Position numbers and translations under genes: made by a program. The notes beneath the pieces are model-generated. The model worked only from the letters and a program-made list of their open reading frames with translations. It had not been told where the DNA came from and did not search any database. This document shows positions 1 to 36,987 of a DNA stretch of 36,987 nucleotides, piece by piece; within the stretch, counting starts at the first letter, position 1, and every line of letters begins with the position of its first letter. The DNA is from Oscillospiraceae bacterium (lineage in GTDB: Bacteria; Bacillota; Clostridia; Oscillospirales; Acutalibacteraceae): the NCBI GenBank assembly GCA_029227055.1, contig JAQXZE010000066.1:1-36987 (forward strand), in the 5' to 3' direction.

Positions 1-1
1 A

Positions 2-358
2 TACAGAAGCCTGCGCTTTGAAAACGAAGTTTTAGATAGGCAAAACTATCAGGGTGTTGCGGTAATGAATTTTACCGAGAGGGAAATTCCATATACTCGC
101 ATTATTGAGCATAAGCATTTTGCTAATGCAAAGTCCGAAAAAACGATAATTACAAAGGAATATCCCGCAACTCTGGCTGAGGGTAAAGAGCCGTATTATC
201 CTGTAAATGATGAGCGAAATAACGAGATTTATAAAAAGTATGAGCGAGAGGCGGCAAGCTCTGATGTAATGTTCGGCGGAAGACTTGCAAATTACAAGTA
301 TTTTGATATGGACGATACTGTAGAAGCAGCGCTTGAGCTTTGTGCTGAGCTTTTTTAG
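2..358 (+). CDS. glf: UDP-galactopyranose mutase, C-terminal part
   Basis: The reading frame is open from the left edge (first full codon at position 2) and ends with TAG at 356-358, so only about the last 118 residues are present. The visible part resembles the C-terminal domain of UDP-galactopyranose mutase, the FAD enzyme that interconverts UDP-galactopyranose and UDP-galactofuranose for surface glycans. Family-typical stretches are VAVMNFTEREIPYTRIIEHK, YPVNDERN and FGGRLANYKYFDMDD; the last is the conserved FAD-domain closing motif with GGRL. A glycosyltransferase starts 13 nt after the stop, which suggests the end of a cell-surface polysaccharide operon. The assignment is from recognised motifs; the FAD-binding N-terminus lies outside the window. 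Confidence 0.9.
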   Translation, partial: YRSLRFENEVLDRQNYQGVAVMNFTEREIPYTRIIEHKHFANAKSEKTIITKEYPATLAEGKEPYYPVNDERNNEIYKKYEREAASSDVMFGGRLANYKYFDMDDTVEAALELCAELF

Positions 359-371
359 AGAGGTAAGTAAA

Positions 372-1430
372 ATGTCAGAAAAAATGATAAGTATTATAAT
401 GCCTGTCTACAAGGTAGAGGACTATGTGGGCAAGGCTATAGAGAGCATACAGGCGCAAACCTTTAGTGATTGGGAGTTTTTCTGCGTTGATGACGGCTCG
501 CCCGATAAAAGCGGCGAAATATGTGAGCAGTATGCGGCAAAGGACGACAGAATTAAGGTTATCCACAAGGAAAACGGCGGTGCTCCGAGTGCGAGAAATG
601 TGGCTATTGATAAGGCGGAGGGCAAATATCTTTATTTTATGGACTCTGACGATTGGGCAGAGCCTACTATGCTTTACGATATGTTCAAAGCGGCAGAGGA
701 AAATGACAGCGAGCTTGTAGTTTCAGGCTTTTTCATTGATACTTATTATAACGATACCGAAAAGTATACTCAGGAGCAGTTTTGTCCCGCAGCGGTTTAC
801 CCTACAAAGCGTGATTTTAGAGAAAACGCTCATAAGCTTTTCGATAAGAACTTACTTTATACCCCTTGGAACAAGCTTTACCGAACAGATTATATAAAGG
901 CGAATAAGCTTTATTTCCCCGAAACCTTTTGGGACGATTTTCCCTTTAATTTAAGTGTTATAAGGGATGTTGAGAGGGTAACCGTTTTAGAAAACAGATA
1001 CTATCACTTTATAAGAAAACGCGCAGAAAGTGAAACTGCAAAGTATAGGGCAGATATGTTTGATAAGCGTGAGGAAGAACATTCCTGGATGTGTGAGCTT
1101 TACGATTATTGGCAGATTAAAAATTCCGATACAGAGGAATTTTTGGCCCGAAGATATATTGAGCGAGTAGTTGGCTGTGTAGAGAATGTTACAAATAAAA
1201 ACTGCACCCTTACTAAAAAAGAGAAAAAGGCAAAGATAAAGGAAATGATTTTAAGCGAAAAGGCGCAAAGGGCAATCGGCTTTGCAAAACCGAAGTCACT
1301 TCATATGAAGTTTATCCTTTTGCCTATAAGGCTTCGCAGTGTTTGGCTTATGTATTTGGTAAGCAGTGTGATTTCGGGTATTAAATCAAGAAACACAAAG
1401 ATTTTTGCAACTCTTAAAGCAACTCGTTAA
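372..1430 (+). CDS. Family 2 glycosyltransferase
   Basis: The product is 352 residues. It has a GT-A fold N-terminus (ISIIMPVYKVEDYVGKAIES, then VDDGSPDKSG, then GAPSARN) and the DXD-type metal and nucleotide-sugar motif MDSDDW near residue 95. It should transfer a sugar from a nucleotide-sugar donor in the cytoplasm; the donor and acceptor cannot be read from the sequence. The C-terminal 100 residues are basic, with a hydrophobic stretch (MKFILLPIRLRSVWLMYLVS) that may associate with the membrane. I chose ATG 372 because AGAGAGG lies just upstream; the TTG at 333 would overlap the glf coding end and lacks a ribosome site. It follows glf by 13 nt, which fits a polysaccharide or glycolipid operon. 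Confidence 0.9.
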   Translation: MSEKMISIIMPVYKVEDYVGKAIESIQAQTFSDWEFFCVDDGSPDKSGEICEQYAAKDDRIKVIHKENGGAPSARNVAIDKAEGKYLYFMDSDDWAEPTMLYDMFKAAEENDSELVVSGFFIDTYYNDTEKYTQEQFCPAAVYPTKRDFRENAHKLFDKNLLYTPWNKLYRTDYIKANKLYFPETFWDDFPFNLSVIRDVERVTVLENRYYHFIRKRAESETAKYRADMFDKREEEHSWMCELYDYWQIKNSDTEEFLARRYIERVVGCVENVTNKNCTLTKKEKKAKIKEMILSEKAQRAIGFAKPKSLHMKFILLPIRLRSVWLMYLVSSVISGIKSRNTKIFATLKATR

Positions 1431-1444
1431 AGGGGCGTTTTAGA

Positions 1445-2677
1445 ATGACAACAGCGGTAATAGGCGGTGGCGCCGCGGGGCTTATGGCTGCAATAACTGC
1501 GGCTACACCCGAAAATACCGTTTTTATAATTGAAAGAAACGAGCGGCCACTCAGGAAGGTAATGATAACGGGTAAGGGCAGATGCAATGTTACGAATAAT
1601 TGCTCGCTCGATACCCTTATCTCAAATGTAACAAAAAACGGAAGATTTTTGTATTCAGCATTTTCTGCACTTGATTCGGCTGCCGTTATGCGTTTTTTTG
1701 AGGATAGGGGAGTACCCCTTAAAACTGAGCGTGGCAACAGGGTTTTTCCTGTGTCGGATAAGGCGGTTGATATTGTAGACGCTTTGATTTTGGCGGCAAA
1801 GGAAAAAAAGGTGCGCTTTATAAGGAATAGAGCAGTTGAGGTGTTAACAACAGACGGTGCCGTTTCTAGCGTAAAGCTTGATAGCGGAGAAGAGATTTCA
1901 GCCGATAATGTTATAATTGCAACGGGCGGCAAATCCTATCCCTTAACAGGCTCTACAGGGGACGGATATAAGCTGGCTGAAAAGCTCGGACATACCGTTA
2001 CAGAACTTAGTCCCTCGCTGGTGCCAATAGTTTTGCATGAGGGCTTCTGCTCGGCGCTATCGGGACTTTCCCTTAAAAATGTAGAGCTTTTCCTTTTTGA
2101 AGAGGATAAGAAAAAGCCGCTTTATAGAGAGCTTGGCGAGATGCTGTTTACCCATTTTGGCGTATCGGGGCCGTTGGTGCTCAGCGCTTCGGCGCATATT
2201 AAGGATATAAAGAAAAAATCCTATTATTTTATTTTGGATTTAAAGCCTGCTTTGAGTGTAGAGCAGTTGGACAAGCGTGTTTTAAGGGATTTTGAGAAAA
2301 ATTCAAATAAGGATTTCATAAATTCGCTTGACGCTCTTTTGCCGAAAAGCTTTATACCGATTGCGGTGTCGCTATCAAAAATTCCGCCGCATACAAAGGT
2401 AAATCAGATAAGCCGCGAGCAAAGGCAGGCGCTTATATCGGTTATAAAGAGCTTGAAGCTTAATATTGTGGATTTCAGACCCATAGAGGAAGCTATTGTT
2501 ACAAAGGGCGGTATATCGGTTAAGGAAATTAATCCATCTACTATGGAGTCAAAGCTTATAAAAAATCTTTATTTTGCGGGAGAGGTTATCGATGTTGACG
2601 CATATACAGGCGGATTTAATCTTCAGATAGCCTTTTCAACAGGATATCTCGCAGGAAAAAGTACAAAAGGAGAATAA
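1445..2677 (+). CDS. NAD(P)/FAD-dependent oxidoreductase, BaiN/HI0933 (YhiN) family
   Basis: The product is 410 residues, the usual length for the HI0933/YhiN/BaiN flavoprotein family. The N-terminal Rossmann dinucleotide motif is GGGAAGLMAA at residues 7-16, followed by the family signature GKGRCNVTN near residue 40. The C-terminal FAD-contact motif is FAGEVIDVDAYTGGFNLQ near residue 380. Members bind FAD; some are annotated as bile-acid 3-dehydro-4-reductases (BaiN), but most have no proven substrate, so a bile-acid role is not implied here. The start follows AAAGGGG at a normal distance. cmk begins 2 nt after the stop codon, so the two are probably co-transcribed; the same neighbour pair occurs in other Clostridia. 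Confidence 0.88.
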   Translation: MTTAVIGGGAAGLMAAITAATPENTVFIIERNERPLRKVMITGKGRCNVTNNCSLDTLISNVTKNGRFLYSAFSALDSAAVMRFFEDRGVPLKTERGNRVFPVSDKAVDIVDALILAAKEKKVRFIRNRAVEVLTTDGAVSSVKLDSGEEISADNVIIATGGKSYPLTGSTGDGYKLAEKLGHTVTELSPSLVPIVLHEGFCSALSGLSLKNVELFLFEEDKKKPLYRELGEMLFTHFGVSGPLVLSASAHIKDIKKKSYYFILDLKPALSVEQLDKRVLRDFEKNSNKDFINSLDALLPKSFIPIAVSLSKIPPHTKVNQISREQRQALISVIKSLKLNIVDFRPIEEAIVTKGGISVKEINPSTMESKLIKNLYFAGEVIDVDAYTGGFNLQIAFSTGYLAGKSTKGE

Positions 2678-2679
2678 AA

Positions 2680-3348
2680 ATGATTTCAGTTGCAATAGAC
2701 GGACCTGCAGGCGCAGGCAAAAGTACTATATCAAGAACAGCCGCAAAGGAGCTCGGCTTTATTTATGTTGATACGGGCGCTTTGTATAGAGCGGTAGGTC
2801 TGAAATTTTTAAACGACGGATATAATACCGACCTTTTATGTGATATTGATGCCGTTTTAGCCGATACAAAGGTTGATATCCGTTTTATAGACGGCGAGCA
2901 GCGAGTGTTTTTAGGAGAATTGGATGTTTCGGATAAAATCAGAACGCCTGAGGTTTCTATGATGGCGTCTGCTGTCTCAGCAAAGCCTGAAGTTAGAGCA
3001 TATCTTTTAGAAATGCAAAGAAGGCTTGCCCGAGATAACAATGTTTTAATGGACGGCAGAGATATCGGAACGGTAGTTTTGCCTGATGCTACAGTTAAAA
3101 TCTTTTTAACCGCTTCGGCAGAGGATAGGGCAAACCGCCGTTATAAAGAACTTATCGAAAAGGGTCAAGAGGTTACCTTTGAGGAAGTTTATGAGGATAT
3201 GGTTAAAAGGGACTATAAAGACTCCCACCGAGCAATAGCCCCCTTAAAGCCCGCAGACGATGCTGTAATTGCCGATACAACAGGTAACGAATTTGAGCAA
3301 TCATTAGCCCTTATCTTAAAGATAGTAAGGGAAAAGGCAGGGATTTAA
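2680..3348 (+). CDS. cmk: (d)CMP kinase
   Basis: This 222-residue protein matches cytidylate kinase, which phosphorylates CMP and dCMP with ATP. The P-loop IDGPAGAGKST is at residues 6-16. The substrate-domain stretch YVDTGALYRAVG follows at about 29-40, then the conserved GRDIGTVVLPDA near residue 126 and the lid region with DRANRRYKEL and KRDYKDSHR. Length and motif order are normal for the family. The ribosome site AAAAGGAG overlaps the end of the preceding flavoprotein gene. The stop codon TAA at 3346-3348 lies 1 nt before the CTG start proposed for ispH, so translation of the next gene is probably coupled to this one. A plsC gene often found between cmk and ispH in Firmicutes is absent. 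Confidence 0.96.
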   Translation: MISVAIDGPAGAGKSTISRTAAKELGFIYVDTGALYRAVGLKFLNDGYNTDLLCDIDAVLADTKVDIRFIDGEQRVFLGELDVSDKIRTPEVSMMASAVSAKPEVRAYLLEMQRRLARDNNVLMDGRDIGTVVLPDATVKIFLTASAEDRANRRYKELIEKGQEVTFEEVYEDMVKRDYKDSHRAIAPLKPADDAVIADTTGNEFEQSLALILKIVREKAGI

Positions 3349-3349
3349 T

Positions 3350-5398
3350 CTGAAAATAACATTAGCTAAAACCGCGGGATTTTGTTTCGGGGTTGACAGG
3401 GCGGTAAAAACCGTTTATGAGCTTTGCGAAAAGGGTGAAAAGGTCTGCACATTAGGGCCTATAATTCATAACCCTCAGCTTGTAGAGGAGTTAAGTCTTA
3501 AAGGTGTTAAAATTGTAGGCTCACCCGAGGAAGTAAAAGAGGAAGAGGTGCTCGTAATTCGTTCTCACGGAGTTGAGCGTGAGATTTATGAGAGGGCAGA
3601 GGCTTTAAATATAAAAACGGTTGACGCCACCTGTGTTTTCGTTTCAAAGATACATAAAATTGTAAACGAAGAAAGCAAACAGGGAAATATAATTTTAATC
3701 GCAGGGGACAAAAATCACCAAGAGGTTATTGGCATAAAGGGTCACTGTGAGGGTGAGGCGTATGTCTTTTCAGGACCCGAGGAACTTGAAAAAATCCTGA
3801 ATGAAAACCCCGAATTTGCCGAAAAATGCCTCTCTGTTGTGTCTCAGACTACTTTTAATCAAAAAAAATGGGAAATTTGCCAAGAAATTTTAAAAAAAGT
3901 ATGTACAAATGCGAAAATTTTTGATACAATATGCAATGCGACCTCTAATAGACAAAGAGAGGCGGCAGAGCTTGCGGCTGTCAACGATGTAATGGTTGTA
4001 ATCGGTGGCAGGCATAGTTCAAACACTTTTAAGTTATATGAAGTGTGCCGAACTTTTTGTCCGAGAACATATCTTTTAGAAACTGCCGAGGAATTAAACG
4101 CCTCATATTTTGAAGGGTGCAACTCAGTAGGGGTGGTTGCCGGTGCATCTACACCGGCAGGTATAATAAAGGAGGTTATTAAAACCATGTCGGAAATTTT
4201 ACAACCGGTTGATGAGCAAATTGAAGAAGTTGCTCAAAAAAGCTTCGAGGAAATGACGGATGAGGAAGCATTTGAGGCTTCTCTCAGCAGCTTGACAGGA
4301 GACCAAAAAGTTTGCGGTGTTGTTCTTGCTGTAAAATCTACTGAGGTTCAGGTAGATATCGGCAGAGGACTTGCAGGCTACGTTTCTAAGGAAGAATATT
4401 CCTTAGATCCGAATGTCGATTTGACTGAGGAAGTTAAGGTAGGAGATAAGCTCAACCTTATTATTATGAAAATCAATGATCAGGAAGGTACAGCAATGCT
4501 TTCAAAGCGTCGTTACGATGCTATTGCCGGTTGGGACAATATAGTAGCCGCTAAAGATTCTGCAGAGATTCTTACAGGCGTTGTTAACGATGTTGTCAAG
4601 GGTGGCGTGGTTGTTTATACAAACAACGTTCGCGTGTTCATTCCTGCATCTCAGGCTGTGGCTTCAAGAGGTGATTCTCTTGAGGAGTTAAAGGGCAAAG
4701 AGGTACAGTTCCGCATTATTGAAATCGGCAGAGGCCGCAAGGCTGTTGGTTCTATCCGCAGCGTGCTTCGCGAACAGCGCAAGGCTCAGGAAGAAAAGAT
4801 TTGGAGCTCTATCGCAGTTGGCGACCGCTTTACAGGCGTTGTGAAGTCACTCACTACATACGGCGCATTCGTAGATATCGGCGGTGTAGACGGAATGGTT
4901 CACATCAGTGAGCTTTCTTGGACCAGAATTAAGAATCCTGCTGAGGTTGTTAGCGTTGGCGATACTATTGAAGTATATGTTAAGGCTATTGACGCTGATA
5001 AGAGAAAAATTTCTCTCGGCTACAAAAAGGATGAGGAAAATCCTTGGACCATCTTCCAAAACAATTATAGTGTAGATGATACCGTTACAGTTAAGATTGT
5101 TAGTATGACAACTTATGGTGCATTCGCAAGAATTATTCCTGGAATTGACGGTCTTATCCACATTTCTCAGATTGCAAACAAGCATGTTGCAAAGCCGCAG
5201 GATGAGCTTACAATCGGACAAGAGGTTGAGGCAAAGATTATTGCTGTTGACACCGAGAAAAAGCGTGTTAGCCTTTCTATCCGCGCTTTATTGCCCGAAG
5301 CAGTAGCTGAAGAGGCAGTTGTTGAAGAAGCAGCTGCTGAAGCTGTAGAGGCTGTAGAAGAGCCTGTAGCAGAAGTAGAAGCTACCGAAGCTGAATAA
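3350..5398 (+). CDS. ispH: Bifunctional HMBPP reductase (IspH) / ribosomal protein S1 fusion
   Basis: The 682-residue product has two parts. Residues 1-279 are IspH (LytB), the 4Fe-4S enzyme making IPP and DMAPP in the last MEP-pathway step; cluster cysteines are C12 (GFCFGV), C95 (DATC) and C195 (TICNAT), matching the E. coli spacing 12/96/197. Residues from about 280 hold four S1 RNA-binding domains (clear KGxVxxxxxYGAFVDI/G-x-DGxxHIS patterns in the last two) and an Ala/Glu/Val-rich acidic tail of about 35 residues. This fusion is known in Clostridia. The only upstream start that keeps MKITLAKTAGFCFGV is CTG at 3350; the frame has a stop at 3326-3328 and no ATG, GTG or TTG between. Using the first later start (GTG 3548) would delete C12. 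Confidence 0.92.
   Translation: MKITLAKTAGFCFGVDRAVKTVYELCEKGEKVCTLGPIIHNPQLVEELSLKGVKIVGSPEEVKEEEVLVIRSHGVEREIYERAEALNIKTVDATCVFVSKIHKIVNEESKQGNIILIAGDKNHQEVIGIKGHCEGEAYVFSGPEELEKILNENPEFAEKCLSVVSQTTFNQKKWEICQEILKKVCTNAKIFDTICNATSNRQREAAELAAVNDVMVVIGGRHSSNTFKLYEVCRTFCPRTYLLETAEELNASYFEGCNSVGVVAGASTPAGIIKEVIKTMSEILQPVDEQIEEVAQKSFEEMTDEEAFEASLSSLTGDQKVCGVVLAVKSTEVQVDIGRGLAGYVSKEEYSLDPNVDLTEEVKVGDKLNLIIMKINDQEGTAMLSKRRYDAIAGWDNIVAAKDSAEILTGVVNDVVKGGVVVYTNNVRVFIPASQAVASRGDSLEELKGKEVQFRIIEIGRGRKAVGSIRSVLREQRKAQEEKIWSSIAVGDRFTGVVKSLTTYGAFVDIGGVDGMVHISELSWTRIKNPAEVVSVGDTIEVYVKAIDADKRKISLGYKKDEENPWTIFQNNYSVDDTVTVKIVSMTTYGAFARIIPGIDGLIHISQIANKHVAKPQDELTIGQEVEAKIIAVDTEKKRVSLSIRALLPEAVAEEAVVEEAAAEAVEAVEEPVAEVEATEAE
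4168..4189 (+). promoter_or_regulatory. Internal ribosome binding site and ATG at the IspH/S1 junction
   Basis: Inside the fused gene, AAAGGAGGTT at 4168-4177 is followed 11 nt after the GGAGG core by an in-frame ATG at 4187-4189. This is the exact boundary between the IspH domain (ending GIIKEVIKT) and the S1 part (starting MSEILQPV). It could give a separate 403-residue S1 protein. The sequence is seen directly; internal initiation is inference, and the spacing is slightly long. Confidence 0.5.
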
Positions 5399-5407
5399 TT
5401 AAAAAAT

Positions 5408-5442
5408 AAAACAGAAGGATTAAAAAATCCTTCTGTTTTTTT
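5408..5442 (+). terminator. Rho-independent terminator after ispH-S1
   Basis: Inverted arms AACAGAAGGATT and AATCCTTCTGTT are separated by a few A residues and followed by a run of T. It lies about 10 nt after the stop codon and should end the glf-to-ispH operon. Confidence 0.9.
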
Positions 5443-5702
5443 ATGCCTGTAGGGAGGGTGCCCTGTATTAGTGAATAGTGAAGAGTGAAAAGTGAAGAGG
5501 TAATGTGTCGGCGCTGCCGACATTATATAAATCGTGCCGTAGGCACACCGTAATTATTCATTTTTCATTATTCACCATTCATCATTCATTAAATCAAAAC
5601 GGGCGATTCGTGAATCGCCCCTACGGTGTAAATTAATTTATATTGATTTGTAGGGTTGATTCACGAATCAACCGCATTTTTCGGGCAATTCGTGAATTGC
5701 CC
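5443..5702. repeat. Cluster of palindromic intergenic repeats (REP/MITE-like)
   Basis: No gene is seen here. The left part (5472-5499) is made of GTGAA/AGTGAA direct repeats, and 5553-5590 holds the inverted counterpart built from ATTCA/CATT units, like degenerate inverted ends. Between them lie a perfect palindrome at 5506-5522 (TGTCGGC/GCCGACA) and a small hairpin at 5534-5546. The right part holds three related 18-20 bp palindromes at 5601-5620, 5654-5673 and 5683-5702 whose arms differ but stay fully complementary. Such elements are common in gut Clostridia intergenic regions; no transposase is present. Confidence 0.7.
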
Positions 5703-5716
5703 CACAAAAAATAAAA

Positions 5717-6295
5717 TCATTTATTATTTTGCTCATCAAGCGGTAGTGAAAAGCTTGCCATAAACTCTTTAAGGAAGATATCAGCTTCGGGCAGGTTTAA
5801 CTTCTTTATTGCCGCTTTTGTTGATTTTTCTGCGGTGGAAAATTCACGGTTGCCCATATTAAGCTCTTCGGTACATTTTATAAGGGCAGAAATTTTATCC
5901 GCCGCCTTTATAAACTTTACGGTTTCCTCGTCGGGCGCATATAATTCCTTGAAATCCTCCCTCATATCGTCGGGCAGCATAGATATAAGTCGCTCGCTAG
6001 CTATAGTCTCTATTTGCTTATAAACCGTTCTGATTTCGGGGTTATAATATTTAATAGGGGTAGGCATATCGCCCGTTATAATTTCGGTAGTATCGTGGAA
6101 CATAGCGGTAACGGCGATTTTATAGGGGTCTACATTTCCGCCGCATCTTTTGTTATGTATAACTGCAAGAGCGTGGGCAATAAAAGCCACCTCTAATGAA
6201 TGTTCACTCAAATTTTCCTGTTTTGTGTTGCGCATAAGTCCCCATCTGTAGATGTTTTTCATACGGGAAAGCATAGCATAAAAGTGATTGTTCAT
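5717..6295 (-). CDS. yfbR: YfbR-like 5'-deoxynucleotidase (HD domain)
   Basis: The 192-residue HD-domain protein matches the YfbR/HDDC2-type 5'-nucleotidases, which remove phosphate from deoxyribonucleoside 5'-monophosphates in the cytoplasm. The N-terminal substrate motif RWGLMRNTKQENLSEHS contains H32; the metal pair H67-D68 is in AMFHDTTEIITGDMPTPIKY, and a later Asp is in KAADKISALIKC. The length is close to the E. coli enzyme (199 residues). It starts 15-16 nt after a predicted minus-strand start point and has a weak AAGGATGTGAG ribosome site. It is divergent from the YfhO-family gene and shares overlapping promoters with it. Substrate preference is inferred from family. Confidence 0.88.
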   Translation of the reverse strand: MNNHFYAMLSRMKNIYRWGLMRNTKQENLSEHSLEVAFIAHALAVIHNKRCGGNVDPYKIAVTAMFHDTTEIITGDMPTPIKYYNPEIRTVYKQIETIASERLISMLPDDMREDFKELYAPDEETVKFIKAADKISALIKCTEELNMGNREFSTAEKSTKAAIKKLNLPEADIFLKEFMASFSLPLDEQNNK

Positions 6296-6310
6296 TTTCT
6301 CACATCCTTA

Positions 6311-6339
6311 TTGAATATTATAGCATTTTTTGATATAAT
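6311..6339 (+). promoter_or_regulatory. Promoter for the YfhO-family gene
   Basis: TTGAAT at 6311-6316 and TATAAT at 6334-6339 are separated by 17 bp. The predicted start point is near 6346, leaving a leader of about 37 nt to ATG 6383. It overlaps the opposite promoter almost completely. Confidence 0.7.
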
Positions 6340-6344
6340 ATCAA
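6317..6344 (-). promoter_or_regulatory. Promoter for the yfbR-like gene
   Basis: On the minus strand TTGATA (plus 6339-6344) and TATAAT (plus 6317-6322) have a 16-bp spacer. Transcription would start near 6310, about 15 nt before the yfbR start codon. Confidence 0.6.
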
Positions 6345-6382
6345 GTAGGATAATTATTCTAGTTTTGGAGGATGACCGGGTT

Positions 6383-9052
6383 ATGACTTTTACCGAAAGC
6401 AAACAAACCCTTTTGCGCGGTCAAAAGGAAAAATGGCTTTCAACATTTTTATATGCGCTTTTAGCGGCAACGCTTTTGTTTTTGCCTTATATAATTATGG
6501 ATGGGGGATATTTTGTCTTTTACGGGGACTATAATGTTCAGCAAATCCCCTTTTATAAGCTTTGCCACGCAATGATAAGGGAGGGCAATATTGCTTGGAA
6601 TGCCCTTACCGATTTGGGAACCGATTTTGTGTCTTCCTACAGTTTTTATCTTTTAGGCAGTCCTTTCTTTTGGCTTACTCTTTTGTTTCCCAATAATTTA
6701 GTGCCTTTTCTTATAGCGCCCCTTTTAATTCTAAAATTCGCTCTTTCGGCGCTGACCTCATACTTTTATATAAGACGCTTTACAAGGCGCGCAGAGTCGG
6801 CTCGTCTCGGCGCTCTTCTATACGCCTTTTCGGGTTTTTCAGTATACAACATATTTTATAATCATTTTCACGAGGCAATCGTTTTCTTTCCGCTTTTGCT
6901 TTTAGGACTTGAAGTGCTTATAACCGAAAACCGCAGAGGCTTTTTCGCCCTTTCAGTTTTCATATCTGCGCTTTCAAACTATTTTTTCTTTTTCGGAATG
7001 GTGGTTTTCACCGTTATATATCTGATAGTAAGAATGGCATCAAAAGCGGTAAGGGTACCTTTCTCTCGCTTTGTTGTAATCGTTATAGAATCGGTGCTAG
7101 GTCTTCTTATGGCGTCGGTACTTTTATTACCGTCTATTGTCGCCATAATCCAAAACACAAGACTTTCTGAAGTATTGCTCGGTTGGAACGCCATTATGTA
7201 TGGAAAAGAGCAGATTTATATTAATGTTATTGAGTGCTTCTTCTTCCCGCCTGATATTCCTGCCCGTCCTGTATTTTTCCCGGGCGCTGATGTAAAATGG
7301 TCGTCACTTGGCGGTTGGCTTCCTGTTTTCAGTATGGTGGGTGTGTTCGCCCTATTTAAAAATAAAAAGGGCAATTGGCTCAAAAAGATGATAGGCATAC
7401 TTGCCTTTATGGCGCTAGTACCCGTTTTAAATAGCGCATTTTATGCCTTTAATACAGCTTATTATGCAAGATGGTTTTATATGCCTGTGCTTATGATGTC
7501 GCTTGCTACCGCTATGATGTGCGAGGATAGGTCTGTAAATTGGTCGGGCGCTTATAAATGGGTGCTAGGCATTACAATAGCTATGGCGGCAGTAATAGGC
7601 TTCTTCCCGCAAAAGCAGGAGGACGGCAGTATAAGGCTTGGCCTTTACACCTTTGATGAAAGCGGCGTTTATACTATGCGCTTCTTTATTGCCGTTATAA
7701 TAGCGGTGGTATCCCTCATAATTTTAAGACTTTTAATCGGCGTTATGAAGCAAAACCCGAAAGCTTTTTATAATGCGGCTACGGTTTGTGTAATAATTAT
7801 AGCTGTAATATACGGAAATGTTTATATTCTAAGCGGGAGGTCACATTCCTATGAGATAAAGGAAGTTGTTATTGAGGACTTAATTGAGGGCTCGGTAGAG
7901 CTACCAAAGGACTTAGAATACCGAATTGACACCTACGACGGTGTTGACAACACCGCTATGTTTTTAGGATACAGCAGCATAAATACTTTTCATTCGGTAG
8001 TACCGCAGTCAATCTGCGATTTCTATGATTTTGTAGGGGAAGAGCGTGTTGTTGCAAGCAGACCGACTTCTGATAATTACGCTTTGCGCTCGCTTTTATC
8101 GGTTAAATATCTTTTAAACCGAGCAGACGGAGAAAGCTTTGTAAACGACGAGGGCGAGACACTTATGCCCGACTATGAATATATAAAAACCGAAAACGAT
8201 TATTATATATATGAAAATAAGAGCTTTATTCCTTACGGCTTTTCTTATGACTATTATATGAGCTATGATTTCTGCGAATCGTATAGCGAATCCTCAAGAG
8301 CGGCGCTTATGTTAAAGGCTATACTTTTAACCGATGAGCAGATTGAAAAGTACGGCAAGTATATGACCAATATCGAAGATATTGACGACGAGGAATTAGA
8401 TTTTTATGATGAAACGGCTGACGATGAAGCTGTTTTAGACGATGAGGCTCTTTTAGAAGAGGAAACTGATAGCCAAGAAAATATAAGTCTTCTTATATCG
8501 GAGGAGACCTATATAGAGGATTGTGCAAGACTAAAGAAAACCGCTGCCGAAAGATTTGAGTACACAAAAAACGGATTTGTTGCAGATATTTCTACGGATA
8601 AAACGGGTCTTGTTTTCTTCTCTGTCCCCTTTAAAGACGGATGGACCGCTACAGTTAACGGAAAAGTGGCTAACATAGAGCGAGTAAACGAGGGCTTTAT
8701 GGCAGTAGAGGCTACAGAGGGCGTAAACCTCATTGAGTTTAAGTATAAAACACCCTTTATTGATGAAGGAATACTCGTTAGCGGCGGCGCCGTTGTGGTA
8801 TTTTTAGTTTACTTCCTATTTGCCTACTTCTATGCTAAGAACAATCCCCATAAAAACGGATATCCTGAGGGCGATGCATTACTTGCCCGTTGGAGAGCAG
8901 AGGAGATACAGTTAGCGGTTGAAAGTGAAGAAGAGGAGCCGAAAAGTATTTTAGACGATACGCCGATAGTAATTCCTAAAATAAACGAAGGCTTTGACGG
9001 AGGCTTTACTATTGACCTTTCAGAATTTGAAGAGGATAAAGGTAAAGATTGA
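6383..9052 (+). CDS. YfhO-family polytopic membrane protein
   Basis: The 889-residue protein begins with a cytoplasmic N-terminus, a first membrane segment (LYALLAATLLFLPYIIM) and the YfhO signature region GDYNVQQIPFYKLCHAMIRE, then many hydrophobic helices up to about residue 480. A large extracytoplasmic domain of about 300 residues follows, with an Asp/Glu-rich stretch near residues 668-700, then a last membrane helix (ILVSGGAVVVFLVYFLFAYF) and an acidic cytoplasmic tail. YfhO proteins have a GT-C-like architecture; in Gram-positive bacteria some glycosylate lipoteichoic acid with lipid-linked sugars. That role here is inference. I chose ATG 6383 because TTGGAGGA lies 10 nt upstream and because the longer frame would run through the promoter. 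Confidence 0.85.
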   Translation: MTFTESKQTLLRGQKEKWLSTFLYALLAATLLFLPYIIMDGGYFVFYGDYNVQQIPFYKLCHAMIREGNIAWNALTDLGTDFVSSYSFYLLGSPFFWLTLLFPNNLVPFLIAPLLILKFALSALTSYFYIRRFTRRAESARLGALLYAFSGFSVYNIFYNHFHEAIVFFPLLLLGLEVLITENRRGFFALSVFISALSNYFFFFGMVVFTVIYLIVRMASKAVRVPFSRFVVIVIESVLGLLMASVLLLPSIVAIIQNTRLSEVLLGWNAIMYGKEQIYINVIECFFFPPDIPARPVFFPGADVKWSSLGGWLPVFSMVGVFALFKNKKGNWLKKMIGILAFMALVPVLNSAFYAFNTAYYARWFYMPVLMMSLATAMMCEDRSVNWSGAYKWVLGITIAMAAVIGFFPQKQEDGSIRLGLYTFDESGVYTMRFFIAVIIAVVSLIILRLLIGVMKQNPKAFYNAATVCVIIIAVIYGNVYILSGRSHSYEIKEVVIEDLIEGSVELPKDLEYRIDTYDGVDNTAMFLGYSSINTFHSVVPQSICDFYDFVGEERVVASRPTSDNYALRSLLSVKYLLNRADGESFVNDEGETLMPDYEYIKTENDYYIYENKSFIPYGFSYDYYMSYDFCESYSESSRAALMLKAILLTDEQIEKYGKYMTNIEDIDDEELDFYDETADDEAVLDDEALLEEETDSQENISLLISEETYIEDCARLKKTAAERFEYTKNGFVADISTDKTGLVFFSVPFKDGWTATVNGKVANIERVNEGFMAVEATEGVNLIEFKYKTPFIDEGILVSGGAVVVFLVYFLFAYFYAKNNPHKNGYPEGDALLARWRAEEIQLAVESEEEEPKSILDDTPIVIPKINEGFDGGFTIDLSEFEEDKGKD

Positions 9053-9077
9053 CAAAGAGATTTTTGCGTGATATAAT
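9049..9077 (+). promoter_or_regulatory. Consensus promoter for the thiT transcript
   Basis: TTGACA (9049-9054) and TATAAT (9072-9077) match consensus exactly with a 17-bp spacer. The -35 box overlaps the TGA stop of the YfhO-family gene. The predicted start point near 9084 is just before the TPP aptamer. Confidence 0.92.
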
Positions 9078-9087
9078 ACTCCTTGCA

Positions 9088-9190
9088 ATTAAGGGAGCTT
9101 GATGAAACTCGGGCTGAGAGGAAATCCGCCAAAACAGGCTATGATTTCGACCTATAACCTGATGCGGATAATGCCGCCGTAGGAGAATAC
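9088..9190 (+). ncRNA. TPP riboswitch (THI element)
   Basis: The region holds the conserved pieces of the thiamine pyrophosphate aptamer in order: GGGAGC near 9093, CTGAGAGG at 9114-9121, and ACCTGATGCGGATAATGCC near 9157-9175, then CGTAGGAGAA. The GCGGATAATGCCGC part is the pyrophosphate-sensing helix arm. A terminator hairpin starts 10 nt downstream, so TPP binding probably ends transcription before thiT. Recognition rests on these motifs; folding was done by eye. Confidence 0.95.
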
Positions 9191-9199
9191 CGAAAGTAT

Positions 9200-9231
9200 T
9201 GCCGCAGGTTATTTTGCCTGCGGCATTTTTT
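9200..9231 (+). terminator. Expression-platform terminator of the TPP riboswitch
   Basis: TGCCGCAGG (9200-9208) and CCTGCGGCA (9217-9225) form a 9-bp stem followed by six T residues. It lies between the aptamer and thiT, as expected for transcriptional attenuation by TPP. Confidence 0.92.
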
Positions 9232-9312
9232 GTTTGCAGAGCGAAAATCCTGCTCTTTACCGACACTTTAGGCTTCAGGGTAATTGCAAAAAAAGAAAAG
9301 GAGAAATCTATT

Positions 9313-9885
9313 ATGGAAAAATCGAAAAAAACTTACAAGCTAACCCTGTCTGCTGTATTTGTAGCGCTAGCGTCGGTGCTAAGTCTAGTAAAGGTGTATA
9401 AGCTGCCGCTTGGCGGTTCTGTAACACTTTTTTCAATGGTGCCGATTATTCTGATAGGACTGTTTTTAGGGCTTTCTTGGGGAATGGCGTCGTCCTTTTG
9501 CTATTCACTTATACAGCTTTTCTTTGGAATAGTGATTGACGGTGTACTCGGTTGGGGACTAACCCCCTTAAGTCTTATCGGCACAATATTTTTAGACTAT
9601 ATTTTGCCCTTTACCCTTTTAGGACTTGTAGCACTCTGCAGAAAAAGCGGACCGGTAGGGGTAGGCATTGGAGTGGCAGTTGTTATGGCTCTGCGGTTTT
9701 TATGTCACTTTGTGTCGGGAGTTATTATCTTTGATATCTGGTGCGAGTGGAAGAGTGTCCCGCTTTATTCCCTTTGCTATAACGGCTCGTTTATGCTGCC
9801 CGAGCTGGTAATCACCGCTATAGCCGTAATGGTGATATTATCACTTCCCCAAACAAAGCGCTTATTTCAAAAAATAGATTTATAA
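9313..9885 (+). CDS. thiT: ECF transporter S component for thiamine (ThiT)
   Basis: The 190-residue membrane protein has about six hydrophobic helices and matches ThiT, the substrate-binding S component that captures thiamine for a shared energy-coupling factor module. Family-typical positions are LPLGGSVTLFSMVPI near residue 32, LGLSWGM near 54, the conserved RFLCHFVSGVIIFDIW near 123 and LCYNGSFMLPELVITAI near 149, which contains the thiamine-contacting Tyr-Asn and Glu. The ATG at 9313 follows AAAAGGAGAAA; extending upstream would enter the leader. The TPP riboswitch upstream strongly supports a thiamine substrate. No EcfA or EcfT genes are nearby, which is normal for group II ECF systems. 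Confidence 0.95.
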   Translation: MEKSKKTYKLTLSAVFVALASVLSLVKVYKLPLGGSVTLFSMVPIILIGLFLGLSWGMASSFCYSLIQLFFGIVIDGVLGWGLTPLSLIGTIFLDYILPFTLLGLVALCRKSGPVGVGIGVAVVMALRFLCHFVSGVIIFDIWCEWKSVPLYSLCYNGSFMLPELVITAIAVMVILSLPQTKRLFQKIDL

Positions 9886-9891
9886 AAGAAA

Positions 9892-9923
9892 AACTCCCGC
9901 TTGCTAAGAAGCAAACGGGAGTT
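9892..9923. terminator. Convergent terminator between thiT and the glycosidase gene
   Basis: AACTCCCG (9892-9899) and CGGGAGTT (9916-9923) form an outer stem, with TTGCT/AGCAA continuing inside. It is flanked by A-rich sequence on the left and T-rich sequence on the right, so it can serve both converging genes. Confidence 0.8.
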
Positions 9924-9931
9924 AAAATTTT

Positions 9932-12037
9932 TTAAAGGGCGATTTCTATTGTCATATTATTTGTTGCGTCTTTAATTTCAAACTCGCGGCGGTTATCAGC
10001 CTTATCAAGATAGTGTACAACCACTCTTTGCGGCTTGCGCTCGGATTTAAATGTAAACTTGATTTTATCACCGAGGTTAGAAAGCTTGAAGTCTGTTTTG
10101 CCCGAATATGTATAAATACCCTTAACATCGGCAATAAGCTTTTCCTTGTACCATTCTTTTGGCAGACCGGCTGTAATATGTAAAACATCCTCATCGTCAA
10201 AAGCATAGGCGGATGCGATATAGGAAACGAAGGCAAGAGGTGTCCAGAGGTGCTGAGTGTCACCCGTTTTGTTAGCGTCACCCTTTTGGACGCCGCGCTC
10301 TTCACACCAAGTAACTAGGGGGGAAGCGTGATTTAATGTAGGATACAAGAAGGAAGCTGCTTCCTCATACATACCAAATCTGAGGAAGGACTGCGAGAAG
10401 TTATCAAGCGCCATTGCAACCCAAAGGCCGTCCTTTTGCCAACCTGTGCCAACAGGAAGCCCCCCTTCGCTGATACCCTTTTTGTAAACATAATCTACGG
10501 TTTTACGAATAAGCTCATCATCATAGGGTAAAACCTTGGTGGGATGTGCTCCAAAAAGACAACCGAACATAGAGGTTTCGTCACCTGTGGGGGTGGCGGG
10601 GATATATGAGCCGTTTGCATTAGTAACATAATTCTCATTTAAGGATTTTAGTATGTCACGACGAGCGTCCTCATAAATCTTGGTAAATACCTTAGCGTCC
10701 TCGGTTTCACCCAAAATATTTGCAATCTCTATTGAAATTTTATCAGCGCCGATAGCAAGGAAGTTATGTGGATAGTAATATCCATAGAACTCTCCGCCGT
10801 CCATCATACCGCAGTCGCCCATACCGAAAGGCATAAAGCCGTAATGGGAGGAGTTTTTATCGGTTCGTGTGGTTTCTCGGGCGTTTGCGTTATATAATGT
10901 GGATTTCTTTATATATTCGTAATTGGCTCTTAAATAATCAATATCCTTTGTAATCATATAATGGTTATATACGAAGAATGCCTTGAAGAATATCCAGCCC
11001 CACATTTCGTGCTCCCAACCCTTTTTGGTAGCCCAGCAGCCGTCGTCGTCTTGACCTTCAATATGAAGCTTGCTGTCTTTCAGAGCCTGAGCCGAAAAGC
11101 CTAAAATATCGGTGGTTGTAACTGCGAGCATCGGTTCACCGCTGTTTGCGCATCTGTACTCATTAGTACCGCAAACAAAGCTTGATTTACCGCCCTTAAA
11201 GGTATCGTGCATAACATATAAATCGGAAAGACAAGCGTTGTAGCAATGCTTTACGCCCTCGTCTGCAAAATAGATTTTAGCACCACGATTTAAAAATCTG
11301 AGCCATTTCTTTTCAGCGGCTGTCATTTCCATTTCAAAGTCAATATTTTTAATGTCTTCTAACTCTTCAAAATAGTTGTTGAAGGGGAGGTAGAGATAGG
11401 CAGTTTTAGAAGCGCCCTTTTCCAAATTAAAGGACATATTTATAGCTTTTCTCGGACTTATTCCCTGAGCCTCCATTTCGGGCATCGGAACACCCTTTTG
11501 GGTTTTAGAGTTAGCAAGGTTGATCGGATATTCGTCAGCGCCTGTAGCGTAGGCTACCATTTTATCGGCTCTGCCGTCGTTCATTTTAAGAAGAAGGTTA
11601 TTATTAACGCCGTCAATGTGTCCCTGATTGCTTATTACCCAACCGCCGATGTGATGGGCGATAATTTCTGCAGAGAAGGGCGCCTCATCGCTCTTAAAAA
11701 CATTTTTTACGATAAGACCCTTTTTATATGCGATACATTCCATAGAAAATCTGCCGTCATTAGTGGAAATTTCCATTTTCGGAATACCGCTCTTTGTTCT
11801 TTTTACATTGTCTAAAACGATTTTTTCGCCGTTAATGTAAACTGTGAAGCCTACCTTAATAGAAAGACGGATAGTCTCCCAAGCGAGCGGAAAAACATCT
11901 CTTGGAGTTTTTTCCGCAAAGCCGAATTCGATTTTATCATCAAAAACATAAGCCAAATATTTATTTGACGACATAGGCTCGCAGAATGTCATTGCATACG
12001 GACGGGCGAATGCGTAAGAAAAATCAACATTGTTCAT
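9932..12037 (-). CDS. Six-hairpin glycosidase-like protein
   Basis: The 701-residue protein has no signal peptide and no membrane segment, so it should be cytoplasmic. Residues 1-270 look like a beta-rich N-terminal domain. Residues about 270-610 hold Trp/Tyr-rich helical repeats (WEHEMWGWIFFKAFFVYNHY, then FGMGDCGMMDGGEFYGYYYP, then ETSMFGCLFG, then GDTQHLWTPLAFVSYIASAY), typical of alpha/alpha toroid (six-hairpin) glycoside hydrolases. A small beta C-terminal domain ends the protein. I cannot assign a GH family or substrate; Asp and Glu in the DGGE and GDTQ motifs are candidates for catalysis. The ATG has TGAGGTG upstream, and a TATAAT box lies at plus 12098-12103. No sugar transporter or regulator is adjacent. 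Confidence 0.62.
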   Translation of the reverse strand: MNNVDFSYAFARPYAMTFCEPMSSNKYLAYVFDDKIEFGFAEKTPRDVFPLAWETIRLSIKVGFTVYINGEKIVLDNVKRTKSGIPKMEISTNDGRFSMECIAYKKGLIVKNVFKSDEAPFSAEIIAHHIGGWVISNQGHIDGVNNNLLLKMNDGRADKMVAYATGADEYPINLANSKTQKGVPMPEMEAQGISPRKAINMSFNLEKGASKTAYLYLPFNNYFEELEDIKNIDFEMEMTAAEKKWLRFLNRGAKIYFADEGVKHCYNACLSDLYVMHDTFKGGKSSFVCGTNEYRCANSGEPMLAVTTTDILGFSAQALKDSKLHIEGQDDDGCWATKKGWEHEMWGWIFFKAFFVYNHYMITKDIDYLRANYEYIKKSTLYNANARETTRTDKNSSHYGFMPFGMGDCGMMDGGEFYGYYYPHNFLAIGADKISIEIANILGETEDAKVFTKIYEDARRDILKSLNENYVTNANGSYIPATPTGDETSMFGCLFGAHPTKVLPYDDELIRKTVDYVYKKGISEGGLPVGTGWQKDGLWVAMALDNFSQSFLRFGMYEEAASFLYPTLNHASPLVTWCEERGVQKGDANKTGDTQHLWTPLAFVSYIASAYAFDDEDVLHITAGLPKEWYKEKLIADVKGIYTYSGKTDFKLSNLGDKIKFTFKSERKPQRVVVHYLDKADNRREFEIKDATNNMTIEIAL

Positions 12038-12174
12038 TTTTTTAACACCTCAAATTTTGTAGAAGGGTATATTTTAAACACCCCACTTATTTTCTTGATT
12101 ATATCATAACATATAAACAATTTAAAGAGTTTTTTTAAGCCCTGAGAAAGAGCTGATTTGCGCAAATGTTTTTC

Positions 12175-12203
12175 TTGATAAATTGAGTGTTTTTCTGTAT
12201 AAT
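12175..12203 (+). promoter_or_regulatory. Promoter for the Gld-like ABC operon
   Basis: TTGATA (12175-12180) and TATAAT (12198-12203) are separated by 17 bp. The predicted start near 12210 gives a leader of about 88 nt to ATG 12298. I see no clear regulatory RNA in that leader. Confidence 0.75.
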
Positions 12204-12297
12204 ATCTGTGTATGTGCATTGTTTAAAAAATGTTTACAACTTTTATACAAATGTATGTTAGAGTATAAACGGCAAAAAGTTTTATGGAGGAATAGTA

Positions 12298-13326
12298 ATG
12301 ATAGAAGTTATTGGACTTTCTAAAAGGTACGGAACGCATCTTGCAGTACAGGATGTAAACTTTTCCATCAGCAAAGGTGAGGTTGTAGGTTTCTTAGGAC
12401 CTAACGGTGCAGGTAAATCTACAATTATGAACATTTTAACGGGATACCTTTCGATGACACAAGGGTCGATTATGGTTGACGGCTTTGATATCAACGAAAA
12501 TCCCGAAGATGTGAAGAAGAGAATAGGCTACTTGCCTGAAATTCCGCCCCTTTACATAGATATGACCGTAAGTGAGTATTTAAGTTTTATTTACGACCTT
12601 AAAAAAGTAAAGTTCCCGAAAAAGCCTCATATTGATGAGGTTATGCGTCTTGTAAAGATAGACAATGTTAAGGACAGACTTATAAAGAATTTATCAAAGG
12701 GTTACCGCCAAAGAGTAGGCTTTGCTCAGGCTTTGATGGGCAACCCCGATGTCCTTATTTTGGACGAGCCTACAGTTGGTCTTGACCCCAAGCAGATTAT
12801 CGAAATCAGAAATCTAATTGCAAAGCTCGGAAAGAACCACACCATAATTCTTTCTTCACATATCCTTTCTGAAATTCAGGCGGTATGTAAGAGGGTTATC
12901 ATAATAAATAAGGGTGAGATTATCGCTGACGATACACCCGATAACCTTTCTGCAAAGCTTTCGAGCGACCGTTCTGTAATGGCGCGAATTGTTTGCAACG
13001 AAGAAGATATGCTTGAAGCACTTTCCTCTGTAAAGGGAGTTGCAAAGGTAGTTTCTTTAGGCTCCAAAGAAAAGGGAAGCTGCGATTTTGTTATAACACC
13101 CGAGGAGGATACAGATATCAGGGCAGCCGTATCCCGCCGTATAAGTGAGAGAGGAAAAACTATACTTTCCTTTGCAGACAGCACACTCTCACTAGAACAG
13201 GTATTCCTTCGTCTTACTGAGGCACAGGATAATAACGAGGCCCGCAGAATGCTCGGCTTTGAAGTTAATGAAGATATCGTTGCTGACGAGGTAACAGAAG
13301 AAATTGAGAGTGAGGAGGCAGAATAA
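12298..13326 (+). CDS. ABC transporter ATP-binding protein (GldA-like)
   Basis: The 342-residue protein is a complete ABC ATPase. Walker A is GPNGAGKST at residues 34-42, the signature is LSKGYRQR near 131, Walker B is VLILDEP near 152 and the switch His is in SSHILSEI. After the ATPase core comes an extension of about 110 residues typical of the DrrA/GldA/CcmA type, ending in an acidic tail. It should power the permease encoded immediately downstream; its stop overlaps the next start (ATAATG). The ribosome site is ATGGAGGAAT. The gene order with a permease, a GldG-like protein and a DUF4340 protein defines the system; the substrate is unknown. Confidence 0.92.
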   Translation: MIEVIGLSKRYGTHLAVQDVNFSISKGEVVGFLGPNGAGKSTIMNILTGYLSMTQGSIMVDGFDINENPEDVKKRIGYLPEIPPLYIDMTVSEYLSFIYDLKKVKFPKKPHIDEVMRLVKIDNVKDRLIKNLSKGYRQRVGFAQALMGNPDVLILDEPTVGLDPKQIIEIRNLIAKLGKNHTIILSSHILSEIQAVCKRVIIINKGEIIADDTPDNLSAKLSSDRSVMARIVCNEEDMLEALSSVKGVAKVVSLGSKEKGSCDFVITPEEDTDIRAAVSRRISERGKTILSFADSTLSLEQVFLRLTEAQDNNEARRMLGFEVNEDIVADEVTEEIESEEAE

Positions 13327-14027
13327 TGAAAGCGGTATTTAAAAGAGAATTAAAGGCATATTTCTCAACACCCATCGGATTTTTGGTTGTTGCGGCATAT
13401 TTCTTCTTTTTAGGTCTTTATTTTACGGTTGTATATGCAGCAGGAAGCCCTGAAATTTCTATGATAATTATGGCAACATCAAGTATTGTTGTTTTTACAA
13501 TTCCGATAATTACAATGCGCCTTATGAGTGAGGACAGACGCCAAAAGGTTGACCAGGCTCTTCTTACTGCCCCCGTAAAGCTATCGGGTATAGTTTTCGG
13601 CAAATTCTTTGCTGCTCTTTCCCTTTTTGCAATTTGCTTTACCCCAACCCTCATTTTTGAAATTATAGTTGCAACTAAGGTAGAGGTAAACTTCATTTCT
13701 TACCTTTATTCGCTTTTAGGAATGTTGCTTTTAGGCAGTGCGCTTATCTCTATCGGTATGTTTATTTCCTCTCTTACAGAAAGCCCGATAGTTTCGGCAA
13801 TACTTTCCCTAGTTATAAACTTTGTTGTTCTCTATCTTTCAACCTTTGCTACTATGGTTGATGTTGAGTGGATAACAAAAATCTTAAACAGGGCAGCATT
13901 TATAACTGTATTTGAAAACTTTGGCAACAACATTTTCAAAGTTGCAGACATAATTTATTTCTTAAGCATTACAGCAGCCTTCATTTTCCTAACGGTTCGC
14001 TCGCTTGAGAAGAGAAGATGGTCTTAA
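13326..14027 (+). CDS. ABC transporter permease (GldF-like)
   Basis: The 233-residue membrane protein has about six hydrophobic helices, beginning KRELKAYFSTPIGFLVVAAY, a typical start of ABC-2 type permeases of the GldF/NosY group. The conserved RLMSEDRRQKVDQALLTAPV stretch between helices 2 and 3 is the coupling region seen in these permeases, and LSSLTESP-like sequence (FISSLTESPIVSAILS) follows later. It should form the membrane channel for the upstream ATPase. Its ATG overlaps the ATPase stop by one base, so translation is coupled. The GldG-like gene begins 13 nt after its stop. Confidence 0.9.
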   Translation: MKAVFKRELKAYFSTPIGFLVVAAYFFFLGLYFTVVYAAGSPEISMIIMATSSIVVFTIPIITMRLMSEDRRQKVDQALLTAPVKLSGIVFGKFFAALSLFAICFTPTLIFEIIVATKVEVNFISYLYSLLGMLLLGSALISIGMFISSLTESPIVSAILSLVINFVVLYLSTFATMVDVEWITKILNRAAFITVFENFGNNIFKVADIIYFLSITAAFIFLTVRSLEKRRWS

Positions 14028-14040
14028 AGAGGTGAAGAAT

Positions 14041-15708
14041 ATGGAAGAGAAAAACATAAATGAAACAGCAGTTACAGAAGCTGCTGAAGTAAAAAAAGAT
14101 AAAAAGTCGGCAAAAGACTTTTTAAAGGCTTTAAAGCAAAAAAAATCTACTAAGCTTAAAAACCAAGCCCTCTTTAAAAGAGGTGGATATTCTCTTGCAA
14201 TAACTGCCCTTTTTCTAGTTGGTATTATACTCTTTAACTGGCTTGTTTCCGCCCTTGCAGACAGATTTAACCTTGAGTTTGATATGACTGCTACAAAGCA
14301 GAACACAATAACAGAAGAAAATCTAGATTTCATAAAAGATGTAAAAAATCCCGTGAGCATTGTTTTCTGTGCAAAAGAGGATGATTATGTAGGCGGAATG
14401 ATGTCAAGCTATGCATCATATTACTACACTGTTTCTGACCCTAACGAAGCTAATTACTATAACCAAACCATAAATTTGGTTAAAAAATATGCTGATGTTA
14501 ACAAGAATATCACCCTCGAATTTATTGATACTCAGAGTACAGAGTTTGCTAAGATTGCTTCTAAATATTCAAACGAAAACATTTCATACGGTGATATTAT
14601 CGTTTCGGGCGAGGTTAAGGGTGACGACGGCAAAAATATGTCCCGTTACAAGATTATAAGCTATCAGGATATTTATACTCTAACAGACGAAAGCGGTATG
14701 GCAGCATACGGCGCCGGCGGTTATACAATTGACGGCAACAATATCGAAACTGTAGTTACAAGTGCAATTTCAATTGTTACAAGTGCAGAAACCAAAAAGG
14801 TATTACTCCTTACAGGCCATTCTGACTCTAATTATACCGAAATATTTAAAAAGCTTTTAGAGGTAAACGGCTATGAGATTACCGTTTCTGATGATGCTTT
14901 AATTACATCCATTTCAAAAGAGTTTGATGCGGTAGCTATTTTGGCTCCGAATAAGGATTTCCTTGGCAGTGAGCTTGACAAAATAGAGGAGTTTTTGGAT
15001 AACGGCGAAGCGCTCGGCAAGGGTCTTTTATACTTTGCAGATGCAACCCTTCCCGTACTTCCTAACTTCAGCGAATTCTTGCTCGATTGGGGAATCGAGA
15101 TGGAGGACGGAATTTTATTCGAAACAACCGCTAACAACCGTCTTGAAGGTGACCCCTATACAATGGGAACATTCCCCGCAGAAGATAAAATTACTTCTGG
15201 TATGACATACTGTATTACAAACTACAATGTACCCCTTGCCGCTACTGACCCTGCAGACGAGCGAATTGGTGTTACAAGCCTTATGAGTACATCTCCCACA
15301 GTTGTAGTAGCGCCTAAGGGCTCTGGCAGTGCTTGGGATGATTATTCCAAGAGCGATATGGGCACATATTCAAGCGTTATTCAGGCGGAAAAAACTGATA
15401 TAGACGATGATAATATGGAAGTTAGCAGTTATGTAATTGCTTTTTCGAGTATTGAATTTATATATTCCGATTGGGCAGAATATGATGCTCTTTCAAACAA
15501 GAACATCGCCCTTGCCGCAGCAGACAGAGCAACAGGCGTTGAAAACACAGGAATTTCCTTTATTCCGAAGATTATAGTAAACGAAAGCTTTGCTGATGCT
15601 GTATCTGATGCAAGTGTTGCTGTAGTCAGAATGATATTTATGATACTCTTACCCATTGCAATAGTGGCTTTAGGTGTAGTTATCTTTATTAGGAGAAAGA
15701 ACGCATAA
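14041..15708 (+). CDS. GldG-family ABC system auxiliary protein
   Basis: The 555-residue protein has a Lys-rich cytoplasmic N-terminus, a membrane helix (YSLAITALFLVGIILFNWLV), a large extracytoplasmic domain and a C-terminal helix (VVRMIFMILLPIAIVALGVVIF) followed by basic residues. The stretch NLEFDMTATKQNTITEENLDFIKDVKNPVSI corresponds in pattern to the GldG/IFT52-like domain (the segment is about 30 residues near position 80). GldG pairs with GldF in Bacteroidetes gliding, but homologues are common in non-gliding Firmicutes. I chose ATG 14041, with AGAGGTGAAG upstream; the earlier in-frame TTG at 14005 lies in the permease gene. It overlaps the DUF4340 gene by one base. Confidence 0.85.
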   Translation: MEEKNINETAVTEAAEVKKDKKSAKDFLKALKQKKSTKLKNQALFKRGGYSLAITALFLVGIILFNWLVSALADRFNLEFDMTATKQNTITEENLDFIKDVKNPVSIVFCAKEDDYVGGMMSSYASYYYTVSDPNEANYYNQTINLVKKYADVNKNITLEFIDTQSTEFAKIASKYSNENISYGDIIVSGEVKGDDGKNMSRYKIISYQDIYTLTDESGMAAYGAGGYTIDGNNIETVVTSAISIVTSAETKKVLLLTGHSDSNYTEIFKKLLEVNGYEITVSDDALITSISKEFDAVAILAPNKDFLGSELDKIEEFLDNGEALGKGLLYFADATLPVLPNFSEFLLDWGIEMEDGILFETTANNRLEGDPYTMGTFPAEDKITSGMTYCITNYNVPLAATDPADERIGVTSLMSTSPTVVVAPKGSGSAWDDYSKSDMGTYSSVIQAEKTDIDDDNMEVSSYVIAFSSIEFIYSDWAEYDALSNKNIALAAADRATGVENTGISFIPKIIVNESFADAVSDASVAVVRMIFMILLPIAIVALGVVIFIRRKNA

Positions 15709-17306
15709 TGAGTGATTTTTTTGAAAAGAAGGACGGATTAGAAGAATCAGAGGCTCCTGCAGAAGAAACAAAAAAATACAAGGATGAATTTGAAGGCTTT
15801 GATACTATCTTTTCGGACCCCACAGAAAAAAGAGCGGCTACAAATAAGAGCGGTAACAAAAAGAGATTGACCGTAGTTTTAGCCTCTGTTTTAGCGGTTT
15901 TAGTTTTAGTATCAGGCACACTTGCAATTATAAAGCTTATCCCAAAAAAAGACCTCGATAATAATTCTTCGGCTTCAAACGAAATTTCTGTTTTAGAGCT
16001 TAATACAGACCTTTTAGAAAAGGTTACGGTTAAAAACGAAAACGGAAAATTCGTATTCACGTCAGAGCGCAAAAAGATAGAAAGCAGTGAAAGTGATAGC
16101 GAAGAATACGAAACTGTGTGGACACTTAGCGGTGTGAAAGCGGAGCTTACCGATACTTATGCAATAAGCGGTACATTTTCGGGTATTTCGAATATTTCGG
16201 CTACAAGAGAAGTGACAGGATTATCCCTCCAAGATTGCGGACTTGATAATCCGCGTTTTGAGGTTAGCGTAGAGTCCGAAAAATACGGTAATTTCTCGGT
16301 GCTTATAGGTAAAGCTTCCTTAGATACAATGGGAACCTACCTAAAGCTTTCCACTAAGGATAACATCTATCTTGTTACAACCGACCTTACCGAAACTCTA
16401 AACTTTACCGCTCTCGATTTAGCAGATGTTACCGATATCGATGTTATTGATGTTGCGGATGAGTATTTAAGCGAAGGCACACTGAAAAAATTTGATAAAT
16501 TAACAGTTTCGGGCAAAAACTTTGCAAAGCCTGTTGTGATAGGTATGAACGAGGATGATTTCATAGCAGATTTCTTGCCCTATCTTGTGAAATCACCAAC
16601 AGAGCGTTTTGCCGATAATCTTACTACAATTTTAAGTGTTTTCACGAGCAGTGTTGCTGCCGACGGCGCATATTCCTATGATGTTTCAGCAAGCGCCCTT
16701 AAGAAATTCGGACTTAATAATCCCGATATGGTAATAAGCATCGAGGTTGCAGGAGAGAGCCTTACCTATAGGTTTGCAAAGGTAGAGGACGGAGTTTATG
16801 CGATGTCATCAACCAACTGCAAGATGATTAAAAAGGTATCGCTTGAGAATGCTGAATTCTTAGAGTTTGCTACCGACGATTTATATTCTACTTGGGTTTT
16901 CTTAAGACCTATTGACGATACAAAGGATATCACCTTTACTCTAGACGGCAAGGACCATAAGTTTGAGCTTACTCATAATCCCGGTGAAGACGCGGAGGAC
17001 ACCTCCGATGATGAGCTGATAGTTTCCTATAAGAGTAAGAAGATAGATACCGAAACCTTCAGGGATTTTTATCAGGAATTTATAAGTCTTAGAGCTAAAG
17101 GCTTTGATACCGAAAAAACAAATCTATCGCCTGAGCTTACAGTTAAGGTAAATTACCTTGAAAAGTACAACAGAAGTGAGATCCTTACCTTTACAAGAGT
17201 ATCTGCTACAAAGTATCAGTACAATCTTGACGGAAAGGCACTTGGAAATATAACTGCTGCAAGCTACAATAAGGTTATAAAAGCATTAAATAAGGTTATA
17301 GGATAA
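15708..17306 (+). CDS. DUF4340 domain protein, membrane anchored
   Basis: The 532-residue protein starts with an acidic cytoplasmic segment of about 55 residues, then a single membrane helix (LTVVLASVLAVLVLVSGTLAIIKLI) and a large extracytoplasmic part. Repeated beta-rich units contain motifs such as WTLSGV, TREVTGLSLQDCGLDNPRFEV-like and KKFGLNNPD, which are typical of DUF4340; two or three copies seem present. The function is unknown, but DUF4340 proteins are encoded next to GldG-type ABC genes in many bacteria, suggesting that they act with the transporter on the outer face of the membrane. It overlaps the GldG-like gene by one base, and a terminator follows 4 nt after the stop. Confidence 0.85.
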   Translation: MSDFFEKKDGLEESEAPAEETKKYKDEFEGFDTIFSDPTEKRAATNKSGNKKRLTVVLASVLAVLVLVSGTLAIIKLIPKKDLDNNSSASNEISVLELNTDLLEKVTVKNENGKFVFTSERKKIESSESDSEEYETVWTLSGVKAELTDTYAISGTFSGISNISATREVTGLSLQDCGLDNPRFEVSVESEKYGNFSVLIGKASLDTMGTYLKLSTKDNIYLVTTDLTETLNFTALDLADVTDIDVIDVADEYLSEGTLKKFDKLTVSGKNFAKPVVIGMNEDDFIADFLPYLVKSPTERFADNLTTILSVFTSSVAADGAYSYDVSASALKKFGLNNPDMVISIEVAGESLTYRFAKVEDGVYAMSSTNCKMIKKVSLENAEFLEFATDDLYSTWVFLRPIDDTKDITFTLDGKDHKFELTHNPGEDAEDTSDDELIVSYKSKKIDTETFRDFYQEFISLRAKGFDTEKTNLSPELTVKVNYLEKYNRSEILTFTRVSATKYQYNLDGKALGNITAASYNKVIKALNKVIG

Positions 17307-17310
17307 ATTA

Positions 17311-17342
17311 AAAAACTCCGATGAATTTCATCGGAGTTTTTT
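17311..17342. terminator. Terminator after the Gld-like operon
   Basis: AAAAACTCCGATGA and TCATCGGAGTTTTTT form a perfect stem with A and T tails on the two sides. It can work for the plus-strand operon and for the converging EamA gene. Confidence 0.93.
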
Positions 17343-17355
17343 GAGTTTATCATTA

Positions 17356-18249
17356 TTATTTTGTTGGCTTTTTGAATTTTATCTCGCAGAGAATTGCAGA
17401 GCCTAAAATAAGAACTGCGCCTATAATTCCGTTTGAGCCTAGCTTTTCGGCAGGTAATATAATGCTCGAAAAAATTATAGCGGAAAGAGGGTCGATATAT
17501 CCCCAAAGGGCAACAGTTTGAACATCTAGAAGCTTTATTGAAGAAAAATAAAGCAGATATGCAAGACCTGTATGTATTATACCCATAATGCTTATAAGCA
17601 AAATGTCTTTAGGCTCAAATGTAACTTCTTTGAAGCTGCCGCTAAAGACGGCGTATGGAATTAGGATTACACCCGAAAACAAAAGCTGAGAAAGGGTTTT
17701 TTCAAAAGATGGTATATGGGAGATTTTTTTGTTTGCTATTATAAGTGCCGCATACAGTACGGCAGCCCCCGTTCCAAAAAGGATACCTCGAGCTTCTGAA
17801 AAGGAGGGCAGACTGCCGCCTAAAAGATTTGAAACAAATGCCATTCCTACCAGCGACACTAAAAGGCAAAATATCTTTTTGGCGTCAAGCCGCTCTTTAA
17901 GAAGAAAGGGGGCGGCTATCAAAACAAAGACAGGGGCTAAATAGTAGCAGAGGGTAGCAACGGCTACCGAAGTGTATTTATAGCTTTCAAAAAGCAAAAT
18001 CCAATTAATACCTAAAAATCCGCCCGATAATAAAAGAATTAAAAGGTCTCGCCGCTTTATCTTAAAAGAAAGCTTTTTATCGGTTATAAGCTTTACGGCG
18101 GCTAAAAATGCGGCGCCGATAAAGCCTCTTGATATGGCAACTATGTCGGACGGCAGACTTGTGAATTTTGCAAAAATTCCGATACTGCCGAAAATCAGCA
18201 TAGAGCCGAGAAGCATAAATTTTGAAGCTGTTACAGTCCCGTTTTTCAT
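17356..18249 (-). CDS. EamA/DMT-superfamily transporter
   Basis: The 297-residue protein has ten hydrophobic helices in two EamA repeats, the usual layout of drug/metabolite transporters. The first repeat begins SKFMLLGSMLIFGSIGIFAK and the second IPSFEKTLSQLLFSGVILIP. Conserved features include FLGINWILLFESYKYTSVAVATLCYYLAPV in the first half and ALWGYIDPLSAIIFSSIILPAEKL near the end (each helix named here by pattern only). It probably exports or imports a small metabolite or amino acid; substrate cannot be read. It has its own promoter on the minus strand and converges on the Gld-like operon. Confidence 0.88.
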   Translation of the reverse strand: MKNGTVTASKFMLLGSMLIFGSIGIFAKFTSLPSDIVAISRGFIGAAFLAAVKLITDKKLSFKIKRRDLLILLLSGGFLGINWILLFESYKYTSVAVATLCYYLAPVFVLIAAPFLLKERLDAKKIFCLLVSLVGMAFVSNLLGGSLPSFSEARGILFGTGAAVLYAALIIANKKISHIPSFEKTLSQLLFSGVILIPYAVFSGSFKEVTFEPKDILLISIMGIIHTGLAYLLYFSSIKLLDVQTVALWGYIDPLSAIIFSSIILPAEKLGSNGIIGAVLILGSAILCEIKFKKPTK

Positions 18250-18282
18250 ATATTTATCCTTAAAATAAAATTTATTGCATTT

Positions 18283-18311
18283 AATATAGCACTTTCAATG
18301 ACTTTTTTCAA
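18283..18311 (-). promoter_or_regulatory. Promoter for the EamA transporter
   Basis: Minus-strand TTGAAA (plus 18306-18311) and TATATT (plus 18283-18288) are separated by 17 bp. The start point would be about 27 nt before ATG 18249. Confidence 0.6.
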
Positions 18312-18360
18312 TCTATTTTTGAACAGCAGGTTAAATTTGCCTTGTTAATATAAATAAATC

Positions 18361-18389
18361 TTGTCTCAAAGCCTGTTAAATGGTATAAT
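18361..18389 (+). promoter_or_regulatory. Promoter for the ymdB-to-recG operon
   Basis: TTGTCT (18361-18366) and TATAAT (18384-18389) have a 17-bp spacer. Start near 18396, giving a leader of about 24 nt to ATG 18420. Confidence 0.7.
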
Positions 18390-18419
18390 ATAAACACAGT
18401 AATTAAAATGGAGGATTTT

Positions 18420-19202
18420 ATGCGTACTCTTGCTATCGGTGATGTTTGCGGCAGTATCGGCTGCGCGGCGCTTTTAAAGTTTTTGCCGCTTCTTAAAAAA
18501 GAGAAAAATATAGATTTTGTAATAGTAAACGGCGAAAATTCTGCCGACGGCAACGGCATTACTCCCGATAGTGCGGAAAGTATTTTCTGCGCGGGTGCAG
18601 ATGTTATTACAGGTGGAAACCACACAATGCACAGAAGAGAAATTCATACCGCTCTTGACGAAAATCCTTATCTTTTAAGACCCGATAATCTTCCCGTTAA
18701 TTACGGAAAGGGCTACTGCTTTGTGGATTTAGGAAGAACCACTGCGGCGGTTATAAACCTTTCAGGTCAGATTTATCTTGAAAATCAAAAGGCCGAAAAC
18801 CCATTTTTAAGAGCGGACGAGCTTTTAGAAAAAGCCAAAGCGGACGGCGCTGTTCATATATTTGTAGATTTTCACGCCGAGGCTACCAGCGAAAAAAGAG
18901 CGCTCGGTATTTATCTTGATGGAAAAATTACGGGCTTTTTCGGAACCCATACCCATGTGCAAACCTCCGATTTGCAAATTCTGCCGAAAAGCACAGGCTA
19001 TATAACTGACCTTGGAATGACAGGAACTATAGACTCGGTTTTAGGGGTTGAAAGCTCTATTATAATTGATAGACTTAGAAACGGAAAAACCGATAAATTC
19101 CGCTTATCAGAGGGCATATGTATGATAAACGGCTGTATTTTTGAGTCGGATAAAGACGGAAAAGTTATTAAAACAGAGCAAATTTATATCAGGGAGGAAT
19201 AA
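18420..19202 (+). CDS. ymdB: YmdB-family metallophosphoesterase
   Basis: The 260-residue protein matches the YmdB (TIGR00282) phosphodiesterases. Metal-site motifs are GDVCG at residues 7-11, NGENSADGNGIT near 37, GGNHTMHRREI near 64, FHAEATSEK near 148 and GTHTHVQTSD near 175. YmdB hydrolyses 2',3'- and 3',5'-cyclic nucleotides and, in Bacillus subtilis, affects the switch between motility and biofilm; the role here is inference. I chose ATG 18420 because GGAGG at 18410-18414 lies 5 nt upstream; the ATG at 18408 overlaps that ribosome site. It heads the operon with the solute-binding lipoprotein 2 nt behind its stop. Confidence 0.9.
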   Translation: MRTLAIGDVCGSIGCAALLKFLPLLKKEKNIDFVIVNGENSADGNGITPDSAESIFCAGADVITGGNHTMHRREIHTALDENPYLLRPDNLPVNYGKGYCFVDLGRTTAAVINLSGQIYLENQKAENPFLRADELLEKAKADGAVHIFVDFHAEATSEKRALGIYLDGKITGFFGTHTHVQTSDLQILPKSTGYITDLGMTGTIDSVLGVESSIIIDRLRNGKTDKFRLSEGICMINGCIFESDKDGKVIKTEQIYIREE

Positions 19203-19204
19203 AG

Positions 19205-20782
19205 GTGAAAAGAGCAATATCCTTAATACTCGTATTGCTTATATTCCTTATGGGAACTGCCTGCGGCAAAAATGATGAGACCTCATCTTCAAAAAAGCCG
19301 TCAGAGGTAACGCAGTCAAATAAGGGCGGAAATTTTAATCTCCTTTATAGTTCGTCGGATAGCTTTAACCCTTATAAAGCAGAAAGCGACCTTAACCGCA
19401 ATCTCTCTCTTCTTGTTTTCGACCCACTTGTAAAGCTTGATAACAATTTTGAAGTGAATTATATATTGGCAGAAAAAATTACACTTAAGGGCAAAAAATG
19501 CACAGTAACCCTTAAAGATGTCAAATTTTCTGACGGCACAACCCTTACTGCCGATGATGTTGTCTATTCGTATAATCTTGCTAAAAGCACTAAAACCAAG
19601 TATCTTTATCAGCTTTACGAGGTAAAATCGATAAAGGCTGAAAATGATAAAACGGTAGTCTTCAATTTATCAAGAAGAGACATATATTTTGAAAAGCTTT
19701 TAACCTTTCCCATAATAAAGGCAAAAAGCGATAAAAAGACCGATGTTGATGGCAGAGTGCTCTGTCCTATAGGAACAGGCAGATATACTGTAAATGAAGA
19801 AAAGGAAGAACTTAATGTAAACAAAAAACATTTTGGTATATTGCCCGAGCTTGAGAAAATAACCCTCATAAACGCTCCCGACCCTGCCGCTGTTTCCCAT
19901 TATGTTGAAATAGGCACGGCTGATATGTATTATACCGATATATCAAACGGCAGTATTGTTCGTATGAGCGGTAAAAAGCAGGATGTAAATCTTCTAAATT
20001 TCGTATATCTCGGAATGAATGAGAGCTACGGTCAGCTATCAATAAAGGAACTTAGATATGCTATATCCTCAGCTATTAACAGAACGGCGCTCTGCAAGGA
20101 TGCATACCACAATAACGCTCTTGCCGCAACGGGATTTTTCAGCCCTGTTATTAAGGATATAGCGTCGGTGCAAAATCTTGAGAGTGTTGCCAATACTCAA
20201 ATTAGTATTGAAAATTTGGAAAGAATAGGGTATAATAGGTTAGATAGTGATAACTATCGGATTAATTCCTCAGGCAATAGAATAAGGCTTACCTTGCTTG
20301 TAAATAAAGAAAACGAGTCAAGAGTGGCTGCTGCAAACCTTATTGCCGAGCAGCTTCGTGCAGTAGGAATACAGATAACCGTTTTAAAGAGAAGCTATTC
20401 TCAGTATGTGAGCGCACTCAAGTCAAAAGAATTTCAGCTTTATATCGGCGAGATTGAAACACTTGCTAATATGGATTTGTATGAGCTTACAGTATACGGC
20501 GGAAGAGCCGCCTTTGGTATTAAAAAGGATGCCGAAAAAGAGGATAAAAGCTCTGATAAGACAGATGAAAAAACCGCTACTGTAAAAAGCGTTATAGAGG
20601 GCTTTTATTCGGGGAAGAATACAATTGCCGATGTTGCAACACGTCTTCAAACCGAAATGCCTGTAATTCCGCTTTGCTACAGAAAGGGTTTACTGTTTTA
20701 CAGTGATAAGATTTCAAATGTTAAAGAGGTATCCGCTTCAGACATTTATTTCTCTTTCAGCGAATACATTATTAAAAAATAA
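19205..20782 (+). CDS. Family 5 extracellular solute-binding lipoprotein
   Basis: The 525-residue protein has a lipoprotein signal (MKRAISLILVLLIFLMGTAC) with the acylated Cys at residue 21; the -3 position of the lipobox is Gly, which is unusual. The mature part matches the peptide/nickel-binding SBP family 5: early FNPYKAESDLNRNL, LLVFDPLVKLD, LADDVVYSY-type motif (LTADDVVYSYNLAK) and later LRYAISSAINR. Family members bring oligopeptides or other ligands to Opp/Dpp permeases. No permease or ATPase gene is adjacent, so it either serves a distant transporter or has a sensing role. The start is GTG 19205 with AGGGAGG at 19191-19197. It sits between ymdB and yloU. Confidence 0.9.
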   Translation: MKRAISLILVLLIFLMGTACGKNDETSSSKKPSEVTQSNKGGNFNLLYSSSDSFNPYKAESDLNRNLSLLVFDPLVKLDNNFEVNYILAEKITLKGKKCTVTLKDVKFSDGTTLTADDVVYSYNLAKSTKTKYLYQLYEVKSIKAENDKTVVFNLSRRDIYFEKLLTFPIIKAKSDKKTDVDGRVLCPIGTGRYTVNEEKEELNVNKKHFGILPELEKITLINAPDPAAVSHYVEIGTADMYYTDISNGSIVRMSGKKQDVNLLNFVYLGMNESYGQLSIKELRYAISSAINRTALCKDAYHNNALAATGFFSPVIKDIASVQNLESVANTQISIENLERIGYNRLDSDNYRINSSGNRIRLTLLVNKENESRVAAANLIAEQLRAVGIQITVLKRSYSQYVSALKSKEFQLYIGEIETLANMDLYELTVYGGRAAFGIKKDAEKEDKSSDKTDEKTATVKSVIEGFYSGKNTIADVATRLQTEMPVIPLCYRKGLLFYSDKISNVKEVSASDIYFSFSEYIIKK

Positions 20783-20799
20783 TTCGGGAGGATTTTAAT

Positions 20800-21150
20800 A
20801 TGATAACTTATGAAACCAGAATAGGTACCATTGAGATTTCCGAAGCTTATTTATCAAAGCTTATAGGTCACGAGGTTACTTCCTGTTTTGGAGTTGTAGG
20901 TATGGTGCCGAGCAGCTCAAAACAAAAGATATTCAAGCTTATTTCCAAGGAAGAAGCAATTGATACAGGCATCGCTATCAGAAAAGACGGTGAGGGTATT
21001 AATGTTGAACTTCATATTGTAGTAACCTACGGTATGAATATAAATGCTATTGCCGTGAGCATTACCGAAAAGGTACAGTATGTAGTAAAAGAGGCAACAG
21101 GCATTACCGTTAACAGAGTTATCGTCAAGGTTGACGGAATTAAGGAATAG
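20800..21150 (+). CDS. yloU: Asp23/Gls24 family envelope protein (YloU-like)
   Basis: The 116-residue protein is a complete Asp23/Gls24 domain. Typical features are the N-terminal GTIEISEAYLSKLIGHEVTS-like helix, the GVVGM turn, and the amphipathic IVVTYGMNINAIAVSITEKV segment before the final VNRVIVKVDGI strand. Such proteins are membrane-linked cell-envelope homeostasis factors in Gram-positive bacteria. Its short length and its place directly before a DAK2/YloV gene and recG match the B. subtilis yloU-yloV-recG order. The ribosome site is CGGGAGGA. Its TAG stop forms part of the ribosome site of yloV. Confidence 0.92.
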   Translation: MITYETRIGTIEISEAYLSKLIGHEVTSCFGVVGMVPSSSKQKIFKLISKEEAIDTGIAIRKDGEGINVELHIVVTYGMNINAIAVSITEKVQYVVKEATGITVNRVIVKVDGIKE

Positions 21151-21162
21151 GAGTGTTTATAT

Positions 21163-22839
21163 TTGTTTAAGGGAGATATTTTGCGTGATGCCGTAATTTC
21201 GGCAGCCAATAATCTTTATAATAACCGTAAGCGTGTAGACGATTTGAATGTATTTCCTGTTCCGGACGGTGATACAGGTACAAATATGTCTATGACACTT
21301 GCAAATTCTGTAAGAGAGCTTGAAAAGCTATCCTCTGCTACTGCAGGTAAGGTAGCCGCTGTTAATGCTTCGGCTCTTTTAAGAGGGGCTAGAGGAAATT
21401 CGGGCGTTATTACCTCTTTGCTTTTCAGAGGCTTTGCAAAGGGTATCGGTGACGAGGAATTTGTTACAGCTGAAAATTTAAGCGCTGCTTTTACTCTTGG
21501 TGTAGAGGCGGCTTATAAGGCAGTTATGAAGCCTACTGAGGGCACAATTTTAACAGTTGCCAGAGTAGCTAGTGAATATGCAGTAAAGGCTAAAGACGAG
21601 GGCAAGGACGCTCTAGGCGTTTTTGAAGCGGCTCTTGAGGGCGCTAAAGAGGCATTGGCTTCTACTCCCGAGCTTTTACCTGTTCTTAAAAAGGCAGGCG
21701 TTGTGGACGCAGGCGGTCAGGGCTTTGTTGTTATCCTTGAGGGTATGCTTTCTGTATTGAGAGACGGCATAATTATTAAGAGCGAAGCTGTAGTAGACGA
21801 TGGCGAAGAAGAGGAAAACGGTGCTCGCAATGCAGCAGGTGAATTTGAGGGTGAAATCACCTTTACCTACTGTACAGAGTTTATTGTAAACCGCAATCCC
21901 GAATGTGAAAAAGAGCCTAATGAGCTTCGTCTTTTCCTTGAAACAATAGGCGACTGCGTAGTTGTTGTTGACGATGAAGAAATTATTAAGGTTCATGTTC
22001 ATACCGACCACCCCGGTAATGCTATTGAAAATGCACTTACCTTCGGTCAGCTTGTACACCTTAAGATTGAAAATATGCGTGACCAGCACGAAAGAGCAAA
22101 GCACGACGCTGAGGTTTCCCGTAAAAAGCCTGCTAAGAGTGCAGATTTAACCGAAACCTTTACCCCTGCAGAGCCTGTAAATCCCGTAGGCTTTGTATCG
22201 GTTTGCGCAGGTGACGGAATTGCAAACCTCTTTAAAGACCTTAATGTTGATACAATAGTAAGCGGCGGTCAGACGATGAACCCAAGCACTGATAGCATCT
22301 TAAAGGCTATTGAGGCTACTCCCGCTGAAACTGTTTATGTTTTACCGAATAACAAGAATATCATTATGGCGGCAGAACAGGCAATACCGATAAGCACCCG
22401 TAAGGTTATAGTTCTTCACACAAGAACAATTCCTCAGGGTATATCGGCAATGCTAGCCTTTGACCCTGACCTTGATACCGAAGCTAACGCAATTGAAATG
22501 CAGAAGGCAGCAGAAAGGGTTGCAACAGGTCAGATTACATTTGCTGCAAGAGATTCCGATTATGACGGACACAAGATCAAAAAAGGCGAGCTTTTAGCCC
22601 TTAATAACGGCAAGGTTTCCTTTGTTGATACCGACCTTGATAAGACCGTTCTTCGTCTTACAAAGCAGCTCATAAATAAAAACAGTGAGTTCTTAACTGT
22701 AATTTACGGCGAGGATATAACCGACGAAAAGGCAGCGTCTATTGAAAGTCAGTTAAACGAAAAATTCGGCGATAAGGTAGAGATTACCTTTATCAGCGGC
22801 GGTCAGCCTATTTATTATTTCATCCTCTCGGTAGAGTAA
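21163..22839 (+). CDS. yloV: DAK2 domain protein, YloV/FakA-like
   Basis: The 558-residue protein matches YloV/FakA, the ATP-binding kinase subunit for fatty-acid phosphorylation with FakB partners. Residues 1-200 form the DAK2/DhaL domain with VFPVPDGDTGTNMSMTL (metal and ATP site) near residue 30, GARGNSGVI near 86 and GVVDAGGQGFVVI near 180. A middle domain contains the CTEFIVN and HVHTDHPGNA pattern with candidate metal-binding His and Asp, and a C-terminal EDD/DegV-like domain ends the protein. The start is TTG 21163, with AGGAG at 21149-21153; no better start is visible and DAK2 conservation begins immediately. No fakB gene is adjacent. Confidence 0.92.
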   Translation: MFKGDILRDAVISAANNLYNNRKRVDDLNVFPVPDGDTGTNMSMTLANSVRELEKLSSATAGKVAAVNASALLRGARGNSGVITSLLFRGFAKGIGDEEFVTAENLSAAFTLGVEAAYKAVMKPTEGTILTVARVASEYAVKAKDEGKDALGVFEAALEGAKEALASTPELLPVLKKAGVVDAGGQGFVVILEGMLSVLRDGIIIKSEAVVDDGEEEENGARNAAGEFEGEITFTYCTEFIVNRNPECEKEPNELRLFLETIGDCVVVVDDEEIIKVHVHTDHPGNAIENALTFGQLVHLKIENMRDQHERAKHDAEVSRKKPAKSADLTETFTPAEPVNPVGFVSVCAGDGIANLFKDLNVDTIVSGGQTMNPSTDSILKAIEATPAETVYVLPNNKNIIMAAEQAIPISTRKVIVLHTRTIPQGISAMLAFDPDLDTEANAIEMQKAAERVATGQITFAARDSDYDGHKIKKGELLALNNGKVSFVDTDLDKTVLRLTKQLINKNSEFLTVIYGEDITDEKAASIESQLNEKFGDKVEITFISGGQPIYYFILSVE

Positions 22840-22862
22840 AAAAGTCAAACGGAGTGCCGTTT

Positions 22863-24887
22863 ATGATTTCTTTTGATACTGATATTAAATATTTAAAAGG
22901 CGTAGGCGAAAAAAGAGCCGAACTCTTTAGAAAGCTGGGCATCGATACCATCGGTGCCCTTTTGCGTTTTTACCCGAGAGGCTATGAGGACTGGGGAAAT
23001 ATAGTTACTGCCTATGATGCTCCAATGGAGCAGATTGTCTGCATAAAGGCGAGGATTGTAAGTGATATAAACGAAAAAAAGGTTCGTCAAAATATGACGG
23101 TTTACCGATTTTCCGCTGCCGATAAAAGCGGAGAGTTTAGCGTTGTTTTGTTTAACAATAAATATTTAGCGAACAGACTTCACAAAGGCAGTGAGTATCT
23201 ATTTTACGGAAAGCTTGGCGGCGGTGTGTGGTCGAGGGAGATGTCTTCCCCCGAGATATCAGAGGTTAGCACTGCAGGAATAAGACCTATTTACAAGGCG
23301 GTGCACGGGCTGCCCTCTAAAACAACCGAGCGTATTATGAAAAATGCTCTGGCGGCTAATATTCCCGAGGACCCAATCCCTAGTAAAATAAGGGAGAAAT
23401 ACCGCCTTTGCGAGCTTAGATTTGCAATAGAAAATATTCATTTTCCAAGGGATAAGGAGGCACTTATCAGAGCTCGAAAAAGACTTGTTTTTGAAGAGCT
23501 TTTTATACTTCAGACAGGTCTTGCTCTTTTGAAAACCTCAAAGAATAAAAAGACAGATTATGTTATAAAGAATAACTGCTTTGATGAATTCAAAGGCTTT
23601 TTGCCGTATAGTCTTACCTCGGCGCAGATAAAGGCGGTCGAGGATTGCCTTTCAGATATGATGTCGGGCAGACTTATGAACCGACTAGTCGAAGGTGATG
23701 TAGGCAGCGGGAAAACCGCCGTTGCGGCGGCGCTTTGCTATATTACCGCTAGAAACGGATATCAGGCAGCCCTTATGGCACCAACCGAAATATTGGCGGT
23801 GCAGCATTATAAAAACCTTTCAGCTCTTTTAGAGCAAAAGGGAATTTCTTGCGTTTTGCTTACAGGCTCAATGTCTAAAAAAGCGCGACTTGAGGCGCTT
23901 TTCTCGATAGTCAGCGGAGAGGCGTCTGTAATTATCGGCACCCACGCGATAATTTCCGAGAGTGTTGAATTTAAAAATTTAGGTCTTGTTGTAACCGACG
24001 AACAGCACCGCTTTGGTGTAGCCCAGAGGGAGCGCCTCGCTGAAAAATCCTCGTCTCCGCACATTCTTGTTATGTCGGCGACACCTATTCCTCAAACACT
24101 TTCTCATGTAATATACGGGGATTTAGATATAAGCATTATAGACGAGTATCCAAAGGGCAGACAAAAAATAGAAAGCTTTTGTATTAATGGCTCTATTAGA
24201 AAAAGAGCATATAATTATATAAAGAAGCATCTCGATGAGGGCAGACAGGGGTATATCGTTTGTCCTTTGGTAGAGGAAAACGAAGAAACAAAGCTTATAT
24301 CTGCCGAAGAGTATTATAAAAAAATAACGGCACCTAACGGATTTTTTAAGGATTATAAGGTAGGTCTTTTGCACGGCAGAATGAAAGCAAAAGAAAAGGA
24401 TGCCGTTATGAAGAGCTTTGCCGACGGCGAAATCAAGCTTTTGGTCTGCACAACTGTGGTTGAAGTCGGAATAGATGTGCCGAATGCGGCAATTATGGTT
24501 ATAGAAAATGCCGAGCGTTTTGGCCTTTCACAGCTTCATCAGCTAAGGGGCAGAATAGGCAGAGGAAAGCACCAATCAAGCTGTATTTTCATTACCGACT
24601 CTACAGAGCCGCATACTCTAAAGCGCCTTGATGTAATAAAGAATAATAGTGACGGCTTTAAGATTGCAAATGAGGATTTAAAGCTTAGAGGCCCAGGAGA
24701 TTTTCTCGGCAACCGCCAACACGGACTTCCTCGTTTTAATATTGCCGACATTTTCTCAGACTTTGAAACACTTAAAACGGCAGGGGTTGCGGCAAAGGAA
24801 TTAATTGAAGAGGATAGAAGTCTTGCTTTACCCGAAAACGCCCTTTTGAAAGAGGAAATTTCAAGGCTTTATAAGCGCCTTTTCTAA
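22863..24887 (+). CDS. recG: ATP-dependent DNA helicase RecG
   Basis: The 674-residue protein has the full RecG layout: N-terminal wedge/OB domain with YLKGVGEKRAELFRKLGI at the start and FNNKYLANRL in the OB fold, then an SF2 helicase core. Walker A is GDVGSGKTAVA near residue 279, motif Ia APTEILAVQHY, motif II DEQHRFGV near 379, motif III MSATPIPQTL, motif V TTVVEVGIDVPNA and motif VI QLRGRIGRGKHQS. The C-terminal RecG domain contains LRGPGDFLGNRQHG. RecG remodels stalled forks and Holliday junctions. I chose ATG 22863, 8 nt after ACGGAG; the GTG at 22854 overlaps that site. It closes the ymdB operon; I see no clear terminator after it. Confidence 0.97.
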   Translation: MISFDTDIKYLKGVGEKRAELFRKLGIDTIGALLRFYPRGYEDWGNIVTAYDAPMEQIVCIKARIVSDINEKKVRQNMTVYRFSAADKSGEFSVVLFNNKYLANRLHKGSEYLFYGKLGGGVWSREMSSPEISEVSTAGIRPIYKAVHGLPSKTTERIMKNALAANIPEDPIPSKIREKYRLCELRFAIENIHFPRDKEALIRARKRLVFEELFILQTGLALLKTSKNKKTDYVIKNNCFDEFKGFLPYSLTSAQIKAVEDCLSDMMSGRLMNRLVEGDVGSGKTAVAAALCYITARNGYQAALMAPTEILAVQHYKNLSALLEQKGISCVLLTGSMSKKARLEALFSIVSGEASVIIGTHAIISESVEFKNLGLVVTDEQHRFGVAQRERLAEKSSSPHILVMSATPIPQTLSHVIYGDLDISIIDEYPKGRQKIESFCINGSIRKRAYNYIKKHLDEGRQGYIVCPLVEENEETKLISAEEYYKKITAPNGFFKDYKVGLLHGRMKAKEKDAVMKSFADGEIKLLVCTTVVEVGIDVPNAAIMVIENAERFGLSQLHQLRGRIGRGKHQSSCIFITDSTEPHTLKRLDVIKNNSDGFKIANEDLKLRGPGDFLGNRQHGLPRFNIADIFSDFETLKTAGVAAKELIEEDRSLALPENALLKEEISRLYKRLF

Positions 24888-24934
24888 AGAACGCATAATC
24901 TGACAAATTTTTTCAATTTAATAGTGTATTTTAC

Positions 24935-24963
24935 TTGAAAAAACGGGGTCAATATATTATAAT
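24935..24963 (+). promoter_or_regulatory. Promoter for the subgroup Ic aminotransferase gene
   Basis: TTGAAA (24935-24940) and TATAAT (24958-24963) have a 17-bp spacer, in the 128-nt gap after recG. The predicted start is about 46 nt before ATG 25016. Confidence 0.7.
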
Positions 24964-25015
24964 ACATTTCATATATGATATTTTATTTATACATTTTTGA
25001 ACGGAGTTTTTACAG

Positions 25016-26293
25016 ATGGCAGAATATTTGAAAATGGAAGCAGAAGAGCTCGAACATGAGTTTTCAGCGGTTAGGAAAAAGTATAACGAGCTGCTTTCAT
25101 TAAATCTTTCTCTTGATATGTCGAGAGGAAAACCGAATTTTGATAATATGGATTTGTGCGACGAGGTTTTCACTGCTGTTACTAAAGAGAGCGGTTATAA
25201 AACCTTAGCGGGAGTAGATTGCCGCAACTATGGCGGTATGGACGGACTTCCCGAAGCAAAGGCTTTATTTGCTGAAATTTTCGGGGTTGAGCCTTCTCAG
25301 GTTATAGTAGGAGGAAATTCGTCCCTTTCTATGATGTTTGATACAGTAGCTCAGGGTATGACGCACGGCTTCGGTGAGGGTGCTTGGGGCAAACAAGACA
25401 ATATAAAATTTATCTGTCCTGCCCCCGGATACGACCGTCACTTTGCAGTAACCGAGCATTTCGGAATTGAGCTTTTATATGTTCCTATGACCGAAAACGG
25501 TCCTGATATGGACATGGTAGAGGAGCTATGCCGCGACGCATCTGTTAAGGGTATGTGGTGTGTTCCTAAATATTCAAACCCTGAAGGTATTACTTTCTCA
25601 GATGAAACGGTACGCCGAATGGCAGCCTTAAAGCCTGCTGCAAAGGATTTCAGAATTTTCTGGGATAACGCTTATGCTGTTCACGACCTTTATGACGAGG
25701 GCGACGACCTTTTAAACATCTATGACGAATGTGTAAAGGCGGGCAATCCTGATTTAGTGTTTATGTTCACCTCTACTTCAAAGATAACATTCCCGGGTGC
25801 CGGCATTGCGGCTCAGGCGGCAAGTCCTAACAATATCGCAATGATAAAGTCAAGACTTCAATATCAAACCATCGGTCCCGATAAATTAAATCAGCTTCGT
25901 CATTTAAGATTTTTGCCCGATATGGCGGCAGTTAAAAATCAAATGAAAAAGCACGCCGAAATTTTGAGACCAAAGTTTGAAAGCGTTTTAGAAGAACTCG
26001 AAAAGCAGCTTTTTGATACAGGTATTGCGCGTTGGACTAAACCTCGCGGCGGATACTTTATAAGCCTTTATGTTTTAGAGGGCACAGCTAAGAGGGTAGA
26101 GGAGCTTTGCAAAGCTGCAGGAATGGTTTTAACCCCTGCAGGCGCTACCTATCCTTACGGTAAAGACCCGTATAATTCAAATATAAGAATAGCCCCCTCT
26201 TTTCCCTCTGTGGAGGAGATAAAAAAGGCGGCTGAGGTGCTTTGCGTAGCGGTGCGTTATGCGGCGCTTGAAAAGTTAATCGGCAAGTGTTAA
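25016..26293 (+). CDS. PLP-dependent aminotransferase, aspartate aminotransferase subgroup Ic type
   Basis: The 425-residue protein resembles the actinobacterial/clostridial AspAT group often called subgroup Ic (the M. tuberculosis Rv3722c type, PF12897). Characteristic stretches are LSLDMSRGKPNFDNMDL near residue 40, VDCRNYGGMDGLPEAKALF near 70, NSSLSMMFDTVAQGM near 101 and the PLP-Lys region FTSTSKITFPGAGIA near 252, where the Lys in TSK is expected to bind PLP. It should exchange amino groups between aspartate and 2-oxoglutarate; the exact substrate is inference. A ribosome site ACGGAG precedes ATG 25016. It has its own promoter and is followed by a separate promoter for secD. Confidence 0.88.
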   Translation: MAEYLKMEAEELEHEFSAVRKKYNELLSLNLSLDMSRGKPNFDNMDLCDEVFTAVTKESGYKTLAGVDCRNYGGMDGLPEAKALFAEIFGVEPSQVIVGGNSSLSMMFDTVAQGMTHGFGEGAWGKQDNIKFICPAPGYDRHFAVTEHFGIELLYVPMTENGPDMDMVEELCRDASVKGMWCVPKYSNPEGITFSDETVRRMAALKPAAKDFRIFWDNAYAVHDLYDEGDDLLNIYDECVKAGNPDLVFMFTSTSKITFPGAGIAAQAASPNNIAMIKSRLQYQTIGPDKLNQLRHLRFLPDMAAVKNQMKKHAEILRPKFESVLEELEKQLFDTGIARWTKPRGGYFISLYVLEGTAKRVEELCKAAGMVLTPAGATYPYGKDPYNSNIRIAPSFPSVEEIKKAAEVLCVAVRYAALEKLIGKC

Positions 26294-26311
26294 TGTAAAT
26301 AATGTTAAAGA

Positions 26312-26340
26312 TTGACTTTATAGAGATTTTTATGTATAAT
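26312..26340 (+). promoter_or_regulatory. Promoter for secDF
   Basis: TTGACT (26312-26317) and TATAAT (26335-26340) have a 17-bp spacer; the start point would be about 29 nt before ATG 26376. Confidence 0.8.
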
Positions 26341-26375
26341 TATTAAATACTAAAGAAAAAACGGAGGCCATACCT

Positions 26376-27752
26376 ATGAAATCCAAAAGGACAGCCAAAC
26401 CGGTATTTTTCGTAATAGTAGCTTTGATTTTGGCACTTACTTATCTTGCCTTTTTCGGAGTTGAAAATTATTACGGAGATACAAGACAGGTTTATTTTAA
26501 AGGCGCAAGCGATATCCGTTGGGGTATTGACATATCGGGCGGTGTTGAGGCAGTTTTTTCACCTGACAAGGAAGGTGTTAAGATTACCGACGACGATATG
26601 GACGCCGCAAAGTCGATTATAGAAACACGACTTGTAAACAACAATATCACCGATTACGAGGTTTACACCGATACTGCTAATCATCAGATAATCGTTCGTT
26701 TCCCCTGGGCTGCAGGCGAGAGCGACTTTGATGCTCAGAAGGCAGTACAGGAATTAGGTGAAACCGCACTTTTAACCTTCTGTGACGGTACAACACAGGA
26801 CACCGTATTACTTAGCGGTGCTAAGCACATTCAGAGTGCTCAGGCAGGTGTTGATGAGCAGGGCGGTTATGTAGTATATCTTAACTTCACAGCCGAAGGT
26901 AAGAGCCTTTTTGCTACCGCTACTGCAAACAGAGTAGGAAAGACCATCTCTATCTGGATGGATGATACTATGATTTCTGCTCCTACTGTACAGAACGCTA
27001 TTACCGACGGACAGGCATACATAAACGGTATGGAAAGTGCAGAGGCTGCAAAGGAGCTTGCTGATAAGATTAACGCAGGTTCACTTCCCTTTGCTCTTAC
27101 TGCTGATGACAGCAAGCTTCAGATTATCTCGCCGTCCCTCGGCTCTGATGCTCTTGATGTTATGGTAATTGCAGGTGCTATTGCATTCGCTTTGGTTTGC
27201 ATCATTATGATTTTACGCTATCGCTTAAACGGTGTGGTAGCTTCTATTTCCCTTTTAGGTCAGCTTGCAGGCTCGATCGCTTGTATTTCGGGCTTCTTCG
27301 GAAATACTTCAAGCTTTACCTTAACCGTTCCCGGTATTGCAGGTATTATCCTTTCTGTCGGTGTTGGTGTTGACTGTAATGTTATCGCATCTGAGCGTAT
27401 CCGTGATGAGTTCGCTAAGGGCAAAACTATTGACGGTGCGATTGATAGCGGCTTTAAGAACAGTCTTAGTGCCGTAATCGACGGTAACGTTACCGTTGTT
27501 ATTGTAGCATTAGTTCTTATGGGCGCATTCGGTACACCCGATAGCCTTATTGCAAAGCTCTTCTCACCCTTAATGGCGCTTTTCGGAACCTCTATTACAG
27601 GCTCTATCTATTCCTTCGGTTACACCCTTTTAGTAGGCGTTGTATTCAATCTCTTGATGGGTATTCTTGCTTCTAAATATATGCTCAAGAGTGTTTCTCA
27701 GCTTAAATTCTTGAGAAAACCCTGGTTGTACGGAGGTAAGAAAAATGGCTAA
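26376..27752 (+). CDS. secD: Protein translocase subunit SecD
   Basis: The 458-residue membrane protein begins with a helix (PVFFVIVALILALTYLAFFG), then the family motif GIDISGGVEAVF near residue 50, a periplasm-side P1 region that is short compared with the E. coli protein, and five more helices. Conserved C-terminal features are PGIAGIILSVGVGVDCNVIA near 315, ERIRDEF and KNSLSAVIDGNVTVVIVALVLM. SecD works with SecF and SecYEG, using the proton or sodium gradient to pull secreted proteins across the membrane. It overlaps secF by 8 nt, so translation is coupled. The ribosome site is ACGGAGG. Confidence 0.96.
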   Translation: MKSKRTAKPVFFVIVALILALTYLAFFGVENYYGDTRQVYFKGASDIRWGIDISGGVEAVFSPDKEGVKITDDDMDAAKSIIETRLVNNNITDYEVYTDTANHQIIVRFPWAAGESDFDAQKAVQELGETALLTFCDGTTQDTVLLSGAKHIQSAQAGVDEQGGYVVYLNFTAEGKSLFATATANRVGKTISIWMDDTMISAPTVQNAITDGQAYINGMESAEAAKELADKINAGSLPFALTADDSKLQIISPSLGSDALDVMVIAGAIAFALVCIIMILRYRLNGVVASISLLGQLAGSIACISGFFGNTSSFTLTVPGIAGIILSVGVGVDCNVIASERIRDEFAKGKTIDGAIDSGFKNSLSAVIDGNVTVVIVALVLMGAFGTPDSLIAKLFSPLMALFGTSITGSIYSFGYTLLVGVVFNLLMGILASKYMLKSVSQLKFLRKPWLYGGKKNG

Positions 27753-28674
27753 GAAAATGATTGATTTTAACAAAAATTTTAAGAAGATAGTCATCGTATA
27801 TTTAGCTATTTTCTTAGTTGGCGTAGTACTCGCATTAGTTTTAGGCGTTAAGCTTGATATCAACTTCAAGGGCGGCGCTCGTATCACCTACGCTTACACA
27901 GGTGAGGTTGCTGAAAAGGATGTTCAGTCGGCATTAGGCGATGTTATTAAAGAAAAATATACCGTTACAAAGAGTACTTCCATTGCAGGCGATACCAAAA
28001 CTATATCCTTAAACCTTGTAGGTAATAAGGGTATCAGCACAAAGGTACAGGAAGACATAACTAAGAAGCTCACAGAAAAGTTCAAGGATAACAAAATTGA
28101 GCTTTACGACTCAAACTCAGTTAGTCCTACAATTGCAGGCTCCTTCTTCTTAAAGAGCTTGGTTGCAGTTGTTATTGCAGCGGCATTTGTTGTACTTTAT
28201 GTAGGTGTCCGCTTCCGTAAAATCGGAGGCGTGTCTGCAGGTATGACAGCCCTTGTAGCACTTGTTTTTGACGTGCTTATTACCTTCTTTGTCTGTGTAT
28301 TCTTCAGACTTCAGATTGACTCTAACTATATCGCAGTAGTTCTTACAATCTTAGGTTATTCTCTTAACGACACAATCGTTACATTTGACCGTGTTCGTGA
28401 GAACAGAAAGCTTTATCCTGAAGATGATTTGGCTGAAAGCGTTAATAAGAGTATCAATATGACACTTATAAGAAACGTTATAACCTCTGTTACTACATTT
28501 GTTGCAGTACTTACAGTTGTTGGCGTTGCTGAGATTTTCGGTCTTACAACACTTCGTACCTTCGGTATTCCGATGGCATTCGGTATTGTTTCAGGCTCTA
28601 TTTCTTCTCTTTGTATCGCAGGTCCCCTCTGGGTTATCTGGCAGAACAAAAAGAGCAAGAAAAAAGCAAGATAA
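27745..28674 (+). CDS. secF: Protein translocase subunit SecF
   Basis: The 309-residue membrane protein has the SecF order: first helix (IVIVYLAIFLVGVVLALVLG), the motif KLDINFKGGARITYAY near residue 38, a short external P4 region, then five helices. Conserved positions are SVSPTIAGSFFLKSLVAVVI near 130, VALVFDVLITFFVCVF near 185, LGYSLNDTIVTFDRVREN near 215 and the MTLIRNVITSVTTFVAV stretch near 248. It forms the SecDF complex with the overlapping upstream gene. Ribosome site GGAGG lies in the end of secD. A strong terminator follows 16 nt after the stop. Confidence 0.96.
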   Translation: MAKKMIDFNKNFKKIVIVYLAIFLVGVVLALVLGVKLDINFKGGARITYAYTGEVAEKDVQSALGDVIKEKYTVTKSTSIAGDTKTISLNLVGNKGISTKVQEDITKKLTEKFKDNKIELYDSNSVSPTIAGSFFLKSLVAVVIAAAFVVLYVGVRFRKIGGVSAGMTALVALVFDVLITFFVCVFFRLQIDSNYIAVVLTILGYSLNDTIVTFDRVRENRKLYPEDDLAESVNKSINMTLIRNVITSVTTFVAVLTVVGVAEIFGLTTLRTFGIPMAFGIVSGSISSLCIAGPLWVIWQNKKSKKKAR

Positions 28675-28690
28675 AGGGTTACTTATATGT

Positions 28691-28727
28691 AAAACGGCTA
28701 TCCCAAAGCTTTGGGATAGCCGTTTTT
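28691..28727. terminator. Bidirectional terminator between secF and the aminotransferase
   Basis: AAAACGGCTATCCCAAA and TTTGGGATAGCCGTTTTT form a perfect stem with a 2-nt centre, with A and T tails, placed between two converging genes. Confidence 0.95.
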
Positions 28728-28738
28728 GTATGATTTTT

Positions 28739-29914
28739 TTATTTTCTTAATTCCTCGACAAATTCGCCGATACGAACTAATGCCTCTCTTATATGCTCTA
28801 CCGAGTAGCAATAGGAGGCTCTTATAAAGCCTTCACCGCTATCTCCGAAAGCATTACCCGGAACAACAGCTACCTTTTTACTGTAAAGCAGTTGTTCGCA
28901 GAACTCTTCACTTGTAAGTCCTGTTGAGCTTATAGAGGGGAAAGCGTAGAAAGCACCCTTAGGTTCTCTGCAGGTAAGACCGATTTTATTAAAGCCTGCT
29001 ACCATAAGTCTTCTTCTGCGGTTGTATTCCTCTATCATATTCTGTACATCCTCGTCACAGCTTTTTAGTGCCTCAATAGCGGCATACTGTGAGGTTGTAG
29101 GCGCACACATAATTGCAAACTGATGGATTTTTGTAATCTGCTTCATAATTTCACTCGGTCCGCAAGCATAGCCAAGCCGCCAACCTGTCATTGAAAAAGA
29201 TTTTGAAAATCCGTTTACTGTAATTGTGCGCTCCCACATATCGCCTACAGTTGCGATAGGTGTATGGGGATTGCTTGAAAATGTAAGCTCTGCATATATT
29301 TCGTCGGATAAAACTAAAATGTTTGTGTCTCTGAGTACTTCTGCTAATTTTTCTAAATCTTCCCTTTCCATAATAGCGCCTGTGGGATTTGAGGGGTAGG
29401 GGAGGATAAGAAGCTTTGTTTTGTCGGTAATAGCGGCCTTTAGCTCCTCAGGAGTAAGCTTAAAGCCGTTTTCAGCCTTTGTTTCAACGATTACCGGAAC
29501 ACCGCCTGCAAGACGGGTTATCGGCTCATAGCAAACATAAGAGGGCTGAGGAATAATTACCTCGTCGCCGGGGGTTATAACGGCTCTTACACAGCCGTCA
29601 ATAGCCTCGCTGCCGCCGACTGTTATTAAAATTTCCTTTTCGGGCTCGTACTTTAAGGAATATTTACGGTCAAGATACTTTGAGATTTCGCGCCTTAGCT
29701 CAATAACGCCTGAATTAGACGAATATTTTGTTCTGCCGCGCTGGAGTGAGTCAATTCCTGCTTTGCGGACAGGCCACGGGGTCTGAAAATCAGGCTCTCC
29801 GACGCCTAAGGAAATAACATCGTCCATAGTAGCCGTAATATCGAAAAATTTACGAATGCCCGAAGGTTTAATTTCCGTAACAGTTGGGTTTAAAACCTTC
29901 GAATAATCTATCAT
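28739..29914 (-). CDS. Class I/II PLP-dependent aminotransferase
   Basis: The 391-residue protein is a fold-type I aminotransferase of the AspC/PatA-like group. Motifs are VISLGVGEPDFQTP near residue 33, YSSNSGVIELRREISKYL near 65, LPYPSNPTGAIM near 170, LSDEIYAELTF near 200 and the PLP-lysine SKSFSMTGWRLGYACG near 233; the Arg near the C-terminus in GFIRASY should bind the substrate carboxylate. The amino-acid substrate is not fixed by sequence; the T-box upstream with a possible alanine specifier suggests alanine. It overlaps the Lrp-family gene by 4 nt (ATGA), so regulator and enzyme are translated together. Confidence 0.93.
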   Translation of the reverse strand: MIDYSKVLNPTVTEIKPSGIRKFFDITATMDDVISLGVGEPDFQTPWPVRKAGIDSLQRGRTKYSSNSGVIELRREISKYLDRKYSLKYEPEKEILITVGGSEAIDGCVRAVITPGDEVIIPQPSYVCYEPITRLAGGVPVIVETKAENGFKLTPEELKAAITDKTKLLILPYPSNPTGAIMEREDLEKLAEVLRDTNILVLSDEIYAELTFSSNPHTPIATVGDMWERTITVNGFSKSFSMTGWRLGYACGPSEIMKQITKIHQFAIMCAPTTSQYAAIEALKSCDEDVQNMIEEYNRRRRLMVAGFNKIGLTCREPKGAFYAFPSISSTGLTSEEFCEQLLYSKKVAVVPGNAFGDSGEGFIRASYCYSVEHIREALVRIGEFVEELRK

Positions 29915-30393
29915 AACCAGAACTGCCCCCTATCGTCAGGCTTTGCTACGCATAGCTCAACATCCATTTCCTTGTATCTGCGCATTACGAAATGGGTTGA
30001 TGTAGAGGTTACAGAATCAATAGTTGCAAGCTCTCTTGCAACAAAGCGGGCTACATCCTGAAGGGTTTTGCCCTTAACTACAACATTCAGGTCATAAACA
30101 CCAGACATTAAATAAACCGACTCAACCTCGTGGTATGCCATAATTCTTCTGGCAACCTCTTCAAATCCTAAATCGGCTTTAGGAACAACATTAAGCTCAA
30201 CGATTGCCGAAACATAGGCTGCGTCAAGCTTTTCCCAGTCGATAACTGCTTTGTAGCCCCTGATAACGCCTTCCTTTTCAAAGCTTTTTATTTCGGCTTC
30301 TACTTCTGCTTCGGTTTTTGCGAGCATAACTGCAAGCTCTTCTACAGTGTATCTCGCATTTTTGCTTAAAAGCTTTAATAATTCATTTTTCAT
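29911..30393 (-). CDS. Lrp/AsnC-family transcriptional regulator
   Basis: The 160-residue protein has an N-terminal winged helix-turn-helix (LLKLLSKNARYTVEELAVML, then the family VIRGYKAVIDWEKL) and a C-terminal RAM/AsnC ligand-binding domain (VEVSVYLMSGVYDLNVVVKG-type strand EVESVYLMSGVYDLNVVVKG). Lrp/AsnC proteins sense amino acids and usually control amino-acid metabolism genes. I chose the start at 30393, with AGGAGGAT 8 nt upstream; a longer frame to 30429 would enter the T-box terminator. It is the first gene after a T-box leader and overlaps the aminotransferase start by 4 nt. It may regulate its own operon. Confidence 0.92.
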   Translation of the reverse strand: MKNELLKLLSKNARYTVEELAVMLAKTEAEVEAEIKSFEKEGVIRGYKAVIDWEKLDAAYVSAIVELNVVPKADLGFEEVARRIMAYHEVESVYLMSGVYDLNVVVKGKTLQDVARFVARELATIDSVTSTSTHFVMRRYKEMDVELCVAKPDDRGQFWL

Positions 30394-30412
30394 AAATCTT
30401 AATCCTCCTAAT

Positions 30413-30673
30413 AAAAACGCCCTGAACACAAAAATTATGTGTTCAGGGCGGAGTTATATCCGTGTTACCACCTGAATTCGAAATTATAAAATTTCGCACT
30501 CATAGGCATCGAAAAATGCCTTGTTCTATAACGGGAACAACCGGTTTCCCTTTCGGGAACAGCTCAAAGCCAGCTTCGCCGAGTAAATTTGAAAGGCTTG
30601 CACCAACCGCCTTTTCTCTAAAACCCTTAAACTCGGTTACTTAGTGCTTATCATAGCTTTTGGTTATTAATTT
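30413..30673 (-). ncRNA. T-box leader upstream of the Lrp-aminotransferase operon
   Basis: On the minus strand the leader shows, in order: the kink-turn pair ATGAT/TTGAGC, the specifier-loop strand AGTAA, the apical GGTTGGTGCAAGCC (plus 30595-30608), the opposite specifier strand with GAA-GCT-G (GCT at plus 30572-30574), the T-box AGGTGGTAACACGG (plus 30460-30473) and a terminator stem GCCCTGAACACA/TGTGTTCAGGGC (plus 30419-30449) followed by T. TTCAGG/CCTGAA can form the competing antiterminator. Uncharged tRNA would prevent termination. GCT suggests tRNA-Ala, but the specifier reading was made by eye and is less certain than the T-box itself. Confidence 0.93.
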
Positions 30674-30679
30674 TTTATT

Positions 30680-30708
30680 ATTATACACAAATTTCAGCCG
30701 TTTGTCAA
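30680..30708 (-). promoter_or_regulatory. Consensus promoter for the T-box transcript
   Basis: Minus-strand TTGACA (plus 30703-30708) and TATAAT (plus 30680-30685) match consensus with a 17-bp spacer. It lies within 20 bp after the IMP dehydrogenase stop codon. Confidence 0.92.
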
Positions 30709-30719
30709 TAATCGGTTAA

Positions 30720-32228
30720 TTACTTGATTGTGCCAACAGAGGTTTCCTTGCGGATAACATCGTGAGCGCCGCCCTCGATAATACTTGTAGCAGATACAAG
30801 TGTGAGCTTAGCCTTATCGCGAAGCTCAGGCAAACTTAGCGCTCCGCAGTTGCACATAGTAGACTTAACCTTGCTTAAGGTAAGATTTACATTATCCTTA
30901 AGAGAACCGGCATAGGGAACATAAGAGTCAACACCCTCTTCAAAGTGAAGCTTCTTGTCACCGCCGAGGTCGTAACGCTGCCAGTTTCTTGCTCTGTTAG
31001 AGCCCTCGCCCCAATATTCCTTGTAGTAGTTGCCGTTCATAGAAACGCGGTTTGTCGGGCTTTCGTCAAATCTTGCAAAATAACGGCCGAGCATTAAGAA
31101 ATCGGCACCCATAGCAAGAGCTAAGGTCATGTGGTGGTCGTGTACGATACCGCCGTCGGAACAAACAGGAACATAGATACCTGTTTCCTCGAAGTATTCA
31201 TCACGAGCTGCACAAACATCTATAAGAGCAGTGGCCTGTCCTCTGCCGATACCCTTGGTCTCACGGGTGATACAGATAGAGCCGCCGCCGATACCAACCT
31301 TAACAAAGTCAGCCCCTGCTTTTGCGAGGAATAAAAATCCTTCGCGGTCAACAACATTACCTGCACCGATTTTAACAGTATCGCCGTACTTTTCCCTAAC
31401 GAACTTGAGGGTTAATGCCTGCCACTCGCTGAAGCCCTCGGAAGAGTCAATACAAAGTACATCTGCACCTGCCTCAACAAGAGCGGGGATACGCTCAGCA
31501 TAGTCGCGGGTGTTTATACCTGCGCCTACAACATATCTCTTTTGACTGTCAAGAAGCTCGTTGGGATTTTCCTTGTGAGCGTCATAGTCCTTACGGAAAA
31601 CAAAGTATTTAAGATTTCCGTTATCGTCAACTATCGGTAAGGAGTTTAACTTGTTGTCCCAAATAATATCGTTTGCCTGCTTTAAGGTTGTGTCGGCACC
31701 TGCAACGATAAGCTTTTCGAGAGGAGTCATAAACTCGCTGACCTTAGTATCCTTATCCATACGGCTAACGCGGTAATCTCTGCCTGTGACGATACCTAAA
31801 AGCTTGCCGTTTTCTGTACCGTCAGAGGTAACGGCAACAGTTGAGTAACCGTTCTTTTCTTTTAAGGCTAAAACATCAGCGAGAGTGCCGTCGGGTGTGA
31901 TATTAGAGCCGCTTACAACAAAGCCTGCCTTGTATGCCTTTGCCTTGGCTACCATAGCAGCCTCGTCTTCGATAGACTGTGAGCCGTAGATAAAGGACAC
32001 GCCGCCTTCACGGGCTAAAGCTACAGCCAATCTATCGCCTGATACCGACTGCATTATAGCAGAGGTCATAGGAATATTCATAGAGATTGCAGGCTCTTCG
32101 CCCTTCTTAAATTTAACAAGCGGTGTTTTAAGACTTACATTTGTTGGGACACACTCAGAAGAGGAATATCCGGGCACCAAAAGGTATTCATTAAAGGTAT
32201 GAGAGGTTTCGGGAAAATAATAAGCCAT
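30720..32228 (-). CDS. guaB: IMP dehydrogenase, Tritrichomonas-like type
   Basis: The 502-residue enzyme oxidises IMP to XMP with NAD in the first step of guanine-nucleotide synthesis. A split TIM barrel surrounds two CBS domains (about residues 95-210). The catalytic loop reads [20 protein letters not shown] with the nucleophile at C319, and the later motifs are [22 protein letters not shown] and the flap [19 protein letters not shown] with the Arg-Tyr pair. Instead of the usual bacterial GPGSICTTR, the loop matches, as I recall it, the T. foetus enzyme, whose catalytic Cys is also residue 319 and whose length is 503. I chose ATG 32228 because AAGGAG lies 9 nt upstream; the TTG at 32234 has no better site. 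Confidence 0.95.
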
Positions 32229-32271
32229 TTGCAATTACTCCTTTTCATAATTTTAATATATATTTTATATG

Positions 32272-32300
32272 ATTATAATAGTTTATGGTAGGAAAGTCAA
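32272..32300 (-). promoter_or_regulatory. Promoter for IMP dehydrogenase
   Basis: Minus-strand TTGACT (plus 32295-32300) and TATAAT (plus 32272-32277) have a 17-bp spacer, about 44 bp before the start codon. Confidence 0.8.
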
Positions 32301-32414
32301 TTAAAAAAGTGACTTATTTGCGGATAAAAATCAGGCTCAAAACGAAAAAAATTATGTATTTTTACCTAAAAGACGAAAAAAGATAAGAAAAACGAATATT
32401 TTTCAAAAAAATGA

Positions 32415-32443
32415 TTGCAAAATCGGTTTTGTTGTGTTATAAT
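32415..32443 (+). promoter_or_regulatory. Promoter for rpsB-tsf
   Basis: TTGCAA (32415-32420) and TATAAT (32438-32443) have a 17-bp spacer. The preceding 80 bp are very A-rich, which could act as an UP element for a strong ribosomal-protein promoter. Confidence 0.75.
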
Positions 32444-32449
32444 TTATCG

Positions 32450-32585
32450 GCTACTAAAAAGTAGCAAAATATAACACACATTCCGTTTAATCCGAATCGG
32501 TGCCGTGCAAGGTAAATTACCTTACTGCCGTGGCGGTTTTCGGTAGATATTCGGGATGGAGGTAAAACCTTAGGAGGAAAAACAA
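32450..32585 (+). promoter_or_regulatory. Structured rpsB mRNA leader
   Basis: The leader of about 135 nt has a short hairpin at the start (CTAC/GTAG at 32451-32464), a long-range pair CCGAAT (32492-32497) with ATTCGG (32549-32554), and an inner hairpin AAGGT/ACCTT (32509-32523). A second ACCTT lies immediately before the AGGAGG ribosome site and could compete for AAGGT. This suggests an S2 autoregulatory leader, but I could not match it to a known family. The rest of the 357-nt gap upstream holds the two divergent promoters and A-rich sequence. Confidence 0.35.
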
Positions 32586-33338
32586 ATGGCAGTAGTATCA
32601 ATGAAACAGTTGCTTGAAGCCGGTGTTCATTTCGGACATCAGACAAGACGCTGGAACCCCAAGATGGCAAAGTACATCTTCACAGAGCGTAACGGTATCT
32701 ATATTATCGATCTTCAGAAGACCGTTAAGAAGCTTAACGAAGCTTATTTATTCGCTCGTGAAATCGCAGCAGAAGGTAAGGACATTTTGTTCGTAGGAAC
32801 AAAAAAGCAGGCTCAGGATTCCGTTAAAGAGGAAGCTATCCATTGCGGTATGCCCTTCGTTAACGCTCGTTGGCTTGGTGGTATGCTTACCAACTTTACA
32901 ACCATCCGTACAAGAATTGACAGATTAAATCAGCTTCGCACTATGCGTGACGACGGCACATTCGAGCTTCTTCCCAAGAAGGAAGTTATCAAGCTTAACC
33001 TTGAAATTGAAAAGCTTGAGAAGTTCCTTGGCGGTATTCAGGATATGAAGAAGGTTCCGGGCGCTCTCTTTATCGTAGACCCCCGCAAAGAAAGAATCGC
33101 TGTTCAGGAAGCTAAGAAGCTCGGTATTCCGATTATCGCTATCGTAGACACAAACTGCGACCCCGATGAGATCGACGCAGTTATCCCTGGTAACGACGAC
33201 GCTATCCGCGCTGTTAAGCTTATCGCAGAAACCATCGCTGCTGCTGTAATCGAAGGCAGACAGGGTGAAGAAATGGGCACTGCAGCTGCTGAAGAAGCAG
33301 AAGAAGTTGCAGAGGAAACAGCAGAAGCTGCTGAATAA
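32586..33338 (+). CDS. rpsB: 30S ribosomal protein S2
   Basis: The 250-residue protein is ribosomal protein S2, which binds the platform/body junction of the small subunit. Clear motifs are [20 protein letters not shown] at the start, [44 protein letters not shown] near residue 95, and [13 protein letters not shown] plus [22 protein letters not shown] near residue 190 (helix and strand patterns of S2). The last 20 residues are an Ala/Glu-rich acidic tail beyond the core fold. A strong TTAGGAGG site lies 6 nt before ATG. It is followed after 32 nt by tsf, the usual bacterial order. Confidence 0.98.
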
Positions 33339-33370
33339 TTACAACTGAATATTAATAGGAGGAACACAAA

Positions 33371-34282
33371 ATGAGCTTTACTGCAAAAGACGTGCAGGCT
33401 TTAAGAGAAAAGACCGGCTGCGGTATGATGGACTGCAAAAAGGCACTCGTTGAAACAAACGGTGATATGGAAGCAGCTGCTGATTACCTTCGTGAAAAAG
33501 GTCTTGCTTCTCAGGCAAAGAAGGCAAGCAGAATTGCCGCTGAGGGTACAGTTTGCACTTACAATAACAATGGCGTAGGCGCAGTTGTTGAGCTTAACGC
33601 TGAAACAGACTTCGTTGCCGGCGGTGACGAGTTTAAGAAATTAGCTGCTAAGGTTGCAAAGGTTGCGGCTGAGGCTAACCCTGCTGATTTAGAGGCTCTC
33701 CTTGCTACTACAGCTGACGGTCAGACCGTTGAAGAAATGGTACAGGAGTTATTCTTAAAGGTTCGCGAGAACATTAAGGTTCGTCGTTTTGTTCGTTATG
33801 AGGGCAAGGTTGTTGACTATGTTCACGCAGGCGGCAAAATCGGTGTTATGGTTAAGTTCGATACAGAGCTTGACGCTACTAACCCTGAATTCGTTGCTAT
33901 GGGTAAGAGCATCGCAATGCAGATTGCAGCTATGAACCCCTCTTATCTTGACGAGGCTTCTGTTCCTGCAGAGGTTATCGAGAAGGAAAAGGCAATCCTT
34001 ATCGCTCAGATGAAGGAAGATCCTAAGATGGCTAACAAGCCTGATGCAGTTCTCGGCAAAATCGTTGAGGGTAAAATCGCTAAGTACTACAAGGAAAACT
34101 GCCTTGTTGAGCAGCAGTTCGTTATGGACGGCGATTTAACCGTTGCTAAGTACGTAGAGAACGTTGCTAAAGAGCTTGGCGCTGCTATTTCTATCGTATC
34201 TTTCGTTCGTTACGAAAAGGGCGAGGGCATCGAGAAGCGTGTTGACGACTTCGCAGCAGAAGTTGCAAGTATGGTTAAATAA
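33371..34282 (+). CDS. tsf: Elongation factor Ts
   Basis: The 303-residue protein is EF-Ts, the nucleotide exchange factor that releases GDP from EF-Tu. The N-terminal UBA-like domain contains VQALREKTGCGMMDCKKAL, with the TDFV motif (NAETDFVAGGDEF) near residue 80, which inserts into EF-Tu. The core continues with VDYVHAGGKIGVMVKF near 150, then MQIAAMNPSYLDEASVP, and the last part is FVRYEKGEGIEKR. Length and motif order are normal. The ATG has ATAGGAGGAACAC upstream. It shares the rpsB transcript and ends at a terminator. Confidence 0.98.
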   Translation: MSFTAKDVQALREKTGCGMMDCKKALVETNGDMEAAADYLREKGLASQAKKASRIAAEGTVCTYNNNGVGAVVELNAETDFVAGGDEFKKLAAKVAKVAAEANPADLEALLATTADGQTVEEMVQELFLKVRENIKVRRFVRYEGKVVDYVHAGGKIGVMVKFDTELDATNPEFVAMGKSIAMQIAAMNPSYLDEASVPAEVIEKEKAILIAQMKEDPKMANKPDAVLGKIVEGKIAKYYKENCLVEQQFVMDGDLTVAKYVENVAKELGAAISIVSFVRYEKGEGIEKRVDDFAAEVASMVK

Positions 34283-34293
34283 TTTTAAATTTA

Positions 34294-34325
34294 AAACTGC
34301 TCTGTTTTTACGGGGCAGTTTTTTT
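34294..34325 (+). terminator. Terminator after tsf
   Basis: AACTGCTC pairs with GGGGCAGTT (one G-T pair) and is followed by eight T residues. The T run directly precedes the next promoter. Confidence 0.88.
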
Positions 34326-34326
34326 A

Positions 34327-34355
34327 TTGACAGAAAATGCATTTTACATTAAAAT
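34327..34355 (+). promoter_or_regulatory. Promoter for the SPFH-domain gene
   Basis: TTGACA (34327-34332) and TAAAAT (34350-34355) have a 17-bp spacer, starting right after the tsf terminator. Confidence 0.75.
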
Positions 34356-34409
34356 AAAATTGTGGGCAATATATATTTGTTCATAGAAAAATTTTGAAGG
34401 GGATATATT

Positions 34410-35354
34410 ATGTGGATTGTAGTTTTAATTCTTCTGATTGTTTTAATATTTTCTTGTATCAGAATTGTGCCGCAAGCAACCGAACAGGTTGTTGAGTTTT
34501 TAGGCAGATACGAAAAGACTTGGACTGCAGGTATACATCTTAAGCTTCCAATTTTAGAGCGAGTTGCCAGAAAGATAACCCTCAAAGAGCAGGTTATTGA
34601 CTCTCCTCCGCAGCCCGTTATTACAAAGGATAATGTAACAATGCAGATAGATACGGTTGTTTTCTTTAGAATTTTCGATGCAAAGCTTTTCGCTTACGGC
34701 GTTGTTAATCCTATCAATGCGCTAGAAAACTTAACCGCTACAACTCTTCGCAATATCGTAGGTGAGTTAGAGCTTGATAGCACCTTAACCTCCCGCGATA
34801 CCATAAACGGAAAGATGACCGCTATTCTTGACGACGCTACTGACCAGTGGGGTATAAAGGTAACTCGTGTTGAGCTTAAAAACATTATTCCGCCTAAGGA
34901 AATTCAGGCTGCAATGGAAAAGCAGATGAAGGCAGAGCGTGACCGAAGAGAAACCTTGCTTCAGGCAGAGGGACATAAAGCCGCCGCAATCACAAGAGCC
35001 GAGGGTGATAAGCAGGCTATGATTTTGGCAGCCGAAGGTGAGAGGGACGCTAGAATTGCAAGAGCCGAGGGTGAAGCTCAGGCTTTACTTCTTGCTAAAA
35101 AGGCAGAGGCTGACGGTATCCGCGCAATATCAGAGGCAAACCCAACAGCTGCAGTGCTAGAGCTTAAGCGTTATGATGCGCTTGTTAATATGTCAAACGG
35201 TCAGGCAGCAAAGATTATTGTTCCTACCGATGTTGTAGACTTAACCAAAAAAGATGTAATGTTCTCAGAAGCAACAGGACTAGGCGACGCAACAGATCAG
35301 GGCAAACCTGCTCCCAAGCCACCAAAAAAGAAGGATGCTTGCTGCGACGAATAA
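34410..35354 (+). CDS. SPFH/Band 7 (stomatin-like) membrane protein
   Basis: The 314-residue protein has one N-terminal membrane helix (WIVVLILLIVLIFSCIRIV), then an SPFH domain (VPQATEQVVEFLGRYEKTWT, GIHLKLPILERV, TKDNVTMQIDTVVFFRIFD) and a long helix rich in Ala, Glu and Arg (about residues 170-250, with EGDKQAMILAAEGERDARIA) that should form a coiled coil. Family members assemble oligomeric microdomains and often affect membrane proteases. The C-terminus is Pro/Lys-rich and ends DACCDE; the double Cys is unusual. The usual neighbour nfeD is absent, so its partner cannot be inferred. The ribosome site is GAAGGGGAT. Confidence 0.92.
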   Translation: MWIVVLILLIVLIFSCIRIVPQATEQVVEFLGRYEKTWTAGIHLKLPILERVARKITLKEQVIDSPPQPVITKDNVTMQIDTVVFFRIFDAKLFAYGVVNPINALENLTATTLRNIVGELELDSTLTSRDTINGKMTAILDDATDQWGIKVTRVELKNIIPPKEIQAAMEKQMKAERDRRETLLQAEGHKAAAITRAEGDKQAMILAAEGERDARIARAEGEAQALLLAKKAEADGIRAISEANPTAAVLELKRYDALVNMSNGQAAKIIVPTDVVDLTKKDVMFSEATGLGDATDQGKPAPKPPKKKDACCDE

Positions 35355-35374
35355 AACAAAAAACCTTGAGGAAA

Positions 35375-35402
35375 GGCGTTGTACCCGTAAGGATACAACG
35401 CC
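35375..35402 (+). terminator. Probable terminator hairpin after the SPFH gene
   Basis: GGCGTTGTA and TACAACGCC form a 9-bp stem 20 nt after the stop codon. The following sequence AGTTTTATT has only a short T run, so termination efficiency is uncertain; it may also be the first hairpin of the array that follows. Confidence 0.55.
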
Positions 35403-35404
35403 AG

Positions 35405-35569
35405 TTTTATTCGCCTTGCGGCGAGTTCTATTGCTACGCAGTGATATTTGGACAAGAGTCCAAGTGATATTGCCTTCGGCAGTTATTGGCGAATAAAATA
35501 TCACTGAAACCGCAAGGTTTCAATAACACTATTGCTGTAAGGCAATAATAACACTCCGACAAAGTCGGA
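35405..35569. repeat. Array of short hairpins with a conserved 9-nt spacer
   Basis: Noncoding. Consecutive hairpins: TCGCC/GGCGA (35411-35424), TTGGAC/GTCCAA (35448-35463), TGCC/GGCA (35471-35481), TGAAACC/GGTTTCA (35505-35522), TATTGC/GCAATA (35530-35547) and TCCGAC/GTCGGA (35555-35569). Stem sequences differ, but hairpins are separated by AGTGATATT (35440-35448, 35463-35471) in the left half and by its complement AATATCACT (35497-35505) or the variant AATAACACT (35522-35530, 35546-35554) in the right half. An 11-bp inverted pair TTTTATTCGCC (35405-35415)/GGCGAATAAAA (35488-35498) also spans the left half. It ends 7 bp before the next promoter. Confidence 0.7.
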
Positions 35570-35576
35570 ATATAAC

Positions 35577-35605
35577 TTGAAAGCCTATCAGTTTTTATGT
35601 ATAAT
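35577..35605 (+). promoter_or_regulatory. Promoter for the four-helix-bundle/channel pair
   Basis: TTGAAA (35577-35582) and TATAAT (35600-35605) have a 17-bp spacer. The predicted start near 35612 leaves a leader of only about 13 nt before GTG 35625. Confidence 0.75.
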
Positions 35606-35624
35606 AGATGTAGAGGTGATAACT

Positions 35625-35975
35625 GTGGCTGATAGTATTTTAAGAGATAAAGCAAAAGAGTTTGCAAAGAAAATCGTTTTTCTTTGCCGCGATATGAAAA
35701 CAAACCACAAAGAATCCGTTTTAATAAATCAGTTGCTCCGCTCAGCGACCTCTATTGGAGCAAACCTACACGAAGCCCAATATGCTCAAGGAACAAAAGA
35801 TTTTATTTCAAAACTTGAGATTGCTCAAAAAGAGTGCTATGAAACGGAATATTGGCTAGAACTTCTTTTTGAGACAGGTTGTATGACCGAGGAAGTTTAT
35901 AAGGAAGCTCAAAATGAATGTGGCGCGATCCGCAGAATGTTGATTTCTTCACTTAAAACGATAAAATCAAAATAA
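35625..35975 (+). CDS. Four-helix-bundle protein (S23/23S rRNA intervening-sequence family)
   Basis: The 116-residue helical protein matches PF05635/TIGR02436. The family core LINQLLRSATSIGANLHEAQ is near residues 33-52, followed by DFISKLEIAQKECYETEYWL near residues 59-78. Relatives were first found inside 23S rRNA intervening sequences; the DGR accessory protein Avd has the same fold. The biochemical role of stand-alone members is unknown; a basic surface and nucleic-acid binding are known only for Avd-type relatives. The start GTG 35625 follows AGAGGTG; an in-frame TTG at 35577 is the -35 box and is not transcribed. Gln codons are mostly CAA here, unlike most neighbouring genes. The channel gene follows after 13 nt. 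Confidence 0.9.
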   Translation: MADSILRDKAKEFAKKIVFLCRDMKTNHKESVLINQLLRSATSIGANLHEAQYAQGTKDFISKLEIAQKECYETEYWLELLFETGCMTEEVYKEAQNECGAIRRMLISSLKTIKSK

Positions 35976-35988
35976 AAAGGTATGAATT

Positions 35989-36699
35989 ATGAGAAAGAAA
36001 TTATTTTCGATAATTGAGTCGGCAGAAAACGATAGTAAGTTAAGCAATGTTTATGATTTTATAATGATGGTAACTATTGTTGTAAGTGTTGTTCCACTTG
36101 CCTTTAAGGAAACAAATACTATTTTTCAGTGGATTGATTACATAACTGTAACCATTTTTATTTTAGATTATTTTTTGCGTTTAATAACCGCCGACTATAA
36201 ACTAAAAAAATCAGTGGTTTCCTTCTTTGTATATCCAATTACACCAATGGCGGTTATTGATTTAATTTCAATATTACCATCTATAACCATTTTGAACAGT
36301 AGTTTTAGATTGTTAAAGCTATTTAGATTGTTGCGAACATTAAAAGTGTTACGTGCTTTTAAATTTTTGAGATATTCGAAAAGTTTTGATATCATAACAA
36401 ATGTATTCAGAAAGCAAAAAAAGGTTTTGTCTGCAGTTGCAACGATGGCAGTTGCTTACATCTTAATTTCTGCGCTTGTAATATATAATGTTGAACCCGA
36501 TTCATTTGAAACGTTTTTTGATGCAATTTATTGGGCAACCATCTCCCTAACAACTGTTGGTTATGGTGATATTTATCCAATAACAACAATTGGCAGAATT
36601 GTCACAATGTTTTCTTCGGCTTTTGGTATTGCGATAATTGCACTACCATCCGGCGTTATTACAGCCGGTTATCTTGAAAAAATCAGCAAAGACAAATAA
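35989..36699 (+). CDS. Voltage-gated-type potassium channel
   Basis: The 236-residue protein has six membrane helices. The S4-like segment is unusually complete for a bacterial channel: FRLLKLFRLLRTLKVLRAFK near residue 106 carries Arg or Lys about every third position. The pore helix and selectivity filter TTVGYGD (filter TVGYGD at residues 189-194) specify potassium. S6 (IVTMFSSAFGIAIIALPSGV) contains the gating Gly and a Pro. The N-terminus is short and there is no C-terminal RCK or cyclic-nucleotide domain. It follows the four-helix-bundle gene by 13 nt with an AAAAAGG ribosome site and probably shares its promoter. Base use is more AT-rich than in the housekeeping genes nearby. Confidence 0.93.
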   Translation: MRKKLFSIIESAENDSKLSNVYDFIMMVTIVVSVVPLAFKETNTIFQWIDYITVTIFILDYFLRLITADYKLKKSVVSFFVYPITPMAVIDLISILPSITILNSSFRLLKLFRLLRTLKVLRAFKFLRYSKSFDIITNVFRKQKKVLSAVATMAVAYILISALVIYNVEPDSFETFFDAIYWATISLTTVGYGDIYPITTIGRIVTMFSSAFGIAIIALPSGVITAGYLEKISKDK

Positions 36700-36731
36700 C
36701 GTTTTTATATATAAAGGGTTTTAGGTCCTCC

Positions 36732-36894
36732 TAACAAGTGACATTTGGGCGCCTAAATGTCCTGCTTGTTACGGTATAAGACAGAATCATAACTACCGGC
36801 CGTGCCGGTAGTATGCACTGCCCCCTTAGGGCATAAGACCGGCCGAGCCTATAGGCTCGTCGAAAAGTTTGCCAACCGCAACTCTTTCACCGGC
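36732..36894 (+). other. Hairpin-rich noncoding region after the channel gene
   Basis: Several hairpins follow one another: TAACAAG/CTTGTTA enclosing GACATTT/AAATGTC (36732-36771), CTACCGGC/GCCGGTAG with a 3-nt loop (36793-36811), TATGC/GCATA (36812-36835) and CGAGCC/GGCTCG (36844-36859). The 8-mer ACCGGCCG occurs twice (36795 and 36838). No convincing ORF or promoter is seen, but the block ends in a strong plus-strand terminator, so it may be a structured RNA or the 3' end of the channel transcript. I could not match it to tmRNA, RNase P RNA, SRP RNA or 6S RNA by their conserved motifs. Confidence 0.5.
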
Positions 36895-36916
36895 TGCCCC
36901 TAAAGGGGCATTTTTT
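36895..36916 (+). terminator. Strong rho-independent terminator
   Basis: TGCCCC (36895-36900), a TAAA loop and GGGGCA (36905-36910) are followed by six T residues on the plus strand. It should end transcripts from the channel gene or the hairpin region and overlaps the end of the minus-strand partial gene. Confidence 0.9.
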
Positions 36917-36987
36917 ATTTGCCTTCTTTTACCTGCTTACCCGTAAACGGGTCTACATACTCTACCAATGACATTTGGTCGTAAGAT
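36915..36987 (-). CDS. C-terminal end of an unidentified protein (partial)
   Basis: The minus strand reads SYDQMSLVEYVDPFTGK followed by QVKEGK and a TAA stop at plus 36915-36917; the gene continues beyond the right edge. Only 23 residues are visible, so no family can be assigned. The reading is supported by balanced amino-acid content and by its position against the terminator and hairpin region; it is otherwise unverified. Confidence 0.45.
   Translation of the reverse strand, partial: SYDQMSLVEYVDPFTGKQVKEGK

Follow-up and report, generated by a model that had tools for sequence, protein, structure and literature searches.

Near the right-hand end of the window, by which we mean the whole 36,987-nucleotide stretch of Oscillospiraceae DNA analysed here, a run of short hairpins lies upstream of a gene for a four-helix-bundle (FHB) protein. 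The locus raises the question of what the hairpins are, and of what they have to do with the gene beside them. The answer that we favor, with moderate confidence, is a small mobile DNA element: the array would form its upstream end, a PF05635 gene, here together with an ion-channel gene, would travel in it, and the FHB protein would recognise the 7-nt words, or heptads, which separate the hairpins.

Layout of the element in the window

The hairpin-heptad element occupies positions 35403-35577 (~175 nt; + strand, as are all features below unless stated otherwise). It was matched with 173.6 bits by R1, which was built from 23 elements, three of them FHB-linked, and which has the window copy among its builders. 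The element runs in the order H1 to H4 with GT-heptads, a central turn, and H5 to H7 with inverted heptads. The initial annotation had described six hairpins with unrelated stems; hairpins there are, but they number seven, plus a leading hairpin, H0. H1 (CGCC-TTGC-GGCG) is at 35412-35423, H2 (GC-TAC-GC) at 35433-35439, H3, the stem of which differs between copies, at 35449-35462, and H4 (GCC-TTC-GGC) at 35472-35480, and H5 (35505-35522), H6 (35530-35547) and H7 (35556-35568) follow the turn. H0 is a perfect hairpin, GGCGTTGTACCCGTAAGGATACAACGCC, at 35375-35402, and the same or a similar hairpin stands ahead of arrays at unrelated loci.

The left heptads, spanning 35404-35470, are GTTTTAT (35404-35410), GTTCTAT (35425-35431) and two copies of GTGATAT (35441-35447 and 35464-35470). 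The right heptads, spanning 35498-35576, have the inverted sense (- strand) and read, in + strand letters, ATATCAC (35498-35504), ATAACAC (35523-35529 and again 35548-35554) and ATATAAC (35570-35576). Written in full, the left spacers are AGTGATATT, exact at 35440 and 35463, AGTTTTATT and AGTTCTATT, and the right spacers are AATATCACT, AATAACACT (twice) and AATATAACT. The fixed 9-nt spacer of the initial annotation stands as a recurring spacer, but the exact 9-nt word occurs only twice, and it is the unpaired part that is 7 nt in every spacer, the outer T and A closing the neighbouring hairpins. A second, 11-nt complement of longer range pairs the left spacer and H1 5' arm (TTTTATTCGCC, 35405-35415) with the central turn (GGCGAATAAAA, 35488-35498). 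Its left arm competes with H1, and the two structures are mutually exclusive. Across the 23 aligned elements this complement was 95.3% paired, with changes on both sides in 1 of 11 pairs, that pair in 9 of the 23 elements.

The FHB gene lies at 35625-35975, with a GTG start picked by alignment with its relatives, and its protein scored 96.9 bits against PF05635 (23S_rRNA_IVP; curated cut-off 33.8) and 107.9 bits against TIGR02436 (curated cut-off 24). Between array and gene, at 35577-35605, is a promoter-like TTGAAA-17 nt-TATAAT that agrees with the sigma-70 consensus at 11 of 12 positions, by consensus match only; its first base is the array's last base, and it points into the FHB gene. Because of where this site lies, the gene probably does not have the array as its leader, and we have dropped the earlier suggestion that the protein is expressed through the array. 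An ion-channel gene (PF00520/PF07885) follows at 35989-36699, a gene common to an array and FHB subfamily that comprises the window and three other loci (L204-L206). At these loci array, FHB gene and channel gene are arranged as in the window, and the longer module closes with a conserved 3' noncoding end, ...CTTGTTACGGTATAAGAC (36734-36782), similarity fading after GGTATAAGAC. The window copy is intergenic, downstream of an SPFH gene, and is not inserted in rRNA. Beside these features, window positions 36734-36860 hold the repeat ending GGTATAAGAC, common to L204-L206, and then other palindromes, which recur inverted ahead of an array in L032; in L019 a similar GGTATAAGAC stretch adjoins the array. 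Elsewhere in the window, a T-box leader was matched with 118 bits at 30441-30663 (- strand).

Recurrence and stem pairing

Counting the window copy, the source genome contains three arrays built in this order. Among 150 genomes of the family, the pattern AGTGATATTN{6,24}GTGATATT was found in 26, and the reversed control pattern in 2. Twenty-three elements were aligned; two more, one with an insertion in H6 and one that has lost H3, were set aside. In the alignment 96.2% of stem cells were paired, against a shuffled mean of 76.0%, and 30 of 37 stem pairs had changes on both sides, against a shuffled mean of 17.5; both values lay beyond all 500 shuffles, which ignore the relatedness of the elements. 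The unpaired spacer was 7 nt in 138 of 138 instances (six hairpin-to-hairpin or end spacers in each of the 23 elements). The array is therefore more than a chance arrangement. Pairing between left and right spacers was rejected as a general rule, the left word being GTTATAT or GTGATAT while the right is mostly ATATCAC.

Association of arrays with PF05635 genes

When the 80 closest FHB relatives were fetched by protein alone, from metagenome-assembled genomes titled Clostridia bacterium, Oscillospiraceae, Ruminococcus and similar, 77 proved to have R1 upstream of the gene in the same orientation. As three builders of R1 are FHB-linked, its training set may overlap with these 77 by a few loci. 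The R1 match ended 54 nt or less from the protein match in 74 of the 77, one of them overlapping, and 90-140 nt from it in the other three. A detector blind to the spacer sequence (score of at least 3) was applied to PF05635 genes of the 150 same-family genomes. The sample, taken among the matches listed with the weakest rows left out, was 133 loci, 125 of them with at least 250 nt upstream. Arrays were called upstream of 48 of the 125 genes, compared with 0/375 shuffles, 3/127 downstream regions and 1/116 regions 400-800 nt upstream, by a detector that needs exact 6-mers and gives the window itself a score of only 1. The spacer words detected include TGATAT, TGAAAT, TGATGT, TGAAGT and CGATAT. 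The association is a strong one.

A tree was made of 131 of the 133 FHB proteins; it has few columns, and many of its forks are uncertain. A gene was labelled as array-linked if its detector score was at least 3 or if it had at least five cores in the inverted arrangement; labels for six rows of the window type were assigned by hand. Fifty-seven of the 60 labelled genes fell in one 70-row clade (SH-aLRT 91). Moreover, the spacer word tracks the FHB subclades, with 13 changes for the 60 labelled rows; the count rose to 21 when the unlabelled group was included, while shuffling gave 57.7 on average and reached so low a count in 0 of 200 trials. This agreement of word and clade fits the earlier proposal that the protein recognises the array, though joint travel of array and gene would also produce it.

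At the level of whole genomes, the FHB gene was the best companion of the arrays among the 150. A PF05635 gene was found in 23 of the 26 array genomes and in 47 of the 124 others (p 2e-6, relatedness ignored); none was found in the remaining three array genomes, which are 79%, 79% and 91% complete. The initial annotation's impression that similar arrays stand beside FHB genes in other gut Clostridia is borne out, well beyond chance: the spacer recurs and is FHB-associated, yet most arrays have no such gene beside them.

Orphan arrays, module ends and mobility

At least 106 R1 matches of 100 bits or more were present in the 26 array genomes, and among the matches listed at least five of these 106 strong arrays lie beside a PF05635 gene; as R1 scored at most 150 candidates per genome, the array counts are lower bounds. 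Most arrays are thus orphans, the majority of copies standing alone as MITEs or REPs do. R1 also gave weaker matches immediately ahead of other PF05635 genes with different spacer words (for example G003:C11, G052:C2, G072:C49, G117:C24, G118:C36 and G107:C31). In one genome, G133, ten orphan copies resemble each other closely; nine places can be told apart, and two of the copies have common flanks. The dispersed arrays of this genome (L292-L301) are bounded by AT-rich palindromes, AATTATAATT.

The ends of the module were read from pairs of more than 80% identity among the 80 FHB loci. On the left, 336 of 471 similarity ends fell at -260 to -220 of the protein match, i.e., at the array start or H0. 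On the right, similarity stopped at the FHB stop codon about half the time (249 of 532 ends in the bins 0 and +5, counted from the end of the protein match); the other ends lay elsewhere, 81 of them clustered at +55 to +65. Fifteen locus pairs, 12 of them with a module identity of 90.0-97.9%, were chosen by hand for a comparison of flanks: 11 of 12 testable left flanks and 11 of 12 testable right flanks were without detectable protein homology, with two exceptions: the left flanks of L219/L222 match at 31%, and L207/L210 have a right flank in common. Closely similar modules with unrelated flanks argue that the module is mobile, and it does recur as a discrete unit in different genomes and at loci unrelated to each other. 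Tandem copies also occur; in L260 two arrays follow one another, each led by the same H0, and the first of them lacks the gene. L204 and L205 are 99.5% similar over a stretch that starts at the array and takes in the right flank as far as +891; their left flanks part exactly at the array's first base, H0 being absent in L204. In 29 congeneric SPFH loci, searched up to 330 nt after the gene, the array and FHB module was present in none; L203 has a separate array after SPFH, in the other orientation. In L193 and L197, from two congeneric genomes, heptad-like repeats come directly after the SPFH terminator T-tract, with no FHB gene in 330 nt. For the hairpin type no clean empty site was found, the genus of G107 being represented by one genome.

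A mobile array with many orphan copies could also be a REP- or MITE-like repeat moved in trans by a Y1 transposase (RAYT/IS200), the FHB gene being a passenger. Dispersed palindromic repeats with one protein-linked copy do resemble REP/RAYT systems, and a Y1 transposase gene (PF01797) is enriched in the array genomes (18/26 versus 53/124, p 0.017, relatedness ignored). We nevertheless consider this explanation unlikely, though it is the best of the alternatives. The FHB gene is linked more tightly and its clade predicts the spacer; the gene beside the window array is PF05635 rather than a linked Y1; and 8 of the 26 array genomes gave no Y1 match, G003 and G004 among them, which as 97% complete drafts do not make the absence firm.

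Heptads at other PF05635 loci

Tandem repeats of period 7 are frequent beside PF05635 genes for which no hairpin array was called. We assembled 109 such loci: 65 from the same family, 30 from other families of the phylum (from a search of 299 genomes, 57 with a match) and 14 plasmid loci hand-picked from 25 matches in Cyanobacteria, Bacteroidota, Spirochaetota, Chloroflexota and Bacillota. The 65 family loci include degenerate arrays of the hairpin clade that the detector missed, six of which were seen by eye (L059, L071, L090, L099, L117 and L149). With runs of N removed (as in L328), the period-7 threshold was reached upstream in 54 of the 109 loci, downstream in 40 and on either side in 67, in five phyla; 42 loci were below it on both sides. 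At periods 5, 6, 8, 9, 10 and 12 no locus passed, and period 11 passed in two upstream regions and one downstream. Control genes, taken from hairpin-class genomes, passed at period 7 in 1/203 upstream and 1/224 downstream regions. L326 and L329 have 11-nt rather than 7-nt tandem repeats upstream of the PF05635 gene. The words are often inverted across the gene: inverted 11-mers were found in 43 of the 109 loci, whereas mispaired flanks gave a mean of 0.75 and a maximum of 3, and in 20 loci direct words were common to the flanks, besides or instead of inverted ones.

Sites with and without the element are seen in Cyanobacteria. In Nostoc sp. C052 exact inverted heptad arrays of 36 nt flank an FHB gene. 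Four further Nostoc plasmids, two of them from C052, have the same site with 198 bp instead of the 432-bp stretch. A helicase-methylase operon has the element in Dolichospermum and is without it in Calothrix and Nostoc. The loop of an RNase P RNA helix is interrupted at L330:1229-2003 by a PF05635 element that has inverted heptads, placed between positions 136 and 137 of the RF00010 model. Five PF05635 loci are inside 23S rRNA, with 7-nt repeats readable before the gene, two of the five (L076 and L333) exceeding the heptad threshold. Some plasmid FHB genes are amid or beside defence genes, in the arrangements cas2-FHB-cas1, FHB-cas1, drmD-FHB-MmeI and HsdS-FHB-HsdR (L344, L346, L339 and L342, respectively).

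These loci bear on a second alternative, that the FHB gene is selfish or defensive cargo and the repeats are only recombining terminators or insulators. H0 is variously a terminator-like hairpin with a T-tract right after a tRNA gene, or a recurring hairpin that moves along with the element; a few loci lack it. The upstream gene ends toward the array in 46 of 59 assigned loci (18 of the 77 being unassigned). Both the terminator-like leading hairpins and the gene orientation speak for this alternative. It leaves unexplained the exact heptads, their inversion between the halves and their presence in other phyla, and we find it improbable.

RNA or DNA

The left half of the array weakly matches an RNA family. 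Rfam RF01706, Gut-1 RNA, which Rfam types as sRNA, was matched at 35402-35475 with 44.9 bits (E 1.5e-6), below the gathering score of 50, and the other two arrays of the source genome scored 52.2 and 50.8 bits. In 14 of 20 hand-chosen FHB-linked loci a Gut-1 match reached the gathering score, 12 of these matches lying beside the FHB gene and two (L132 and L144) elsewhere in the locus. The array might then be a structured RNA, either an independent sRNA or a cis-regulator, that is near the gene by accident, and the covariation of the stems agrees with such a role.

The kind of change seen in the stems points the other way. Among non-Watson-Crick cells of the array stems, 7 of 37 were G-T, or 5 of 23 once the poorly aligned innermost pairs were dropped, a share near the 1 in 6 expected from random mismatches, while 38 of 41 such cells were G-T in the acceptor stems of 105 tRNAs from the collected loci. 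Relative to standard pairs, G-T came to 0.9% (7/760) in the arrays and 5.2% (38/732) in the tRNA acceptor stems. This low share favors constraint or copying at the level of DNA, with two reservations: some of the mismatches in the arrays may come from misalignment, and hairpins replaced recently as whole units would give the same picture. Judged from the sequences, the stem changes look DNA-like rather than RNA-like. In addition, the FHB-linked loci have Gut-1 matches in both halves of one element, facing each other, the likely promoter is downstream of the array, and the modules are mobile. A structured RNA thus seems to us quite improbable, a shade more so than terminators with cargo.

Two further alternatives fare worse. 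Movement by reverse transcription, with the FHB protein as an Avd-like partner of a reverse transcriptase, is suggested by the similar four-helix bundle of Avd. RVT_1 was present in 8/26 array genomes and 39/124 others (p 1.0) and was not found in the 97% complete draft of the source genome; we rejected this route, for which there is very little chance. A CRISPR-like memory with the stems as acquired sequences, suggested by conserved spacers between changing stems, was ruled out as next to impossible, as the palindromic stems keep a fixed order and several (such as GTGAGAC..GTCTCAC) are common to different genera; no Cas gene was present among the five window proteins scanned. An anti-phage annotation was rejected, PADLOC giving no match.

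A model for the element

We return to the reading that the array and the PF05635 gene form one mobile DNA element. In this reading the FHB protein would bind heptads as units, each subunit of a ring perhaps taking one. Among solved relatives of the protein, five chains are listed for 2rld (E 4.7e-29) and, as a weak match, for 2gsc (E 0.69), which makes a ring holding several heptads plausible. The hairpins would act as DNA, keeping the heptads apart and letting the single-stranded region fold, and would be looped out of the complex of ring and heptads. The FHB protein may hold the element in a nucleoprotein complex during copying, and host replication or repair, or some nuclease, would copy it elsewhere, frequently to a place directly 3' of a gene or terminator, or into the end of an RNA hairpin. 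The module itself encodes no recognisable nuclease. For orphan arrays the model assumes movement in trans.

More broadly, PF05635 is a widespread family for which we know of no function. We raise tentatively, as a possibility that we do not hold to be the probable outcome, that its proteins are the mobilising factors of an unnamed class of transposable elements in several phyla. The termini of such elements would be inverted arrays of 7-nt words, one word per subunit, and in one Clostridial clade a DNA hairpin would stand between the words. The intervening sequences of 23S rRNA and RNase P RNA, part of the known heptanucleotide repeats, and Gut-1 would be forms or remnants of these elements. 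If PF05635 members do recognise heptads, then the rRNA intervening sequences, the intergenic heptanucleotide repeats and Gut-1 join up, Gut-1 would be a family that Rfam lists as RNA although it may be something else, and the element would be mobile without any recognised transposase.

Comparison with known systems

The Gut-1 motif, the PF05635 family and bacterial heptanucleotide repeats (PMC4679880, PMC4692102) are already known; what is new, as far as literature searches reach, is that motif, family and heptads are joined in one mobile element. The published repeats are 7-nt intergenic tandem repeats of bacteria, described in the text of PMC4679880 for TAACTGA and of PMC4692102 for GGGAATC/GGGGAYT, and occur, by the same texts, in Cyanobacteria and Bacteroidetes among others. 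The terms 'four helix' and 'S23' have zero occurrences in the main texts of both papers, and in the accessible portion of PMC5524665 FHB genes appear only in a table. The titles and opening lines of abstracts of the mostly open-access literature on Gut-1, on FHB proteins with repeats and on Avd contain no link between PF05635 and repeats.

The left half of the array has the same H1-spacer-H2-spacer-H3 plan as Gut-1 RNA, but the Gut-1 model spans half the element and is without the inverted right half, the FHB gene and the mobility. The 23S rRNA intervening sequences with a PF05635 ORF have the same protein family as the window module; they lie in rRNA, whereas the window module is intergenic and its heptads are separated by hairpins. 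Avd, the accessory protein of diversity-generating retroelements, is a four-helix bundle that forms a pentamer, and it is like the FHB protein in fold; unlike it, the arrays have no association with a reverse transcriptase, and Avd was absent among the PDB hits obtained by sequence for the FHB protein. The array differs from CRISPR in that its variable parts are palindromes of fixed order, some of them common to different genera.

REP/BIME sequences with RAYT are dispersed palindromic repeats with one protein-linked copy, the clade of the protein tracking the type of repeat. The module has all three features: dispersed palindromic repeats, a protein-linked copy and a correspondence of clade and repeat. 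It differs in that the partner is a four-helix bundle and not a Y1 nuclease, and in that its units are heptads between hairpins. Because the defining marks of a REP/RAYT (a linked Y1 gene, looked for beside the window array), a CRISPR or a reverse-transcriptase element were not found, our best reading is of a new class of element, one that in outline would work much as REP/RAYT does.
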